This document shows, one piece after another, positions 1 to 64,000 of a stretch of DNA of 64,000 nt (the stretch's first letter is position 1; every line of letters starts with the position of its first letter). The notes under the pieces are model-generated. The model did no database searches. It had not been told where the DNA came from and saw only the letters and a list, made by a program, of their open reading frames with translations. Where the stretch lies: contig NZ_LNQS01000008.1 in NCBI RefSeq assembly GCF_001513785.1, positions 124,001 to 188,000 on the forward strand. Direction: 5' to 3'. This DNA is from Rheinheimera sp. EpRS3 (GTDB lineage Bacteria > Pseudomonadota > Gammaproteobacteria > Enterobacterales > Alteromonadaceae). The translations under genes were made by a program, and so were the position numbers.

Positions 1-1
1 A

Positions 2-331
2 CCAGACTTATCGCGGCAAAAAACCAGGTTATCGCGCCAGATGCGCCAGTTTAATGTGCCGCCCAAAGTGGTATTTTTACCCGGTAATACCAGTAAACGC
101 ACGATGATTGAATTGGCAGCACTGGACACCCCTGGCTTGCTGGCTAATATTGGTGAAGTTTTTCAGCGCTGCGATGTCAATATTCATGCGGCTAAAATCA
201 CCACTATCGGCGAGCGGGCAGAAGACTTTTTTATGATTTCAAATAGCGACGATCAAGCCCTGAGCAGCGAGCAACAAAGCGCGCTGAAACGGGCCCTGAT
301 CGAGCAACTATCACAGCAAACAGAAGGCTAA
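2..331 (+). CDS. glnD: Bifunctional uridylyltransferase/uridylyl-removing enzyme GlnD, C-terminal end only
   Basis: Only the last ~109 codons are present; the reading frame is open to the left edge of the window. GlnD adds or removes UMP on PII proteins in response to glutamine, and so sets glutamine synthetase activity and Ntr transcription. The visible part is the last ACT domain: a strand with [20 protein letters not shown], then [14 protein letters not shown] and [18 protein letters not shown], the usual GlnD tail where glutamine is sensed. The next gene, dapD, starts 8 bp after the stop, matching the frequent glnD-dapD neighbourhood. Family assignment is secure; nothing can be said about the catalytic domains outside the window. 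Confidence 0.93.
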
Positions 332-339
332 CAAAGACA

Positions 340-1164
340 ATGTCAGAGTTAAAAAGCATTATCGAACAAGCATTTGAACAACGCGCCGATATTACCCCGG
401 CCAACGTCAGCACTGATTTGAAACACGCCGTTGACAGCGTGATCAGCATGCTGGACAACGGTAGTGCACGGGTGGCAGAAAAAATTGCCGGTGAATGGGT
501 GGTACATCAGTGGCTGAAAAAAGCCGTATTGCTGTCGTTTCGTATCAACGATAACCAGGTAATGGACGGCGCCGAAAACCGCTTTTTTGATAAAGTAGCA
601 ATGAAATACGCCAGCTACACTGATGAGCAATTCCGTGCTGATGGTGTACGCGTAGTACCGCCAGCCGCGGTACGCCGCGGCAGCTATGTGGCCAAAAATG
701 TAGTACTGATGCCCTCTTATGTGAATATCGGCGCCTATGTCGGCGAAGGTACTATGGTAGATACCTGGGCGACCGTAGGCAGCTGTGCGCAAATTGGTAA
801 AAACGTGCATTTATCCGGCGGCGTCGGCATTGGTGGCGTGTTAGAGCCGTTGCAGGCTAACCCGACCATTATTGAAGATAACTGCTTTATCGGCGCCCGC
901 TCTGAAGTGGTAGAAGGCGTGATTGTTGAAGAAGGTGCAGTACTGTCAATGGGTGTGTATATCAGCCAGAGCACGCGTATTTATGACAGGGAAACCGGCG
1001 AAATCAGCTATGGCCGCGTGCCTGCCGGTGCCGTAGTCGTACCAGGCTCAATTCCGTCGAAAGATGGCAGCCACAGCTTATATGCCGCTATTATTGTGAA
1101 AAAAGTCGATGCACAAACCCGCGCCAAAGTAGGTATTAACGCCCTGCTGCGCAGCATAGAATAA
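340..1164 (+). CDS. dapD: 2,3,4,5-tetrahydropyridine-2,6-dicarboxylate N-succinyltransferase
   Basis: A 274-residue protein, the normal length for DapD. It transfers a succinyl group from succinyl-CoA to tetrahydrodipicolinate in the succinylase branch of lysine/meso-diaminopimelate synthesis in the cytoplasm. The N-terminal third is helical ([15 protein letters not shown]). The rest is a left-handed beta-helix of hexapeptide repeats, visible as [39 protein letters not shown] and [19 protein letters not shown]. The characteristic C-terminal [17 protein letters not shown] is present. It probably shares a transcript with glnD (8-bp gap), and a strong hairpin terminator follows at 1182-1208. Confidence 0.97.
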
Positions 1165-1181
1165 CTTACAGTTACAAAAGC

Positions 1182-1208
1182 AAAACGGCAGGTTATTCCT
1201 GCCGTTTT
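1182..1208. terminator. Bidirectional rho-independent terminator after dapD
   Basis: A perfect 11-bp inverted repeat (AAAACGGCAGG / CCTGCCGTTTT) with a TTATT loop. The A and T ends make it usable on both strands. It lies between dapD and the convergent small membrane gene. Confidence 0.85.
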
Positions 1209-1227
1209 CTATTACGCTACAACCGCT

Positions 1228-1422
1228 TTAGCCGATATACAGCAACACCGCGAAACTGACTAAACCCACAGCAGCAAACATGCTGTACTCAAGGCGTTTT
1301 TCAAATTGCTTCTCTGAGCCCTCTGCAGCAGGTACCAACAAGGCCGAAATAAGACAGGTTAACCCTGCCAGTAAACACAGTGTGGTTACTCCAAATACCA
1401 ATGCAGAACCTAACATCGCCAT
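1228..1422 (-). CDS. Small hypothetical two-span membrane protein
   Basis: A 64-residue protein not recognised by name. It has a hydrophobic segment at about residues 5-30 (VFGVTTLCLLAGLTCLISAL), a short charged loop (EGSEKQFEKRLEYS) and a second hydrophobic segment at about 47-63. This predicts an inner-membrane hairpin. It is convergent with dapD, shares the bidirectional terminator, and is divergent from cysZ. An AAGGGTGAT stretch just upstream is a weak ribosome binding site; the second Met (codon 3) could also be the start. The clean two-helix pattern and its place between a terminator and a divergent promoter region support a real gene. Function unknown. Confidence 0.6.
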   Translation of the reverse strand: MAMLGSALVFGVTTLCLLAGLTCLISALLVPAAEGSEKQFEKRLEYSMFAAVGLVSFAVLLYIG

Positions 1423-1632
1423 ATATCACCCTTAGTTGCTGTTAAAACCGGTTAAACCGCGCCGCGGCAAAAAACTGCGCGCATTCTAGCATAAAAACCC
1501 CGCTGATATGCCAGCACTCTGTTAACAGCGTTATATTCTGTTACCAAAAAACCTGAGCTAATACAGCGGAATTTAAGCCTGACACCTTATACTGCCAGCA
1601 TAGCTGTTGCTGGTATTCTAGCTGAGGTTTTA

Positions 1633-2394
1633 ATGTACTACTTTTTTCGTGGTTTAACTTTGATCCATACCAAAGGTTTGAAGCGTTTTGTCCTGATCCC
1701 ACTGCTGATTAATCTGGTGCTGTTTTCTTTAGCATTCTACATTTTATTGCAGCAGGTCAGTGCTATGGTTGCAGCTGTGCAACAGTACCTGCCTGATTGG
1801 CTGCACTGGCTGGAATATCTGCTGATCCCGCTTGGAGTGATGTCGCTGGTAATAGGCCTGGCCTACAGCTTTACCATGGTGGCCAACTTTATCGCCGCGC
1901 CTTTTAATGGCTTGTTAAGCGAAAAAGTGGAAGCGCATTTATCTGGCCGGATAATACCTGACACTGGCCTGGCAGGTTTTGTTAAAGATATACCGCGGAT
2001 GCTGGCACGCGAATGGCAAAAATTTATTTACGCCCTGCCACGTGCAATAGTGTTGTTTGTGCTGTTTTTATTTTTACCCCTGATTGGCCCGATCTTATGG
2101 TTTTTATTTACCAGTTGGTTATTGGCGATACAGTATGCCGATTACCCGTACGACAACCATAAAATAGACTTTCGCACTATGCGCTCACAATTGCGGGCCC
2201 AGCCCGGCAACAGCTTTGCCTTTGGTATCACGGTAAATATCGCCTGCATGATCCCGCTGTTTAACCTGTTTGTGATGCCCATTGCAGTATGCGGTGCCAC
2301 GGCAATGTGGGTAGATAAACTGGCAGCACAAAACGACCCGGCACTAAAAGCACCGGGCGCTAAGGCTTATAATAAGCTGGATAAATACTGCTGA
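1633..2394 (+). CDS. cysZ: Sulfate permease CysZ (EI24 family)
   Basis: A 253-residue membrane protein of normal CysZ length. CysZ moves sulfate across the inner membrane for cysteine synthesis. The family start MYYFFRGLTLIHTKGLKRFV is present, followed by four long hydrophobic helices (about residues 22-45, 65-95, 135-165 and 195-235). The conserved amphipathic regions NFIAAPFNGLLSEKVE and QYADYPYDNHKIDF, seen across CysZ/EI24 proteins, are also present. No cysK or other sulfur gene is adjacent here. It converges on yqcA with a 10-bp gap. Confidence 0.92.
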   Translation: MYYFFRGLTLIHTKGLKRFVLIPLLINLVLFSLAFYILLQQVSAMVAAVQQYLPDWLHWLEYLLIPLGVMSLVIGLAYSFTMVANFIAAPFNGLLSEKVEAHLSGRIIPDTGLAGFVKDIPRMLAREWQKFIYALPRAIVLFVLFLFLPLIGPILWFLFTSWLLAIQYADYPYDNHKIDFRTMRSQLRAQPGNSFAFGITVNIACMIPLFNLFVMPIAVCGATAMWVDKLAAQNDPALKAPGAKAYNKLDKYC

Positions 2395-2404
2395 TAATTA
2401 CTGC

Positions 2405-2854
2405 TTAGTTTTGGGCACTAAGATGTTGTTTAAGCCACGGCAGGGCAATGCTTTCCGGCTCCAGCGTTTCGCCGGCGTCGATGCGTAACATCGGCGCCAG
2501 TTCTGTGCCCTGAATTTCCAGCAACAGCTCGCGGAACTTCTCGCCGGCAGCACAGAAGGTGTCGTAGCTACTGTCTCCCAGCGCTATGACCGCAAACTTT
2601 TTGCCGGTTAACAGCGGGAAACGGTTTTGTACATCAAGGAAAAACGGAAATACATTATCAGGTAGATCACCCTGCCCGGTGGTGGAGCTTACCACCAGCC
2701 AGATATCGGCATTAAAGCTCAGCACGTCATCCAGTTTAGCTTCATCATACAGCGCTACCTCATGCCCCAGGCTGGTTAATAACGGTAGAGCTTCTTCAGC
2801 AACATATTGGGCGGCGCCATATACGGTACCAACTATCAGGGCTATTTTTGCCAT
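2405..2854 (-). CDS. yqcA: Flavodoxin-like protein YqcA/MioC family
   Basis: A 149-residue short-chain flavodoxin. It shows the phosphate-binding loop region near the start (VGTVYGAAQYVAEEA), the FMN loop SSTTGQGDLPDNVFPFF (about residues 57-73) and the second FMN-contacting loop ALGDSSYDTFC. It binds FMN and should act as a cytoplasmic electron carrier; the partner is not known. It is the third gene of a yqcC-truC-yqcA operon, the order found in Escherichia coli. Its start overlaps the end of truC by 13 bp, indicating translational coupling. YqcA is preferred over MioC because of this context. Confidence 0.9.
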   Translation of the reverse strand: MAKIALIVGTVYGAAQYVAEEALPLLTSLGHEVALYDEAKLDDVLSFNADIWLVVSSTTGQGDLPDNVFPFFLDVQNRFPLLTGKKFAVIALGDSSYDTFCAAGEKFRELLLEIQGTELAPMLRIDAGETLEPESIALPWLKQHLSAQN

Positions 2855-3648
2855 TTTTCCTCCATAAAAAGCTCAGCAAATTGTTGCTGATAATAAACTT
2901 CATCGACCGGCCAGCCAAATTGGCTGAACAACGGTTCAAGCTCGTTAAGACCAGCGCTAAACTGCAAAGTTTCCCCCGTGACCGGATGCGACAACTGCAA
3001 CTGCTTGGCAATTAACAGCAAGCGGCGGCAATTGAAGTGCTGTTTAAACAGCGCATTATGCTTACCATCACCATGGCTGGTATCACCGACTATCGGATAA
3101 CGTAAATGTGCCAGATGGCGGCGTAGCTGGTGTTTACGCCCGGTTAAGGGTTGCAGTGCCACTAACGAGTATCGCGCCGCCGGGTATTTACTTACCGGTA
3201 TTGGCAGCTCTACCTGTTGTAATGGCTGATAACGGCTGATGGCTTGCTGCGGCGCCTTATCATCGCGGCTAAATTTGTCGGCAATTTTATCCAGTTCTTC
3301 TTTGAGCGGATAATCCAGCTCACCACCCTGCGGTAAAAAACCGCGCACTACTGCCAGATAATGCTTACGCCACAGCTGTTTTTCCTGCTGCGCGCCCAAC
3401 AGGCGCGCCACCTCGCTGGATAAGGCAAACACTAACACGCCAGACGTTGGCCGGTCTAACCGGTGCACCGGAAACACATGTTGGCCAATCTGATCGCGCA
3501 GTGTTTGCATAACAAATACTGTTTCGTGTTTATCAAGAAATGAGCGGTGCACCAACATGCCACTGGGTTTATCTATCGCTACCAGGTGCTCGTCCTGATA
3601 TAAAATGCGCAGGGGTGCATTCAGCACAAAGGGTTCTGCAGCACTCAT
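2842..3648 (-). CDS. truC: tRNA pseudouridine(65) synthase TruC
   Basis: A 268-residue RluA-family pseudouridine synthase. It isomerises U65 in certain tRNAs. It has no S4 domain, as expected for TruC. The catalytic motif HRLDRPTSGVLVFAL (about residues 60-74) contains the nucleophilic Asp in HRLDRPTSG. The downstream LTGRKHQLRRHLAHLRYPIVGD motif of the family is intact. The start sits 4 bp inside the end of yqcC, and the stop overlaps the start of yqcA, so the three genes form a tight operon. Confidence 0.95.
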   Translation of the reverse strand: MSAAEPFVLNAPLRILYQDEHLVAIDKPSGMLVHRSFLDKHETVFVMQTLRDQIGQHVFPVHRLDRPTSGVLVFALSSEVARLLGAQQEKQLWRKHYLAVVRGFLPQGGELDYPLKEELDKIADKFSRDDKAPQQAISRYQPLQQVELPIPVSKYPAARYSLVALQPLTGRKHQLRRHLAHLRYPIVGDTSHGDGKHNALFKQHFNCRRLLLIAKQLQLSHPVTGETLQFSAGLNELEPLFSQFGWPVDEVYYQQQFAELFMEEKWQK

Positions 3649-3965
3649 GCCTCACCCGACAAGGTGCTATCTATACGTGCAATAATACTAAGTAATGGCA
3701 CCACACGTACGCCATGTGTTTTAAACGCCTCGGTTGCAACTGGCAGCACACTGATTTTGTTGGGTAAGGCTAACCTGGCATCCAGCAATGCCTGCATCCG
3801 TGGCAGAAAGATAAATTGTAACCACTGCTCAAGCGCCATAGTGTCATAGCAAAATGGCACTGTGCTGGCCATGGCAGCAGGTTGCGGCGGTACTGTACTC
3901 CAAAGCTGTTGCTGTTTCAGCTCAGTTTCCAGCTCAATAAGCAGGGTTTTAACCACGTCTGACAT
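3645..3965 (-). CDS. yqcC: YqcC family protein
   Basis: A small all-helical protein of about 106 residues, family YqcC/DUF446, function unknown. I chose the ATG at 3965 rather than one 33 bp upstream. It has a good GAGG ribosome binding site 7 bp upstream, and MSDVVKTLLIELETELKQQ matches the usual YqcC start. The body contains PFCYDTMALEQWLQFIFLPR and LPNKISVLPVATEAF, typical of the family. It is the first gene of the yqcC-truC-yqcA operon; its end overlaps truC by 4 bp. Confidence 0.88.
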   Translation of the reverse strand: MSDVVKTLLIELETELKQQQLWSTVPPQPAAMASTVPFCYDTMALEQWLQFIFLPRMQALLDARLALPNKISVLPVATEAFKTHGVRVVPLLSIIARIDSTLSGEA

Positions 3966-4074
3966 AACTACCTCGTAATAAGCGGCACAGTTTAACATAA
4001 GCTAAAGCTGCAACCAGCCCTTGTAAAAAGCGTGGTGAATCAGCATTATCTGCCAATAGTTTTGGGAGTTATCT

Positions 4075-4374
4075 ATGGGTCCAGTATTATTACTGTTGAT
4101 AATCAGCAGTATTTGTTATGCCTTCTGGCTGCAACGCAAACAAGATGAACGCGCCGTGGTAGTGGCGCGCCAGCTTTGTCAGCAGCAGCAACTGCAAATG
4201 CTTGATTGTGGCCGAAATGGCCATAGTTTTCGTAAGATAAATGGCCGCTTACGCTTTATTACCTCGTATCAGGTGGATTTCAGCGGTGACGGCGAAAGCC
4301 GTTATCAGGCAGAATTGTTACTTAGCGGCATGCGGCTGGCCGAGTTTAACCTGCCAGCTTACCGTATTAACTAG
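4075..4374 (+). CDS. DUF3301 domain-containing membrane-anchored protein
   Basis: A 99-residue protein with one N-terminal transmembrane helix (LLLLIISSICYAFWLQ, about residues 4-19). A small soluble domain follows, with CQQQQLQMLDCGRNGH and YQVDFSGDGESRYQAELLL. This layout matches the DUF3301 family of gammaproteobacteria; function unknown. Its last 4 bp overlap the end of the convergent DUF962 gene, so both genes lack a spacer and any separate terminator. Confidence 0.82.
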   Translation: MGPVLLLLIISSICYAFWLQRKQDERAVVVARQLCQQQQLQMLDCGRNGHSFRKINGRLRFITSYQVDFSGDGESRYQAELLLSGMRLAEFNLPAYRIN

Positions 4375-4694
4375 CCAGACTTAACCGCCAGCTTCTGCTT
4401 GAGCTGGCCGGTTAAAAAATCTTTAAACATAACCCAGTCGGCTGCCAGGCTGTAAAACGGGTATTGGAAGGTGGCGGGTTTATTGTGCTCAAACAAAAAA
4501 TGCCCCAGCCAGGCAAAGCCATAGCCAATAACCGGCAACAGCCATAGCCAAATCCACTGCTGCGTAAACAGCACATACAACAGCACTATAATCACTAAAG
4601 TACTGCCTATGTAGTGCAGTGCACGGCACACCGGATTTTGGTGTTCACTTAAATAATACGGGTAAAACTCTGCGAAACTGCTGAATTTATTCAT
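4371..4694 (-). CDS. Mpo1-like (DUF962) membrane protein
   Basis: A 107-residue protein of the DUF962/Mpo1-like family. Yeast Mpo1 is an Fe(II)-dependent dioxygenase in alpha-oxidation of 2-hydroxy fatty acids; the bacterial role is unproven. The family motifs are visible: FYPYYLSEHQNPVCRALHYI near the start, with the His residues thought to bind metal, and WLGHFLFEHNKPATFQYP after two central hydrophobic helices (about residues 32-62). It is separated by 20 bp from the upstream acetyltransferase gene on the same strand and may be co-transcribed with it. Confidence 0.87.
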   Translation of the reverse strand: MNKFSSFAEFYPYYLSEHQNPVCRALHYIGSTLVIIVLLYVLFTQQWIWLWLLPVIGYGFAWLGHFLFEHNKPATFQYPFYSLAADWVMFKDFLTGQLKQKLAVKSG

Positions 4695-4714
4695 CGGCGT
4701 TCTCCCCTAATAAA

Positions 4715-5365
4715 CTACCCGGCCAGCTGTTGTCGCGGCCGGAACATTAAGGTGCCACTAACGGTGTTGAATGCCAGATCACAAACCGGTTGATACTTAT
4801 CATCAGCAAAAAACGCTTTATATTTATCCAGCGTAACAAAGACACCAATGCCGGCAGATTGTTGATCTTTATCCACTATCGAATCCACCGCATGAATAAG
4901 GTAGTGGCCCAACCCCAGATGTTGCTGCTTGGGAGCAACGGCAATAAACGCCAGCATATGGTAGCGCTCTGCCGGCATGGCCGCATGAATTTTTTGCTCT
5001 TTCTCCAGCAACTGTTTGGTGGAAACGTAGCCGGCTGTCAGCAACATTTTAAGCCGCCAGTGCCACAACCGGCTGGCGCCGATGCCCGAGTCAGGCGTGA
5101 TAACACAGGCCACCCCCAGCAACTGCTCAGCAGAAAACAAACCAATTATTGGCTGCTTTGCCTGCCAAAAGGTATTTAACTCTTCGCGGATAGCTGCGCG
5201 CAGCCGTTGTTCATAATCTGTTTTATCGACACGAAAAATTTCCATAAACAGCGGATCATCATGGTAAGACTGATACAGCAACGATGCTGCCAGTTTTAAT
5301 TCATCTGCACTAAGTAAAATTGCTTTTAGCCGGTCCAGCTCTACCGTATTCAGTTCAGCCAACAT
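4715..5365 (-). CDS. GNAT family N-acetyltransferase
   Basis: A putative acyl-CoA-dependent N-acetyltransferase, about 216 residues from the ATG at 5365. An upstream in-frame ATG at 5428 would give 237 residues but has no ribosome binding site, whereas ACGGGG precedes 5365. The GNAT acetyl-CoA motif A region is seen in MLAFIAVAPKQQHLGLGHYL (Q/R-x-x-G-x-G/A-like QHLGLGH). A late strand VFVTLDKYKAFF and a C-terminal FNTVSGTLMFRPR complete the fold. Substrate unknown. It may be transcribed with the DUF962 gene, and is divergent from the DUF2789 gene. Confidence 0.82.
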   Translation of the reverse strand: MLAELNTVELDRLKAILLSADELKLAASLLYQSYHDDPLFMEIFRVDKTDYEQRLRAAIREELNTFWQAKQPIIGLFSAEQLLGVACVITPDSGIGASRLWHWRLKMLLTAGYVSTKQLLEKEQKIHAAMPAERYHMLAFIAVAPKQQHLGLGHYLIHAVDSIVDKDQQSAGIGVFVTLDKYKAFFADDKYQPVCDLAFNTVSGTLMFRPRQQLAG

Positions 5366-5532
5366 ACATACCCCGTCTGTTATTGTTGTTTTTTTATCCA
5401 CAATAGCAGCAAGGCTTTGTATTGCCAAGCAGCGGTTCTAGAGCATAACCGCTTTGCAGCAAAACCACTGTATAGCAAAAGAGTATGCAGCTGGCTATGC
5501 TGTATTAACCGCAGAATACCCAAGGATAAGTT

Positions 5533-5760
5533 ATGGATATGTCACAACATGATTTGCACACCTTATTTGCCCAACTAGGATTAGACAATGACGAACAGGC
5601 TATACGTCAGTTTGTCAGCCAGCATAAACTACCTGCTAATACGGCAATACAAGATGCGCCGTTCTGGAATCAGGCCCAGGCCAGTTTTTTGCGCGAGTCA
5701 CTCAAACAAGATGCTGAGTGGTGCGAAGTTATTGACGAGCTAAACACCTTGCTACATTAA
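5533..5760 (+). CDS. DUF2789 family protein
   Basis: A 75-residue acidic helical protein matching DUF2789: the HDLHTLFAQLGLDNDE start, the middle segment AIRQFVSQHKLPANTAIQDA and the PFWNQAQASFLRESLKQDAEW core are the family pattern. Function unknown. AAGGATAAG lies directly upstream of the ATG as ribosome binding site. The gene stands alone and is followed by a hairpin terminator shared with enolase. Confidence 0.85.
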   Translation: MDMSQHDLHTLFAQLGLDNDEQAIRQFVSQHKLPANTAIQDAPFWNQAQASFLRESLKQDAEWCEVIDELNTLLH

Positions 5761-5801
5761 CGCCGCATGATAACTGCAGCTTGGCTGTGTAACAGACAAA
5801 A

Positions 5802-5825
5802 CAAAGCCACCTAGCGGTGGCTTTG
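5802..5825. terminator. Bidirectional terminator between the DUF2789 gene and eno
   Basis: A perfect 10-bp inverted repeat CAAAGCCACC / GGTGGCTTTG with a TAGC loop. It is T-rich on both sides (TTTTGTCTGTT on the minus strand, ATTCTTTA on the plus). It can end eno transcripts as well as those of the small plus-strand gene. Confidence 0.82.
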
Positions 5826-5859
5826 ATTCTTTACCTGATAACAAGGTAACAGTCAGTAA

Positions 5860-7155
<1,296 letters not shown>

Positions 7156-7170
7156 TTAAGTCCCCTGTTC

Positions 7171-7204
7171 TAAAACGAAAAAGCCGTGTTTATTGACACG
7201 GCTT
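7171..7204 (-). terminator. Rho-independent terminator/attenuator between pyrG and eno
   Basis: Read on the minus strand, AAGCCGTGT and ACACGGCTT form a 9-bp stem with a 6-nt loop, followed by TTTTTCGTTTTA. It begins 9 bp after the pyrG stop codon. It should reduce read-through from pyrG into eno, giving eno partly independent expression. Confidence 0.8.
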
Positions 7205-7212
7205 AGCACAAG

Positions 7213-9048
<1,836 letters not shown>

Positions 9049-9051
9049 CAA

Positions 9052-9142
9052 CCGGAACACTCTAAACCAACCGTTGCAGGCCAGGATGGCCGAATCGAGC
9101 CTACAGGGAAGTATTTACGGCGTGTTGGTGTGAGTGTTCCGG
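9052..9142. repeat. Structured intergenic repeat, copy A (tandem GGA-loop hairpins)
   Basis: A 91-bp element closed by an 11-bp perfect inverted repeat (CCGGAACACTC 9052-9062 / GAGTGTTCCGG 9132-9142) and an inner CCAAC/GTTGG pair. Inside are two small hairpins: GGCC-AGGAT-GGCC at 9079-9091, and TAC-AGGGAA-GTA near 9102-9113. It shares the frame CCGTTG...CGAGCC...CGGCGTGTT with the copy at 32.93 kb, while the stems differ in compensating fashion. The loops resemble CsrA/RsmA target hairpins (see findings). Confidence 0.75.
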
Positions 9143-9310
9143 TGGATGCGATTCTCAACACCGCTTTCATTTACCGCCATTTTTTGCCGTTCCTGCCTTG
9201 ACTATGCCGCTTGCAGCCTCCAGATAAGTAGTAGCAGATGGAAACCATTCGACACCGGCGGGGTCTGTAAATTGTGTATCCCGCCACTTAGTCAACCACA
9301 GGAGTAGCCT

Positions 9311-9682
9311 ATGCAAATTCAAGTTCACACAGACCGTCATATCCCGTCAGACGAGCGCTTAGCTGAATTTATCCGCGACACACTGCAAACTAAACTTAGC
9401 CGTTTTGCTGATCATCTAACCCGGGTTGAAGTGCATTTAAGTGACGAAAATGGCCAGCAGAAAAACGATGGCAACGACAAACGCTGCCTGTTAGAGGCCC
9501 GCTTTGAAGGCTTAGATCCGGTTGCCATAACTGAGCATGCCGCCACTGTTAGCCAGGCAATCACCGGCGCCGCTGACAAAATGCAGCGCAAACTAAGCTC
9601 TGTAGTAGGTAAGCTACGCGATAAGCATGTGCGGGCGCCTAACGCCGACTATGCTGAACCAGACGAAGTAGTAAATTCTTAA
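9311..9682 (+). CDS. HPF/RaiA family ribosome-associated protein
   Basis: A 123-residue protein with an N-terminal S30AE/RaiA-type domain: MQIQVHTDRHIPSDERLAEF, then RFADHLTRVEVHLSDENGQQ, and a second strand-helix unit ending ADKMQRKLSSVVGKLRDK. Family members bind the decoding region of idle ribosomes and promote hibernation. The Asn/Gly/Asp insertion GQQKNDGNDKRC and the short acidic tail fit the short-HPF class. It is not next to rpoN, where classical hpf lies, so it may be a paralogue with a separate stress trigger. GGAGTAG precedes the start. A strong terminator follows. Confidence 0.82.
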   Translation: MQIQVHTDRHIPSDERLAEFIRDTLQTKLSRFADHLTRVEVHLSDENGQQKNDGNDKRCLLEARFEGLDPVAITEHAATVSQAITGAADKMQRKLSSVVGKLRDKHVRAPNADYAEPDEVVNS

Positions 9683-9690
9683 CCAAAATC

Positions 9691-9724
9691 AGGCGCCGCG
9701 CTAAGCTAATCGCGGCGCCTTTTT
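9691..9724. terminator. Terminator between the hpf-like gene and mazG
   Basis: AGGCGCCGCG (9691-9700) pairs with CGCGGCGCCT (9711-9720) around a 10-nt loop, followed on the plus strand by TTTTATT. The T-run runs into the mazG stop codon, so the hairpin serves the plus-strand gene best and may also slow minus-strand transcription after mazG. Confidence 0.87.
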
Positions 9725-10508
9725 ATTGTGCGTGTTTCTTTACCTTATGCCACAGCGCTCCCATTTCATCCAGGCTAGATTGCTGCGGTGTTTTACCTTC
9801 TGCAGCTAATGCCTGTTCTACTGCGCGAAAACGCTTTTCAAATTTACTGTTGGCGGCGCGCAGCACCGCTTCCGGGTCCAGCTTATGTTTACGCACCACG
9901 TTAACCAGCGCGAACATTAAATCGCCCAGCTCTTCGCTCAGTTCGGCGCTGCTGGCTTGGGTTTGCTCTACTTCAAGAATTTCTTCTTTTACTTTATCCC
10001 AGCAGCCTTCCACATTGGGCCAGTCAAAACCGACATTAGCACAGCGTTTTTGCAGCTTGTAAGCGCGGCTTAACGCCGGCATTGCCTGCGGAATATTGTC
10101 CAGTACGCTATACAGGCCGCTATCTTTACGCTCGTTACTTTTTAGTGCTTCCCAGTTTTGCAGCACCGTATCGGCATTAAGGGCATCCGCTACGCTAACA
10201 CTACCAAATACATGCGGATGGCGCCGTTCTAACTTGTCGCAAATCGCCGCTACGCAATCATCAAATTCAAAGCGGCCTTCCTCTTTGGCGATTTGAGCGT
10301 AAAACACCACCTGAAACAGTAAATCGCCCAGTTCATCTTTTAACTCGTCAAAGCTCTCACGCGCGATGGCATCGGCCACTTCATAGGCCTCTTCCAGGGT
10401 GTAAGGCACTATAGTGGCATAGCTTTGTTTTAAATCCCACGGGCAACCGCTTTGCGGATCGCGCAAACGGCTCATAATGCCCAGCAGGCGGGTTATATTA
10501 TCTGACAC
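9723..10508 (-). CDS. mazG: Nucleoside triphosphate pyrophosphohydrolase MazG
   Basis: A 261-residue protein, the size of E. coli MazG. It hydrolyses NTPs and dNTPs to the monophosphate and pyrophosphate, and in E. coli is linked to lowering ppGpp in starved cells. Two MazG helical domains are visible. The first has SGCPWDLKQSYATIVPYTLE, the metal-binding EEAYEV and DELGDLLFQVVFYAQIA. The second has EEILEVEQ and EELGDLMFALVNVVRK. The KLERRHPHVFG motif between them is typical. It follows relA on the same strand with a 30-bp gap, the order found in many gammaproteobacteria. Confidence 0.96.
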   Translation of the reverse strand: MSDNITRLLGIMSRLRDPQSGCPWDLKQSYATIVPYTLEEAYEVADAIARESFDELKDELGDLLFQVVFYAQIAKEEGRFEFDDCVAAICDKLERRHPHVFGSVSVADALNADTVLQNWEALKSNERKDSGLYSVLDNIPQAMPALSRAYKLQKRCANVGFDWPNVEGCWDKVKEEILEVEQTQASSAELSEELGDLMFALVNVVRKHKLDPEAVLRAANSKFEKRFRAVEQALAAEGKTPQQSSLDEMGALWHKVKKHAQ

Positions 10509-10538
10509 GCTAATCCTTTATATTTTTACTGTTACGAA

Positions 10539-12731
10539 TTAATGATGAAAGCGTTTGGCCTCTACTACATCATCTATCTGGCTGATTTTACTTAATAACT
10601 TATTCAGCGAATCGAGATTATACAGCTCCATCGTCATATTAATTACCGCGGTTTGCGCTTTAATATCCGAGCTGCTGCTCATCTTGGTAACATTGGCTTT
10701 TTCATTGGCCAAAATGCTGGTGATATCGCGCAATAAGCCGTTACGGTCGTGCGCCACGATACGGATATCCACCTCATAGCCAGAGGCGTATTTATCGCCC
10801 CAGGTGGCGTCTACCACCCGTTCGGGGTGGCTGTCCTGCAGGGTTTTAAACTGGTCGCAGTCGTCGCGGTGAATAGCGATACCGCGGCCCTGAGTAATGT
10901 AGCCGATAATGGCATCGCCCGGCAGCGGATGGCAGCAACCCGCCATATGCGTCAACAGGTTACCCACCCCCTGCACCACTACATCGCTTTTCGCTTTGGT
11001 AGAGGGCAACGGTTTGGTAATTAAACGCGGATCAATTTCCGGCTCTTCTTTTACATACTGGCTTTGAATAAAGTGCACTACCTGGGTCACTTTAATTTCG
11101 CCACCGCCAATGCCTACCAGCAGCTCGTCCATACTGTTGACGTTAAACCGGGTCAGTACTTTGGCCGGATACTCCATCACCAGATTCAGCCGCGTCAGTT
11201 CAGTATCAAGCAGCTCTTTACCGGCAGCCAGGTTTTTATCGCGGTCTTGCAGGCGAAACCAGTACTGCACTTTAGAGCGGGCGCGGCTGGATTTTAAATA
11301 GCCTAAATGCGGGTTTAGCCAGTCACGGCTGGGGTTAGGCTCGCGGCCGGTCAGAATTTCTACCTGATCGCCGGTTTTCATCTGATAGGTAAAAGGCACG
11401 ATCCGGCCGGATACCTTGGCGCCAATACAGCGATGACCGACGTTAGAATGCACATAATAAGCAAAATCCAGCGGTGTTGAGCCCATAGGTAAATCGACGA
11501 TATCGCCTTTGGGGGTAAAGACATAAACACGATCTTCAATCACCTGGTTACGCAGTTCTTCGGCTAAATCGCTGCTGTCGACCACATCTTCTTGCCATTG
11601 CAGTAATTTACGCAGCCAGCCTATTTTCTCATCATTGGCACCGTCTTTACCGGCCACTGCACCCTCTTTATAACGCCAGTGTGCCGCTACGCCCAGTTCT
11701 GAGTCTTCGTGCATCTGCCGCGTGCGGATCTGAATCTCTACTGCCCGGCCTTGCGGCCCCAGAACCACGGTATGAATCGACTGATAGCCGTTTTGTTTTG
11801 GTGTGGCGATATAATCATCAAACTCTTTTGGCAAATGCCGCCAACTGGTATGCACTATACCCAAAGCACCGTAGCAGTCCTGCACTCTGTCAGTAACAAT
11901 GCGCACCGCACGGATATCATACAGCTGGTCAAAGGCCAGCTGTTTTTTCTGCATTTTTTTCCAGATACTGAAGATATGTTTGGGCCGGCCATACACTTCT
12001 ACTGCCAGATTGGCATCAGCCATTTTTTGTCGCACTGAGGCGACAAAATCCTGCATATACTGTTCGCGGTCAAGGCGTTTTTCTTCCAGTAAACTGGCAA
12101 TTTGTTTGTACAGTTGCGGATGTAAATACCGAAACGCGAAGTCTTCCAGCTCCCATTTGATCTGGCCTATACCTAAGCGGTTGGCCAGCGGGGCAAAAAT
12201 CGCGTTGGTTTCTTTGGCAGCCAGTACCCGCGTTTCTTCGTCGGCGTTCTTCACCTCACGCAGGTAACAAATTTGCGCCGCCAGTTTAATGACCACGGCA
12301 CGCACATCTTCTACCATTGCCAACAACATACGGCGCAGGTTATCAGCCTGCTGCGGGTTAACACTCTGATTAGGCCCGGTAGGAATACTACGGATAGCTT
12401 CCATCTGCTGTACTGCGCGCAGCATGATTAATACATTGGACGGAAACGCCGGTTCCAGCTGTTCAAGGCTGACCAGCCCGGCTTCCAGTAACGGGAATAA
12501 TAAAGCAGCCAGCAAAGAGTCGCTGTCCATACGCAACTCAGCCAGAATTTCGACCATCTCCCAGCCGGTGCGCACAGCAAGTATCGGCTCTACCAGTTGA
12601 TGCTGCTTCAGCCACTCGGCCGCGGCCATTAAACTGCTGATCTTTTTCTCAGTCAGCCCCAGTGAGCATAACCATTCCAGCGTTTCACCACTGTTATAAT
12701 CAGTGCTGTGCGACTGGCGAACCCTAACCAT
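10539..12731 (-). CDS. relA: GTP pyrophosphokinase RelA
   Basis: A 730-residue ribosome-associated (p)ppGpp synthetase, normal length. Order of domains: an N-terminal pseudo-hydrolase region (about residues 20-200) in which the HD signature is not kept, as in RelA rather than SpoT; the synthetase domain with VYGRPKHIFSIWKKMQKK, DQLYDIRAVRIV and TPKQNGYQSIHTVVLG; a TGS domain (VYVFTPKGDIVDLPMGSTPL); a zinc-finger/helical segment with MAGCCHPLPGDAIIGY; and a C-terminal ACT/RRM domain (DIRIVAHDRNGLLRDITSIL). AGGGAACAG precedes the start. It sits between rlmD (20-bp gap) and mazG, as in E. coli. Confidence 0.97.
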   Translation of the reverse strand: MVRVRQSHSTDYNSGETLEWLCSLGLTEKKISSLMAAAEWLKQHQLVEPILAVRTGWEMVEILAELRMDSDSLLAALLFPLLEAGLVSLEQLEPAFPSNVLIMLRAVQQMEAIRSIPTGPNQSVNPQQADNLRRMLLAMVEDVRAVVIKLAAQICYLREVKNADEETRVLAAKETNAIFAPLANRLGIGQIKWELEDFAFRYLHPQLYKQIASLLEEKRLDREQYMQDFVASVRQKMADANLAVEVYGRPKHIFSIWKKMQKKQLAFDQLYDIRAVRIVTDRVQDCYGALGIVHTSWRHLPKEFDDYIATPKQNGYQSIHTVVLGPQGRAVEIQIRTRQMHEDSELGVAAHWRYKEGAVAGKDGANDEKIGWLRKLLQWQEDVVDSSDLAEELRNQVIEDRVYVFTPKGDIVDLPMGSTPLDFAYYVHSNVGHRCIGAKVSGRIVPFTYQMKTGDQVEILTGREPNPSRDWLNPHLGYLKSSRARSKVQYWFRLQDRDKNLAAGKELLDTELTRLNLVMEYPAKVLTRFNVNSMDELLVGIGGGEIKVTQVVHFIQSQYVKEEPEIDPRLITKPLPSTKAKSDVVVQGVGNLLTHMAGCCHPLPGDAIIGYITQGRGIAIHRDDCDQFKTLQDSHPERVVDATWGDKYASGYEVDIRIVAHDRNGLLRDITSILANEKANVTKMSSSSDIKAQTAVINMTMELYNLDSLNKLLSKISQIDDVVEAKRFHH

Positions 12732-12751
12732 GTGCTGTTCCCTCTTTTTTA

Positions 12752-14074
12752 CTACCGGCTGAACAACGCCATTAATTCAAGATGGCTGGTATGCGCAAAC
12801 ATATCAACACCACATATTTTATCCAGCTTGTAGCCGTTTTGCAGCAATACTCTGGCATCACGGGCGAAGGTGGCGGCATTGCACGACACGTACAATATCT
12901 GTGCCGGTTTTAGCTTTGCTATTTGCTCTGTGGCCCCCTGCGCGCCAGCGCGGGCAGGATCCAGCAGCACTTTGGTATAAACCGGCTTATTCCACTGCGC
13001 TTTTGGCCAGCTCAGGTGTAAATCGGCCTGATACGCTTCTACGTTGCTAAGACCGTTTAACTTAGCATTGGTTGCCAGTTGTTGCACCATTTTGGCAACA
13101 CCTTCTACTGCGCGCACTGTTTTGGCACGCTGCGCCAGTGCCAGAGTAAAATTACCAATGCCGGAATATAAATCCAGCACGGTATCATTTGCAGAGATAT
13201 TCAGCCAGTTAACCGCCTGTGTCACCATTTGTTGGTTGAGTGCGGCATTAACCTGAATAAAGTCATCTGGTGCAAACTGCAGGCTAAGCTGTTGCTCGGC
13301 CAATTGGTACTGTGGCACAACAGGCTGCTGCCAATAGTTGAATATACCCGGCTCAGACTCCCCCAGCCAAACGGCCTCTGGCCAGGCATTGATAAACAGC
13401 TGTTGCTCAGCACCGGTAAGTGCTTTGATATGCCGCAATATCACAAAAGCGTTGCCGTCAGCTTCAAGCACCTCGGCGTGAGTTACCGCGGTGGGGTCTT
13501 TAAGCTGGCTTAACACCTGATTTAATACTTTAAATACCGGTGCCAGCATTGGTGATAACACCATACAGTGGTCTACCACTACAATCTGCTTATCGGCACT
13601 TTGGCGAAAGCCTACACTCAGACGGCGCTGCTTTTTGTCATACCAGATGCCAATGCGGGCACGACGGCGATAACCGCTGTCGTCAGCCGTTAACATCGGC
13701 TGCCAAGGCAAAGACGTTAAACCGGTTTGATGGCGAATCAGGTTATCAATGCCCTGCTGCTTTAATTCACGCTGGTTGGCAGCACTGATATGCTGCAACT
13801 GGCAACCACCACAACTTGTCGCATAAACACAAGGCGGTGTAATACGCAGCGCTGAGGCCTGCAGCACTTTTACCGTACTGGCTTTAAGAAAACCGGCTTT
13901 ATCTTCCAATACCTTAGCCTGCACTTTCTCACCCGGCAGTGCGGCACTGACAAAAGCAATTTTTTGCTCATGCTTGCTAATGCCATGCACCTCATAGTCA
14001 CTGTCATCTATGTGAAAGGTAAAAGTTTTGCCCAGTAAACTGGCTTTAGGTTTGGCTTTATATAGGTTAAGCAT
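12752..14074 (-). CDS. rlmD: 23S rRNA (uracil(1939)-C(5))-methyltransferase RlmD
   Basis: A 440-residue SAM-dependent RNA methyltransferase. It has an N-terminal TRAM domain (DDSDYEVHGISKHEQKIAFV, about residues 23-75). An iron-sulfur cluster site is provided by cysteines in CVYATSCGGCQLQH plus a later Cys (DHCMVL). The SAM-binding loop LDLYSGIGNFTLALAQ and the catalytic region LDPARAGAQG and YVSCNAATFARD, with the nucleophilic Cys, are all intact. It is transcribed with relA downstream (20-bp gap) and divergent from barA, the usual arrangement. Confidence 0.96.
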   Translation of the reverse strand: MLNLYKAKPKASLLGKTFTFHIDDSDYEVHGISKHEQKIAFVSAALPGEKVQAKVLEDKAGFLKASTVKVLQASALRITPPCVYATSCGGCQLQHISAANQRELKQQGIDNLIRHQTGLTSLPWQPMLTADDSGYRRRARIGIWYDKKQRRLSVGFRQSADKQIVVVDHCMVLSPMLAPVFKVLNQVLSQLKDPTAVTHAEVLEADGNAFVILRHIKALTGAEQQLFINAWPEAVWLGESEPGIFNYWQQPVVPQYQLAEQQLSLQFAPDDFIQVNAALNQQMVTQAVNWLNISANDTVLDLYSGIGNFTLALAQRAKTVRAVEGVAKMVQQLATNAKLNGLSNVEAYQADLHLSWPKAQWNKPVYTKVLLDPARAGAQGATEQIAKLKPAQILYVSCNAATFARDARVLLQNGYKLDKICGVDMFAHTSHLELMALFSR

Positions 14075-14155
14075 GGGTTCTCTATCGGGTTATAGGCAAG
14101 CGCGACGTCTTATGTCATTATCGCGGCAAGAGTATTTACTAAACAGCCTGCATCA

Positions 14156-16867
14156 ATGACGAAAATGGGTTTACGTTCCTGGTTACTGCTTTGCAGTTTG
14201 CTGCCAGCTGTACTGGTAAGTGTATTCTGCGTCGGCTATTTTAGCTATGTTCGCTATCATGAGTTAGCACTTTCTTTAACAGATCGCGCCAGGCATATCG
14301 CTCTGCCACTGGCTATCAGCAGCCAGGACTTACTCAGCCGGGGCAACACTGTCGCACTACAGCAATTACTGGACAACAGCCACCGGCTAAACTCGCCGCT
14401 GATTAGCAATATCAGCCTAATCAACAGCGATAACCAGCTGATATTCAGCACCAACCCGCAGCATTTTAGCAACAGCCAGCTGCTTGCAGCACCAACATTG
14501 CTCAACAACACTGACATGGTGATATCTGATGGCAGCAGTTTATTGCTATATCAGCCTTTAGCTACCGGCATTCTGCCGGGGCAACCGCGTGATACCGCTT
14601 ATCTGCTGGTGCAGTTGCAGCAATCTCAGTTGCAGTTGCAACAACAGGCTGTGCGCTTTAATGCTCTACTGATACTGCTGGCATGTCTGCTGCTGGCGGC
14701 TATCCCAGTATGGTATTTACTGCGCCGCATTCACCGGCCTGTTAACCAGTTACAGGCTCATTTGCAACAGCTGCTCAGCGGCAACACTGCGCCACGCAGC
14801 CTGGCTATGGTACAGGAGCTAGCCCAGCTGCAACAGGGTTTAAACCAGTTAGGTAATTTTCTGGCCAGCCAGGAACAGGACATGCAGCAGCAAATTGAGC
14901 AGGTTACCAGCGATCTGCAACAAAGCATGGAGCAACTGGAAGTACAGAATATTCAGCTTGATTTTGCCAAACGCAAAGCGCAGGAAGAAAACCGGCAAAA
15001 ATCTGAGTTCTTAGCCAAAATGAGCCATGAACTGCGTACCCCTCTAAACGGGGTTATTGGTTTTACCCGTCAGTTACTGAAAACCCAATTGTCCAGCAGC
15101 CAGCACGATTACCTGACCACTATTCAGAAATCAGCCAATAGCTTATTGCATCTGGTTAATGATGTGCTGGATTTTTCCAAGCTGGAAGAAGGCCGTTTAT
15201 CTGTTAACCCTGAGCCGTTTTCACTGCGCGATGTACTGAACGACGCCACTGAGTTACTGGCAGCCAATGCCTTTGATAAGCATCTGGAACTGGTGCTTAT
15301 GATTGAACCGGACTGCCCGGACGATTTAATTGCTGATCCTGGGCGTTTTGTGCAGGTACTGATGAACATCGCCGGTAACGCCATTAAATTTACCGATCAT
15401 GGCAGTATTGTGATTCGTGTGTCGGGTACCTTGCTCAATGAAGATCAGCTTATTCTGCACTGCTCAGTGCAGGACACCGGCCGCGGTATCAGCACCGAGC
15501 AACAGCAATTATTGTTTCAGGGGTTTACCAGCAAAGATCCACGCAGCCACCAAAGCGGCTCGGGCCTTGGCCTGATGATCTCGCAGCGCTTAGTACAGGC
15601 TATGGGCGGGAACCTGGGCTTTGAAAGCAAACAGGCCGAAGGCTCAACCTTCTGGTTTACCCTTAAATGCCAGCGCCATCATCTATCGGTTGCCGACAGC
15701 CTGCCGCTGGATGTACTGGACAACAAAAACCTGCTGTATTTTGAACCACAACAACATTCACGTGAAGCCACGTTAAGCCTGCTACATCATTGGGGGCTGC
15801 AGGTTACAGCCTGCGCTACCAAAGGCCAGCTACAACAAGCGCTGGCGCATCAGCAACATTATGATATCGGCCTGATTGGCCGTACTATTGCCATTAATCA
15901 GGTGAATCAGGTGCTGGATTTAATCCAGCAGGTAAAACCACAGTGCAATAATACCTACTTACTGGTCAACACCTTGTCACCGCACCTGCGCGAAACACTG
16001 CTTAGCTCAGGTGCGAATGCCTGTTTGTCTAAACCACCACATATCCGCAAACTGGCACTGACTCTGGCACAGCCTTATTTGCAACAGTACAGTGCGATAT
16101 TACCGCAAGCGAGGCAGAAAAAAGTCAGCCTTAAAGTGCTGACCGTTGACGATAACGACGCCAACCTGAAGTTAATTAATACCCTGCTGGCTGAGCACGT
16201 TGACCATATTGATTCTGCCCGCGACGGTGCTGAAGCCTGGCACAAAGCCACCCAGCATGCTTACGATATTATTTTTATGGATATTAATATGCCGGTAATG
16301 GATGGCGTAACCGCCTGCCAGCGCATCCGGCAAAGCTCGCTGAACGAACACACCCCGATAATTGCAGTAACGGCCCAGGCCATTGACGGTGAACGGGACC
16401 GCTTACTAACACTGGGCTTTGATGAATTTTTAAGTAAGCCACTGGATGAAACTATGCTGCATTGTAGCTTACAGGAGTTTTGCCCTGCCAGCCGTTTGCA
16501 ACACATCACCCCGGTATGGCCTAACAGCAAACTGATACACTGGTCCACTGCCATAGAGCGGGCCGGAGGCAAGCACGATTTAATGAAAGAGATGCTGCAA
16601 ATGCTGATCGCCAGCATTACGCCAACCCGCAATGCGTTGCAACAGGCACTGGCATTACATGATGAAAACCAGGTATTGCAGCAAGTGCATAAATTGCATG
16701 GCGCCTGCTGTTATACCGGCGTGCCACGGCTGAAAAATCTGGCAGAACTGCTGGAAACCCAGCTAAAGCAAGGCAAAAGCCTGGCTGAACTGGAGCCCGA
16801 GTTGCTTGAAATGGATGATGTGCTACAGGCGCTGTGGCAGGAAAGTCAGCAATGGTCTGACTGGTAA
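14156..16867 (+). CDS. barA: Hybrid sensor histidine kinase BarA (GacS)
   Basis: A 903-residue tripartite kinase that signals to UvrY/GacA and so to the CsrA/RsmA regulatory RNAs. Seen in order: TM helix about 10-32, periplasmic sensor about 33-165, TM2 about 168-189, a HAMP/coiled-coil linker, the phosphorylation site His291 in MSHELRTPLNGVIGF, an ATPase domain (NIAGNAIKFTD, DTGRGIS, GSGLGLMISQR), a receiver-like domain without a recognisable phospho-Asp (about 520-640), a true receiver with Asp709 in FMDINMPVMDG, and an HPt domain with His845 in HKLHGACCYTG. It is divergent from rlmD-relA. A second ATG three codons downstream is an alternative start. Confidence 0.95.
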   Translation: MTKMGLRSWLLLCSLLPAVLVSVFCVGYFSYVRYHELALSLTDRARHIALPLAISSQDLLSRGNTVALQQLLDNSHRLNSPLISNISLINSDNQLIFSTNPQHFSNSQLLAAPTLLNNTDMVISDGSSLLLYQPLATGILPGQPRDTAYLLVQLQQSQLQLQQQAVRFNALLILLACLLLAAIPVWYLLRRIHRPVNQLQAHLQQLLSGNTAPRSLAMVQELAQLQQGLNQLGNFLASQEQDMQQQIEQVTSDLQQSMEQLEVQNIQLDFAKRKAQEENRQKSEFLAKMSHELRTPLNGVIGFTRQLLKTQLSSSQHDYLTTIQKSANSLLHLVNDVLDFSKLEEGRLSVNPEPFSLRDVLNDATELLAANAFDKHLELVLMIEPDCPDDLIADPGRFVQVLMNIAGNAIKFTDHGSIVIRVSGTLLNEDQLILHCSVQDTGRGISTEQQQLLFQGFTSKDPRSHQSGSGLGLMISQRLVQAMGGNLGFESKQAEGSTFWFTLKCQRHHLSVADSLPLDVLDNKNLLYFEPQQHSREATLSLLHHWGLQVTACATKGQLQQALAHQQHYDIGLIGRTIAINQVNQVLDLIQQVKPQCNNTYLLVNTLSPHLRETLLSSGANACLSKPPHIRKLALTLAQPYLQQYSAILPQARQKKVSLKVLTVDDNDANLKLINTLLAEHVDHIDSARDGAEAWHKATQHAYDIIFMDINMPVMDGVTACQRIRQSSLNEHTPIIAVTAQAIDGERDRLLTLGFDEFLSKPLDETMLHCSLQEFCPASRLQHITPVWPNSKLIHWSTAIERAGGKHDLMKEMLQMLIASITPTRNALQQALALHDENQVLQQVHKLHGACCYTGVPRLKNLAELLETQLKQGKSLAELEPELLEMDDVLQALWQESQQWSDW

Positions 16868-16871
16868 AACG

Positions 16872-17267
16872 TTACTGCCGCTCCAGAATGACGGTTGCGG
16901 CGGCATAAGCCTGCTCATCCGTAATAGATAGCCAAATATGGCTGACACCCATAGTGGCGGCCAGTTCGCTGGCATAATCAGTTAAGGCCAGCTTTGGTGC
17001 ACCATCGGCGTTATTACTGATACTGATATGCTGAAACGACACCCCTCTGCCAATGCCGGTACCCAGCGCTTTGGCAGCGGCTTCTTTGGCGGCAAAACGC
17101 TTGGCAAAATAACGCGCAGCATTGGCCGGGTGGTTATCAGCCAAACCGGCATAAATAGCCTGCTCGTCGGTTGTCAGCACCCGCTTTACCAGCGCCGGGC
17201 TGCGGGCCAGGCTCTGCTCAATACGGGCAATTTCAACAATATCAGTGCCAAGGCCAACAATTGCCAT
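16872..17267 (-). CDS. acpS: Holo-[acyl-carrier-protein] synthase AcpS
   Basis: A 131-residue phosphopantetheinyl transferase that loads 4'-phosphopantetheine from CoA onto acyl carrier protein. The Mg-binding GLGTDIVEIARIEQSL at the start and the second signature FAKRFAAKEAAAKALGTGI (Glu of KEA) are intact, and the strand HIWLSITDEQAYAAATVIL closes the fold. Its start codon abuts the stop of pdxJ, so the pair is translationally coupled, as in E. coli. It converges with barA with a 4-bp gap. Confidence 0.96.
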   Translation of the reverse strand: MAIVGLGTDIVEIARIEQSLARSPALVKRVLTTDEQAIYAGLADNHPANAARYFAKRFAAKEAAAKALGTGIGRGVSFQHISISNNADGAPKLALTDYASELAATMGVSHIWLSITDEQAYAAATVILERQ

Positions 17268-18002
17268 TTAGCGGCGCGCCTCAACCATTAAACGTTTCAT
17301 TTCGCGTACCGCGGCATCCAGGCCACTAAACACAGCACGGGCCACAATGGCATGGCCAATATTCAGCTCATGCATTTGCGGTATAGCCGCAATAGGCTGT
17401 ACGTTATGGTAATGCAAACCATGGCCGGCATTAACAATTAAACCTAAAGACGAAGCAAACTCAGCGGCCTCACGAATGCGCGCAAGCTCTGCAGCCTGCA
17501 CTGCGGCATCTTTAGTCTCGGCATATTTCCCGGTATGAATTTCAATATAAGGCGCGCCGGCTTTGGCTGCAGCTTCAATCTGGCGATGATCAGCATCAAT
17601 AAACAGCGACACCAGAATGTCCTGCTGATGCATCTGGCTCACCGCTTCGGTAATACGGCTTAACTGGCCTGCAACTTCTAACCCGCCTTCAGTGGTCAGC
17701 TCCTGGCGTTTTTCCGGCACAAAACAGGCAAAATGCGGTTTAAGCTCAGTGGCTATTGCCAGCATTTCATCGGTCACCGCCATTTCAAAATTCAGCCGGG
17801 TGGCAATGGTCTGGCGCAATACAAACACATCGCGATCAACAATATGCCGGCGGTCTTCGCGCAAGTGCACGGTAATGCCATCGGCACCTGCCTGCTCTGC
17901 CATTAAGGCTGCATGCACCGGCTCAGGATAATAGGTGCCGCGGGCCTGACGCAACGTAGCAACGTGGTCAATATTAACACCAAGAAAAATAGGGTTGTGC
18001 AT
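17268..18002 (-). CDS. pdxJ: Pyridoxine 5'-phosphate synthase PdxJ
   Basis: A 244-residue TIM-barrel enzyme that condenses 1-deoxyxylulose 5-phosphate with aminoacetone phosphate to make pyridoxine 5'-phosphate. I used the ATG at 18002: GGAG lies 8 bp upstream, and the protein then begins at the family sequence [20 protein letters not shown]. An upstream in-frame ATG would add 25 residues unlike PdxJ. Further motifs: [37 protein letters not shown] and [12 protein letters not shown]. It lies between recO (28-bp gap) and acpS in the conserved order. Confidence 0.96.
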
Positions 18003-18030
18003 ACCAGACTCCGGAGGATAAAAATGTAAA

Positions 18031-18714
18031 TCAGCCGCCTTCAAACAGCGCCCTGCTGGCCAATGGTTTGCTGCCAAGCAGAGGTGCCAGAATTTGCCGG
18101 CTTAACTGTTTGGCACAGCGCCGGGTATCAGCGCTTTGCCACTGGCCATTGCCAATATTTAATAAATGCTGTGCTTTAACGCCATTTGCCGCCACAACAA
18201 AACCTTGCTCATGTTGCCACTGATAACACAAAGCTGCTTCCAGTGGATTGCCATCCGCATCTTGCTGCCAGTCTATCGGCTGGCCAAGCTCAGTTAGCAG
18301 CGCAAATTCAAATTCACGTAAACAGGGTTCAAGCTCGGCGCTGCCCTGCTGCACCAGCATAAGCTGTTGCAGGCTGTGCTGATAAACATTAAACAGTTGC
18401 TCAGCCGCCAGGTTATCCGGCCACAAACGGCATACCAGTTCATTGAGGTAAATGCCGCTATACAGCACCTTGCCGCTAAATAAAAAAGCCGCTGCGGCTT
18501 CATCAATGCTTTTTACCGTTTTTAGCTCATTACGGCCGCTAAGCTGCAGCATAAACTGCTGAAACGGCTGCAATGCCAGCCGCTGTTTACCCTGGCGTTT
18601 ACGTACTACCGCAGAAATACGCCCCTGCTCTGGCAGCAATAATTGCAAAATCAGCTTGTCTTCACCAAGCTGGCGGCTATGCAAAATAAAAGCAGGCCAA
18701 AGCTCAGCGTGCAT
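18031..18714 (-). CDS. recO: DNA repair protein RecO
   Basis: A 227-residue protein of the RecFOR pathway, which loads RecA on SSB-coated single-stranded DNA. The N-terminal OB-fold is visible in [20 protein letters not shown] and [21 protein letters not shown] helical C-terminal domain follows, with [19 protein letters not shown] and [20 protein letters not shown]. No zinc-binding Cys quartet is seen, as in enterobacterial RecO. Separated from era by 6 bp. Confidence 0.94.
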
Positions 18715-18720
18715 AACGCC

Positions 18721-19629
18721 TTAATCTTCGCCGTAGCCCAGGCTGCGTAAGGCTCGCTCGTCATCAGCCCAGCCAGATTTCACCTTAACCCATACCTGCA
18801 AAAAGACCGGTTGCTCCAGCATTGCGGCCATATCTATACGGGCTTCAGTGGCAATGGTTTTTATCCGCTCACCTTTATTACCAATTACCATGCGTTTTTG
18901 GCTGTCGCGCTCAACCAGCACCAGCGCGGCGATATGGTAGTGCTTTTCTTCCCATTTAAAACGTTCAATCTCAACCGTAACCGAGTACGGCAGCTCGTCG
19001 CCTAAAAAGCGCATCAGCTTTTCGCGCACAATTTCTGCTGCCATAAAACGCATGGAGCGGTCGGTGATATAGTCGTCCGGGAAGAAAAACTCGCATACAG
19101 GTAAATGCTGTTTTACCACAGCCCGTAACGCCTCGACGTTGTCGCCGGTTTCCGCCGACAGTGGCACTACGTCAACAAAGTTCAGCTGCGCGCCCAACCA
19201 TTGTAAATGCGGCAACAGGGTGTCTTTATCGCGGTACAGATCCACTTTGTTTACCACCAGGATCACCGGTTTTTTCGATGCAATCAGCCGGTTCAGCACC
19301 ATCTGATCATCGTCGGTCCAGCGCGTGCCTTCCACGACAAACAGCACAAACTCGACATCTAAAATAGAGCTGGCAGCGGCTTTGTTCATCAGCCGGTTAA
19401 TGGCGCGTTTTTCTTCGCTGTGCAGGCCCGGGGTGTCTACATACACCGTCTGGTAATTGTCACGGGTATCTATACCAACAATACGATGGCGGGTAGTTTG
19501 TGGTTTTTTTGAAGTAATACTGACTTTTTGCCCTACCAGCTTGTTCAGTAATGTTGATTTACCCACATTAGGCCGGCCCACTATCGCCACCAAAGCAGCA
19601 TAGGTTGGCGCCTGAGTATTATCTGTCAT
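18721..19629 (-). CDS. era: GTPase Era
   Basis: A 302-residue Ras-like GTPase needed for 30S ribosome maturation and 16S rRNA 3' processing. G1 is [15 protein letters not shown]2 [13 protein letters not shown]3 YVDTPGLH, G4 [10 protein letters not shown]. The C-terminal KH domain carries [19 protein letters not shown] and ends [14 protein letters not shown]. The start overlaps the end of rnc by 11 bp, the usual rnc-era coupling. Confidence 0.97.
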
Positions 19630-20293
19630 GCTTAATTTTTTCCAGCGCCATATGAGCGGCGTCTTGCTCTGCCTTACGGCGTGAACTGCCGGTAGCGGTA
19701 AAAGGTGCCATGCCGGCTATGGTGCAGCGCACGGTAAAGGTTTGCTGATGCGCTTCGCCAGCAGTGGCTATCACATCGTATAACGGCAGAGCTAAGCGTA
19801 GCCCTTGCAGGTATTCCTGCAACAGGGTTTTAGAGTCTTTCTGCTCGCCAGGTGTAATAGTGTCAAGCCGCGTACCGAACCACAGCAGAATGCGCTCTTT
19901 ACAGGCGGCCATACCGGTATCAAGGTATATAGCACCCAAAATGGCTTCAACAGTGTCAGCTAAAATAGATTCCCGGCGAAAACCACCGCTTTTAAGCTCA
20001 CCCGGCCCCAGCCGCAAATAGTCTGACAACCGCAGCTCCTGCGCAATTTCGGCCAGAGTGACGCCTTTAACCAGCGCTGCGCGCATGCGGGTTAAATCGC
20101 CTTCGCGTGCTTTGGGGAAGTTGTCATATAAGGTTTCAGCAATCACTAAGCTTAGTATTGCGTCACCAAGAAACTCCAGCCGTTCATTGTGCTGGCCTTT
20201 ACAGCTGCGGTGGGTTAGCGCTTGTTCCAGCAGCGCCGGTTGTTGAAACTGATAGCCCAAACGGGCCATCAGTGGAGTTAACGATTTTTGCAT
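19619..20293 (-). CDS. rnc: Ribonuclease III
   Basis: A 224-residue double-strand-specific endonuclease that processes rRNA precursors and many mRNAs. The catalytic signature [20 protein letters not shown] (acidic metal ligands) is intact, the second acidic site is in [14 protein letters not shown], and the C-terminal dsRNA-binding domain ends with [19 protein letters not shown]. Encoded between lepB (28-bp gap) and era, overlapping era. Self-regulation by cleavage in its own leader is known in E. coli; no leader structure was examined here. Confidence 0.97.
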
Positions 20294-20321
20294 GCTTGTC
20301 TCTTAGTGGTACGTGTACAGC

Positions 20322-21245
20322 TTAGTGAATAGGGCCCAGCCGGTCAAAACGTACGCCTGTTGGCACCCAACCCGGCACCCAGCTGTTAGGGTCCTCATTA
20401 AATTCAAAACTCATCCAGATAAACACCGCTTTGCCTACCATATTGTGCTCTGGTACAAACCCCCAGAAACGGCCATCACGGCTGTTATCGCGGTTATCTC
20501 CGAGCACAAAATAATGGCCTTCCGGTACAACGAATTCGTCAATTGCCGTGCCGCGCTGTTTAAAGAAAAATTCGGTATGCTCGCGCCGCGCCGGGGTTTG
20601 CAGAATATCGTGCGTAACCTGGCCAAGCTGTTCGGTGTAACGGCGTTGCGGGCTTTGATCATGGTAAAACTCGCCCTCGTTTTTCAGGCTCAGTTCTACC
20701 ATTTCCAGCTTGTCGCAGTCGGCCTGCTCTGCACCGGTGCAGGCTTTTTCAATAAATAGTTGTTTATTGCGGTAAATAACTCTGTCGCCCGGCACACCTA
20801 TAACCCGCTTAATATAGTCGATGGTGGGTTGCTCGGGGTATTTAAACACCGCCACATCGCCCCGCTGCGGTTTGTTATTGCTGTATAAGGTTTTACGCCA
20901 TACCGGGTCTTTTACATCGTAAGAGAATTTCTCTACCAGAATAAAATCGCCGACCAGCAGGGTTGGCATCATCGAACCTGATGGGATCTGAAACGGCTCA
21001 TAAATAAAAGAGCGGAAAATAGTGATCAGAGCAATAACAGGAAAAATAGATTTTGCTGTTTCAACCAGTTGCGGCTCTTTGAGCAGCTCTTCACCGGCTT
21101 CAAGCGGTAGCTGACCACCGGCAGCGCTTTGTGCGCCCGCCAGTTTTTGCTGCCGCTTTGGTGCCAGCACCAAAGCATCTAATAACCAGATTAAACCGCT
21201 GGCCAGTGTCAATAACACCAGGAAGATTGCAAAATAACCTGCCAT
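20322..21245 (-). CDS. lepB: Signal peptidase I
   Basis: A 307-residue inner-membrane serine protease that removes signal peptides from exported proteins. Two membrane segments lie at about residues 2-27 and 66-82. The catalytic Ser91 is in FQIPSGSMMPTLLVGD, and the general base Lys146 is in PTIDYIKRVIGVPGD. Box E, VVPEGHYFVLGDNRDNSRDG, is complete. It follows lepA by 13 bp. Confidence 0.97.
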   Translation of the reverse strand: MAGYFAIFLVLLTLASGLIWLLDALVLAPKRQQKLAGAQSAAGGQLPLEAGEELLKEPQLVETAKSIFPVIALITIFRSFIYEPFQIPSGSMMPTLLVGDFILVEKFSYDVKDPVWRKTLYSNNKPQRGDVAVFKYPEQPTIDYIKRVIGVPGDRVIYRNKQLFIEKACTGAEQADCDKLEMVELSLKNEGEFYHDQSPQRRYTEQLGQVTHDILQTPARREHTEFFFKQRGTAIDEFVVPEGHYFVLGDNRDNSRDGRFWGFVPEHNMVGKAVFIWMSFEFNEDPNSWVPGWVPTGVRFDRLGPIH

Positions 21246-21258
21246 GTAAATCCCTTAT

Positions 21259-23058
21259 TTATTTACCTACTTTCAGAATGGCGAGGAAGGCCTCTTGTGG
21301 AACTTCCACATTACCTACCTGCTTCATGCGTTTTTTACCGTCTTTTTGCTTTTGCAGCAGCTTTTTCTTCCGGCTGATATCACCGCCATAACATTTCGCC
21401 AATACGTTTTTACGCATCTGCTTAATGGTGGTGCGGGCAATAACGTGGTTACCGATAGCTGCCTGAATAGCGATATCGAACATCTGCCGTGGGATCAGCT
21501 CTTTTAATTTTTCTGCCAGTTGCCGACCGCGGCCCTGAGCAAAATCGATATGGCTGATAATGGCCAGCGCATCTACACGCTCGCCGTTAATCAAAATATC
21601 TACCCGCTGCATATTCGAGGTTTGGAAGCGCTTAAAGCTGTAATCCAGTGAGGCATAGCCACGGCTGGTCGACTTTAAGCGGTCAAAGAAGTCCATTACC
21701 ACTTCGGCCATCGGTAGCTCATACACCACCGCAACCTGACGGCCGTGATAGCTCATATTCTTCTGCACACCGCGCTTTTCAATACACAGAGTAATCACGT
21801 TACCCAAATATTCTTGTGGCACCAGGATATGTGCTTCAACAATTGGCTCGCGAATTTCATCAATATCATTTACGGCAGGCAAAGCGCTGGGGTTGTCTAC
21901 CATTACGGTTTCGCCGTTCTTTTTCAGCACTTCGTATACTACTGTTGGTGCCGTGGTAATTAAATCCAGATCGTACTCACGCTCTAAGCGCTCCTGAATA
22001 ATTTCCATGTGCAGCATGCCAAGGAAACCAATACGGAAACCAAAGCCCAGTGCGCCAGAGTTTTCCGGCTCATAAAACAATGATGAGTCATTCAGACTTA
22101 GTTTGGCCAGCGCATCACGGAAATCTTCATAATCGTCACTGGATACCGGGAATACACCGGCATACACCTGCGGTTTAATACGCTTAAAGCCCGGCAGCGG
22201 TTTTTCGGCGCTGTTTTTTGCCAGCGTTAAAGTATCGCCTACCGGCGCACCTTTAATCTCTTTAATACCGGCGATAACAAAACCTACTTCACCGGTTTTC
22301 AACTCACCGGTGTTAGTGGCTTTGGGGCTAAATACGCCTACTTTGTCTACTTCGTAGCTCTGGCCGGTAGACATTACTTTAATTTTGTCTTTGGCTTTAA
22401 TGCTGCCGTGTTTTACCCGCACCAGTGATACTACGCCCTGATAGGCATCAAACCACGAATCGATAATCAGTGCCTGGGTTGGCTGTTCCGGCTCACCTTC
22501 CGGTGGCGGAATTTTCTTAACAATGGTTTCCAGCACATCTTTTATGCCTAGCCCGGTTTTGGCTGAACACTGCACAGCACCTATGGCTTCAATGCCGATA
22601 ATATCTTCTATTTCTTCTGCTACGCGGTCTGGTTCTGCCTGTGGCAAATCAATTTTATTCAGTACCGGTAATACTTCTAAATTCATTTCCAGCGCGGTAT
22701 AGCAGTTTGCCACCGTTTGCGCTTCAACGCCCTGGCCAGCGTCTACCACCAGCAGTGCACCTTCGCAGGCCGCCAGCGACCGGCTAACTTCATAAGTAAA
22801 GTCAACATGGCCAGGTGTATCGATAAAATTCAGCTGATAAGTATTACCATCATCAGCCGGGTAATACAGCGTAACACTCTGAGCTTTAATGGTAATACCG
22901 CGCTCACGCTCGAGATCCATTGAGTCCAGCACCTGCTGCTGCATTTCACGATCAGATAAACCACCACAATACTGAATTAAACGATCAGACAGCGTCGATT
23001 TACCATGGTCGATATGGGCAATAATAGAAAAGTTTCTGATGTGATTTAGTTTAGGCAT
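21259..23058 (-). CDS. lepA: Elongation factor 4 (LepA)
   Basis: A 599-residue translational GTPase that can back-translocate ribosomes and assists 30S biogenesis. I chose the ATG at 23058, since [20 protein letters not shown] is the usual LepA start; the 20 codons upstream do not resemble the family. G1 is [14 protein letters not shown], switch [13 protein letters not shown]4 [12 protein letters not shown]. The LepA-specific C-terminal domain ends with [20 protein letters not shown] and [18 protein letters not shown]. First gene of the lepA-lepB-rnc-era-recO-pdxJ-acpS run. Confidence 0.97.
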
Positions 23059-23258
23059 GTTGTCCGCAAAACTGAGGGCGTAACGCAAAGCAGCAAACTC
23101 GATAACGACAAGTCGCAACCTCCTGCGCTGACGCGGGTTATTCCGAAAATTAGCGCGAATTGTACTCTATCCGGCGGCAGCTTGCTATGTGTTATTCAAA
23201 GCGCTGCGCTATCATGCAGGCAAAAGTATTGGCGATCAAAGTAGTGCAGATAAAAGTG

Positions 23259-23714
23259 TTAGGACAGCGCGTGTTGTTGTACACCAAGTGAAGGCAGAAC
23301 TTCGAGGATAACAATCTGGGTATGTTTTTCCTGCTGCTGGCCATAACGCCTGGCCAGCATAAAACCGCTTGCGGTGCCAACCAGAGCCAACAGCATAACC
23401 CAGCCTTCGGCTAAACCCACTGCGTTACCAAGCAGCGCCAGCAGCAACAGCAACACTAAAGGCAACAAATATACCATCAGTGCAGCCATGATCAGGCTTT
23501 GCTCATTCAGGCCAATTTTAACCTGCTCTCCGGGTAGTAACGTCAAGGCGGTGGGAACAAAAAAACGTTGCTGTCTGGGTGTCAGGGTTTTCGCTACTAT
23601 GCCGGTGCCGCAATCATCGCTGACGTTGCAAGCATTGCAACTGGCAACAGGTGTGCTGGTTAACCAAACCCCGTTGCCCTCGCACGCTGCCACAGTCGCA
23701 ATTTCTTCTACCAT
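23259..23714 (-). CDS. rseC: SoxR-reducing/sigma-E regulatory membrane protein RseC
   Basis: A 151-residue RseC/MucC protein. RseC is an inner-membrane protein of the rpoE operon that modulates sigma-E and helps reduce SoxR. The N-terminal cysteine cluster (CNACNVSDDCGTGIV, about residues 22-36) could hold an iron-sulfur cluster. Two membrane helices follow at about 77-98 and 102-122 (LIMAALMVYLLPLVLLLLLA, VMLLALVGTASGFMLA). Its start codon overlaps the end of rseB. Last gene of rpoE-rseA-rseB-rseC. Confidence 0.93.
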   Translation of the reverse strand: MVEEIATVAACEGNGVWLTSTPVASCNACNVSDDCGTGIVAKTLTPRQQRFFVPTALTLLPGEQVKIGLNEQSLIMAALMVYLLPLVLLLLLALLGNAVGLAEGWVMLLALVGTASGFMLARRYGQQQEKHTQIVILEVLPSLGVQQHALS

Positions 23715-24643
23715 CAGTGCACTGCTGCTGCCAACTGACGGGCAGTTTCAATACTCACCGGGCCGATAACAGTGACTTCCAGCTGATTACTGGTTTGCAC
23801 ATAAATCGTCGTGGCACCGTCACGGTAAGCCTGGGTAGGCAATTGTTGTGAATTTTGCACAAAAACCGACACCTGATGCAAACCATCACTTAGCAGCCAA
23901 TAGCTTAACAAACTGCTTTCAAGCTGTGGAATACCTGCCGGGTCAACAACAGGCTGGTATCCTTGCGGCAACCAGTTCAGTTTATGTCGGGCTTGCGGCG
24001 CAGCCTTAGTTGCAGTATCTGCCGGTTGCGGCAACTCAGCTGCTATCAGCGCATTTAAGTTCTCCGGCAGTTCAGGGCTAATTTGCATATGAGTAACCAA
24101 CCAGCGCTCCAGCGCGGTTTGCTGTTCAGATAAGGTGTCGATACGTAGCGGAAAACCAGTTTCGTCGTCTAACCATAACCAGTAACTGTAACGGCCAGCG
24201 TCTTTGGCAGTCAGGCGCAGTAATTGTGCACTGCGGCCAGACATCACCAAACTGCTGCCCGCAACAGCATTATACAGCCGGGTGATATTGTCTTTTGCTT
24301 CAAACAGCAATGCCGGTAATTCAGGAATACTGGCGCCTTGAGTAACAAAGGCAGGCCGGTCGGTCAGCAAATAATAAATCTGGCTATCGCGGCGCAGAAT
24401 ATCTACGCCGTTGGTATCCAGTGGAATAAGGTGTTCAATTTCCTGCTCAGCGGTGCGGCCATGTATCCAGCGGTAAGTGTCTACTTTACTGCCTTTTAAT
24501 ACCACAAAAGAGGTGTCGAAATTATACTGTTTTACCGCATTTTGTACTTTATCAAACAAGGCCCAGGCAGATTGCTCGGCTTGAGCAACCCCGGAGATTA
24601 CAACCAACACTATGGCACTACAAAAGCCAGCAAATCGCATCAT
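23714..24643 (-). CDS. rseB: Sigma-E factor regulatory protein RseB
   Basis: A 309-residue periplasmic protein that binds RseA and shields it from DegS until lipopolysaccharide or mislocalised lipoproteins release it. A signal peptide ends near AQAEQS (residues 1-22). The lipoprotein-fold N-domain contains FDTSFVVLKGSKVDTYRWIH and ADQEIEHLIPLD-like sequence, and the MucB/RseB C-terminal domain has PVVDPAGIPQLESSLLSYWL and SDGLHQVSVFVQNS. It overlaps rseA by 4 bp and rseC by 1 bp. Confidence 0.95.
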   Translation of the reverse strand: MMRFAGFCSAIVLVVISGVAQAEQSAWALFDKVQNAVKQYNFDTSFVVLKGSKVDTYRWIHGRTAEQEIEHLIPLDTNGVDILRRDSQIYYLLTDRPAFVTQGASIPELPALLFEAKDNITRLYNAVAGSSLVMSGRSAQLLRLTAKDAGRYSYWLWLDDETGFPLRIDTLSEQQTALERWLVTHMQISPELPENLNALIAAELPQPADTATKAAPQARHKLNWLPQGYQPVVDPAGIPQLESSLLSYWLLSDGLHQVSVFVQNSQQLPTQAYRDGATTIYVQTSNQLEVTVIGPVSIETARQLAAAVH

Positions 24644-25269
24644 TGTTGCTCGTTTTGATCTTTTCCATCAGCCTTATTGCTATTGTGATTAGCCTGCTGA
24701 GAGTGTTCCATCACCCGTACCTGTTGGCGATGCGCATTTAACAGCGCCTGCAGGCGTTTTTGTTGCTCCAGCATTGCCTGCTGTTCCTGCTCGGCAAAAC
24801 GGTCGTTAACGGTGGTCTGGCTTAAACTTACCGGCGTGGCAAAACCTGCTATCGGCTGGGTTTGTAACACAGGTAAAGGTGCAAAGGCGTCCTGCTGTGG
24901 TGACTGCTGATATTGCTGCACACCAAACACGGCCATTAATGCGACACCGGCAGCTACTGCACCCTGGGCGACAGGCTGTAACCAGCGGCCATTAGCAGCA
25001 ACTGACACAGTATTACGTAAACGTTTTAGCAGGTTACGATCAGATTGCAACTGATACACCGGCTCATCAGCCAACTGGGCAGCAAAGTTGTCTGCAAAAT
25101 CAGCCGTTATCGGGCTTTGCGGTTCACGACGTAACACAGCGCCGATCAAGTGATAGCGTTCAAACTGGTGTTGCAACTGAGCATCATTAAGCAAGCTGTC
25201 CAGCTGTGCTTTACTCAGTGGCTGGTTATCACTGGCAGCAGAGAGCCAATCCTGATTTTCTGACGACAT
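24640..25269 (-). CDS. rseA: Anti-sigma-E factor RseA
   Basis: A 209-residue single-pass anti-sigma factor. The N-terminal cytoplasmic domain that binds RpoE contains LDSLLNDAQLQHQFERYHLI and VLRREPQSPITADFADNFAA. One transmembrane segment is at about residues 104-120 (VAQGAVAAGVALMAVFGVQQ). The periplasmic tail is rich in Gln and ends in an Asn/Asp/Gln/Lys stretch. It would be cut by DegS and RseP on envelope stress. It lies 41 bp downstream of rpoE and overlaps rseB. Confidence 0.94.
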   Translation of the reverse strand: MSSENQDWLSAASDNQPLSKAQLDSLLNDAQLQHQFERYHLIGAVLRREPQSPITADFADNFAAQLADEPVYQLQSDRNLLKRLRNTVSVAANGRWLQPVAQGAVAAGVALMAVFGVQQYQQSPQQDAFAPLPVLQTQPIAGFATPVSLSQTTVNDRFAEQEQQAMLEQQKRLQALLNAHRQQVRVMEHSQQANHNSNKADGKDQNEQQ

Positions 25270-25310
25270 AATGTTTCCTGTCTTAAAATTACTGGTTTTT
25301 GCCCTGACTG

Positions 25311-25886
25311 CTAGCTTATTAACGGCTTAAGCTGCAAATCAATTGCCTCACGTGCCCGGAAGATACGGCTTCTGACGGTGCCTATCGGGCACCCCATTAC
25401 TTCCGCAATTTCTTCATAGCTTAACCCTTCAAGTTCACGCAGCGTAATAGCAGTGCGAAGTTCGTCGGGCAATTTTTCAATGGTGCTGAACACCACATTA
25501 CGAATTTCATCGGACAATAACAACTTTTCCGGTGAATCTTGTTCCTTTAATGCATCGCTGCCTTCAAAATATTCAGCATCTTCCGCATCAACGTCTGTTG
25601 CCGGTGGCTTACGGCCATTAGCAACCAGATAATTCTTAGCACTGTTTACCGCAATACGGTAAAGCCAGGTATAAAACGCGCTTTCGCCACGAAACCCCGG
25701 GATAGCCCTATAGGCTTTAATAAAGGCTTCCTGCGCGACATCTGCTACGTCTCCGTGGTTAGAGACATAACGGGAAATTAAGTTCGCAATCCGGTGCTGA
25801 TATTTTCGCACCAATACATTAAACGCCGCTTTATCGCCTTGTTGTACACGCTGGACAATCTGCCAGTCCAATTCTTGCTCGCTCAT
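25311..25886 (-). CDS. rpoE: RNA polymerase sigma-E factor
   Basis: A 191-residue ECF sigma factor for envelope stress, identical in length to the E. coli protein when started at 25886 (MSEQELDWQIVQRVQQGDKA). An ORF can be read 79 codons further upstream, but it would overlap nadB and has no family similarity. Region 2 shows YQHRIANLISRYVSNHGDVA and DVAQEAFIKAYRAIPGFRGE; region 4 shows LRTAITLRELEGLSYEEIAE and CPIGTVRSRIFRAREAI. It heads rpoE-rseA-rseB-rseC and is divergent from nadB. A sigma-E-like promoter precedes it. Confidence 0.97.
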   Translation of the reverse strand: MSEQELDWQIVQRVQQGDKAAFNVLVRKYQHRIANLISRYVSNHGDVADVAQEAFIKAYRAIPGFRGESAFYTWLYRIAVNSAKNYLVANGRKPPATDVDAEDAEYFEGSDALKEQDSPEKLLLSDEIRNVVFSTIEKLPDELRTAITLRELEGLSYEEIAEVMGCPIGTVRSRIFRAREAIDLQLKPLIS

Positions 25887-25947
25887 ATCCGAGCTGATCC
25901 CCTGTAATACTAATCGTTCTATTAACTGGCGCTGGTCTAGCGTGTTG

Positions 25948-25976
25948 CTATGACTCTGCTGCACAGAAATAGTTCT
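25948..25976 (-). promoter_or_regulatory. Candidate sigma-E autoregulatory promoter of rpoE
   Basis: Minus strand: AGAACTA as -35 (25970-25976), a 16-nt spacer and TCATAG as -10 (25948-25953), about 60 bp before the rpoE start. This resembles the sigma-E consensus GGAACTT-N16-TCTRA and the known autoregulatory rpoE promoter. The match is partial, so this is an inference. Confidence 0.5.
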
Positions 25977-26034
25977 GCTAAGTTTGGCAAAAAAGCTACA
26001 ATAGCCCGACATTGACTGATGGCAAGTGTATCGC

Positions 26035-27645
26035 ATGACGCAAGCAAAAGAATATCTCTGTGATGTATTAATTATCGGCAGCGGTGCTGCCGGATTGTCG
26101 CTGGCGCTGCAACTGGCAGACAAAGCCCGTGTGCTGGTACTCAGTAAAGGCCCGCTACGTGAAGGCTCTACGCTATATGCTCAGGGTGGCATAGCTGCTG
26201 TGTTTGATGAAAACGACAGTATTGCATCGCATGTTGATGACACCCTGATAGCCGGTGCCGGTTTGTGTGACGAAGCGGCAGTGCAGTTTACCGCCGGCAA
26301 TGCCAAAGCTGCGATGGAATGGCTGATTGCCCAGGGCGTGCCGTTTGATCAGTACAAAGATGAAGACGGCAGCCTGAAGTATCACCTAACCCGTGAAGGT
26401 GGCCACAGCCACCGGCGCATTTTGCATGCTGCCGATGCCACTGGCCAGGCCGTACAGATCACCTTAGTAGATCAGGTTAAAACCCATCCTAATATTCAAC
26501 TGCTGGAAAACTACAACGCCATCGACTTAATTAACGGCCGTAAAATTGGCCGCGATGCAAAGCGCTGCTATGGCGCCTATGTCTGGAACAAAGAAGATGC
26601 AAAAGTTGAGCTGGTGCGTGCCCGCTTTATTGCCTTGGCTACCGGTGGTGCCAGCAAGGTGTATCTGTATACCAGCAACCCCGATGTGGCCAGCGGCGAT
26701 GGCATAGCCATGGCCTGGCGCGCCGGCTGCCGGGTAGCTAACATGGAATTCAACCAGTTTCACCCCACCAGTTTGTACCACCCGGATGCGCCTAATTTTT
26801 TAATTACCGAAGCCATGCGCGGTGAAGGCGCTTATTTAAAACGGCCGGATGGCAGCCGCTTTATGCCGGATTTTGACGAGCGCGCTGAACTCGCGCCGCG
26901 CGATATCGTTGCCCGCGCTATCGACTATGAAATGAAACGCCTTGGCGCTAACTGTGTTTATCTGGATATCAGCCATAAACCGAAAGACTTCGTTATTGAG
27001 CACTTCCCTACCATTTACGCCAAATGCTTAAGCGTCGGTATTGATATCACCCGTCAACCGATTCCGGTGGTACCGGCCGCGCATTACACCTGTGGTGGCG
27101 TAATGACTAACTTAAATGGCCAGACTGATATTGATAACCTGTATGCCATTGGCGAAGTGGCCTACACCGGCTTGCACGGCGCTAACCGTATGGCCAGCAA
27201 TTCGCTACTTGAATGTGTGGTGTTTGCGCAGGCTGCGGCCAGCCATATACTGGCAGAATTAGATAGCAGCAGCGAGCTGCCAGTATTGCCGCCGTGGGAT
27301 GACAGCCGTGTCAGCGATTCAGACGAAGAAGTGGTGATTACCCACAACTGGCATGAGCTGCGGTTATTTATGTGGGATTACGTTGGCATAGTGCGCACCA
27401 ACAAACGGCTGGAACGCGCACTGCACCGGGTTGAGTTACTGCAGCGGGAAATTCACGAGTATTACAGCCATTTCCGTGTCAGCCATAATTTACTGGAGCT
27501 GCGTAATCTGGTGCAGGTAGCCGAGCTGATCATCCACTGCGCGCTGCAGCGTAAAGAAAGCCGGGGCCTGCATTACAACCTGGACTACCCGGACACCCAG
27601 CCCGACAGCAAGCCAACTGTACTTACGCCCAAAACCAGCGTTTAA
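26035..27645 (+). CDS. nadB: L-aspartate oxidase NadB
   Basis: A 536-residue FAD enzyme oxidising L-aspartate to iminoaspartate, the first step of NAD synthesis. The ATG at 26035 is preferred over a GTG 9 bp upstream. The dinucleotide-binding motif is [20 protein letters not shown]. Succinate dehydrogenase-like features include [20 protein letters not shown], the active-site region [44 protein letters not shown] and [19 protein letters not shown]. Divergent from rpoE, as in E. coli. No nadA or nadC is adjacent. Confidence 0.97.
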
Positions 27646-27651
27646 AGTTAG

Positions 27652-28080
27652 CTACACGCCAGAGCCTGACTGCCAGTTTTGCTGGCTGATGGCTCTGGCC
27701 AACGCCCGAAACTGCGCCTCAGAGCATTGATCGGCGAAAATCCACTTACGGTAGCAGCGCTGATCGGTATCGGCCTGCCACTGCAACCGCAGCATATGCT
27801 GGCTAACCAGGCCACCGGACAACAACCGGCCAGGTGGTAGGGCGCTGTTAAACCAGTGCAGTTGGCTGTTATCGGTTATGGTTAGCGTGGCACTATGCTG
27901 CAGTTGTTGCAAAACACCGTACCAGTGCCAGTAAAATAGCGGTAGTACCACAGCAACCAGGATAACTCCGGTTACCCCCAGCGGCGTAACTGCCAATACC
28001 AGCACCGGCAGTGCCGCCAGCAGCAACATGCCACGCTGACACAACCGGCTGGCTGACAAACAGAGGTTATACGCGGACAC
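27652..28080 (-). CDS. ygfX: YgfX (CptA-like) inner-membrane protein
   Basis: A 142-residue protein with two adjacent hydrophobic segments (about residues 18-35 and 36-52) and a short soluble C-terminal part with LTITDNSQLHWFN and KWIFADQCSEAQFRALARAI. This is the YgfX pattern; in E. coli it is encoded after sdhE and was described as a toxin interacting with MreB and FtsZ, a claim that remains debated. The start overlaps the sdhE end by 14 bp. It converges with nadB (6-bp gap). Confidence 0.85.
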   Translation of the reverse strand: MSAYNLCLSASRLCQRGMLLLAALPVLVLAVTPLGVTGVILVAVVLPLFYWHWYGVLQQLQHSATLTITDNSQLHWFNSALPPGRLLSGGLVSQHMLRLQWQADTDQRCYRKWIFADQCSEAQFRALARAISQQNWQSGSGV

Positions 28081-28318
28081 GATCCAGAATAACCTGGATC
28101 AACGCCTGAATAGCAGCATCAGACGATTTGGCATGGCCCATAAACCAGGAAAATAAGTCTGGATCATCACACGCCAGCAAACGCTCAAAATCCTGTTTTT
28201 GCTGTAGTGTCAGCGCATCGTAACCGTCTTCCACAAAAGGTGCCAGCAATACATCAAGCTCCAGCATGCCGCGACGACACGCCCAGCGTAACCTTGGTTT
28301 AATCATTAACTCTGCCAT
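28067..28318 (-). CDS. sdhE: FAD assembly factor SdhE (YgfY/CptB)
   Basis: An 83-residue helical protein. SdhE promotes covalent flavinylation of succinate dehydrogenase and fumarate reductase. The start at 28318 has AAAGGAAAC just upstream; a 25-codon upstream extension is not family-like. The family motif RRGMLELDVLLAPFV (RGxxE) and the acidic segment LLACDDPDLFSWFMGH are intact. Operon sdhE-ygfX, divergent from ygfZ, matching the E. coli ygfZ/ygfYX neighbourhood. Confidence 0.93.
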   Translation of the reverse strand: MAELMIKPRLRWACRRGMLELDVLLAPFVEDGYDALTLQQKQDFERLLACDDPDLFSWFMGHAKSSDAAIQALIQVILDRVRV

Positions 28319-28469
28319 ATGTTTCCTTTGCAAATAGCGCTTTGATATATCGATCCCGACAGCATAGCCGCTGATTCTAACAAAAATTAGCAAACGGGGT
28401 TGAGCTTTTCCGGCTTTCCCCCAATGATAGCAATATTCGTTTTAATACTGAGCTTCGCTACGGCACATT

Positions 28470-29438
28470 ATGCATACATCCTGGTTAACAGCAGAACAAT
28501 ACGCCGCATTGTCCACTCAGGTTCAGGGCGCTTTTATTTCACCGCTACCTGCATTTGAAAGCCTGATGATCAGCGGGCCAGACAACCGCAAATATTTGCA
28601 GGGCCAAACCACCTGCGATTTAGATCAGCTAAACGACGATAATTTTCTGCACGGTGCCCACTGCGACGCCAAGGGTAAAATGTGGTCACAGTTTTATCTG
28701 GTCAGCCATGCTGAGCAGCTTATCAGCATTGCCTTTCGGGACGAACTTAACGCCTCTGGCGCGCAGTGGAAAAAATTTGGCGTGTTTTCTAAAGTCAGTT
28801 TCGAAGCTGGCCAGCAACACTTTGCCATATTTGGTCTGGGTGGAGAAAATGCAGCAACACTGATTTCGCAGCTGGGCTTTACCCTGCCACAGCGCGGCGA
28901 ACTGGCCCGGTACAACAATGCCTTATTGCTGGCACTGGCTGCCGACCATTTTATACTGTTGCTGCCTGTAGCAGAAGCCCAGCAGCTAATGCAGCAAAAA
29001 CTGCCCTTTGCTGCGCCTAACGTCTGGCTGGCACAGCATATTCAGCATGGTTTTAGTTATCTGGAACAGGGTTTAATTGGCGAATTTGTGCCGCAAATGC
29101 TTAACTTACAAGCATTAGATGCCATTAGTTTTACCAAAGGCTGCTATATCGGCCAGGAAACAGTGGCCCGGCTGAAATACCGTGGCGGTAATAAAAGAGC
29201 CGCGTACATTTTAACAGCCGACACAGACGAAGTGCCAAAAGCTGGCACTGATATAGAAATTCAACTAGGTGAGAACTGGCGCCGGAGCGGCCAGGTTGTC
29301 AATGCAGCAAACATTCATAACCAATTATGGTTAATTGCGGTATTACCTTACGACATAACACCGGCAGACTCATTACGGCTTAGCAGCGACAGTGCCCCGG
29401 CACTGCGCATAGTGCCGTTACCTTACTCGTTAAATTAA
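28470..29438 (+). CDS. ygfZ: tRNA-modifying protein YgfZ
   Basis: A 322-residue folate-binding protein of the GcvT/YgfZ family. It supports iron-sulfur enzymes such as MiaB and affects tRNA modification. The diagnostic motif FTKGCYIGQETVARLKYRGG (K-G-C-Y-x-G-Q-E, about residues 220-239) is present, with the Cys that defines the family. The N-terminal YLQGQTTCDLDQL and CDAKGKMWSQFYL are typical. It is followed 10 bp later by a SlyD-like gene, suggesting co-transcription. Confidence 0.95.
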   Translation: MHTSWLTAEQYAALSTQVQGAFISPLPAFESLMISGPDNRKYLQGQTTCDLDQLNDDNFLHGAHCDAKGKMWSQFYLVSHAEQLISIAFRDELNASGAQWKKFGVFSKVSFEAGQQHFAIFGLGGENAATLISQLGFTLPQRGELARYNNALLLALAADHFILLLPVAEAQQLMQQKLPFAAPNVWLAQHIQHGFSYLEQGLIGEFVPQMLNLQALDAISFTKGCYIGQETVARLKYRGGNKRAAYILTADTDEVPKAGTDIEIQLGENWRRSGQVVNAANIHNQLWLIAVLPYDITPADSLRLSSDSAPALRIVPLPYSLN

Positions 29439-29448
29439 AGAGGTTTTC

Positions 29449-29934
29449 ATGACCATATCTCAGGACAAAGTTGTCGCCATGCACTACACCGTTACCGATC
29501 CACAAGGTAACGAACTGGATTCTTCCGTTGGCGGCGAGCCTTTAGTCTTCTTATTTGGCCACGGTTCACTTATTCCGGGTTTAGAGCAGGCGTTAACCGG
29601 CAAAGCCGCCGGTGACAAATTTAAAGCCGATATTGCAGCTGCAGAGGCTTATGGCGAGCGCCATGATGCACTCACGCAGGCCGTACCAAAAACCATGTTT
29701 GAAGGTATGGACGTTGCCGTGGGTATGCGTTTTCGTGCCGCCGGCCCGGATGGCCGTGAGCAATCGGTTATCGTGCTGGAAGTAACCGAAGATGAAGTCG
29801 TGGTTGATGGTAACCACCCGTTATCTGGTATCGATTTAAGCTTTGACGTTGAAGTACTGCTGGTACGTGATGCCACCGAAGAAGAACTCAGCCATGGCCA
29901 TGTGCATGGCATTGATGGTCACGCCGGTCACTAA
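29449..29934 (+). CDS. FKBP-type peptidyl-prolyl cis-trans isomerase, SlyD-like
   Basis: A 161-residue SlyD-type isomerase and chaperone. The FKBP half starts DKVVAMHYTVTDPQGNELDS and has PLVFLFGHGSLIPGLEQALT. The inserted IF chaperone flap is EAYGERHDALTQAVPKTMFE. The protein returns to FKBP with VDGNHPLSGIDLSFDVEVL. The tail HGHVHGIDGHAGH is His-rich and could bind nickel, but is shorter than that of E. coli SlyD. AAGAGG precedes the ATG. Symbol withheld because SlyD and related SlpA/FkpB paralogues occur together. Confidence 0.9.
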   Translation: MTISQDKVVAMHYTVTDPQGNELDSSVGGEPLVFLFGHGSLIPGLEQALTGKAAGDKFKADIAAAEAYGERHDALTQAVPKTMFEGMDVAVGMRFRAAGPDGREQSVIVLEVTEDEVVVDGNHPLSGIDLSFDVEVLLVRDATEEELSHGHVHGIDGHAGH

Positions 29935-30182
29935 TAAGCTACACCAAAAAGCCGGCCGGCAAAGGCCGGCAACTCCTGCCAACAGCGGTTACTTTTTCCT
30001 TCAGCATTTACCCTGCTTAACGGCAAAAAACTTAATTCAGATCAAGCCCCCACTTTGGCGAATTGCATTGTGCCGGTTAGTAACAGCCCATTAGCACCTG
30101 CAGTAAATTCTTGACACTGAGCGCAAAGCCACATATTTTTACCGACTGTCAGAATTTTTTCCATTGAGAGCGACCGGCCTGA

Positions 30183-31133
30183 ATGAAAGATCGTATTATC
30201 ATTTCTGTCTCAACCATCAATGGGACCCGCCATTTTAACGTCAGCAAACTGTTTAAACGCAACGCCGTTATTGCTATGTGGGCCATGCTGTTTGGCCTGA
30301 TAATTACCGCTGCCGTTATAGATTACCTGCTGCGCACTGTGGATAAAAGCCAGCACCAGCGTACCGCGCTTACCGAACAAGCCGCCAGCCTGCGGGCAGA
30401 AATTGATATGCTGAACAACAGCAAACAGCAGTTGGAGCTTGAGCTAAACACCAAACAAGACGAAATGCTGCAGGTAGTAAACCGCGTTGGTGAAATAGAA
30501 CTGGCACTGGGATTAGAGCAGCAATATCCGCAAAATTTAGAAAACCGGCTTGATACTGCCAGCGTTAACTCGGCAGCACGCCTGGCGATGCTACAACTGG
30601 TACCTAACGGTTCACCGCTGGAGTTCAGGCGCCGCTCGTCACGCTTTGGTGTACGCGAACACCCTATTATTGGCAAACAGCAGCACCACAAAGGGGTAGA
30701 TTTATCCGCCAGCCGCGGCACGCCTATTTATGCACCGGCTGATGGCGTGGTTGAAGTTGTCCGGCCGAATAAACAAGGCTACGGTAACCTGTTAAAAATC
30801 CGCCATGCGTTTGGTTTTTCAACACTCTATGCACATCTGGATTCTTTTAAAGTGAAAAGTGGCCACTTTGTGCATAAAGGCGAGCTAATCGCCACCTCCG
30901 GCAATACCGGTTTATCTACCGCACCACATTTACATTACGAAGTACATTTCCTTGATCGGGCACTTAATCCACAAAGCTTTATGGACTGGGATGCCACTAA
31001 TTTCGATCTGGTGTTTGAGAAGGAAAGGAGCATTAAATGGGATTCTTTAGTCAGCATGCTGGAAACCAAGGCAAGCACGCAGTTACAACTGTCGTTGCAC
31101 AAGGATGCACAGTTAACGGCAGTCTCCGACTAA
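30183..31133 (+). CDS. Membrane-anchored M23 (LytM-type) peptidase
   Basis: A 316-residue protein. One transmembrane helix near residues 29-49 (AVIAMWAMLFGLIITAAVID), then a periplasmic coiled coil (about 55-105, Glu/Gln/Lys-rich), then a LytM domain with the zinc ligands in HHKGVDLSASRGTPIYAPAD (H...D) and PHLHYEVHF (HxH). All ligands are present, so it should be an active murein DD-endopeptidase. Its last 97 bp overlap the start of the bactofilin gene in another frame. M23-bactofilin pairs control cell shape in several proteobacteria (Csd1/CcmA, LmdC/BacA). Confidence 0.9.
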   Translation: MKDRIIISVSTINGTRHFNVSKLFKRNAVIAMWAMLFGLIITAAVIDYLLRTVDKSQHQRTALTEQAASLRAEIDMLNNSKQQLELELNTKQDEMLQVVNRVGEIELALGLEQQYPQNLENRLDTASVNSAARLAMLQLVPNGSPLEFRRRSSRFGVREHPIIGKQQHHKGVDLSASRGTPIYAPADGVVEVVRPNKQGYGNLLKIRHAFGFSTLYAHLDSFKVKSGHFVHKGELIATSGNTGLSTAPHLHYEVHFLDRALNPQSFMDWDATNFDLVFEKERSIKWDSLVSMLETKASTQLQLSLHKDAQLTAVSD

Positions 31134-31471
31134 GCTGCGATATGCAGGTAGACGGTTATGTCGAAGGTAAAATTGTCAGCGAAAAAACCTTAGTGATCAG
31201 TGGCACTGGCCGCATAAAAGGCGAGCTTACTGCCGACAAAGTGATTATTAACGGTTTATTTGAAGGCGATTGCTTTGCCAATAGCGTTGAAATATTGCCG
31301 CAGGGCAAAGCGCACGGCGTGATCCATTGCGACGATTTGAGCATTGAGCGCGGTGGCAGCTTTATTGGTAAAACCATGCCAACCTCTACGGAACAGGTCA
31401 TTAGCCTGCCTAAAACAGAATCCACCGAGCGTAATACCCCATCGCTGGAGAGCAAAACCGAAACCGGTTAA
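31037..31471 (+). CDS. Bactofilin (polymer-forming cytoskeletal protein)
   Basis: A 144-residue protein with a DUF583 beta-helix: VAQGCTVNGSLRLSCDMQVD, GYVEGKIVSEKTLVISGTGR, IKGELTADKVIINGLFEGDC and GKAHGVIHCDDLSIERGG form the repeated strands (about residues 20-118). A polar disordered tail follows. Bactofilins polymerise without nucleotide at the membrane and guide peptidoglycan enzymes. The start at 31037 has a strong AAGGAAAGGAG ribosome binding site that lies inside the peptidase gene, so the 97-bp overlap is genuine and suggests coupled synthesis. A terminator follows. Confidence 0.93.
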   Translation: MGFFSQHAGNQGKHAVTTVVAQGCTVNGSLRLSCDMQVDGYVEGKIVSEKTLVISGTGRIKGELTADKVIINGLFEGDCFANSVEILPQGKAHGVIHCDDLSIERGGSFIGKTMPTSTEQVISLPKTESTERNTPSLESKTETG

Positions 31472-31478
31472 TACCGCT

Positions 31479-31516
31479 CAGCCTTTACCGTTGGTCGCAA
31501 AGGCTGGTTTTTTTTT
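31479..31516 (+). terminator. Rho-independent terminator after bactofilin
   Basis: CAGCCTTT (31479-31486) pairs with AAAGGCTG (31499-31506) around a 12-nt loop, followed by a run of nine T. It ends the peptidase-bactofilin unit. Confidence 0.88.
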
Positions 31517-31566
31517 CGTTGCGCCGTTAAGTTGATAACGTCTTTAAACTTAACGGCGGTATAACA

Positions 31567-32886
31567 ATGAAAAAAACGCTTCTGGCCAGTTTACTTTGCT
31601 TTAGCAGCCTCAGTGCTGTTGCCGCAAACTCCTTACCTGAACAAATTCAGCAAGATTACCAGCAACATCTGGGCGCGCTGTTTACTCATTTTCACCAACA
31701 TCCTGAACTGTCACATATGGAAACCCAAACCGCTAAACGCCTGGCAAAAGAGCTGCGTGACGCCGGGTTTGACGTTACCGAAGGCGTGGGTAAAACCGGC
31801 GTGGTGGCCATGCTGAAAAACGGCCCCGGCCCGCTGGTAATGATGCGTGCCGATATGGATGGCTTGCCGGTAGAGGAGAAATCCGGCCTGGTTTATGCCT
31901 CTAAAGCGAAACAAACCGACTGGGACGGCAATGAAGTATCCGTTATGCATGCCTGTGGCCACGACGTACACATTACCAGCCTGGTAGGCACGGCAAGGCG
32001 CATGGCGGCGATGAAAGACCAATGGTCCGGCACCCTGATGCTGGTGGGCCAACCGGCAGAAGAACGGGTTGGCGGCGCCAAAGGCATGATGCAGGACAAT
32101 ATCTGGGGGCGCTTTGGCCAGCCCGATTATGCGCTGGCGTTTCATGTTTCATCTGAAATTGAAACCGGCAAAATTGTCGCAGTAGAAGGCTCGCCCTATT
32201 CTGGCGTAGACAGCGTGGATATTATTGTGCACGGCGTGGGGGCACATGGCGCCAGCCCACACCGTGGTAAAGACCCTATAGTGCTGGGCGCACAAATTGT
32301 ACTGGCACTGCAAACCATCGTCAGCCGTGAAATAGCCCCGAAAGAGCCAGCATTAATTACCGTAGGCGCCTTTCACAGCGGCACCAAGCACAATATTATT
32401 TCCGATAAAGCCCACTTACAGCTAACTGTGCGTAACGACAACTGGGAGACGCGGGAATATTTAATCGCTGCCATCAAACGGGTAGCCGAAAACCTGGGCC
32501 GGGCTGCCGGTTTACCGGAAGATAAACTGCCAGAAGTACGCATTACCGACGAGCCCACCCCACCTACCGTGAACGATATTCCGTTAACACAACGGCTGAA
32601 AAAAGCCTGGGCGGCCAAAATGGGCGAACCGGTGTTTGATGAGAGCTACAAACGCTTAGGTATGGGTGCAGAAGACTTCCCGTTTTTTACCACTAAGCCC
32701 TATATCCCCAGCACTTACTTTGCCGTAGGTGGCACACCGGCAGAGGCATTTGCTGCCGAGAAAGCCGGTGGCCCGGCAGTGCCCAGCCACCACAGCCCGC
32801 TGTTTAAAATCAGCCCTGAGCCCGCGGTAACCAAAGGGGTAGAAGCCACTGTGATCGCCTTGCTGGATTTAATGCCAAAGCAATGA
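31567..32886 (+). CDS. Exported M20 family amidohydrolase/peptidase
   Basis: A 439-residue metallohydrolase with a Sec signal peptide (MKKTLLASLLCFSSLSAVAA, cut about residue 20-22), so probably periplasmic. M20D-type motifs: MRADMDGLPVEEKSGLVYAS, the metal ligands HACGHDVHITSLVG and GQPAEERVGGAKGM, and the dimerisation (lid) domain with VHGVGAHGASPHRGKDPIVL. The group hydrolyses N-acyl-amino acids, dipeptides or indole-3-acetyl-amino acids; the substrate cannot be told from sequence. ATAACA precedes the ATG and the upstream terminator isolates the gene. Confidence 0.9.
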   Translation: MKKTLLASLLCFSSLSAVAANSLPEQIQQDYQQHLGALFTHFHQHPELSHMETQTAKRLAKELRDAGFDVTEGVGKTGVVAMLKNGPGPLVMMRADMDGLPVEEKSGLVYASKAKQTDWDGNEVSVMHACGHDVHITSLVGTARRMAAMKDQWSGTLMLVGQPAEERVGGAKGMMQDNIWGRFGQPDYALAFHVSSEIETGKIVAVEGSPYSGVDSVDIIVHGVGAHGASPHRGKDPIVLGAQIVLALQTIVSREIAPKEPALITVGAFHSGTKHNIISDKAHLQLTVRNDNWETREYLIAAIKRVAENLGRAAGLPEDKLPEVRITDEPTPPTVNDIPLTQRLKKAWAAKMGEPVFDESYKRLGMGAEDFPFFTTKPYIPSTYFAVGGTPAEAFAAEKAGGPAVPSHHSPLFKISPEPAVTKGVEATVIALLDLMPKQ

Positions 32887-32930
32887 TGTCATTAAAGGAC
32901 ACATCGCAGGTTATATCCGAACAGAGCAGA

Positions 32931-33023
32931 ATCGGTTTGCTCTAAGCTAACCGTTGAAGGCATGGATGCCTGAGTCGAGCCCCCATGGATGGGTTCACGG
33001 CGTGTTAGCGTGACCAAACCGAT
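32931..33023. repeat. Structured intergenic repeat, copy B (tandem GGA-loop hairpins)
   Basis: A 93-bp element closed by ATCGGTTTG (32931-32939) / CAAACCGAT (33015-33023) and inner GCTAAC (32946-32951) / GTTAGC (33004-33009). Two hairpins sit inside: GGCAT-GG-ATGCC (32959-32970) and CCCAT-GG-ATGGG (32982-32993). It shares the frame CTCTAA..CTAACCGTTG..CGAGCC..CACGGCGTGTT with copy A at 9.05 kb. Stem bases differ from copy A on both sides, keeping the pairing. Lies between the amidohydrolase gene and dbpA. Confidence 0.78.
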
Positions 33024-33155
33024 GGCAGCGAGTTACATCATCAGGCTTAGCTGCTTTTTTCACCATCAAACTAATGCAAAGCCGCGCCATTCTGCTACAA
33101 TGCCGCCCCTTTTGCAGGCCAAGGCCCGCAGTTTTTTATTTTGCGGAGCACCAGC

Positions 33156-34538
33156 ATGAGCAATACCTCTTTTTCCAACCTGAATTTACCCGAAGCCTTA
33201 GTCAGTAATCTTAACGATTTAGGCTACAGTGCCATGACAGCCATCCAGGCGCAGGCACTGCCGGCAATTCTGGCCGGGCAGGATGTTATCGGCCAGGCCA
33301 AAACAGGCTCAGGCAAAACGGCCGCCTTTGGTTTAGGCCTGCTGGCCAAATTAGATGTTAAATATTTTCGCGTGCAAACGCTGGTACTTTGCCCCACGCG
33401 CGAGCTGGCCGATCAGGTGGCGGCAGAGCTGCGTAAACTTGCACGCAGTATCCACAATATTAAAATTCTTACCCTGTGTGGTGGCGTACCTATTGGCCCG
33501 CAAATCGGCTCACTGGAACATGGCGCCCATATTATTGTTGGCACGCCGGGCCGGGTGGTTGATCATTTAGACAAAGGCCGGCTAAACCTGGACGATTTAA
33601 CCACGCTGGTGCTGGATGAAGCCGACCGCATGCTGGAAATGGGCTTTCAAGCCGATTTAGATAACGTTATCGCCAAAGCACCGGCTAAGCGCCAAACACT
33701 GTTGTTCAGTGCTACCTACCCTACCGCTATTGCCAAGCTAAGTGAGCGCCTGCTAACCAACCCGCTGCAGGTAACGGTAGCCGAGCAGCACACCACCAGC
33801 AGTATACAACAACAGTTTTTCCAGGTGGCAGACAACAACGCCCGCTTAATTGCGCTGCGTACCTTATTACTACAGTATCAGGGCCAAAGCAGCATGGTGT
33901 TTTGCAATACCAAGCGCGAAACCCAGGACGTTGCAGACGCGCTGTATCAGTTTGGTTTTAGCGTACTGGCACTGCATGGTGATATGGAACAAAAAGACCG
34001 TGACCAAACCCTGGTGCAGTTTGCCAATGGCAGCGCCTGTATTTTGGTAGCGACCGACGTAGCCGCCCGCGGTTTGGATATCAGCAGTGTCGATGCAGTA
34101 TTTAACTACCAGCTGGCGCACGATGCCGACACACACACACACCGTATCGGCCGCACCGGCCGCGCCGGCCAAAGCGGTATTGCGCTAAGCTTATTTACCG
34201 CCAGTGATGCCGGTAAACTGCTCCCGCTGGAAGATGGCTTAGGTATCAAAATTGATGCCGCAGAACTGCCTGCAGTGGACATAGCCACGTTAAAACCGGC
34301 TAAGCCATTAATGGCTACACTGCAACTGGACGGCGGGAAAAAACATAAAATCCGTGCCGGTGATATTGTTGGCGCCCTCACAGCCAGCAAACAGCTGACT
34401 AATGACGACTTGGGTAAAATTCAGCTGCACGATATCTGGAGCTTTGTCGCAGTAAAACGTACAGCCGTAAAGCTGGCACTGCAGCTGATCCAACAGGGTA
34501 AGATTAAAGGTAAAAGTATCCGCGCGCGGGCACTGTAA
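33156..34538 (+). CDS. dbpA: ATP-dependent RNA helicase DbpA
   Basis: A 460-residue DEAD-box helicase acting in 50S assembly; it binds hairpin 92 of 23S rRNA. Q-motif region LGYSAMTAIQAQALPAILAG, motif I AKTGSGKTAAFG, Ia PTRELADQV, II LDEADRMLEMGFQ, III FSATYPT, V VATDVAARGLDIS, VI HRIGRTGRAGQSG. The C-terminal DbpA RNA-binding domain (KHKIRAGDIVGALT, about residues 385-460) separates it from other DEAD proteins. ATG at 33156 with GGAG 8 bp upstream is chosen over a TTG 15 bp upstream. Confidence 0.95.
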   Translation: MSNTSFSNLNLPEALVSNLNDLGYSAMTAIQAQALPAILAGQDVIGQAKTGSGKTAAFGLGLLAKLDVKYFRVQTLVLCPTRELADQVAAELRKLARSIHNIKILTLCGGVPIGPQIGSLEHGAHIIVGTPGRVVDHLDKGRLNLDDLTTLVLDEADRMLEMGFQADLDNVIAKAPAKRQTLLFSATYPTAIAKLSERLLTNPLQVTVAEQHTTSSIQQQFFQVADNNARLIALRTLLLQYQGQSSMVFCNTKRETQDVADALYQFGFSVLALHGDMEQKDRDQTLVQFANGSACILVATDVAARGLDISSVDAVFNYQLAHDADTHTHRIGRTGRAGQSGIALSLFTASDAGKLLPLEDGLGIKIDAAELPAVDIATLKPAKPLMATLQLDGGKKHKIRAGDIVGALTASKQLTNDDLGKIQLHDIWSFVAVKRTAVKLALQLIQQGKIKGKSIRARAL

Positions 34539-34564
34539 TAACGACGACAATTGCCGCGGAGCGA

Positions 34565-34615
34565 GAACCGGTTTGCCCTAAGCGAACCGTTGAAGGCATG
34601 GATGCTAACCGGTTC
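34565..34615. repeat. Structured intergenic repeat, copy C (truncated, one hairpin)
   Basis: A short relative of copies A and B: GAACCGGTT (34565-34573) / AACCGGTTC (34607-34615) closes an element with the shared TAAGCGAACCGTTGAAGGCA core and one GCAT-GG-ATGC hairpin (34596-34605). The second hairpin and the inner CGGCGTGTT half are missing. Lies between convergent dbpA and arfB. Confidence 0.65.
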
Positions 34616-34644
34616 GCGCATAAACCCCATCACCGTTCTGCACA

Positions 34645-35064
34645 CTAGATCTGCGGCTTCCCCTGGCGCAAAGCCTTGGTCGCACCACGCTGTTTTTTAT
34701 GTTCCAGCCGCCGCTGCTGGCTGCCATAGGTAGCTTTGGTAGCAACCCGTTTTTTCGCCACCCTGGCGGCTGACTGCACCAGCTCAATAAACTGCGTCAA
34801 AGCCTGCTCGCGGTTCATCTCCTGGCTGCGGCTTTGCTGGCATTTAATAATAATTTTGCCGCTTTGTGTAATACGATGGTCTGATTTAGCCAGCAGCTTA
34901 TCTTTATAAAACTGCGGCAAACTGGAGGCGTTAATATCAAAAATAAGCTGCGCCGCCGTCGATACCTTATTCACATGCTGGCCACCGGCGCCGCTGGAAC
35001 GGATAAATTGCCATTCCAGTTCATTGTCATTAAGAAGCACACTACCTGAAATCTGAATTGCCAT
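34645..35064 (-). CDS. arfB: Alternative ribosome-rescue factor ArfB
   Basis: A 139-residue peptidyl-tRNA hydrolase that frees stalled ribosomes without a stop codon in the A site. The catalytic loop is [19 protein letters not shown] (GGQ). The basic C-terminal tail (KKRVATKATYGSQQRRLEHK, then KKQRGATKALRQGK) is the part that enters the empty mRNA channel. The ATG at 35064 gives the usual MAIQISGSVLLNDNELEW start; 25 further upstream codons are not family-like. No strong ribosome binding site. Convergent with dbpA across repeat copy C. Confidence 0.94.
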   Translation of the reverse strand: MAIQISGSVLLNDNELEWQFIRSSGAGGQHVNKVSTAAQLIFDINASSLPQFYKDKLLAKSDHRITQSGKIIIKCQQSRSQEMNREQALTQFIELVQSAARVAKKRVATKATYGSQQRRLEHKKQRGATKALRQGKPQI

Positions 35065-35261
35065 GCTATCGCTATAGGTTGCTGCGTTAATACCCCGATC
35101 AGACCACAAGCACCACTTTGACACAAGTTTAACGGCCAATATCGATACTACTTTGTGATATACGCCTAAAGTCTATGCACCTTAAGTCTAAGTTCGTTAA
35201 CTGCAATTTTTAGCTACAGTAATGCCATTGTCGTTACCACTACCGACGTAAGGATACCAAC

Positions 35262-37172
35262 ATGGCCAGCGCACCCAACAGCCTCTATCACAATGAATAT
35301 CAACGTGCCATTAACGCCCCCGAACCGTTCTGGCAGCAGCAGGCCGCTAAACTAAACTGGTATAAAACACCGCGCACTATTTTGCAGCAACAAGATGCAC
35401 ATCATTATCAGTGGTTTAGCGACGGCGTGCTAAATACTGCCTATCTGGCGCTGGATACCCATATTGAGCAAGGCCGTGGCGAACAAACTGCGCTGATTTA
35501 CGACTCGCCGGTAACCAACAGTAAGCAGCAATTTAGTTACCGCCAACTGCGCGATGAAGTGGCGCAATTTGCCGGGGTGTTAAAAGCTTTGGGGGTGAGC
35601 AAAGGCGATCGCGTAGTCATTTATATGCCAATGATCCCACAAGCTGCCATTGCCATGCTGGCGGTGGCGCGTTTAGGCGCCGTGCATTCTGTGGTGTTTG
35701 GCGGTTTTTCAGCCCATGAACTGGCAATGCGGATAGACGACGCCAAACCCAAAGTGGTGGTCAGTGCGTCCTGCGGTATTGAGATCAGCAAACTCATCGC
35801 CTACAAACCGCTGCTGGATGACGCCATCAGCAAAGCAGAACATAAACCACAACACTGCGTTATTTATCAGCGGCCACAACTGCTGGCAACAATGCAAAGC
35901 GGCCGCGATCTGGACTGGCGCCAGGCCATGGCCGCAGCTGAAAGCGCGCCCTGTGTGCCGGTAAAATCTACTGATCCGTTGTATGTGCTGTATACGTCTG
36001 GTACCACCGGCAAGCCCAAAGGCGTAGTGCGCGACAACGGCGGCCACGCGGTAGCGCTTAATTACAGTATGCAGGCGGTGTATAACGCCAAACCGGGCGA
36101 TGTGTTCTGGGCTGCATCTGATGTCGGCTGGGTAGTCGGCCACTCTTATATTGTTTATGCACCGCTTATCGCTGGCTGCACCAGCGTATTGTACGAAGGT
36201 AAACCGGTATTTACCCCCGATGCCGGCGCCTTTTGGCGCGTGTGTGCTGAGTATAAGGTCAATATTTTATTTGCCGCGCCCACTGCGTTTCGGGCTATTC
36301 GCAAAGAAGACCCCGACGCCGCACTGCAACACTATGATTTATCCGCCCTGCGGGCCGTGTTTGTTGCCGGTGAACGGCTGGACCCGGCCACTTACCAGTG
36401 GGTAGCCGAAAAACTGCAAAAACCGGTTATTGATCACTGGTGGCAAACTGAGACCGGCTGGCCCATAGCCGCCAACCCGGCCGGGCTGGAATTAATGAAC
36501 GCCAAACCCGGTTCAGCTACTGTGCCGGTGCCGGGCTTTAATGTACAAATACTGGACGACAGCGGCAAAGTGCTGCGCGCTAATGAACAGGGTTTTATCG
36601 CCATAGCACTGCCACTGCCACCGGGCTGTTTAACCACTATCTGGGGTAACGACGAGCGCTTTGTCGCCGGCTACCTGGATAGCTTCCCCGGCTACTACGC
36701 CAGCGGTGATGGCGGCTATATTGACGAAGACGGTTATCTGTTTGTTATGGGCCGCACTGACGATGTGATCAACGTTGCCGGGCACCGCTTATCTACCGGC
36801 GAAATGGAGCAAATTGTCGCTAACCACCCGGCTATTGCCGAGTGCTGCGTTATTGGTATTCACGAGCCTATCAAAGGCCAACAACCACTGGCGCTGGTAC
36901 TGCTGAAAAACGGCATCGACATTGACGAAACCATACTTGAAGCCGAACTGGTAGCCATGGTGCGGCAGGAAATAGGCGCCCTGGCCTGCTTTAAAAAAAC
37001 CATAGTGGTAAAACGCCTGCCCAAAACCCGCAGCGGAAAAATTTTACGCAAACTGCTGCGGCAAATTGCAGATGGTAACGACTACAGCGTACCATCAACC
37101 ATAGACGATCCGGCCAGCGTAGCTGAAATTGCCCAACTGATGGCCAGTAAGGGGCTGATTAGCCAAACCTGA
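35262..37172 (+). CDS. prpE: Propionyl-CoA synthetase PrpE
   Basis: A 636-residue AMP-forming acyl-CoA ligase. Motif A3 YTSGTTGKPKGVVRDNGGHA, then SDVGWVVGHSYIVYAPL, and A5 HWWQTETGWPIAANP. The hinge region GRTDDVINVAGHRLSTGEME and the catalytic Lys in RLPKTRSGKILRKLLR, which is usually regulated by acetylation, are present. VFGGFSAHELAMRIDDAKPK is characteristic of PrpE rather than Acs. No prpBCD genes are adjacent, so it may serve general propionate activation. AAGGAT precedes the ATG. Confidence 0.9.
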   Translation: MASAPNSLYHNEYQRAINAPEPFWQQQAAKLNWYKTPRTILQQQDAHHYQWFSDGVLNTAYLALDTHIEQGRGEQTALIYDSPVTNSKQQFSYRQLRDEVAQFAGVLKALGVSKGDRVVIYMPMIPQAAIAMLAVARLGAVHSVVFGGFSAHELAMRIDDAKPKVVVSASCGIEISKLIAYKPLLDDAISKAEHKPQHCVIYQRPQLLATMQSGRDLDWRQAMAAAESAPCVPVKSTDPLYVLYTSGTTGKPKGVVRDNGGHAVALNYSMQAVYNAKPGDVFWAASDVGWVVGHSYIVYAPLIAGCTSVLYEGKPVFTPDAGAFWRVCAEYKVNILFAAPTAFRAIRKEDPDAALQHYDLSALRAVFVAGERLDPATYQWVAEKLQKPVIDHWWQTETGWPIAANPAGLELMNAKPGSATVPVPGFNVQILDDSGKVLRANEQGFIAIALPLPPGCLTTIWGNDERFVAGYLDSFPGYYASGDGGYIDEDGYLFVMGRTDDVINVAGHRLSTGEMEQIVANHPAIAECCVIGIHEPIKGQQPLALVLLKNGIDIDETILEAELVAMVRQEIGALACFKKTIVVKRLPKTRSGKILRKLLRQIADGNDYSVPSTIDDPASVAEIAQLMASKGLISQT

Positions 37173-37308
37173 GCCAGCCCCCCAGTGCAAGAGCCAATAA
37201 CAGTTTAATCTGCGCTGGCAATCGGGGGGCTAAACAGCTTATGCTACTGCGCCTGAATTATGTTGTATTTGCGCCGCGCCCAGCGGGCAGTATGGAGCTG
37301 TTGCCCGA

Positions 37309-38355
37309 ATGATATCGCCGATAAACCTGATGCACAAAACCATTGCCTTTATGCAGCGCTGGCCTGGTTTGATGGCCGTGCTGGCCTTTGCCGCTGGTGT
37401 AGCCAGTTATATTCTGGTTGAACGCAAACAATCGCTGGCACAGATTATTGCCGTACTTTTATTGCTTAGCTGGTTGTGGCTGTTGCTGGATAACTGGCTA
37501 CGCGAGCGCATAGAGCAACGCTTTGGCATAGCGCTATCGCCCATTCTGGTGCGTTTTGCCCTGCAAACAGTACACCAGGAAAGTCTGTTTTTCGCCTTAC
37601 CGTTTTTTCTTGCCGTTACCAGCTGGCACCACGGCCAGGCGGCCTTTACCATACTGATTATTTTTTGCGCGCTGGTTTCTGTAGTAGATCCGCTGTATTA
37701 CAAAAAGCTGGCCCCCCATCGCACCCTGTTTGTGGTGTTCCATGCTTTTGCTTTGTTTGTTGTACTGTTAATTGTGCTGCCGGTATTAATGCAACTTACC
37801 ACCAGCCAAAGCATGGCCGCCGCCCTGGGTATTGCCGTGCTGCTGAGCTTACCCAGCCTGGGTGCGATAATGCCGGGTGGCCGCTGGTGGCGGGTGCCGT
37901 TTTTACTCTGTTTACTCACTGTACTTAGCGCTGGTTTATGGCAACTACGCAGCTGGGTGCCCCCGGCAGCCCTGCGCCTTAATGCTATAAGCCTGTCGCA
38001 CGAAATGGACTACGAGCAACGTAAGCCCGGCGACAGCATCAGCCAGATCAACAACCACGACCTACAACAGCAAGGCTTATACAGCTTTACAGCGGTAACG
38101 GTACCCCGCGGCCTTAAAGAGCAAATATTTCATGTTTGGCTGCACAATGGCAAAGAAGTGGATCGCATTCAGCTGAATATCACCGGCGGTAGCGCCACTG
38201 GTTATCGCGCCTGGAGCCATAAACTAAATTTCCCGGCCAACGCCGAAGGCAAATGGCGGGTAGAAGTAGTAACAGAATCAGAGCAGCTTATCGGCCTGGC
38301 CCGCTTTACAGTAACGGCCGCTGCACCGGCGCCACTACCACAGGCGGATTTTTAA
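37309..38355 (+). CDS. DUF5924/DUF2914 membrane protein
   Basis: A 348-residue protein. About seven hydrophobic helices occupy residues 15-225 (for example AVLAFAAGVASYILVER, AQIIAVLLLLSWLWLLLDN and SMAAALGIAVLLSLPSLGAI). They are followed by a soluble C-terminal domain that matches the DUF2914 pattern: GLYSFTAVTVPRGLKEQIFH, VWLHNGKEVDRIQLNI and KWRVEVVTESEQLIGLARF. Function unknown; the C-terminal domain should face the periplasm. Its end overlaps the end of a small minus-strand gene by 50 bp. Confidence 0.8.
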   Translation: MISPINLMHKTIAFMQRWPGLMAVLAFAAGVASYILVERKQSLAQIIAVLLLLSWLWLLLDNWLRERIEQRFGIALSPILVRFALQTVHQESLFFALPFFLAVTSWHHGQAAFTILIIFCALVSVVDPLYYKKLAPHRTLFVVFHAFALFVVLLIVLPVLMQLTTSQSMAAALGIAVLLSLPSLGAIMPGGRWWRVPFLLCLLTVLSAGLWQLRSWVPPAALRLNAISLSHEMDYEQRKPGDSISQINNHDLQQQGLYSFTAVTVPRGLKEQIFHVWLHNGKEVDRIQLNITGGSATGYRAWSHKLNFPANAEGKWRVEVVTESEQLIGLARFTVTAAAPAPLPQADF

Positions 38356-38569
38356 CCGGCTGGCGGCAATGTTGTTTTAGTAACTGCTCAAGCTCCTTTA
38401 GCCGCGCCTGCAACTGCTGGCCATGATCAGGGTTATAGGGTTGGCGCAACTGCCTGCGGATCTCAAGCCGCTGCTCATTTAACATCTGGCACTCCGCCTG
38501 GCTAAATTGTGGCGTGGCATGCGCCATGCAAGACGTCAGACCTATCAACATACTTAAAATGAAACGCAT
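38306..38569 (-). CDS. Small secreted hypothetical protein
   Basis: An 87-residue protein with a signal peptide (MRFILSMLIGLTSCMAHAT, cleavage after AHA). A charged helical stretch follows, likely coiled coil (LNEQRLEIRRQLRQPYNP and QQLQARLKELEQLLKQHC), and a Pro/Val-rich end (NPPVVVAPVQRPLL). Not recognised. Its last 50 bp are antisense to the end of the DUF5924 gene. The clear signal peptide supports a real gene. Periplasmic location is likely. Confidence 0.6.
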   Translation of the reverse strand: MRFILSMLIGLTSCMAHATPQFSQAECQMLNEQRLEIRRQLRQPYNPDHGQQLQARLKELEQLLKQHCRQPVKNPPVVVAPVQRPLL

Positions 38570-38826
38570 ATAACGCCCTTAATGCTTTTTATATCTGATG
38601 TTTTCAGTGTGACAATAATGCAGCTAAAAGTATAGCAACCTACCATCAATACCTTTGGTTGCATATTGCTACATAGCCAAGCCGGAATTTAGAGGTGTGA
38701 ATAGCCACAACTGAATTGCAACGCTAGCGCGCTATAACAGATAGAAATAGAAAAGTATTTTACGGCAGTTGACGGCTGCACCAGCAGTACAGTAACTTAG
38801 CGCTCTGCTTTACACACTAATGCACT

Positions 38827-38900
38827 GCGGGTGTAGTTCAATGGTAGAACGAAAGCTTCCCAAGCTTTAGACACGGGTTCGATTCCCGCCACCCGCTCCA
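38827..38900 (+). tRNA. tRNA-Gly (CCC anticodon)
   Basis: A 74-nt tRNA with encoded CCA. Acceptor stem GCGGGTG / CACCCGC, discriminator T. D-arm TAGTTCAATGGTAGAAC. The anticodon stem AAAGC/GCTTT carries a TTCCCAA loop, so the anticodon is CCC and it reads GGG. The T-arm is ACGGGTTCGATTCCCGC-like with GTTCGATTC. A single tRNA gene, not in a cluster. Confidence 0.96.
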
Positions 38901-38930
38901 AAGGCTGCCTGCAGGCGGCCATGGCATGGT

Positions 38931-39875
38931 TTAACCTAACTTTTTCAGCCTCAGTATATCCCGCACTATTTCCCACAGCGGGAACATGGCTGTAATCACC
39001 AGGCCGGTAACGGCGGCACGTTCCAGTTGCTCTAACTGCAATACACCTTGCCAAACTTCAGGCTCAAGTTTTAATAGCGGGCTGAAGGTAGCTAACAGCA
39101 GTATTACTGCGACAAAAGCGCCGTTCAGTACAATCTTGCCCAGCAACATGGTTTGGCTCCAAAATCGCTTACGCAACTGCCACAGGCTGCTTGCAATACC
39201 AAGCAGCGCCAGCGGGCTGGCCCATTTTAATAGTTGATGCGCATTGTCGGTAAACAAAAAGCGGCTGTTGGCCAATTGCTCCGGCGACAACCATAGCGGA
39301 TACCAGATCACGATCAGTAAAAATACATAGGTTGCCAGGTCAGTAAAAATATCCTGCAGTGAAATATGCTGCCAGTGTGGGCCGGCTTTTGGTAATTGCT
39401 CCGGCTGCCAGCTTTGTTCGCACCGGCTGTGCTGTTTGGGTTCATGCCGTGACATCAACCAAAATGCCAGGGTAATGCTGGTAAAGCCCAGCAGTGAGTC
39501 CTGCATAAAACCGCTGGCTAAGCTTTTCATATAAAGCAAAAAGCTCATCTGGCTACTTAGCCAGGCTGAGGTGCTGTCGACCACCTGTAGCAAAAACAAA
39601 ATACCCAGCACCATAAACAAGGTGTTTTTATACAGCGCCATATAGCCGGGGCTAATCAGCGGCTGCGGTGGTACAAACTGCTGCGCTACTGTGCGCGGGT
39701 GGCCCATTTGCTTTAATACTGCGGCAATATCGGTGTCGGTCAGCTCGCCTTGCTGTTCAGACAACATATCCAATTGATCCATAATATTGGCGTTTAACTC
39801 GCGGCCAATTTCGTCGCGCTTTGCTTGTGGTAATTCGCGCTGCACTGCAGCGATATAACGCTTAACCAGTTCCAT
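38931..39875 (-). CDS. HAAS-domain membrane protein paired with a PadR regulator
   Basis: A 314-residue protein. The first ~70 residues are a HAAS-type helical domain (MELVKRYIAAVQRELPQAKR and MDQLDMLSEQQGELTDTDIA). At least five membrane helices follow between residues 80 and 305 (such as TLFMVLGILFLLQVVDS and IVLNGAFVAVILLLATFSPL). Such proteins commonly sit next to PadR-like regulators and are thought to relay or modulate the signal. It is encoded directly after the padR gene (overlap 1 bp). Ligand unknown. Confidence 0.82.
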   Translation of the reverse strand: MELVKRYIAAVQRELPQAKRDEIGRELNANIMDQLDMLSEQQGELTDTDIAAVLKQMGHPRTVAQQFVPPQPLISPGYMALYKNTLFMVLGILFLLQVVDSTSAWLSSQMSFLLYMKSLASGFMQDSLLGFTSITLAFWLMSRHEPKQHSRCEQSWQPEQLPKAGPHWQHISLQDIFTDLATYVFLLIVIWYPLWLSPEQLANSRFLFTDNAHQLLKWASPLALLGIASSLWQLRKRFWSQTMLLGKIVLNGAFVAVILLLATFSPLLKLEPEVWQGVLQLEQLERAAVTGLVITAMFPLWEIVRDILRLKKLG

Positions 39876-40222
39876 TATTTAGTCTCCTGTGATGCTGTGC
39901 CCAGTAAGCCGCCAAGCGCACTGTTAAGATGTTGCCATTCGTCCGTTAGCTGGCTCAGCAGTTCTGCCCCCAGCTCTGATAACTGATAGTAGCGCCGCTC
40001 ACGCCCTTCGCCTTGCTGCCATTCGCTATCGAGCAGGCCTTGCTCGGCTAAACGGCGGATCAGCGGGTATAAGGTACCTTCGTCAATATCAATGCCACCA
40101 TCCTGCAGTTGCTTGCGTAGCGAATAGCCGTAATGCGGCTGCTTTAATGATGCCAGCACTGCCAACACCAGTACGCCACGGCGTAGCTCCAAACGCATTT
40201 TATCCAGTTGTGCAGTTGTCAT
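39875..40222 (-). CDS. PadR family transcriptional regulator
   Basis: A 115-residue winged-helix repressor of the short PadR class. LEKQ-free start RLELRRGVLVLAVLASLKQP, the recognition-helix and wing region YGYSLRKQLQDGGIDIDEGT, LYPLIRRLAEQGLLDSEWQQ and GRERRYYQLSELGAELLSQL. It overlaps the HAAS gene stop-to-start and should control that two-gene operon. An inverted-repeat cluster upstream is the likely operator. Confidence 0.92.
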   Translation of the reverse strand: MTTAQLDKMRLELRRGVLVLAVLASLKQPHYGYSLRKQLQDGGIDIDEGTLYPLIRRLAEQGLLDSEWQQGEGRERRYYQLSELGAELLSQLTDEWQHLNSALGGLLGTASQETK

Positions 40223-40235
40223 AACCTTTGCTTCC

Positions 40236-40294
40236 TATACTGTGCAACACATACTGTGTGATGCACAGCAATATACTAGGCGACGCACAGTATA
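40236..40294. promoter_or_regulatory. Candidate PadR operator cluster
   Basis: TATACTGTGC (40236-40245) and its exact inverse GCACAGTATA (40285-40294) flank the region just upstream of the padR gene. Between them lies CTGTG-TGATG-CACAG (40254-40268), and ATACTGTG is seen again at 40251. Repeated half-sites of ATACTGTG/CACAGTAT type next to a PadR gene are typical of autoregulation. Binding is inferred. Confidence 0.6.
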
Positions 40295-40413
40295 AAAGCA
40301 AGCTGTTGGCATAAAGAAAATTGCATAAAAAATAAGCTGATTATTTTCATATAGTTAGAAAATTGGATATGAGAAAGGCTGAGCTAATGTGGCGTATGGC
40401 TAGTGTAGAGGTA

Positions 40414-41490
40414 TTAGCTAACTGTTTTATCGTCCAGCAATATTAACCAGTTTGGTGCTATGTTCAGGTGGCCGGCAATAATTTTCAGGCATACCAGTAG
40501 CGGAATGGCGATCAATACGCCTACTGCGCCCCAGATCCAGCCCCAGATAAACATCCAGATCACCACCAGCAGCGGGTTCATGTTAAAACGTTTACCCAGC
40601 ACTAACGGAGTAATAAGCTGTGATTCAATGACATTCAGTAGCAGAAATACGCCTGGTAACAGCAAAATCTGGCTCCATTGCTGATACTCAATAAAACCAA
40701 CACCGGTAAGCAGTATGGTTAATAAAAAAGGGCCAAGATAAGGTGCATAATTAAGAATAGTGGCCAGCGCGCCCCACAGCAGAGGGTCTGGTACGTCTAA
40801 CAGGTAAAACACAACTGCAGTAGTTAAGCCCAGCAGGATATTAATAGCACTCACTACCAGCACATAACGCGAGATGTCATCGCGGATAGTGTGAAACATC
40901 GACAGCAGATTCTTCTTGGCGTTAAGTGAGGGCCGCGCCCGCACCATATTGCGCAGCAGGGTATCGCCAAATACCAGAAAAAAGTACGTCAGCATAATAA
41001 TGGCAGCCAGCTGAAACAGCGCCATGGCGGTGGCTTCAGCCATTATTGACAATACCGGCAGCAAACCTGAACCCATAGCGTTTTTTAACGACTCTTTGGA
41101 CGAGCCGCCAGGCAGTACATTCTCTTTTAATGCATCAAAAGAATCGGCCATACCGTCAACGTGTTCGGCAAGCTTGGTGCCAAGCAGTGGCAGGCGTTGC
41201 AGCCATTGTGCTGCAGGTTCGTACAATAAACTGATGCTGTAACCCACCAGCATGACTAATAAAACCAGCACCAGTGCAGCCGAAAGCGATCTGGGCACTT
41301 TAAATTTATTGCTTAGGGTTCGTACAACCGGGCTGGCAAATAATGCCACCAGGCCAGCCAGCAATAACGGCAGAATAAGGCTACGGCAAAAGTAAAATGT
41401 ATAGGCAAGCGCTAAAGCAGCTAACAGCTTCATTGCATTAGTAGAGGCGTAATGTCGCAACCGGGTTGGGCTTAACGGAGCTTCAGCCAT
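40414..41490 (-). CDS. AI-2E family transporter (PerM/TqsA-like)
   Basis: A 358-residue integral membrane protein of the AI-2E/UPF0118 family. The helix pair FYFCRSLILPLLLAGLVALF lies at the start. There is a periplasmic loop around residues 85-135 and a cluster of helices from about 140 on, with family signatures LWGALATILNYAPYLGPFLL, VIESQLITPLVLGKRFNMNP and WGWIWGAVGVLIAIPLLVCL. Substrate of this branch is unknown. It lies 9 bp after the YqjK-position gene and may be the last gene of that small operon. Confidence 0.88.
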   Translation of the reverse strand: MAEAPLSPTRLRHYASTNAMKLLAALALAYTFYFCRSLILPLLLAGLVALFASPVVRTLSNKFKVPRSLSAALVLVLLVMLVGYSISLLYEPAAQWLQRLPLLGTKLAEHVDGMADSFDALKENVLPGGSSKESLKNAMGSGLLPVLSIMAEATAMALFQLAAIIMLTYFFLVFGDTLLRNMVRARPSLNAKKNLLSMFHTIRDDISRYVLVVSAINILLGLTTAVVFYLLDVPDPLLWGALATILNYAPYLGPFLLTILLTGVGFIEYQQWSQILLLPGVFLLLNVIESQLITPLVLGKRFNMNPLLVVIWMFIWGWIWGAVGVLIAIPLLVCLKIIAGHLNIAPNWLILLDDKTVS

Positions 41491-41499
41491 AAAATGCTG

Positions 41500-41751
41500 C
41501 TAAAACCACTGCGTTATCCAGCGAAAGCCAACAACACTGCGCAGCAGTTTTACTGAGCTGTTATGCCGCAGCTGAAATAAACAACCGGCGGTAAAGCTGA
41601 GCATTAAGCCCGGTGCGGAACCGATAAAAGATTTGGCGCGCTGGCCAAGCAGCCAGTTTTCAGCCTGCAACAGCTTTTGTTGCTGTCGTCCCTGCTCTGC
41701 CAAATCGGCTACTTTTAGCCGCTGTTCTACCAGTAACTGATCAATCAGCAT
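41500..41751 (-). CDS. Small hypothetical protein, YqjK-like position
   Basis: An 83-residue protein from the ATG at 41751, which overlaps the stop of the upstream gene by 11 bp; an in-frame extension upstream to 41832 lies inside that gene and is unlikely. The N-terminal half is charged and helical (VEQRLKVADLAEQGRQQQKL), then a short hydrophobic stretch (APGLMLSFTAGCLFQL). Not recognised by sequence. Its place after DUF883-like and holin-like genes corresponds to yqjK in the E. coli yqjCDEK cluster. Confidence 0.6.
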   Translation of the reverse strand: MLIDQLLVEQRLKVADLAEQGRQQQKLLQAENWLLGQRAKSFIGSAPGLMLSFTAGCLFQLRHNSSVKLLRSVVGFRWITQWF

Positions 41752-42259
41752 CTTTATCTTCCTCTTCAGACGCAAAAAATAACCGGCGTATTTGCTGCCA
41801 GGTATGTGAAAACCCAACCTGCGACAATACATGGCCTAAGCTGCGCCAACACCAGAACAACAATCCAAACTGCAATAACAATAAAGCTGCTGCGGTGATT
41901 AAAATTGAGCTGGTAAGCTGAAATAATAAATACCCCAGTAACAGCAAAATGCTGCACCAAAGCAAGATCATACCAGCGCCAAAGCATACCACCAGTGCTG
42001 CAGCTATAGTGAGGCTGCGCGCGGTTAACTGCCATTCAGCTTTAGCCGTTTTACCGGCCAGTTTTACCTGGCCAGTATAACGCTGCTTCACCGACAAACT
42101 CAGGGCTGCCATTTCTGACAGCTGATCTAAAGTTTGTTCGACGAACGGCTTTTTTTGCTTAGCTTGCTCTGATGGGGCCTGCTGCTGAGTTGCTAGTGCT
42201 TCAGCAGTAGCTTGGTCTGGCGCCCCTGAGGGCGCCCCAGAAGCTTCGCGGCTTTGCAT
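41741..42259 (-). CDS. Holin-like (YqjE-type) membrane protein
   Basis: A 172-residue protein. A Gln/Ala-rich cytoplasmic N-terminal region of about 85 residues is followed by two long membrane helices (SLTIAAALVVCFGAGMILLW and LITAAALLLLQFGLLFWCW). The C-terminal tail is acidic (EEEDKDAD). This organisation and its position 9 bp after a DUF883 gene match the phage-holin-superfamily protein YqjE. In E. coli this cluster is linked to stationary phase and membrane-associated ribosomes; here the role is inferred from position only. Confidence 0.65.
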   Translation of the reverse strand: MQSREASGAPSGAPDQATAEALATQQQAPSEQAKQKKPFVEQTLDQLSEMAALSLSVKQRYTGQVKLAGKTAKAEWQLTARSLTIAAALVVCFGAGMILLWCSILLLLGYLLFQLTSSILITAAALLLLQFGLLFWCWRSLGHVLSQVGFSHTWQQIRRLFFASEEEDKDAD

Positions 42260-42268
42260 GCGGCAGCC

Positions 42269-42592
42269 TTAAGAGCGACGTAGCAAAACAGTTACCAGCA
42301 TACCGGCAACAAAAGCAATACCGGCAGTTGCCAACGGGTTTTGAGCCGCTAACTCATGCGTTTTGCTGTAGCCGCTTTGTAATTGCTGCTTAATCTCTTC
42401 CTGCTTGTGCGCCAGAGTTTCCTGCGAGCTGGCAGCGGTTTTGCGTAGCGTATCTTCTGCTGATGCCGCTTTTACCGCCATGGCATCAACTGCATGATGC
42501 GCGGCTTCACTTGCTCTTTCTGTCATCGGTGAATTTAAACCACTATTGGTAGTACCTGTAGCCTGAGCTGTTGCGCTTTGTGAAGTAGCCAT
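42269..42592 (-). CDS. DUF883 (ElaB/YqjD/YgaM) family protein
   Basis: A 107-residue protein. A Ser/Ala/Thr-rich start, a helical region (AAHHAVDAMAVKAASAEDTL, KTAASSQETLAHKQEEIKQQ), then the conserved C-terminal segment YSKTHELAAQNPLATAGIAF with a single membrane helix ending LVTVLLRRS. The NP-x2-A-x-G-I-A-F-V-A-G motif and Arg-Arg tail are diagnostic of the ElaB/YqjD group. These are tail-anchored proteins that bind 70S/100S ribosomes in stationary phase in E. coli. First gene of a four-gene minus-strand run. Confidence 0.87.
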   Translation of the reverse strand: MATSQSATAQATGTTNSGLNSPMTERASEAAHHAVDAMAVKAASAEDTLRKTAASSQETLAHKQEEIKQQLQSGYSKTHELAAQNPLATAGIAFVAGMLVTVLLRRS

Positions 42593-42898
42593 AATATGTC
42601 TCCTTGGTTAACACGAGGAAAGCAGCAAAATGCTGCAATATGCCAGTAAGGTAAATGCAATGGCCATACCAGTATAGAATAAAATAATAAAAACAGACAC
42701 TTATTAAAGTTTTATTATTTTTCTAAGCAGAAAAACAGCAGTAAAAACTGTAGAAGTTACCCACTATCAGTAATCTTTACAGGGTATTAGAATGCAAAAA
42801 AGCGATAACATATCGCCTGCAGTTAAGAGCTGGCCAACTGCTATCTCATCCGGCTTGGTGTTGCGGGCAGGTTGTAACAGTCTGGCGGACTTAGGTTG
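42593..42898. other. Intergenic region without a visible gene
   Basis: 306 bp that is AT-rich, notably 42680-42730. It should contain the promoter of the DUF883 cluster on its left. I see no ORF, tRNA, attC or strong hairpin in it. Confidence 0.4.
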
Positions 42899-43624
42899 TC
42901 AGGAGTCAACAGTGACAAGAAATACCTGCACCTTTTCATTGAGCTGACGCAATTCCCATGGCGGGTTTAACACGGTGATATTTTTTACCCCCAATTTCTC
43001 CAAGTCTGCCACCGTATAATACCAACCAATATACTGCTCTGCTTTATAACGCTCTGTGTAGGCTTGCGCCTGCCCTAAGGTTGTTATTTCTTGTTTAACG
43101 CCAATTTTGCTAAAAAAAGAACTCTCTCTCTGTTCAGAGTGCAGCAAATACGCCTGTAATTGTGCCGTCATCTGACGCCTGAGCTCAGCCTGCTGCTCCG
43201 GCGGAAAAGCCTGGATTTGTGCTTCTAGTTGAGTGTCATCAAAGCTTTGGCTGGAGGCACCACCATGAAATCCTATCAGCGCATGCTTGCCAATTTTTTT
43301 GCTGACGGCGGCGGTAAAAACATAATTAGCACAAGACGACAGGCAATATTCTGCAACGGATAAATTGAGCCCGTGGCTGTGAATTAAATCACCGAAATCC
43401 ATACCCACATTAATCTCGCCGCCTTTACTCTTGATATCAACCCATTTAACGGACTGCTTATGGTCTGAAAAAATACGCTTAAACTCTGCAAAGCCATCTT
43501 CTGTAAGGTCACCATCGTAACTCAGGATTTGAGTCTGGGCGTCATAGCTGACTTTTACAGGTTCGCTGGCAAGAGAATTTCCAGACAGAAATAACGATAA
43601 CAACAGAACCGTTCTTAACAACAT
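42899..43624 (-). CDS. Periplasmic ClpP/crotonase-fold protein (COG3904-like)
   Basis: A 241-residue protein with a signal peptide (LLRTVLLLSLFLSGNSLASE, cut about residue 20). The ClpP-like fold shows as VKWVDIKSKGGEINVGMDFG, followed by the segment LSVAEYCLSSCANYVFTAAV, whose Ser in CLSSCAN occupies the nucleophile position of this class, and GKHALIGFHGGASS. The catalytic His is likely in GFHGG. Proteins with SSCAN are annotated as periplasmic proteases of COG3904; substrate unknown. It may mark the conserved left boundary of the cassette array. Confidence 0.72.
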   Translation of the reverse strand: MLLRTVLLLSLFLSGNSLASEPVKVSYDAQTQILSYDGDLTEDGFAEFKRIFSDHKQSVKWVDIKSKGGEINVGMDFGDLIHSHGLNLSVAEYCLSSCANYVFTAAVSKKIGKHALIGFHGGASSQSFDDTQLEAQIQAFPPEQQAELRRQMTAQLQAYLLHSEQRESSFFSKIGVKQEITTLGQAQAYTERYKAEQYIGWYYTVADLEKLGVKNITVLNPPWELRQLNEKVQVFLVTVDS

Positions 43625-43703
43625 AAAAATCTTTTCTTAATCAGTGTGTCTTGGGTAGATAGGGTCAGTGACGTTGATAATTCTGCTAGTAACTTTTACC
43701 TAC

Positions 43704-43733
43704 ACCAAATCAATGCCACTGGCCCTATTGATT
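43704..43733. repeat. 30-bp imperfect direct repeat, left copy
   Basis: ACCAAATCAATGC...CCTATTGATT, matching 44583-44612 at 25 of 30 positions. Both copies form an AATCAAT/ATTGATT hairpin. The two copies flank the two leftmost cassette genes. Confidence 0.6.
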
Positions 43734-43774
43734 GGGGCCTGTGCCCAGAATGACGCGGATTGTTATAAGACATG

Positions 43775-44059
43775 TTATTTACCCCCCCAGCAAATTACGA
43801 AACACCCCATCGCAACTGGCAAAATTAAAAAATTAAGCGCTGTTTCCAACTGTTTTTTTATTAACGCGCAGATACCGATAATCGTGTGCACAGCAAAAAT
43901 CAATGCACAGATCACGGCTATTGTAATTCGCTGCGTTGTGTATTCGACATCTGGAGAAAACAACATGGCTATACCAATCGCCGGCGTAAGTAAAACGAGG
44001 AACGTAATATGATGCGAGGAATCATTTATAAGTTTTATGTATTTTTCTATGAGGCTCAT
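43775..44059 (-). CDS. Cassette gene: three-span membrane protein
   Basis: A 94-residue hypothetical protein with three hydrophobic segments (ITFLVLLTPAIGIAMLF, ITIAVICALIFAVHTIIGIC and LNFLILPVAMGCFVICW). Not recognised. The ATG at 44059 is preceded by AAGGTCAAG and lies 11 bp after the attC core of the upstream cassette, the usual spacing for a cassette gene. Its own attC, expected at 43.68-43.77 kb, is not convincing: TTATAAC-like cores occur at 43762, but the fold is poor. This is the last gene of the array. Confidence 0.65.
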   Translation of the reverse strand: MSLIEKYIKLINDSSHHITFLVLLTPAIGIAMLFSPDVEYTTQRITIAVICALIFAVHTIIGICALIKKQLETALNFLILPVAMGCFVICWGGK

Positions 44060-44069
44060 TACTTGACCT

Positions 44070-44157
44070 TATAACGCCCCAATTTAGCGTGACGACTGTG
44101 CACGCGGTTGGCGTCGGAACCAGTGCTGTTTGCTGGCGATAAAATTTAATTGCTATA
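44070..44157 (-). other. attC recombination site (degenerate R'' core)
   Basis: On the plus strand: TATAACG (44070-44076), then AATTTAGCG, an imperfect palindrome with CAGTGCTGTTTGCTGG, and AAAATTTAATTGCTAT. The arms AATTT/AAATT pair. It is clearly homologous to the site at 48677-48765, but the distal core reads GCTATAT instead of GTTAGRY and runs into the stop codon of the gene it serves. Probably poorly active. Confidence 0.7.
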
Positions 44158-44601
44158 TCGCTTTTTAAACGACTCATAATCCTTTCCGGGCAAAGATACG
44201 ACATTTTTAACTATGTATCTCTCGCTTCCGTAAGTAATGCTGACGTCCACAGAAACGTCTTTATGCTTGTTGACTTCGATGTCTGAACGATTAAACCCTT
44301 TTATTTCAGAACTTTTCATTTCGACACATGACGAAGCTAACTTTTCAGAGCTCTCGTAAAAGTCCAGGCAAACTTCAGATGCTTTGTGTCCGTTTGCATC
44401 GACTTCTGGATAAATTATTATGATCCAGCTATCGTCCCAAGAGTCACTTTCGCCATCTATTAAACGATGAAATCCTAATTTTTCAGCATCCTCAGCTGTC
44501 ATCGTCTTTTCAGATATGAATACTGAAGTGGCCGAAGAATAGAAAGCCCACAAGACGCAAACAAAAAGTAACAGTTGTCTGTACCAAATCAATGCAACCA
44601 A
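44146..44601 (-). CDS. Cassette gene: secreted hypothetical protein
   Basis: About 151 residues. A hydrophobic N-terminus (RQLLLFVCVLWAFYSSATS) looks like a signal peptide. The mature part contains FHRLIDGESDSWDDSWIIII and CLDFYESSEKLASSCVEMKS, with two cysteines that could pair. No family recognised. No ATG lies before the signal peptide; the TTG at 44601 or a downstream TTG is the likely start. The upstream sequence is the 30-bp repeat, so the start may have been rearranged. AT-rich relative to the core genes. Confidence 0.6.
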   Translation of the reverse strand: MVALIWYRQLLLFVCVLWAFYSSATSVFISEKTMTAEDAEKLGFHRLIDGESDSWDDSWIIIIYPEVDANGHKASEVCLDFYESSEKLASSCVEMKSSEIKGFNRSDIEVNKHKDVSVDVSITYGSERYIVKNVVSLPGKDYESFKKRYSN

Positions 44602-44612
44602 TCCTATTGATT
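44583..44612. repeat. 30-bp imperfect direct repeat, right copy
   Basis: Same unit as 43704-43733 (25 of 30 identical, with identical ends). It overlaps the 5' end of the cassette gene 44146-44601. Confidence 0.6.
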
Positions 44613-44616
44613 AAAT

Positions 44617-44676
44617 TAGCAACGATGGAGCTAAAGCCTACTGTTTTGCGCCCCCTGTTTAATTAACTTGTTAGCC
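44617..44676 (-). other. Probable attC site (short, weak)
   Basis: TAGCAAC (44617-44623) and AACTTGTTAGCC (GTTAGCC 44670-44676) sit 7 bp below the stop of the CbrC-family gene. The distal core GTTAGCC is good; the proximal one (GTTGCTA in array sense) is atypical and internal pairing is limited. Accepted because of its position between two cassette genes. Confidence 0.5.
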
Positions 44677-44682
44677 TTAATC

Positions 44683-45237
44683 TCAATCAAAGTCTATATA
44701 GCCACCGTGTTTGCCACAGTGAATGCATTTAAAAATGTAGGCCGTCGGCGACCCATCAGCATCAAGAGCCTTAAAGAAACTTTCCCACTGCCCATCTTTC
44801 AGGTTGTAAGTTTTCGTTGATTCTTGCTTCAAGTACATTTCTAGCTCTAAGCCGTACTCTTCAATTTCTTTAAAACCAGCACAGCCAAGATAATTTGCAC
44901 CATCATTACAGTGTGTCCACCATTGATCTTGCTGCCAACCTGTAAACCCAGGCGTTCGAAATGTTATTTCTTCCTTAATTTCAGGAGCAATATCATCCCA
45001 ATCACCGTACCCACCAATACCATCGTAGTCGGTAAAATCTGCGTCAAATTTTTTATGTGCTTCACCGTTAGCTATACACCAAGGACAAATTGAGTCTTCT
45101 AACTCTTCTTCAGAGTAAGGTAGCCCACCGTATATATAGCCTCTTGATTCTCCGCAGCATACACATACCTTATCAGACTCTATTATTGAGCCTGACTTAA
45201 GTGGATCTGAATGATATTTAAACTTTGGGAGTTCCAT
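44683..45237 (-). CDS. Cassette gene: CbrC (UPF0167) family protein
   Basis: A 184-residue protein from the ATG at 45237, which has AAGGAGAA 4 bp upstream; an upstream in-frame start lies in the neighbouring attC. Matches the CbrC/UPF0167 family: LPKFKYHSDPLKSGSIIESD, paired cysteines CVCCGES near residue 27, SICPWCIANGEAHKKFDADF, FRTPGFTGWQQDQWWTHCND, and a late CIHCGKHGGYIDFD. The CxxC pairs suggest zinc binding. In E. coli CbrC is tied to colicin E2 tolerance under CreBC control, but the mechanism is unknown. The only well-known family in the array along with DUF4279. Confidence 0.85.
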   Translation of the reverse strand: MELPKFKYHSDPLKSGSIIESDKVCVCCGESRGYIYGGLPYSEEELEDSICPWCIANGEAHKKFDADFTDYDGIGGYGDWDDIAPEIKEEITFRTPGFTGWQQDQWWTHCNDGANYLGCAGFKEIEEYGLELEMYLKQESTKTYNLKDGQWESFFKALDADGSPTAYIFKCIHCGKHGGYIDFD

Positions 45238-45251
45238 ATTTCTCCTTGAGG

Positions 45252-45340
45252 CTAACGCCCGCCACACACGCGAGCAACTTGTTGCGAGTCGAGGAAACCT
45301 CCCAGTTGCCGCAGTCCTCGAGTGCTACGCCCTGTTAGTT
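45252..45340 (-). other. attC recombination site
   Basis: Plus strand: CTAACGCCC (45252-45260) ... CCTGTTAGTT (GTTAGTT 45334-45340). The 40-bp stretch CCCGCCACACACGCGAGCAA and following GTTGCGAGTCGAG is nearly identical to that of the site at 45547-45627, but the distal arm pairs poorly, suggesting a recombined or decayed site. Confidence 0.7.
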
Positions 45341-45351
45341 GCTAATTTTAA

Positions 45352-45522
45352 TTAAGAAGAGCTTTTTGGGCTTTTGCGAAATAAGCCAAACCAAAATAGT
45401 CCCTCAAAAACAAAGCCTAAAATTATAAATACAAATACACCTGTTGAGTTGCCAAAGCTGTAGGAGCTAAGAGCAGCAATAACGAGTACAGCAAGAATTA
45501 AAAACCTATAAATTTTATTCAT
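45352..45522 (-). CDS. Cassette gene: small two-span membrane protein
   Basis: A 56-residue protein from the ATG at 45522 (AAGGACA 6 bp upstream). An upstream extension to 45597 would read through the attC and is rejected. Two hydrophobic helices: IYRFLILAVLVIAALSSYSF and GVFVFIILGFVFEGLFWFG. A short basic/Ser tail (RKSPKSSS) follows. No known family. Small membrane proteins are a common cassette product class. Confidence 0.65.
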   Translation of the reverse strand: MNKIYRFLILAVLVIAALSSYSFGNSTGVFVFIILGFVFEGLFWFGLFRKSPKSSS

Positions 45523-45546
45523 AATTTGTCCTTCATGTTTGACGGC

Positions 45547-45627
45547 AACTAAAGCCCGCCACAAACGCGAGCAACGTGTTGCGAGTCGAGCACCCAAAGG
45601 GCGCGTTTGTGCTGGCGCTTGTTAAGT
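45547..45627 (-). other. attC recombination site
   Basis: Plus strand: CTAAAGCCC (one core base changed from CTAACGCCC) ... GCGCTTGTTAAG with GTTAAGT at 45621-45627. CACAAACGCG and CGCGTTTGTG pair perfectly over 10 bp, and GCAACGTGTTGC forms the inner hairpin. A good fold; the proximal core mutation may block recombination at that side. Confidence 0.78.
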
Positions 45628-45634
45628 GCGCACA

Positions 45635-45880
45635 CTATAGAGACCAGCCATGTTGTTTTGCAATAATAGCGACCAAACGCGGAATATCTTGTTTTGCTGC
45701 AGCAATAAAATCCTGATCTGCAACAGTAGCTCCAGCCAGTTCAATATCATCGCTGGCCGTTTGTATGAAATTTGAACCAGATGAATGATCTCGCCCCTCT
45801 ACAAACGAGACCCAAGGGCCATCAGTTGCAGCACTGCAACGTTCGAGAATGTTTTTAAGCTCATCTTTGGTTATATCCAC
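45635..45880 (-). CDS. Cassette gene: conserved hypothetical protein
   Basis: About 81 residues from the GTG at 45880, which has AAGGAA 9 bp upstream; a GTG 18 bp further up is the alternative. It shows a pattern I have seen in phage and actinobacterial hypotheticals: RCSAATDGPWVSFVEGRDHS, SSGSNFIQT, then ATVADQDFIAAAKQDIPRLV ending AIIAKQHGW. No catalytic motif is evident. Likely a small cytoplasmic alpha/beta protein. Function unknown; a link to phage-type proteins is only an impression. Confidence 0.65.
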   Translation of the reverse strand: MDITKDELKNILERCSAATDGPWVSFVEGRDHSSGSNFIQTASDDIELAGATVADQDFIAAAKQDIPRLVAIIAKQHGWSL

Positions 45881-45898
45881 AGCGTGATTTCCTTGCAC

Positions 45899-45997
45899 AC
45901 TTAACTATTTGCTAATGGACAGCCGAAACGCAGTTTAGGCTGTCCCGTGGAGGCCACGTTGTTTGTGGCCGGAGCGAAATTAAGCAACTTGTTATAC
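45899..45997 (-). other. attC recombination site
   Basis: ACTTAAC (45899-45905) and GTTATAC (45991-45997) are both good cores. TTTGCTAAT pairs with ATTAAGCAA with one extra base, the asymmetry expected of an attC. GGACAGCC/GGCTGTCC and GGCCAC/GTGGCC form the internal hairpins. A convincing site. Confidence 0.85.
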
Positions 45998-46006
45998 ATA
46001 TAGACG

Positions 46007-46351
46007 TCAATACAGCACTTGAAAATCATTGTAAAAGACCAAAAAACACTCACCGTCAGGACAGCTATATTTCGCATTAAAATACTTATACCCATATTCA
46101 TGACGAGAGTGGTAAATAGTGAAAATGCCTTCATTTCCTTCAATTTTGTAAACTGTCGCTCCGGTTTTTTCAGGGTATACCTTTATTACATGGCCAAGAT
46201 GAGTTATCGGAAGCCCACCTTTAAATGCACTAATTACTTCTTGCTTTACTGAACCACTAACATCACCAACTATTTCAATAGCATAGGAACGGTAGCAATA
46301 TGTTAAAAGTATGGAAAATACAAAAATTTTTATTAAATGTGGCATATTCAT
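46007..46351 (-). CDS. Cassette gene: small secreted protein
   Basis: 114 residues from the ATG at 46351, immediately after the attC core; a second ATG two codons on is equally possible. Signal peptide MPHLIKIFVFSILLTYCYRS (cut near SYA). The mature part has VVGDV-like start IVGDVSGSVKQEVISAFKGG, THLGHVIKVYPEKTGATVYK, and YSCPDGECFLVFYND with a cysteine pair. No family recognised. Periplasmic or outer-membrane location is likely. Confidence 0.65.
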   Translation of the reverse strand: MNMPHLIKIFVFSILLTYCYRSYAIEIVGDVSGSVKQEVISAFKGGLPITHLGHVIKVYPEKTGATVYKIEGNEGIFTIYHSRHEYGYKYFNAKYSCPDGECFLVFYNDFQVLY

Positions 46352-46357
46352 AAGTAC

Positions 46358-46435
46358 GTATAACGCCCCGCGCATACGCGCGGACTTGTGAGCGTCGCAG
46401 GGGCCGCAGGCCCCGAATGCCGCGGTTTGTTATGT
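46358..46435 (-). other. attC recombination site
   Basis: GTATAAC (46358-46364) ... GTTATGT (46429-46435). CCGCG/CGCGG arms pair next to the cores, with GGGGCC/GGCCCC as the inner hairpin. Near-textbook short attC. Confidence 0.88.
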
Positions 46436-46441
46436 GTTTTT

Positions 46442-46744
46442 TTAAGCACGTTTAATACCCCAAAAATACTTTGTTAAAGCACATGCCGGTATTAAAAATG
46501 CCGACCATAAGACTGAAAATACCAACACAAATATCGGGGCTGATAATGCGCCACTCTCAAGTTCTAAATTAAGCAGCGTAGCTGTTACCAGCGATAACAC
46601 TATACTCGCAAATGCCATCCGGTTTGGAGGCATGACGAATTTTGACTGAAGCCACTTAGCAGCCAATAGCCACATTAACCATGCTGGTGAAGCTGCCACT
46701 ATCAGTAGAAAAATAACCAAAACAATATAGATAGCTATTTCCAA
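46442..46744 (-). CDS. Cassette gene: three-span membrane protein
   Basis: About 100 residues. Three hydrophobic segments (IAIYIVLVIFLLIVAASPAW, MAFASIVLSLVTATLLNL and APIFVLVFSVLWSAFLIPAC). No family recognised. There is no ATG at the 5' end; the reading frame opens with TTG at 46744, exactly where the IS1111-like element joins. Either the original start was lost on insertion, or the TTG is used with GGGAGTCATCAGG from the IS end just upstream. Its promoter supply must now come from the IS or not at all. Confidence 0.6.
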   Translation of the reverse strand: MEIAIYIVLVIFLLIVAASPAWLMWLLAAKWLQSKFVMPPNRMAFASIVLSLVTATLLNLELESGALSAPIFVLVFSVLWSAFLIPACALTKYFWGIKRA

Positions 46745-46803
46745 CCTGATGACTCCCTACAGGCAATGTGCAAACACATAGACATAATGACTCCCCACGA
46801 GGT

Positions 46804-46882
46804 GCTGACCTCCGGGAACGTGGGTTAGCTTTGCAGCCAGAGCCATACTGTATTTGATGAAGATACAATACTGGAGGTCAGC
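46804..46882 (+). promoter_or_regulatory. Inverted repeat sequestering the transposase ribosome binding site
   Basis: GCTGACCTCC (46804-46813) is the perfect inverse of GGAGGTCAGC (46873-46882). The right arm contains GGAGGT, the ribosome binding site just before the GTG start. In a transcript starting outside the IS the two arms could pair and hide the site, limiting transposase synthesis by read-through. Confidence 0.6.
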
Positions 46883-48037
46883 GTGGTTAACAATAGCATA
46901 ACTTTTATTGGCTTAGATACGCACAAAGAATTCTTTGAAGTGGCGTATCTGGAAGATAGCCGTGATGCAAAACCGGTCAGTCTGGGCCGTATTAACGGCA
47001 CCAAACCGGCATTACAAAAACTGGTACGGCAATTTGAATCGAAATACCCCGGTTCCACATTGCACTTTGTCTATGAAGCCGGCCCCTGTGGTTACTGGAT
47101 TTACCGCTTTCTCACCAGCCTAGGCCATTGTTGCTATGTGGTCGCCCCCTCACTCATTCCGAAGAAAGCCGGTGAGCGGGTAAAAACTGATAAGCGCGAT
47201 GCGTTAAAGTTGGCCTTACTGCTGCGCTCTGGCGACATTGAACCTATTTATGTACCCGAGCCGGAAGATGAAGCGATGCGGGATTTATCCCGCGCCCGTG
47301 AAACAGCCATGAAAGATTTAAAGGATGCCAAATACCAGCTCAAGGCCATGCTGCTGCGTAATAACATCCGCTGTGAGGTGCAGGACAACTGGTCGGCCAA
47401 ACACCTGCGCTGGCTTACTGAATTGATATTGCCGCCCCCTTCGCAGCAAATTGTGTTGCAAGAAGCCATTCAAACTATTACCGAGCGTATCCGCCGTTTA
47501 GAGCGGCTGGACAACGAACTCAGTTACCATGTTAAAAACTGGCGTTACTACCCTGTCGTTAAAGCCATTCAGGCCATGCGTGGAGTGCGCTTACTCGTTG
47601 CTGTTGGCGTTATTGCCGAGCTTGGTGACTTATCCCGTTTCGACCATCCCAGAAAGCTGATGAGCTATCTTGGGTTGGTTCCCTCAGAACACTCCAGTGG
47701 CGGCAAACGCAAGCAAGGCGGTATTACCCGCACCGGCAATACCCGCGCCAGACGCTTACTGGTTGAAGGCGCACATACTTATCGCTATGCCGCCAGGATA
47801 TCAACAGAGCTGCAAAAACGGCAGGAAAGCCTGAGCAAAGAAATCGTCGATATCGCCTGGCAGGCACAACTTAGATTGTGCAGGCGTTATCAGCGCTTAA
47901 TGAAACGCGGCAAGCACTACAACCTGGTGGTTACAGCCATTGCCAGGGAGATGATTGCCTATATCTGGGCGATAGCGCGTGAAGTGGTGCTGGCACCGGT
48001 TAACCCGGCAAAACGGTTATCCAGGGTGCCGGCATGA
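46883..48037 (+). CDS. IS110 family transposase (DEDD_Tnp / Transposase_20)
   Basis: A 384-residue transposase starting with GTG after GGAGGT. The N-terminal RuvC-like DEDD domain has Asp12 (IGLDTHKE), Glu65 (VYEAGPCGY), Asp103 and Asp106 (KTDKRDALKLA). A coiled-coil linker (about 135-215) is followed by the C-terminal domain, with AMRGVRLLVAVGVIAELGDL, LMSYLGLVPSEHSSGGKRKQ and GGITRTGNTRARRLLVEGAH; Ser271/Ser272 is the catalytic serine candidate. All catalytic residues are present, so it may be active. Transcribed opposite to the cassettes. Confidence 0.95.
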   Translation: MVNNSITFIGLDTHKEFFEVAYLEDSRDAKPVSLGRINGTKPALQKLVRQFESKYPGSTLHFVYEAGPCGYWIYRFLTSLGHCCYVVAPSLIPKKAGERVKTDKRDALKLALLLRSGDIEPIYVPEPEDEAMRDLSRARETAMKDLKDAKYQLKAMLLRNNIRCEVQDNWSAKHLRWLTELILPPPSQQIVLQEAIQTITERIRRLERLDNELSYHVKNWRYYPVVKAIQAMRGVRLLVAVGVIAELGDLSRFDHPRKLMSYLGLVPSEHSSGGKRKQGGITRTGNTRARRLLVEGAHTYRYAARISTELQKRQESLSKEIVDIAWQAQLRLCRRYQRLMKRGKHYNLVVTAIAREMIAYIWAIAREVVLAPVNPAKRLSRVPA

Positions 48038-48069
48038 GTAACAGGTTAGAGTTAATGCATTGGATCAAG

Positions 48070-48165
48070 CATCGGGTGTGGCACAACCACCGACGGCGTT
48101 AGGATGGCATCAGCCTCACGGCTGTTGAACCTCGAACCTAGACTGAAGACAGGTGCCACGGCGGA
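48070..48165 (+). ncRNA. Candidate seekRNA/bridge RNA of the IS1111-like element
   Basis: IS1111-type elements encode their target-choosing RNA between the transposase stop and the right end. Here GTGGCAC (48078-48084) and GTGCCAC (48153-48159) can close a domain. It contains hairpin CAGCC-TCAC-GGCTG (48111-48124) and, in a loop, GGCGTTAGG (48095-48103). That string is the attC core (GGCGTTRRR) in which the element is inserted. Exact ends and the donor-binding part were not resolved. Confidence 0.5.
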
Positions 48166-48333
48166 ACAAGTAAGGTAGGCTCTGTTAGCGAAAGCTGATA
48201 ATCCACGAATACCAGCATGACAACCGACGAACATTACCTGCTTCATCTGGTGCATTAACTCGCTTTAACGGCAAAAGATGGTTCTTAAATGAGCAGGCTT
48301 TTACTCAACCTGCTTGACGTGGGGAGTCATACC

Positions 48334-48413
48334 AACGCCGCCAGCAAGCGCGGCTTTGCTGTGAAGGCGAAGCAGCAGCGGAAAAGACGTCGCCTTGACT
48401 GGCCTTGTTAGTT
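48334..48413 (-). other. attC recombination site interrupted by the IS
   Basis: Plus strand AACGCCGCCAGCAAGCGCGG ... GGCCTTGTTAGTT (GTTAGTT 48407-48413). GCCAG/CTGGC arms pair and GCTTTGCTG/CAGCAGCGG-type inner sequence follows. The core ends at the IS junction: in array sense GGCGGCGTT then GG and the IS. The rest of the core is displaced to the left of the IS. Confidence 0.8.
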
Positions 48414-48426
48414 GCCAATTTAAACC

Positions 48427-48660
48427 TTACTCAAACAGTAATTTAAAAAAATTAACAGCTGCCCATAAGAATAAACAAGCAAGAAATAATGACAGGGACA
48501 TGCTTACCCAGTATGAGAACGAGCTGTCATTTATATTTACTGTATTACCATACTTTAAATGCGCCACTCCTGATACGTAACTTTTATAGAGAATTACAAA
48601 CATAAAAAAAGACATAATGCTGCTGCCAATAGCTAGAACTAGTATCTTGATATTTAACAC
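48427..48660 (-). CDS. Cassette gene: two-span membrane protein
   Basis: A 77-residue protein starting with GTG at 48660 (AGAGGTGG upstream). Two hydrophobic segments: IKILVLAIGSSIMSFFMFVI at the N-terminus and WVSMSLSLFLACLFLWAAVN near the end. The linking part YKSYVSGVAHLKYGNTVNIN is polar. Not recognised. It lies 14 bp above its attC, and 17 bp below that of the preceding cassette. Confidence 0.65.
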   Translation of the reverse strand: MLNIKILVLAIGSSIMSFFMFVILYKSYVSGVAHLKYGNTVNINDSSFSYWVSMSLSLFLACLFLWAAVNFFKLLFE

Positions 48661-48676
48661 TGACCACCTCTAGCAA

Positions 48677-48765
48677 CTAACGCCCAAATTTAGCGCGGAA
48701 AGCCGCGCAGCGGGTTGACGTCGCAGCCAGCGCTTTTTGCTGGCGATAAAATTTGCTTGTTAGGG
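48677..48765 (-). other. attC recombination site
   Basis: CTAACGC (48677-48683) ... GTTAGGG (48759-48765). Arms CAAATTT/AAATTTG pair over 7 bp, and GCGCGG/CCGCGC plus CCAGCGC/GCTGG hairpins lie inside. The best-preserved site of the array; homologous to the degenerate site at 44070. Confidence 0.88.
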
Positions 48766-48777
48766 CCGACAACCACC

Positions 48778-49194
48778 TCAATCGTCCGAACCACTATAAA
48801 TATCTAAATCTAAAACAATTTTAAGCTGGCCAAGTGCCAGCATGATTTCAGGTGACAAGCTCAAGCCATCATTGCAGTTGCCCATAAACAAGCCGCAGAA
48901 CATATCAACTTTGTAGTTCTGACAAAGCCTTTCCCATACCGCTAAGTCACTTGTTAGCTGGGATAAAATTTCCGCAATCGGGGCGTTTAGATCTTCAGGC
49001 TCTCTCTTTTCAGCATGTAAATGCCAGCTACCTATTTTGGCAATCCGCACCTTTCCGCTGACTTTGCCAACCACTTCATCACCTTTCTTTTTACTTTTAG
49101 TCGCTTTAGCGCCAAGTAAATTTGATACGTCTTCAGGTATCAAATCTTCCCCGAAGATCCGGAGTGTTGCTTGTGAATATTCAAGTGCCCCCAT
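48778..49194 (-). CDS. Cassette gene: DUF4279 domain-containing protein
   Basis: 138 residues from the ATG at 49194, which lies 6 bp after a core site GTTAGGG (49201-49207), the expected position for the first cassette gene. A TTG-started extension to 49248 would cross that core and is rejected. DUF4279 features: YSQATLRIFGEDLIPEDVSN, LLGAKATKSKKKGDEVVGKV, then IAKIGSWHLHAEKREPEDLN and a late strand VDMFCGLFMGNCNDGLSLSP. Often found as an immunity-like or stand-alone protein; function unknown. Confidence 0.8.
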   Translation of the reverse strand: MGALEYSQATLRIFGEDLIPEDVSNLLGAKATKSKKKGDEVVGKVSGKVRIAKIGSWHLHAEKREPEDLNAPIAEILSQLTSDLAVWERLCQNYKVDMFCGLFMGNCNDGLSLSPEIMLALGQLKIVLDLDIYSGSDD

Positions 49195-49200
49195 TAAAGG

Positions 49201-49480
49201 CCCTAACAGCTTATTCAAAGGATCTAAACCCGCGAGTTGCGTGTTCAAGATCCTGCAAGTTACAAATTAGAGCTGAGTTTATTCTGCTAGTTAAATGTAA
49301 ATCAAGAATTTTTATCTTGTAGCAATTTCGGCCTTTGCAAATCTCGGGTTTCAAACCCGCGAGTTGCAGATAAAAAACTCAAGCCCGATTACTGTTTATT
49401 TAATCAGTCATAATTTGCAGCCGTAGGGGTATTATTTATCACTACAACACTTAAGTTAGCGGTGCTAACCGCCAAAAAAC
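49201..49480. other. Array head between the first cassette and lysS
   Basis: No integrase gene is present. Contains a core GTTAGGG (array sense, 49201-49207) and, about 85 bp upstream of it, ATTTAAC; AGGATCT/AGATCCT between them can pair, so this may be an eroded attC or attI. The 15-mer GCAACTCGCGGGTTT (array sense) occurs twice (about 49227-49241 and 49352-49366), the second within a longer palindrome CGGGTTT-G-AAACCCG. GTTAGC-GGT-GCTAAC lies at 49455-49469. Confidence 0.5.
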
Positions 49481-49481
49481 A

Positions 49482-49510
49482 AAAAAGCCAGACACAAGGT
49501 CTGGCTTTTT
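49482..49510 (-). terminator. Rho-independent terminator after lysS
   Basis: AAAAAGCCAGAC / GTCTGGCTTTTT, a 12-bp perfect stem with a 5-nt loop, followed on the minus strand by further T. It lies 18 bp after the lysS stop and should isolate the cassette array from the lysS transcript. Confidence 0.9.
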
Positions 49511-49527
49511 CACATCAGTAAATAAAT

Positions 49528-51048
49528 TTACTTATCGTGGTGTAAGCGCATATGCGGGAACAGGATAACGTCGCGGATTGAGGCGGCGTCGGCCAGTAAC
49601 ATTACCAGACGGTCGATGCCGATGCCCTGGCCTGCTGTTGGTGGTAAGCCGTGCTCTAATGCTGTTACAAAGTCTTCATCATAGAACATAGCTTCGTCGT
49701 CACCGGCGTCTTTCTGCGCTACCTGATGGCGGAAACGCTCGGCCTGATCTTCAGCGTCATTTAACTCGCTAAAACCATTGCCCAGCTCGCGGCCGCCGAT
49801 AAAGAATTCAAAGCGGTCGGTAATTTCCGGGTTATGGTCGTTACGGCGTGCCAGTGGTGATACTTCAGCCGGGTATTCGGTAATAAAAGTTGGGTGGCGC
49901 AGCTTAGTTTCTACCAGCTCGTCAAACACTTCCATTAAAATACGGCCATGGCCATAGTTGGCTTTAACTTCAATACCTAAGCTTTTCGCCAGCTCTGCTA
50001 CTGCTTCACGCGTTTCCAGATGCGCTTTGGTCAGGTCCGGGTTGTAATGCAAAATAGACTCGGTAACCGACATGCGCGCAAATGGCTTGCCAAAGTCGAA
50101 CACTTCGCCCTGATACGGCACTTCAGTGCTGCCCAATACATGCTGCGCTAAGCCGCGGAATAACTTTTCGGTTAAATCCATTAAGTCGTTGTAATCGGCG
50201 TAAGCCCAGTAGAATTCCAGCATGGTAAATTCCGGGTTGTGGCGGGTTGATACGCCTTCGTTACGGAAGTTACGGTTAAGCTCAAATACTTTTTCAAAGC
50301 CGCCAACTACCAAGCGCTTTAAATACAGTTCTGGCGCGATACGCAAAAACATCTGCATATCCAGTGCGTTGTGGTGGGTTTCAAACGGACGCGCTGAAGC
50401 GCCGCCCGGAATCGCTTGCAGCATTGGCGTTTCAACTTCTAAAAAGCCTTCGTCGTTAAAGAAACGGCGAATGTAAGCCACAGTTTTGCTGCGCACTAAA
50501 AAGGTATGGCGTGACTGCTCGTTGGAGATAAGGTCCAGGTAACGCTGGCGGTAACGCGCTTCGTTATCGGTTAAGCCGTGGAATTTATCTGGCAATGGGC
50601 GCAGTGCCTTGGTTAGCAGGCGGATATCACTTAGCCATACCGTTAGCTCGCCGGTTTGGGTTTTAAATAAATGGCCGGTGGCACCAATAATGTCGCCTAA
50701 GTCCCACTTTTTAAACTGGTCGTTATATACACCTTCAGCCAGGCTGTCGCGCGCGACATACAGCTGAATTTTACCGCCCATATCGGCAATAGTGGTAAAG
50801 CTGGCTTTACCCATAATACGGCGCGTCATAATACGGCCGCCTAAGCTTACGGTAATTTTTTCTGCTTCCAGCTCTTCTTTGCTTAAATGGTCGTATTTGG
50901 CAATCACGTCGCTGGAGATGCTGTCACGGCGAAAATCGTTCGGAAACATAAAGCCGTCTTCACGCAGTGCGGCCAGCTTATGTTTGCGCTCAGCAATCAG
51001 TTTATTTACGTCCTGAATTTCTTCTTGTGGTTGCTGTTGGTCAGACAT
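49528..51048 (-). CDS. lysS: Lysyl-tRNA synthetase (class II)
   Basis: A 506-residue class II enzyme. The N-terminal anticodon-binding OB-fold carries [20 protein letters not shown]. Catalytic motif 1 region [20 protein letters not shown], motif 2 [20 protein letters not shown], motif 3 [20 protein letters not shown], and the C-terminal LFPHMR. Length is normal. It is downstream of prfB (43-bp gap), the classical prfB-lysS operon. Confidence 0.98.
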
Positions 51049-51091
51049 AGTGCATTTCCTGATTGAGGTCGAAGTTTTAGTTAAGTAGTTA

Positions 51092-52190
51092 TTACAGGCC
51101 GGCTTTTAGGCTGGCTTCAATAAATTTGTCCAGATCGCCGTCTAACACCGACTGGGTGTTGCGGGTTTCAATACCGGTACGTAAATCTTTAATGCGCGAG
51201 TCATCCAGCACATAAGAGCGGATTTGGCTGCCCCAGCCGATATCCGACTTGGTATCTTCCAGCGCTTGCTTTTCGGCATTTTGCTTTTGCAGCTCAAACT
51301 CATATAACTTGGCGCGCAATTGCTTGTAAGCGTTGTCGCGGTTTTTATGCTGCGAGCGGTCGTTCTGACACTGCACCACTATGTTAGTGGGTAAGTGAGT
51401 AATACGTACGGCAGAGTCGGTACGGTTAACGTGCTGACCACCAGCGCCCGAGGCACGGTAAGTGTCGATACGTAAATCGGCCGGGTTGATATCAATTTCG
51501 ATATCATCGTCAATCTCCGGCGAGACAAACACTGAAGCAAACGAGGTATGCCGGCGGTTACCGGAATCGAACGGGCTTTTACGTACCAGGCGGTGTACAC
51601 CGGTTTCGGTGCGCAACCAGCCGTAGGCATATTCGCCGGAAAATTTAATAGTGCAGCCTTTAATACCGGCCACATCGCCGTCGGTTACTTCATACAACTC
51701 GGGTTTAAAGCCTTTATCTTCACCCCAGCGCAGGTACATGCGCATTAAAATGCTGGCCCAATCCTGGGCTTCTGTGCCGCCCGAACCAGACTGGATATCC
51801 AGATAACAGTGGTTTTGATCATTTTTGCCGGAGAACATGCGGCGAAATTCCAGCAGGCTCAGCTGTTTGTCTAAGTCGGCCAGCTCGGTTTTGGCTTCTT
51901 CGAAAGTTTCTTCATCGTCAGCTTCTACCGCCAGCTCTACCAGGCCGGCAACGTCTTCCAGGCCACTGTCCAGCTTGTCGATAGTGCCAACCACCTGTTC
52001 CAGTGCTGAACGCTCTTTACCCAGCGCCTGGGCTTTGTCCGGCGTATTCCAGATTGCCGAATCTTCCAGCTCGCGTGAGACTTCTTCTAAGCGTTCTTTT
52101 TTGCCATCGTAGTCAAAGATACCCCCGAAGCACATTCGTGCGTTCAGTAAGATCTTTAATGCTGTTGTACACCGGATTGACTTCAAACAT
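51092..52190 (-). CDS. prfB: Peptide chain release factor 2 (programmed +1 frameshift)
   Basis: 365 residues in two frames. Reading starts at ATG 52190 ([20 protein letters not shown], then LRGYL) and meets an in-frame TGA at 52115-52113. A +1 shift at CTT-TGA-C continues as [22 protein letters not shown]2 recognises UGA and UAA: the SPF tripeptide ([13 protein letters not shown]) and the GGQ loop ([19 protein letters not shown]) are present. RF2 shortage lets the ribosome pause at UGA and shift, giving autoregulation. Co-transcribed with lysS. Confidence 0.97.
52112..52130 (-). promoter_or_regulatory. RF2 programmed frameshift site
   Basis: Minus strand CGGGGGTATCTTTGAC: an internal Shine-Dalgarno-like GGGGG three bases before CTT-TGA-C, the arrangement known from E. 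coli prfB (one base differs in the purine run). Confidence 0.95.
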
Positions 52191-52338
52191 GCTGTTAGCC
52201 GTAACCTTGAATATCGGGAGAAAAAATAGGCGTGGATTGTAGCAAATTTATCGCTGGCAGTGCAGCCATCTGTGGCGGATTTTTCCAGCTAGGTAAATTC
52301 TGCCGGAATTTGCCACAGTTAGCCAACTTGCAGCAAAA

Positions 52339-54336
52339 TTAAGCCGCTACGCCTGAGAAAAGCGGAAAATCAACATAAAAACAGGCGCCAGCGCCGGTGT
52401 TGGAGCTAAAGCCAATACTGCCGTGCATCGATTCTGTCAGCTGTTTTGACAACGCCAACCCAAGCCCGGTGCCGCCTTTTTGCCGTGTATCGCTGCTGTC
52501 GGCCTGCGAAAAACGCTGAAAAATCGCGGCTTTAAAGGCATCGGCTATCCCCGGCCCGACATCAGTAACACTGATCCGTACCTGCTGCTGGTGCTGCTCA
52601 ATCTTTACCACTACGGTAGCAGCATCGGGTGAAAACTTAATAGCATTGGATAGTAAATTAGCCATTACCTGAGCAAAACGCAGGCTGTCGACATTAATTA
52701 ACAGCTGCTCATCACAACCTGTGCTTTGCAGCTGTAGCTTAATATCTCTGTCCCGACCGTATGGGCTGTTATCGACCACACTTTGCTGCACCAATGCCAC
52801 TACCGGTTGCGGTTGCAACACTATCTGCATCATGCCAGCGGATAACTTTTCTATATCCAATAAGTCGTTAATCAGGCTGGTAAGGCGCTGGCAATTATTG
52901 TTTGCCAGTTGTAACAGCTGAGCGACCTGAGGAGGCAGCTTGCCGATACAGCCGGAATTGACCAGTGCTAAAGCGCCATTAATCGACGTTAAAGGCGTGC
53001 GCAACTCGTGGCTGACGGTAGAGACAAACTCATTTTTTATCCGTTCCAGTTGCAAACGTTCGGTAATATCCTGCGCCGACGCATAGAGTTTGCCGCTGGC
53101 GGGGTCGAGCACCGAAGACCATTGCAAAGTGATATAGTGGCCGTTTTTATGCCGGTAACGGTTACAAAAGCCGGACGTTACCCGTCCTTGCTGCTGCTCG
53201 CCTACTTCAACACCGGTACTGTTTAAATCATCCGGGTGAATAAAGTCGGTGTAGGGCCGGTTTAGCAGCTCGGATTCGCTATACCCGGTTACCCGGCTAA
53301 AAGCCGAATTAACCCGTTCAAAATAATTCTGCTTATTGGCAATGCAGAGAATATCGCGCGACAACGAGAAGAACTGCTGCAGCTCGCAGCGGGTTTGCTG
53401 CTGTTGGGTTATATCCTGTACTGAGCCTATCAGCCTTGCCGGTTCAGAGCCCTGCGGCGTGGTCCATTTTGCTACTTCATGTACCCAGCGCATACTGCCA
53501 TCCGGCAGCACTATACGATGTACTACATTGTGTTCACCACTTTGCATGGCACGGGTTTCACTTTGTTGCACCAGAAGGATGTCGTCCGGATGCACCAACT
53601 GGTAAAACAGCGCCATACTGGGGACAAAGTGCAGTGGGTCAACGCCAAAGATGTCATACACCATTGGCGACCACCATAGCTCGCCATTGCTGACATCTGC
53701 CTCCCAAAAACCAATGCGGGCATTACGGCTGGCCATGTCTTGCCGCTCCAACACCAGCTGATATTCACGCTGCAACTGCAAGTGCCGGCTAAAGGTATGC
53801 ACTGTGCTGGCTATCGATGCCATAGCAGCAATAAAATGCTGCTCATCTACCGACCAACTGCGTTGTTCGCTCACCTGCTCGACACAGATCACGCCGCCAA
53901 GCCCGTATTCAGACTGGATAACCGCATCTAACATTGAGCGGATGCCGGTACTTTGCAAGTAGCCGTCGTTAAACTCGGTTGTCGCCGGATGGCTGGCTAC
54001 ATCAGGCGCAGCAATCAGTGCATGTTGCTTTAAAGCATTGAAGTATTTCGGGTAGTTACTGCGCTGCAAACACACACCGCTGCTGTGGCTGTTAAGCTGG
54101 TATTGATATAAGTCGGTGCATTGCAGTACATCGCTTTGGCTAAATAGCCAGATACTGACGCGGTCTGCGTACAACGTCTTACTGATTTGTTTAGTAAGAA
54201 ATTGCCAGGCCTGGCGGGTATCGTTGGAAAACAACAACGGCGAGGCCAGTATTTGGGCCTGAAGTGCGAGCAATTGCGGCCCCTGCCGCGCAGCGGTAGC
54301 AGCAGAAGTTTGCGTTGCAGCTGAAGTGGAATCCAT
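52339..54336 (-). CDS. Soluble GAF/PAS sensor histidine kinase
   Basis: A 665-residue kinase without a clear membrane helix, so cytoplasmic. An N-terminal GAF domain (about 30-185, TKQISKTLYADRVSIWLFSQ) is followed by a PAS_3 (about 200-310, IGFWEADVSNGELWWSPMVY), a second PAS (about 315-430, YFERVNSAFSRVTGYSESEL), HisKA with the phospho-His in STVSHELRTPLTSINGAL, and an ATPase domain (NLLSNAIKFSP, DVGPGIAD, GGTGLGLALSKQL). No receiver domain and no adjacent response regulator, so the partner is elsewhere. Lies between recJ and prfB, where most relatives have none, so possibly an insertion in the block. Confidence 0.9.
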   Translation of the reverse strand: MDSTSAATQTSAATAARQGPQLLALQAQILASPLLFSNDTRQAWQFLTKQISKTLYADRVSIWLFSQSDVLQCTDLYQYQLNSHSSGVCLQRSNYPKYFNALKQHALIAAPDVASHPATTEFNDGYLQSTGIRSMLDAVIQSEYGLGGVICVEQVSEQRSWSVDEQHFIAAMASIASTVHTFSRHLQLQREYQLVLERQDMASRNARIGFWEADVSNGELWWSPMVYDIFGVDPLHFVPSMALFYQLVHPDDILLVQQSETRAMQSGEHNVVHRIVLPDGSMRWVHEVAKWTTPQGSEPARLIGSVQDITQQQQTRCELQQFFSLSRDILCIANKQNYFERVNSAFSRVTGYSESELLNRPYTDFIHPDDLNSTGVEVGEQQQGRVTSGFCNRYRHKNGHYITLQWSSVLDPASGKLYASAQDITERLQLERIKNEFVSTVSHELRTPLTSINGALALVNSGCIGKLPPQVAQLLQLANNNCQRLTSLINDLLDIEKLSAGMMQIVLQPQPVVALVQQSVVDNSPYGRDRDIKLQLQSTGCDEQLLINVDSLRFAQVMANLLSNAIKFSPDAATVVVKIEQHQQQVRISVTDVGPGIADAFKAAIFQRFSQADSSDTRQKGGTGLGLALSKQLTESMHGSIGFSSNTGAGACFYVDFPLFSGVAA

Positions 54337-54420
54337 TACTACGCCCTGAGAAATATCCTTATATTCAGCTTAAGGTTTAGCAGGGCGCAGGGGTTACAGC
54401 AAGGCTTTTGCTTTAGCCGG

Positions 54421-56157
54421 TTAAACGGCGTTCATATGCCGCACAATTAACTGCAAACTTTGCTTGTCGCGGTATTCGTTAATATCCAACTGATACGCCA
54501 GTTGCACTTTTTGTACGTTAACATCCGGCCAGGCTTTGTTGTCGGCATTAAACCAGATGGCATCTATCAGCTTGCCATCAGCTGTTTGCAGCATCATTTT
54601 TAAATGGCGGTCAGCCAGCATTTTTTGGCTGATCAGGTTAAATTCACCATCAAATACCGGCTCGGGAAAGGCCTGGCCCCAGGGGCCGGCGTTTTGCAGT
54701 AATTGGGCAAAGCCAATATCAAAACACTCTGCCGGCAACTCGCCATCGCTATAGATCACTGCTGTAAGCTGCTCTGCTGTCAGGTGTTTTTTTGCCGTTA
54801 AGCTCAGTGCTAGTTTAAATGTATCCAAGCGATCTTCACTGATGGTTAAACCTGCCGCCATGGCATGGCCGCCAAATTTTTTTATTAAGCCAGGGTACTG
54901 GCTGGAAATTTCTTCCAGCAAATCGCGGATATGCAGGCCGCTTATCGAGCGCGCCGAGCCTTTAAGCTCGCCCTCATCGCCCTGGGCAAACACTATAGTT
55001 GGCCGGTGAAACTGCTCTTTAATACGCCCGGCTAAAATACCAATCACGCCCTGGTGCCAGTCGTGCCGGTATAAACACAGAGCCTCCGGCAGTTCGGCGC
55101 CGTCAAATGACAGCTGGCTTAAAAACGCCTGTGCTTCTAATTGCATACTTTGCTCGATAGCGCGGCGCTCTACATTCAGGCTGTCGAGCTCGGCGGCGTA
55201 CTGACGGGCTATGCCCAAATCATTTGCCAGCAGGCAGCTTATACCCAGCGACATATCATCCAGCCGGCCAGCGGCATTTAACCGTGGCGCTAAGGCAAAA
55301 CCAAAGTCGCTGGCGGTCAGTTTAACGGCATTGCGGTTGGCGACATCAATCAGTGCCTGAATACCGGGGCGACACTTGCCGCTGCGAATACGCATTAAGC
55401 CCTGATGCACCAAAATGCGGTTATTGCTGTCCAGTGGCACCACATCGGCTACCGTACCCAGCGCGACTAAATCGAGCAATTCGGCTAAGTTGGGTTCGCT
55501 TAGTTGGCGTTCGGTAAAATAATGTTGCTCCCGCAGTGCAGCACGCAGTGCCAGCAGCAGATAAAAAGCGACACCAACGCCTGCCAGCGCTTTACTGGGG
55601 AAACTACAACCTGGCTGATTCGGGTTTACAATAGCATCGGCATTGGGTAATTCGTTGCCGGCCAGGTGATGGTCGGTTACCAGCACTTTAACACCGGCTT
55701 TTTTAGCCAGTGCCACGCCTTCAAGGGCCGATATGCCATTATCAACGGTAACTATCAGCTCGGCGCCCTGCGCTACCGCCAGCTCGGCCATTTCGGTCGT
55801 TAAACCATAGCCGTATTCAAAGCGGTTAGGCACCAGATATTCCACTGATTTAAAGCCCAAAGCACGTAAGCCACTGATAAGCACTGCTGTGCTGGTGGCG
55901 CCGTCGGCATCAAAATCGCCAACAATGACTAAATGCTGCTGCTGTTGCAGCGCATCAATTAATAACGCTGTGGCCGCATCGATGCCTTTTAACTGTTGAA
56001 ACGGCAGTAAACAGCCTGCGCCACGTTCAAGCTCATTAGCATGCACTACCCCACGGCAGGCATACAGCCGTTTCAGCACAGGATGGGTGTTATCGGGTAA
56101 TTCAGGTAATACGCCGGGTACTACCCGGCGTTGAATAAAGCGGTTTACTGCAGACAT
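54421..56157 (-). CDS. recJ: Single-stranded-DNA-specific exonuclease RecJ
   Basis: A 578-residue 5'-3' exonuclease of RecF-pathway recombination and mismatch repair. DHH-family motifs: VIVGDFDADGATSTAVLISG (motif I), LIVTVDNGISALEGVALAKK (II), VLVTDHHLAGNELPNADAIV (III, DHH), and LNAAGRLDDMSLGISCLL. DHHA1 domain with SARSISGLHIRDLLEEISSQ and KKFGGHAMAAGLTIS. A C-terminal OB domain follows. It lies 9 bp after dsbC, the usual xerD-dsbC-recJ order. Confidence 0.97.
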   Translation of the reverse strand: MSAVNRFIQRRVVPGVLPELPDNTHPVLKRLYACRGVVHANELERGAGCLLPFQQLKGIDAATALLIDALQQQQHLVIVGDFDADGATSTAVLISGLRALGFKSVEYLVPNRFEYGYGLTTEMAELAVAQGAELIVTVDNGISALEGVALAKKAGVKVLVTDHHLAGNELPNADAIVNPNQPGCSFPSKALAGVGVAFYLLLALRAALREQHYFTERQLSEPNLAELLDLVALGTVADVVPLDSNNRILVHQGLMRIRSGKCRPGIQALIDVANRNAVKLTASDFGFALAPRLNAAGRLDDMSLGISCLLANDLGIARQYAAELDSLNVERRAIEQSMQLEAQAFLSQLSFDGAELPEALCLYRHDWHQGVIGILAGRIKEQFHRPTIVFAQGDEGELKGSARSISGLHIRDLLEEISSQYPGLIKKFGGHAMAAGLTISEDRLDTFKLALSLTAKKHLTAEQLTAVIYSDGELPAECFDIGFAQLLQNAGPWGQAFPEPVFDGEFNLISQKMLADRHLKMMLQTADGKLIDAIWFNADNKAWPDVNVQKVQLAYQLDINEYRDKQSLQLIVRHMNAV

Positions 56158-56166
56158 AAGCGGTTA

Positions 56167-56880
56167 TTATTCCGCCTGCAGTTGGGCTAATAACGCCTTG
56201 GCAGGCTGATAACCGGGAATTAAACGCCCGTTGGGTAAAATAATGGCCGGCGTGCCGTTAATACCAAAAGACTGACCCAGTTCATACTGCGCTTTAACCG
56301 GGTTATTACACATAGTGGGTTTAACATCTTTACCGTCTTTTGCCGCGTTCATCGCGCCCCGGCTGTCTTTGGTGCACCAGATATGCTGCATTTGCAGATA
56401 GGTTTCTGATGTCAGGCCACCACGCGGAAATGCCAGATAACGTACGGTAATACCAGCGTCGTTATAATCTTTCATTTCATTGTGTAATTTACGGCAATAG
56501 CCACAGGTAGGATCGGTAAATACGTTAATGACGTATTTTTCATTTTTTGCTTTGTATTCGATAGTGCCGCTTTTATTTGCCGCCACCTGTTGCTGAATAT
56601 AAGGCCGCATTAGCTCATCGTTAACCAGTACTTTGTTGTTTAAGTCGTAAATATTACCTTCAATAAAATACTGGCCATCTTTTGACGTGAAAAATAAGCC
56701 TTTATCGGTAAACACCTGCAACAGCCCGTCCAGCGGTGCCTCGGAGATGGCATTCACCGATAAATTCAGCATAGCAAACTGCTGCTTAACCTGGTTGTGC
56801 TGCGCATCAATGTCGGTGCTTTGCGCACTGGCCGCTGCGATAAATCCAAGGCTACATAACGCTGATACAAACTTGTTCAT
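56167..56880 (-). CDS. dsbC: Thiol:disulfide interchange protein DsbC
   Basis: A 237-residue periplasmic disulfide isomerase. Start at 56880 with AGGAAACAG upstream; the signal peptide MNKFVSALCSLGFIAAASAQ is clear. An N-terminal dimerisation domain (LNLSVNAISEAPLDGLLQVF) is followed by a thioredoxin fold with CxxC in DPTCGYCRKLHNEMKDYN. Cys residues in QHIWCTKD and KPTMCNNP form the structural disulfide. cis-Pro in GINGTPAIILPNG. Kept reduced by DsbD. Confidence 0.96.
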   Translation of the reverse strand: MNKFVSALCSLGFIAAASAQSTDIDAQHNQVKQQFAMLNLSVNAISEAPLDGLLQVFTDKGLFFTSKDGQYFIEGNIYDLNNKVLVNDELMRPYIQQQVAANKSGTIEYKAKNEKYVINVFTDPTCGYCRKLHNEMKDYNDAGITVRYLAFPRGGLTSETYLQMQHIWCTKDSRGAMNAAKDGKDVKPTMCNNPVKAQYELGQSFGINGTPAIILPNGRLIPGYQPAKALLAQLQAE

Positions 56881-56899
56881 ACTGTTTCCTGTTTTGCGC

Positions 56900-57838
56900 C
56901 TAAGGGCGCGGGTGATGTTGCTGATGCAGGCTTTGTAACCGCGCCTGCACGACATGGGTATAAATTTGTGTGGTCGATAAGTCGCTGTGTCCCAGCAACA
57001 TTTGTACTACACGCAAATCGGCGCCATGGTTCAGTAAATGGGTGGCAAAAGCATGGCGCAAGGTATGCGGTGATAGCTCTGCCTGAATGTGCGCTACTTT
57101 GGCATAAAATTTAATACGGTGCCAGAAGGTTTGCCGTGTCATCTGCTGCGCACGGTTGCTTGGAAACACCACATCCAGCATCTGCCCGCCGAGCAACTGT
57201 ACCCGCGCTTCGCGTAAATAGCGGGTCAGCCAGTGCGCGGCTTCTTCACCCATCGGCACCAGCCGCTCTTTCTGGCCTTTACCCACTACCCTTACCAGAC
57301 CGTGCTGCAGGTTAAGTTGTTGCATCGACAGCTCAACTAATTCAGACACCCGCAAACCGCTGGCATACAGCAGCTCTAGCATGGCTTTGTCACGGAACTG
57401 AATAAGCTCAGTTAAATCGGGCGCATTAAGTAGCGCATCTACATCTTGCTCCGACAAGCTTTTAGGCAGGCTGCGGCCCAACTTGGGGTTTAACAGCTGC
57501 GTTAGCGGGTTTTCGGCAATTTTGCCACTTTGATGCGCGTAAGCGTAAAAACGGCGCAAACTGCTAAGCGCACGTGAGGTGCTGCGCGGGCTGTACTGTT
57601 TGTCATAACGCTGCGCCAGATAGCGGTTTACCAACATGCTGTCGGTGCTAAGCAAATGCTGGTTTTGCCCGGCGATAAAGGCGGCAAACTTCTTTAAATC
57701 GGTGCCATAGGCACTAAGCGTATGTTCACTGACGCCTTTATCCAGCCACAGCTGATCAAGAAAGGCACTGATAAGCTGTAAATCGGCCGCCTGGGGTTGC
57801 GCAATTTCTGACACGTTTTTTGATACTGTTTTTGCCAT
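56900..57838 (-). CDS. xerD: Site-specific tyrosine recombinase XerD
   Basis: A 312-residue recombinase that resolves chromosome dimers at dif with XerC. An N-terminal SAM-like core-binding domain (FLDQLWLDKGVSEHTLSAYG) is followed by the catalytic domain, with Arg in YASGLRVSELVELS, Lys in VVGKGQKERLVPMG, His/Arg in LSPHTLRHAFATHLLNHGAD, His in LLGHSDLSTTQIYTHV, and the nucleophilic Tyr in IYTHV. It is not the integron integrase: the IntI-specific insert between motifs is absent. First of xerD-dsbC-recJ, divergent from fldB. Confidence 0.96.
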   Translation of the reverse strand: MAKTVSKNVSEIAQPQAADLQLISAFLDQLWLDKGVSEHTLSAYGTDLKKFAAFIAGQNQHLLSTDSMLVNRYLAQRYDKQYSPRSTSRALSSLRRFYAYAHQSGKIAENPLTQLLNPKLGRSLPKSLSEQDVDALLNAPDLTELIQFRDKAMLELLYASGLRVSELVELSMQQLNLQHGLVRVVGKGQKERLVPMGEEAAHWLTRYLREARVQLLGGQMLDVVFPSNRAQQMTRQTFWHRIKFYAKVAHIQAELSPHTLRHAFATHLLNHGADLRVVQMLLGHSDLSTTQIYTHVVQARLQSLHQQHHPRP

Positions 57839-57970
57839 GGCATTCCGCCTGTAATACTGCCGCTATGTTAGCGCATAGCACAGTGCAGGCAAAGCCGGGA
57901 TTTTGCCGGTGCTGCTATTCTGCTACACTGCGCGTCTTTACTGTTGGCGTTATGGTGTAATAAGACAGAC

Positions 57971-58489
57971 ATGAAAATCGGTTTATTTTATGGCTCTACC
58001 ACCTGCTATACCGAAATGGTTGCAGAGAAAATTCAGGCATTAATTGGTGCCGACGCAATAGATCTGCACAATATCAAGCAGGTGCCATTAAGCAAAATGG
58101 CCGACTACGATATTTTAATTCTTGGCCTGTCGACCTGGGATTTTGGCGAAATTCAGGAAGACTGGGAAGCGCACTGGGATGATATCAGCGGCGTAGATTT
58201 AAGCGGCAAAATTGTGGCCATTTACGGCATGGGCGACCAACTGGGCTACGCCGAATGGTTTATTGATGCCGTGGGTATGCTGCACGACGCCATAGCGCCA
58301 CAAAACCCGCAGCGCATTGGTTACTGGCCCACTGCCGGCTACGATTTTATTGCCTCTAAAGCCTTAACTGAGGATGGCACGCTGTTTTATGGCCTGGCGC
58401 TGGACGATGAAAACCAGTACGACTTAACCGACGCCCGTTTAAACGACTGGGTAAGCCAGATTTTGCAGGAAATTGCTGGCCTGCTCTAA
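57971..58489 (+). CDS. fldB: Flavodoxin FldB
   Basis: A 172-residue long-chain flavodoxin starting at the ATG 57971 (MKIGLFYGSTTCYTEMVAEK); an upstream frame extension is not family-like. FMN loops: GSTTCYTEMVA, LGLSTWDFGEIQEDWEAHWD with the Trp stacking on the flavin, and YGMGDQLGYAEWFIDAVG. It acts as an electron donor in the cytoplasm. Divergent from xerD, as in E. coli. Converges with ycaQ, ending 4 bp within it. Confidence 0.94.
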   Translation: MKIGLFYGSTTCYTEMVAEKIQALIGADAIDLHNIKQVPLSKMADYDILILGLSTWDFGEIQEDWEAHWDDISGVDLSGKIVAIYGMGDQLGYAEWFIDAVGMLHDAIAPQNPQRIGYWPTAGYDFIASKALTEDGTLFYGLALDDENQYDLTDARLNDWVSQILQEIAGLL

Positions 58490-59670
58490 CTTACTACCTG
58501 CAGACGACGATAATGCTGTTTCAGCTTACGGTCGTTACAAGCCACCAGTTTCCAGCGTTCACAACCGTTAAAGCGGGCATAACCGGCGACGGCATGTTCA
58601 AAGGCGGCCAGAAAATCGCTGACGACATTGCCGGCGCTATCATAAGCCGCCGGCTCCAATGTTAAGCGCTGCAATAATAAGGTTTTACTTGCCCGGTCGG
58701 CTTTAACATCTACCCTGCCAGCAAAGCTGTCTGCCCATAAAACGGCCAGGCTGTAATAGCCATAACGGCGCTTTTCTGCCGGCACATACACTTCTATCTG
58801 GTAGTCAAAAGCAAACCACTGTTTAATTCTGTCACGTTGTATCAATAAATTATCAAACGGATTGAGCAACCACACCCTGTTTGATATTGGCGAGGGCACG
58901 CTAAGTTTAGTAGCAAAGTAGTAGGTTTTGTTCTGTCGGGTAAAGCTGCCGGTCTCCCCTTGTTCGCACATTTGGTCCAGCACAGGTTGCAGCAGTGTTT
59001 TGCTGTTTTTACGCAAATAGCCTATTTGCGCGACAGAGCCAAAGCCATGCGCCTGCAAAAACCGGCTGATCAGATAACGGGCAAAAGCAGTATCGTCCGG
59101 TACATCACAATTAACCTGCGCCGGCAATACACGCTCAGTCAGATCGTACACTTTGTGAAAATTATCACGGTACTTCACCATCACGTCGCCGTGCATAAAA
59201 AGCTGCTCCAACGCTTTCTTCGCCGGTTTCCAATCCCACCAACTGCCGCGACTGCGGCTGTCATCGCCAAAGTCAGCGGCCTTTAGCGGGCCTTCGGCTG
59301 TTATGCGCGCCAGCACCTGCTGCATCAAACCGGTATCGGGTTGGTGCCAGTGTTTATCTCCTTGCTTTAGCTGCTGCTTGCGGTACAGGCTGAAACGATA
59401 ATCAGCCATAGGCAGGTATGCTGCAGCATGGGCCCAGTATTCAAACACCTCTGCCTGCTGTACCGCCTGCTCCAGCATTGCCGGCCGATAACTGCTTAGC
59501 CGGCTGTGCAACACATGATGGTGCGCCCGCTCTACCACATTGATAGAGTCAATTTGCACATAACCTAATTGCTGTACCAAAGCAGGCAACGATAACGCTG
59601 GTTGTATCAAGCCTTGCTGCTGTAACGCAATCCGATTCCACTCTGTAGCCGAAAAAGGGCTGTTGTTCAT
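58486..59670 (-). CDS. YcaQ/AlkX-type winged-helix DNA glycosylase
   Basis: A 394-residue protein of the HTH_42/YcaQ family, which unhook interstrand DNA crosslinks in E. coli and streptomycetes. LGYVQIDSINVVERAHHHVL near the start has the conserved QIDS-x-x-V. FEYWAHAAAYLPMADYRFSL, GSWWDWKPAKKALEQLFMHG and the catalytic-type motif in VWLLNPFDNLLIQRDR (NPFD) follow. YGYYSLAVLWADSFAGRVDV is the C-terminal signature. Its start overlaps the end of trmN6 by 4 bp. Confidence 0.92.
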   Translation of the reverse strand: MNNSPFSATEWNRIALQQQGLIQPALSLPALVQQLGYVQIDSINVVERAHHHVLHSRLSSYRPAMLEQAVQQAEVFEYWAHAAAYLPMADYRFSLYRKQQLKQGDKHWHQPDTGLMQQVLARITAEGPLKAADFGDDSRSRGSWWDWKPAKKALEQLFMHGDVMVKYRDNFHKVYDLTERVLPAQVNCDVPDDTAFARYLISRFLQAHGFGSVAQIGYLRKNSKTLLQPVLDQMCEQGETGSFTRQNKTYYFATKLSVPSPISNRVWLLNPFDNLLIQRDRIKQWFAFDYQIEVYVPAEKRRYGYYSLAVLWADSFAGRVDVKADRASKTLLLQRLTLEPAAYDSAGNVVSDFLAAFEHAVAGYARFNGCERWKLVACNDRKLKQHYRRLQVVS

Positions 59671-60416
59671 AAGTTGTAATCGCTGTCAGGAAATTTCAGA
59701 TAAAAAGCGCCAAGCAAATGCTGATATTGCGCAGAGTAAGCGCCGTCGCCAGCATGAATAACCAATTGGCTTTCAAACGTAGCAACAGGCTCTGTGCTGC
59801 GGCGCAAACACAACAAGCTGCGCTGCGGTTTATCTGCTTTGCTAAACTCAGCTTTGCTAAACACGGTACAGCGCTGCGCTATCTGCCAGCCCTGCGCCAG
59901 TGCCAACTGCGTAAACGCCAGGCTGCCGCTGGCAGGCAATACCAACGCAAAGGTACCAGCATCATGCAGCAACTGTGCGGCTTTTTGCAGCAAAGCAGCA
60001 AAGGGCAAGCTGTCGGTGTGGCGCGCCTGCGTGCGCCGCTGATCAGGCGATAACAGCGATTGTTGAAAAAACGGCGGGTTAGATACAATTAAGCGGTAAC
60101 GTTTGCCACTGCTATAGGTTAGAATGTCGCCCTTTATCAGCCGTATCGCGTTTGGCCATGGGCTGTTTGCCACATTCGCAGCCGCTTGTTCTGCCGCAGC
60201 AGGATCCAGCTCTATCGCGTCTATCGCATTGGCTCCCGCGGTACGCTGCGCTAACATCAGGCTTATCAGGCCAGAGCCGGCACCAATATCGAGAATATCG
60301 CCACCCGGTGGTGGCAGCGGTGCAAAAGCACCAAGCAATAAACCGTCAGTGCCGACTTTCATCGCGCACCGATCATGAGCAACATAGAATTTTTTACATT
60401 GAAAACCGGCTGACAT
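59667..60416 (-). CDS. trmN6: tRNA1(Val) (adenine(37)-N6)-methyltransferase
   Basis: A 249-residue SAM-dependent methyltransferase (YfiC), modifying A37 of tRNA1-Val. The ATG at 60416 is preceded by GGAGGTGCTG, an excellent ribosome binding site; an extension to 60512 would run into srmB and is rejected. SAM motif ILDIGAGSGLISLMLAQRTA and catalytic NPPF in LIVSNPPFFQQSLLSPDQR. RH-T-D segment ARHTDSLPFAALL is typical. Divergent from srmB, the E. coli arrangement, and coupled with the ycaQ-like gene. Confidence 0.94.
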   Translation of the reverse strand: MSAGFQCKKFYVAHDRCAMKVGTDGLLLGAFAPLPPPGGDILDIGAGSGLISLMLAQRTAGANAIDAIELDPAAAEQAAANVANSPWPNAIRLIKGDILTYSSGKRYRLIVSNPPFFQQSLLSPDQRRTQARHTDSLPFAALLQKAAQLLHDAGTFALVLPASGSLAFTQLALAQGWQIAQRCTVFSKAEFSKADKPQRSLLCLRRSTEPVATFESQLVIHAGDGAYSAQYQHLLGAFYLKFPDSDYNL

Positions 60417-60488
60417 CAGCACCTCCGCCACCAGTTTACGGCGAAGCGGGCGCAGTGTCACCGGGCAGGCAACAATGCTGAGGACAAG

Positions 60489-61712
60489 ATGACAACATTC
60501 GCAGATTTTCAACTGGACGATGATATTAACCGCGCCATTAGCATGCGCGGTTTCGAGGCGCCCACGCTGATCCAGGAAATGGCGATCCCATTGGCGCTGG
60601 AAGGTAAAGACTTACTGGCCAGTGCCCCTACCGGCACCGGTAAAACACTGGCGTTTGTGCTGCCTGCCATTCAGTACCTGCTCGACTTTGGCCGCAAAGA
60701 CCCGGGCTTTGCCCGTGTGCTGGTTATGACGCCAACCCGTGAGCTGGCGTATCAGGTATACGACGAGTTTAAGCATTTTACCCAGTTTACCGAGCTTAAC
60801 GTTGGCGTGATTACCGGTGGTATTAACTACGGCAGTCATAAAGATACGCTGGAAAAAAACAACGATATTCTTATCGCCACACCCGGCCGGTTAACCGAAT
60901 ATCTGGATGAGGAAAGCTTTCAGGCTGATGAAGTGGAACTGCTGATCTTAGATGAAGCCGACCGCATGCTGGACATGGGCTTTATTGGCGAGATGAACCG
61001 TATTGTGCTGGAAGCCCGCCGCCGCCGGCAAACGTTTTTATTCTCCGCCACACTGGAAGGCGCTAATTTAGAACGTTTTGCCGAGCGTGCGTTAAAAGAG
61101 CCAGAGCGGGTTGAAGCGATACCCTCGCGTAAAGAAAACGCCAAAATTCTGCAATGGGTGCATTTAGCGGACGACGCCCAGCATAAACTGGCGCTGCTTA
61201 TTCATCTGCTGAAACAGCAGGATGTGACCAAAACTATAGTGTTTATTAAAACCCGTGAGCGCCTGGCCAGCTTAACCGGCCAACTGGAAACCGCCGGTTT
61301 GCGCTGCGGCTGGTTACAGGGCGAAATGCCACAGGATAAACGCATGCAGGCAGTTGAGCGCTTCAGCTCTGGCCGCGTAAGCATTTTACTGGCAACCGAT
61401 ATTGCCGCCCGCGGCCTGGATATTGACGATGTAAGCCACGTAATTAACTTTGATATGCCACGCAGTGCTGACGTGTACCTGCACCGCATTGGCCGCACTG
61501 GCCGCGCCGGTAAAAAAGGCACGGCGATATCACTGATTGAAGCGCACGATATGGCCATTTTGGCTAAAGTAGAGCGCTATGTAGAGCAAAAGCTAAAGCG
61601 TCGTGTGGTAGAAGCGCTGCGGCCGAAAAACAAAGAAGCCAAAGTGCCGGTGAAAAAGAAAAAGCCCACCAAGGCCGCAGCGAAAAAAGCCGCTAAAAAC
61701 ACGAAAAAATAA
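60489..61712 (+). CDS. srmB: ATP-dependent RNA helicase SrmB
   Basis: A 407-residue DEAD-box helicase that assists early 50S assembly. Q-motif FEAPTLIQEMAIPLALEG, motif I ASAPTGTGKTLAF, Ia MTPTRELAYQV, II LILDEADRMLDMGF, III FSATLEG, V ATDIAARGLDIDD and VI HRIGRTGRAGKKG. The Lys/Ala-rich tail, here ending KKAAKNTKK, is typical of the group. GAGGACA precedes the start. Placed by synteny (divergent from trmN6) and motif style. Confidence 0.95.
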   Translation: MTTFADFQLDDDINRAISMRGFEAPTLIQEMAIPLALEGKDLLASAPTGTGKTLAFVLPAIQYLLDFGRKDPGFARVLVMTPTRELAYQVYDEFKHFTQFTELNVGVITGGINYGSHKDTLEKNNDILIATPGRLTEYLDEESFQADEVELLILDEADRMLDMGFIGEMNRIVLEARRRRQTFLFSATLEGANLERFAERALKEPERVEAIPSRKENAKILQWVHLADDAQHKLALLIHLLKQQDVTKTIVFIKTRERLASLTGQLETAGLRCGWLQGEMPQDKRMQAVERFSSGRVSILLATDIAARGLDIDDVSHVINFDMPRSADVYLHRIGRTGRAGKKGTAISLIEAHDMAILAKVERYVEQKLKRRVVEALRPKNKEAKVPVKKKKPTKAAAKKAAKNTKK

Positions 61713-61728
61713 GCTTAACCACCGGCAA

Positions 61729-61765
61729 CCGCCGCTCGCAAAAACAGCGGCGGCTATCGCATTTT
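61729..61765 (+). terminator. Possible terminator after srmB
   Basis: CCGCCGCT (61729-61736) / AGCGGCGG (61746-61753) with a 9-nt loop, then ATTTTTG at 61760. The T-run is displaced by several bases, so it may be weak. Confidence 0.5.
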
Positions 61766-61858
61766 TGCTGTGCAATCTTGGAATTATTTAGTTAAGCTGC
61801 TATTGGTAGTTTGAATAAATTATTAGCCCAGTGAATTGATAGCCAGTGGAGTTGCTTA

Positions 61859-62911
61859 ATGGACAAAAGACAATTTATAAAAAGCTGTGCCTTTACCGCC
61901 GCCCTGTTACCTCTGGCCGGTTGCAGCAGCGTAATGGCCGCACCTGCAGGCGGTAATAACAAACGCTTGTTACCACTGGCATTAAACAAAGGCGATACCG
62001 TCGCCCTGGTTAGCCCGTCTAAAGCCACCGATGAAGCCCTGGATTTACAAATTGCCCAGGAAGTGATGCAGGCGCTTGGTTTTAAAGTGAAAACCGGCAA
62101 ACACCTTGCAGCACGCCGTGGCCATTTGGCCGGCACTGATCTTGAGCGCGCCAGCGACATTAACGCCATGTTTGCTGACAAAGAAGTAAAAGCCATTATC
62201 TGCCTGCGCGGTGGTTCTGGCGCCGCACGTTTACTGCCCTTGCTGGACTACAAGCTTATTCGCAACAACCCCAAGGTTTTACTCGGTTATTCCGACATTA
62301 CCGCGCTGCACAATGCCATTCATGCCCAAACCGGCTTAGTCAGCTTCCATGGCCCTAATGGCACCGGCAGTTGGAACAGCTTTAATGCCAATCAGTTTCA
62401 GCGTGTATTTTTCGATCGCGAGTTAATGCAGTACCAAAATGTGCTGGACGCTAAAGACGAGCTGGTAGCACGGCAAAACCGCACCGTAACCATTACCGGT
62501 GGTAAAGTTCAGGGCGAGCTGGTGGGAGGCAACCTTACGGTACTAACCGCACTGGCAGGCTCACCTTATTTACCTGATTTTACGGGTAAAATTTTATTTT
62601 TAGAAGATGTAGAAGAAGCACCCTACCGTATTGACCGTATGCTCAGCACGTTAAAACTGATGGGCGCGCTGGATAAAATTGCCGGTTTTATTTTTGGTGA
62701 ATGCACAGCATGCCGCCCCAGCGGTGGTTATGGTTGGCTGACAATGGACCAGATTTTTGAAGACCACATTAAACCGCTGAATATACCGGCTTACCGCGGC
62801 GCTATGATTGGCCATATTAAACAGCAGTTTATCGTGCCGGTAGGTGGCCGCGTAGAGTTGGATGCCGATGCCGGTACTTTCCGTTTACTGGAAAGCGTAT
62901 TTCAGAGCTAA
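61859..62911 (+). CDS. ldcA: LD-carboxypeptidase (S66), exported lipoprotein form
   Basis: A 350-residue S66 peptidase that trims the terminal D-Ala from murein tetrapeptides. Seen: DTVALVSPSKATDEALDLQI, CLRGGSGAARLLPLLDYKLI, the nucleophile Ser in LLGYSDITALHNA, GGNLTVLTALAGSPYLPDF, the catalytic Glu in GFIFGECTACRP, and the His in AMIGHIKQQFIVPVGGRVE. Unlike cytoplasmic E. coli LdcA, it carries an N-terminal signal with a lipobox (LAGC; LLPLAGCSSVMAA), so a periplasmic lipoprotein is predicted. The Arg near the start also gives a Tat-like look, but no twin Arg is present. Confidence 0.9.
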   Translation: MDKRQFIKSCAFTAALLPLAGCSSVMAAPAGGNNKRLLPLALNKGDTVALVSPSKATDEALDLQIAQEVMQALGFKVKTGKHLAARRGHLAGTDLERASDINAMFADKEVKAIICLRGGSGAARLLPLLDYKLIRNNPKVLLGYSDITALHNAIHAQTGLVSFHGPNGTGSWNSFNANQFQRVFFDRELMQYQNVLDAKDELVARQNRTVTITGGKVQGELVGGNLTVLTALAGSPYLPDFTGKILFLEDVEEAPYRIDRMLSTLKLMGALDKIAGFIFGECTACRPSGGYGWLTMDQIFEDHIKPLNIPAYRGAMIGHIKQQFIVPVGGRVELDADAGTFRLLESVFQS

Positions 62912-62973
62912 CTAACCCAGAGTGATAGCGCTGCGCAGGTGGGCGTCCCGATGCGCAGCCACAGAGTGTCTGA

Positions 62974-63018
62974 GCAAGCCAGGGATGGCTTGCGACAAAT
63001 TCTTAGGGAAAGAATTTG
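62974..63018. repeat. Structured intergenic repeat, copy D (variant with two GGGA-loop hairpins)
   Basis: GCAAGCCA-GGGA-TGGCTTGC (62974-62993, 8-bp perfect stem), followed at once by CAAATTCTT-AGGGA-AAGAATTTG (62996-63018, 9-bp perfect stem). The wider block (about 62935-63060) is GC-rich and non-coding. Loops carry GGGA, as in the other copies, but flanking sequence differs from A-C, so it is a relative or analogue rather than the same repeat. Confidence 0.7.
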
Positions 63019-63130
63019 AACAGCCTACGCTGGCCCGAAGGGTGATGGACAGGATTGTTCATCATAGTTGCTGTGGCGAGCACAGCGGGATTGCCCACTG
63101 AAGCAGCGCCACATCAGGCTAAACGCCCTA

Positions 63131-64000
63131 TCATCTCTCCCAGTAAGCCTCTTCCAGGCTATCTTCACGCTCCGGCAGGCCTTTGGACAGGCGCGGTGCG
63201 TTTTGCACCAGAATCTCGTAACTTACCCGGTTAGCATACTTACAAATTTGTGCGAATGATGAATACGCCAGATACGGCTGCTCATGTTTGCCGGATAACG
63301 GCTGCACCTGCTTGTGAAAATGATTCGCCGCCATATCATGCAAAATAGCCGACAGCGCACCATCACCGGCGCCGTTAGTGTTTTTAATCCGCTCCGGCCC
63401 GCCTAAATACGGGTCGATATGCGAATACACTTTTAGCGGCTTGTCACAGCTGGCATGTAGCATTGGCCGGCTAAACTCGTACTGGTTAAAATCGGCCAGG
63501 CTGGCCGATTTAATCGGATTACTGCTCTCACGTTTTACATTGTCATCGGTATGGCCACACAGGTATAAACCTTCCGGCCCGGCGGTAATCAGCACCATAT
63601 CAGTAAAGTCCAGTATGGCTTCGGCGGCTTTAAGTGGATCGGCAAAACCGGTTAAGGCTTCGGCTTCCAGTTCGTTCATTGCCAGCACGTTAACGTAATC
63701 TTTAATAGTACTGAGAATTTGCTCGCGGTTTTCTTCTACCAGATGCCGGGTGCCCAGGCTCATTACCACCGGTACATTATGCGCTTTAGCGTCCTGCAAG
63801 GCTTTAAACATCGCATGTTGAATCGGCTGATTTGTAGCACGCAGCGGGTAAGCACTAACTACAAAAGCCGCGCTACCTGCAATAATGTCAGTAGGAATAT
63901 ACTCCTGGCTTAACTCATCCATATCGCTGGGATCGATAACAAAGGTACGTTCGCCATCCGGCGTTATCATGGTAATACCCCGACCAATATCACCGGCCAC
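63131..64000 (-). CDS. gsk: Inosine/guanosine kinase, C-terminal part
   Basis: 289 codons are visible and the frame runs off the right end of the window. A PfkB-family nucleoside kinase that phosphorylates inosine and guanosine in purine salvage. TPDGERTFVIDPSDMDELSQ, VLAMNELEAEALTGFADPLK, ITAGPEGLYLCG and the anion-hole/catalytic motif KNTNGAGDGALSAILHDMAA (Asp of GAGD) are present. The C-terminal SYEILVQNAPRLSKGLPERE is characteristic of the bacterial Gsk branch. It faces the ldcA gene across repeat copy D. Confidence 0.9.
   Translation of the reverse strand: MAGDIGRGITMITPDGERTFVIDPSDMDELSQEYIPTDIIAGSAAFVVSAYPLRATNQPIQHAMFKALQDAKAHNVPVVMSLGTRHLVEENREQILSTIKDYVNVLAMNELEAEALTGFADPLKAAEAILDFTDMVLITAGPEGLYLCGHTDDNVKRESSNPIKSASLADFNQYEFSRPMLHASCDKPLKVYSHIDPYLGGPERIKNTNGAGDGALSAILHDMAANHFHKQVQPLSGKHEQPYLAYSSFAQICKYANRVSYEILVQNAPRLSKGLPEREDSLEEAYWER

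Follow-up and report, generated by a model that had tools for sequence, protein, structure and literature searches.

Here we describe an insertion sequence of the IS110 superfamily in the window, the whole 64,000-nucleotide stretch of Rheinheimera sp. EpRS3 DNA that was analysed, whose predicted 3' non-coding RNA very probably guides its recombinase to the core of attC sites. The element lies between the GTT and the A of an attC core. Among its relatives, the two-domain fold of the predicted RNA is conserved and the guide bases match the target and vary with it, and the target is not duplicated in a 93%-identical copy. The principle has already been published for the seekRNA of ISKpn4 and ISPst6, as described in excerpts of PMC11187229. 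New here are a branch of ISSso6-like transposases, which is frequent among marine Gammaproteobacteria and occurs once in the integron of an NDM-1 plasmid, and, as judged by comparison of sequences, a natural retuning of the guide, a second guide, a predicted two-domain RNA with a candidate donor part and a limit of about 8 bp on the target. No ISSso6-like attC element was found in the titles and abstract openings of the open-licence literature, among the matches listed.

The ends of the element (Table 1) are the same as those of the 93%-identical copy, L014, where they were proven against a natural empty site. The 384-aa transposase combines the two domains that define the IS110 superfamily in one protein, the DEDD/RuvC domain PF01548 (E 9.8e-19) and PF02371 (E 4e-20). 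Residues D12, E65, D103 and D106 and the SG of GLVPSEHSSG, which we take to be the catalytic residues of the transposase, were invariant in five aligned sequences. A non-coding segment of about 280 bp (48038-48317) follows the gene on its 3' side. A protein search of the window's genome yielded no second copy of the transposase, and the only traces from a DNA search of the same genome were short, decayed remnants of related elements, all from the left part, at C12:207-368 and C10:65437-65477.

Table 1. Features of the element and its flanks (window coordinates; a slash within a sequence marks the insertion point).
Feature	Position	Strand	Basis or remark
Whole insertion sequence, 1,554 bp	46780-48333	+	perfect 13-bp inverted repeats near the ends, 7 bp (left) and 3 bp (right) inside them
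Left flank ACAT, other part of the split attC core	46776-46779	.	on the minus strand GTT/ATGT
-10 half CATAAT of predicted circle-junction promoter	46783-46788	+	letters included in the search pattern
Left subterminal inverted repeat ATGACTCCCCACG	46787-46799	+	repeat pair, 100%
Transposase/recombinase gene, 384 aa	46883-48037	+	open frame and Pfam (DEDD_Tnp_IS110, Transposase_20)
Predicted two-domain guide RNA, bridge-RNA-like	48049-48261	+	stem 48049-48071 with 48239-48261, 23-nt pair, 83%
Predicted target domain, seekRNA-like, 82 nt	48078-48159	+	outer stem GTGGCAC with GTGCCAC around guides and variable hairpin
Putative guide 1 (T guide) CGGCGTTAGG	48094-48103	+	predicted to pair with the top strand over the insertion point, T/AACGCCG
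Putative guide 2 (B guide) GAACCT-AGAC	48134-48143	+	same sense as left flank and first 4 bases of the element
Candidate donor guide AATACCAGCATGA	48208-48220	+	repeats right end ATACC and first bases AG of the left end
-35 half TTGACG of predicted circle-junction promoter	48314-48319	+	17 bp from the left-end -10 half in all 81 elements that have both ends
Right subterminal inverted repeat CGTGGGGAGTCAT	48318-48330	+	repeat pair, 100%
Right flank, rest of the attC site (AACGCCGCC ... CTTGTTAG)	48334-48413	.	stem score above all 187 control sites

In its layout the element agrees with IS1111 elements, having subterminal inverted repeats within the range of 11-13 bp, at 7 bp and 3 bp from the ends, and a long non-coding region downstream of the transposase gene. 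It might therefore be simply a member of the published group of attC-targeting IS1111 elements (ISKpn4, ISPst6 and ISPa25 type) and nothing more, a reading that we consider unlikely. These elements and their seekRNA were published by Siddiquee et al. 2024 (PMC11187229), and the excerpts of that paper describe an attC target at one end of the site, subterminal repeats with 7-bp and 3-bp extensions, and a 3' non-coding RNA with the top-strand match before the bottom-strand match, all as found here; the size of the RNA is also similar, 82-86 nt there and an 82-nt predicted target domain here. It is the transposase that differs. The same excerpts give 330-350 aa for IS1111 transposases and place those of ISKpn4, ISPst6 and ISPa25 in the IS1111 family with about 340 aa, whereas the transposase here has 384 aa and is ISSso6-like, so that these three are set apart by their descriptions. 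Among the matches listed, the nearest named relatives by PLSDB annotation were ISSso6 (49.6-49.9% identity), ISSfr2 (48.6%) and ISEc45 (41.3%), and identity to IS4321 and IS5075 was 24.3-25.7%.

A tree was built from 31 transposases, namely 24 of 25 chosen sequences (L065 was dropped for its internal stop) and 7 references. The transposase of the window grouped with ISSso6, ISEc45 and ISSfr2, and a branch with 100/100 support, subject to warnings about very long branches, separated this group from IS4321, ISKpn2 and two 340-aa relatives; the ISSso6 group attached among the relatives of the window's element. Owing to its 384 aa and its placement in the tree the element is not filed as an IS1111 member, although its predicted working is IS1111-like. 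The IS1111 label that the sequence-only reading had given it thus fits the layout, and fails for the transposase, which stands apart from the IS1111 transposases tested. No element named ISKpn4, ISPst6, ISPa21 or ISPa25 occurred among the matches listed in the transposase searches; the search with the IS4321 transposase returned at least 5,000 records, with near-identical IS4321 and IS5075 copies among the matches listed. IS4321 and IS5075 (IS1111 family) share the transposase superfamily with the element and differ from it in their target, reportedly the ends of Tn21-type transposons, going by the title of one paper. The attC-targeting IS1111 elements are said to have been discovered by Tetu and Holmes and by Post and Hall. 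Group II introns, by contrast, work by a ribozyme-based mechanism. Those of class C-attC also insert into attC sites, according to excerpts of PMC9229058.

The right flank of the element begins with AACGCCGCC and reaches CTTGTTAG about 73 bp further on, after a matching stem, with an anchored stem score of 11.5, and the sequence on the left ends with AAACACAT; as judged from these flanks, the element splits the attC core at GTT/A. The copy L014 is located at GCATCT/AACGCCGCC in the attC site of an arr-3 cassette on a Klebsiella plasmid. Its empty twin, plasmid p14EC033f, joins GCATCT directly to AACGCCGCC, giving GCATCTAACGCCGCC as the uninterrupted site, and comparison of the two therefore indicates that target bases are neither duplicated nor lost on insertion. 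The flank of the L014 site matched 1,426 plasmid records, one of which holds most of the query including the end of the element. The arr-3 cassette with L014 belongs to a class 1 integron; its plasmid, from Klebsiella pneumoniae, is of the IncC type and carries NDM-1, and L014 is thus a marine lineage inside a clinical integron.

For the site in the window, L195, from the same genus, carries a 71% homologous cassette that ends AAACACAT/AACGCCC at an unoccupied attC-like site (stem score 8.5). A closer homologue of the left cassette, at 92% identity in L194, reads on as CACAT/AACATTTT and has no stem of the attC kind, which counts against guidance to attC. Searches of plasmids with the left cassette gave zero matches. 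The surrounding region, 43700-49500, is an array of cassettes whose small genes (UPF0167, DUF4279 and uncharacterised others) lie on the minus strand. No integron integrase was found within the array, and the sole match in the genome above the integron-integrase cut-off lies on another contig (C7:110623-111570). Adjoining the insertion, ATGACTCCCTAC at 46749-46760 resembles the inverted repeat of the element in 11 of 12 positions; it may be only the ribosome-binding region of a cassette gene.

The first set of elements compared numbered 90 and consisted of the window's element, 7 plasmid records, 80 loci in species genomes (the best 80 of 196 relatives) and 2 viral contigs. Hosts in this set include Alteromonas, Pseudoalteromonas, Colwellia, Vibrio, Shewanella, Neptunomonas and Rheinheimera, and the nearest relative in it, drawn from the best 80 of 196 genome loci, is from Rheinheimera sp. 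UJ63 (96%). The base before the element was T at all 88 left junctions and the bases after it AAC at all 83 right junctions, extended to AACGCC in 59 of 77. A second set, for which the flank table was kept apart and attC scoring covered L136-L155 only, likewise showed T/AAC at most junctions, with C in place of T before L107 and L115 (L115 being the same copy as L174), AAA after L128 and GGC after the weak match L106. With these few exceptions, the junctions agree with the fixed point in the attC core and the single orientation that characterise attC-targeting IS1111 elements. A covariance model of the RNA (R1) detected it in 33 of the 196 genomes searched from the window's family and in 4 of 369 from its class, both counts including the genome of the window.

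The sequence-only reading had drawn attention to GGCGTTAGG, equal to the attC core consensus GGCGTTRRR, within a region closable by GTGGCAC and GTGCCAC. The string is indeed on the plus strand at 48095-48103, and the two arms around it were confirmed at 48078-48084 and 48153-48159. In the window GGCGTTRRR was counted 11 times where 5.65 would be expected, and 2 of 100 shuffles reach 11; the string GGCGTTAGG alone is no evidence, and we infer its role as a guide from the relatives. In the window, CGGCGTTAGG is the reverse complement of CCT/AACGCCG, and CGGCGTTAGGATG is complementary to the element's own right junction (inverted pair, 85%). The last two bases of guide 1 (GG) expect CC in the target, where the local left flank CAT offers CA, leaving one match. 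On its own minus strand, the guide DNA at 48095-48103 reads CCT/AACGCCG and so resembles one of the element's targets.

Of the 90 elements, 73 had both a 10-base guide that could be read and 7 or more bases of right flank, and 72 of these were distinct. In these 72, guide 1 matched the element's own right flank at 231 of the 288 positions from +4 to +7; the permutation mean was 199.5 and none of 10,000 permutations was as high, the permutations here and below ignoring the relatedness of the elements. GTTA, together with a G two bases on, was invariant in all 42 aligned sequences, the window included. Within a group of 15 elements with GTTATG guides, mostly from Alteromonas, 48 of 60 positions matched against 37.5 by permutation, 74 of 20,000 permutations being as high with kinship ignored. 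Full agreement with the right flank (7 of 7) was found in L052 (guide GGAAGTTATG for CAT/AACTTCC), L065 (AAAAGTTATG for CAT/AACTTTT, with a stop inside its transposase gene), L054 (GGGTGTTATG for CAT/AACACCC) and L041 (GGGCGTTATG for CAT/AACGCCC); imperfect matches include L019 with 3 of 7 and L051, L055 and L056 with 5 of 7. By these counts, from the kind of comparison across relatives that the sequence-only reading had proposed, guide 1 and its target vary together beyond permutation.

The second putative guide corresponds to the left flank. In the window, 3 of the last 4 left-flank bases match it, with CCT in the guide and CAT in the flank, and exact 4-base matches occur in L014 (ATCT), L018 and L021 (both ACAT) and L020 (GCAT). 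Covariation with the left flank is weak: 125, 178 and 330 of 5,000 permutations were as high at positions -2, -3 and -4, respectively, and there is none at -5. The order of guide 1 followed by guide 2 places the top-strand match 5' of the bottom-strand match, as in IS1111 RNAs. Like that of a bridge RNA, the predicted target loop has complementarity to each of the two target strands, the bottom-strand guide being the weaker.

The fold was assessed on alignments of 42 and 25 of the 90 elements, picked for diversity, L024 with its longer insert being excluded from the 25. As a single sequence, the 94-nt segment does not fold significantly (z -1.12, 25 of 200 shuffles as good), whereas for the 221-nt region the fold is better than in shuffled versions, of which 3 of 200 did as well (z -2.71). 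Across 42 sequences, 98.7% of the cells of the outer stem and central hairpin are paired and 10 of 15 pairs are changed on both sides, a value reached by none of 500 shuffles; sliding the partner by 1-3 columns reduces pairing to below 50%. Across 25 sequences, the longer region forms two domains inside a 21-pair stem, with 32 of 53 pairs changed on both sides and again none of 500 shuffles as high. From this fold inside a long stem, the segment with GGCGTTAGG would form the target half of a larger RNA, predicted to measure about 213 nt. The proposal of a targeting RNA in the 3' non-coding segment of about 280 bp is thus supported by guide-target and structural covariation, and the guide as the reason for the insertion site by these together with the junctions and the empty twin site; the sequence-only reading had seen the target half and had missed the second guide, for the left flank, and the second RNA domain.

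An Rfam search of 40000-50000 gave only matches under the gathering scores of the families. Covariance model R1 had no match in ISSso6, ISSfr2, ISEc45, IS4321, ISKpn2 or two unnamed relatives. ISSso6, ISSfr2 and ISEc45 share with the element a non-coding sequence downstream of the transposase gene, and pieces resembling the window's RNA are visible by eye in ISSso6 and ISSfr2, though R1 does not match them.

Recognition of the folded attC hairpin or of its DNA through protein contacts of the recombinase, with GGCGTTAGG in the RNA as a coincidence or relic, would account for the fact that most scored sites are attC-like. Sites were scored by an anchored stem score against 187 control sites, which replaced a weak test based on local alignment and shuffles. 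The right flank exceeded the 95th percentile of the controls in 42 of 72 cases (about 5% for the controls themselves), and of 20 copies in three single-contig genomes, 12 scored at least 7. Some sites with the look of attC to the eye fail this test, and others pass it although they are not attC. However, copies of the same lineage are found at T/AACGC sites without an attC-like stem, and in 7 of 72 (L016, L017, L063, L088, L093, L095 and L096) an open frame longer than 200 aa starts from the junction and takes up the right flank, two of these, L093 and L096, passing the stem test yet opening into frames of 297 and 368 aa. These seven copies, which probably interrupt protein genes, still read T/AACGC, which argues that the element reads a short sequence supplied by attC and not the attC fold. 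Since, in addition, the guide bases change with the target and the RNA scaffold is kept through compensatory changes, recognition by protein contacts appears highly improbable. Among the copies at open frames, L016 and L017, on two plasmids of one Pseudoalteromonas strain, have the same right flank with a 396-aa open frame, and their left flanks differ.

For an RNA-guided element, attC would be the usual home because its conserved core supplies T/AACGCC, and other T/AACGC sequences can serve; on the comparisons made here, the guide reads about 8 bp of sequence and not attC as a structure. The idea of an attC-directed system accordingly survives as regards the usual site and gives way to a short sequence as what the guide aims at. 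Insertion of elements with the same string at unrelated targets had been named as an observation that would speak against guidance; some copies do lie outside attC, and their targets share the match to the guide and, in the first set, T/AAC. The least probable reading, that the 3' structure is merely a terminator or processing hairpin of the transposase mRNA with no targeting role, fits the non-significant single-sequence fold of the 94-nt segment (z -1.12) and is contradicted by unpaired guide bases that are among the best conserved positions and by guides that match the target strand by strand in the seekRNA order described for IS1111 in excerpts of PMC11187229.

The second RNA domain holds a candidate donor loop, in which ATACC-AG repeats the five bases at the right end of the element and then the two at its left end, as they would meet at the joint of a circular form. 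ATA-n-CAG was invariant in the 25 aligned sequences. The motif was compared with the right end in 82 of the 90 elements, leaving out 7 without a readable right end and L021, which lacks the motif as searched. Where the right end is ATATC, the RNA has ATATC in 20 of 21 elements, the exception being L081 with ATACC; where it is ATACC (or ATGCC, in one case), the RNA has ATACC in 35 elements and ATATC, which a G-U pair would accommodate, in 26. The association of motif and right end gave a Fisher p of 1.9e-5, with kinship ignored. Separate target and donor pairing parts are the plan of the bridge RNA of IS110 and IS1111 (Durrant et al. 2024, PMC11208160); the donor part here is a candidate only, the ATACC-AG repeat, and agrees with what excerpts of that paper predict for IS1111, a bridge RNA encoded in the right end whose donor-binding bases lie in a multiloop. 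The left flank of L115 ends in ATACC, the five bases of the element's own right end, as in the circle junction.

Across the joint of the two ends, TTGAC(A/G) was present in 80 of 81 elements (TTAACG once), followed by CATAAT, CACAAT or CATTAT; L014 was left out of this count, and neither the -35 half nor the spacing was part of the search pattern. The predicted promoter exists only when the ends meet in a circle, which fits the circle-formed promoter described for the IS110 and IS1111 families in excerpts of PMC11187229.

By analogy with published work on IS1111 and IS110, the ends of the element would join into a circle, where the joint promoter, TTGACG-17 bp-CATAAT, would drive the transposase and the RNA. 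The recombinase would bind the RNA, guide 1 (GGCGTTA) would pair with the top strand over the right half-site and one base on the left, guide 2 (CCT-AGAC) would pair with the left side of the bottom strand, and the circle junction ATACC/AG would be held by the second RNA domain; strand exchange by the recombinase would then lead to insertion in one orientation. Excerpts of PMC11187229 report that the donor must carry the target flank and that in ISEc11 a swap of guide and flank redirects insertion.

RNA guidance would explain, at the level of sequence, the presence of some insertion sequences in integrons. The relatives provide natural examples of guide and target changing together that are directly testable, and the conserved scaffold with its variable guides gave the covariance model R1 for finding more. 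One predicted RNA seems to hold both target and donor parts, which bears on how IS1111-like elements recognise their own ends, as treated in excerpts of PMC11187229 and PMC11208160. We give about even chances to the broader scenario that a second, ISSso6-like branch independently gained attC targeting, that its two-domain guide RNA is repeatedly retuned to attC cores present in its hosts (AACGCCG, AACGCCC, AACACCC, AACTTCC and AACTTTT), and that one copy from this marine pool entered a clinical class 1 integron.

Small inserts or breaks were found at various places of the non-coding RNA region in L025, L031, L050, L058, L112, L157 and L158. In L032 and L132 of one genome and in L159 and L161 of another, the guide is split exactly at GTT/A by a palindromic insert of about 47 bases (GCCTACATGGATGTAGGTAAGG...), and the guide of L134 is probably split by it as well. 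This GCCTACATGGATGTAGGTAAGG insert family is scattered, with matches in 4 of 59 genomes of the family and 38 copies in one of them.
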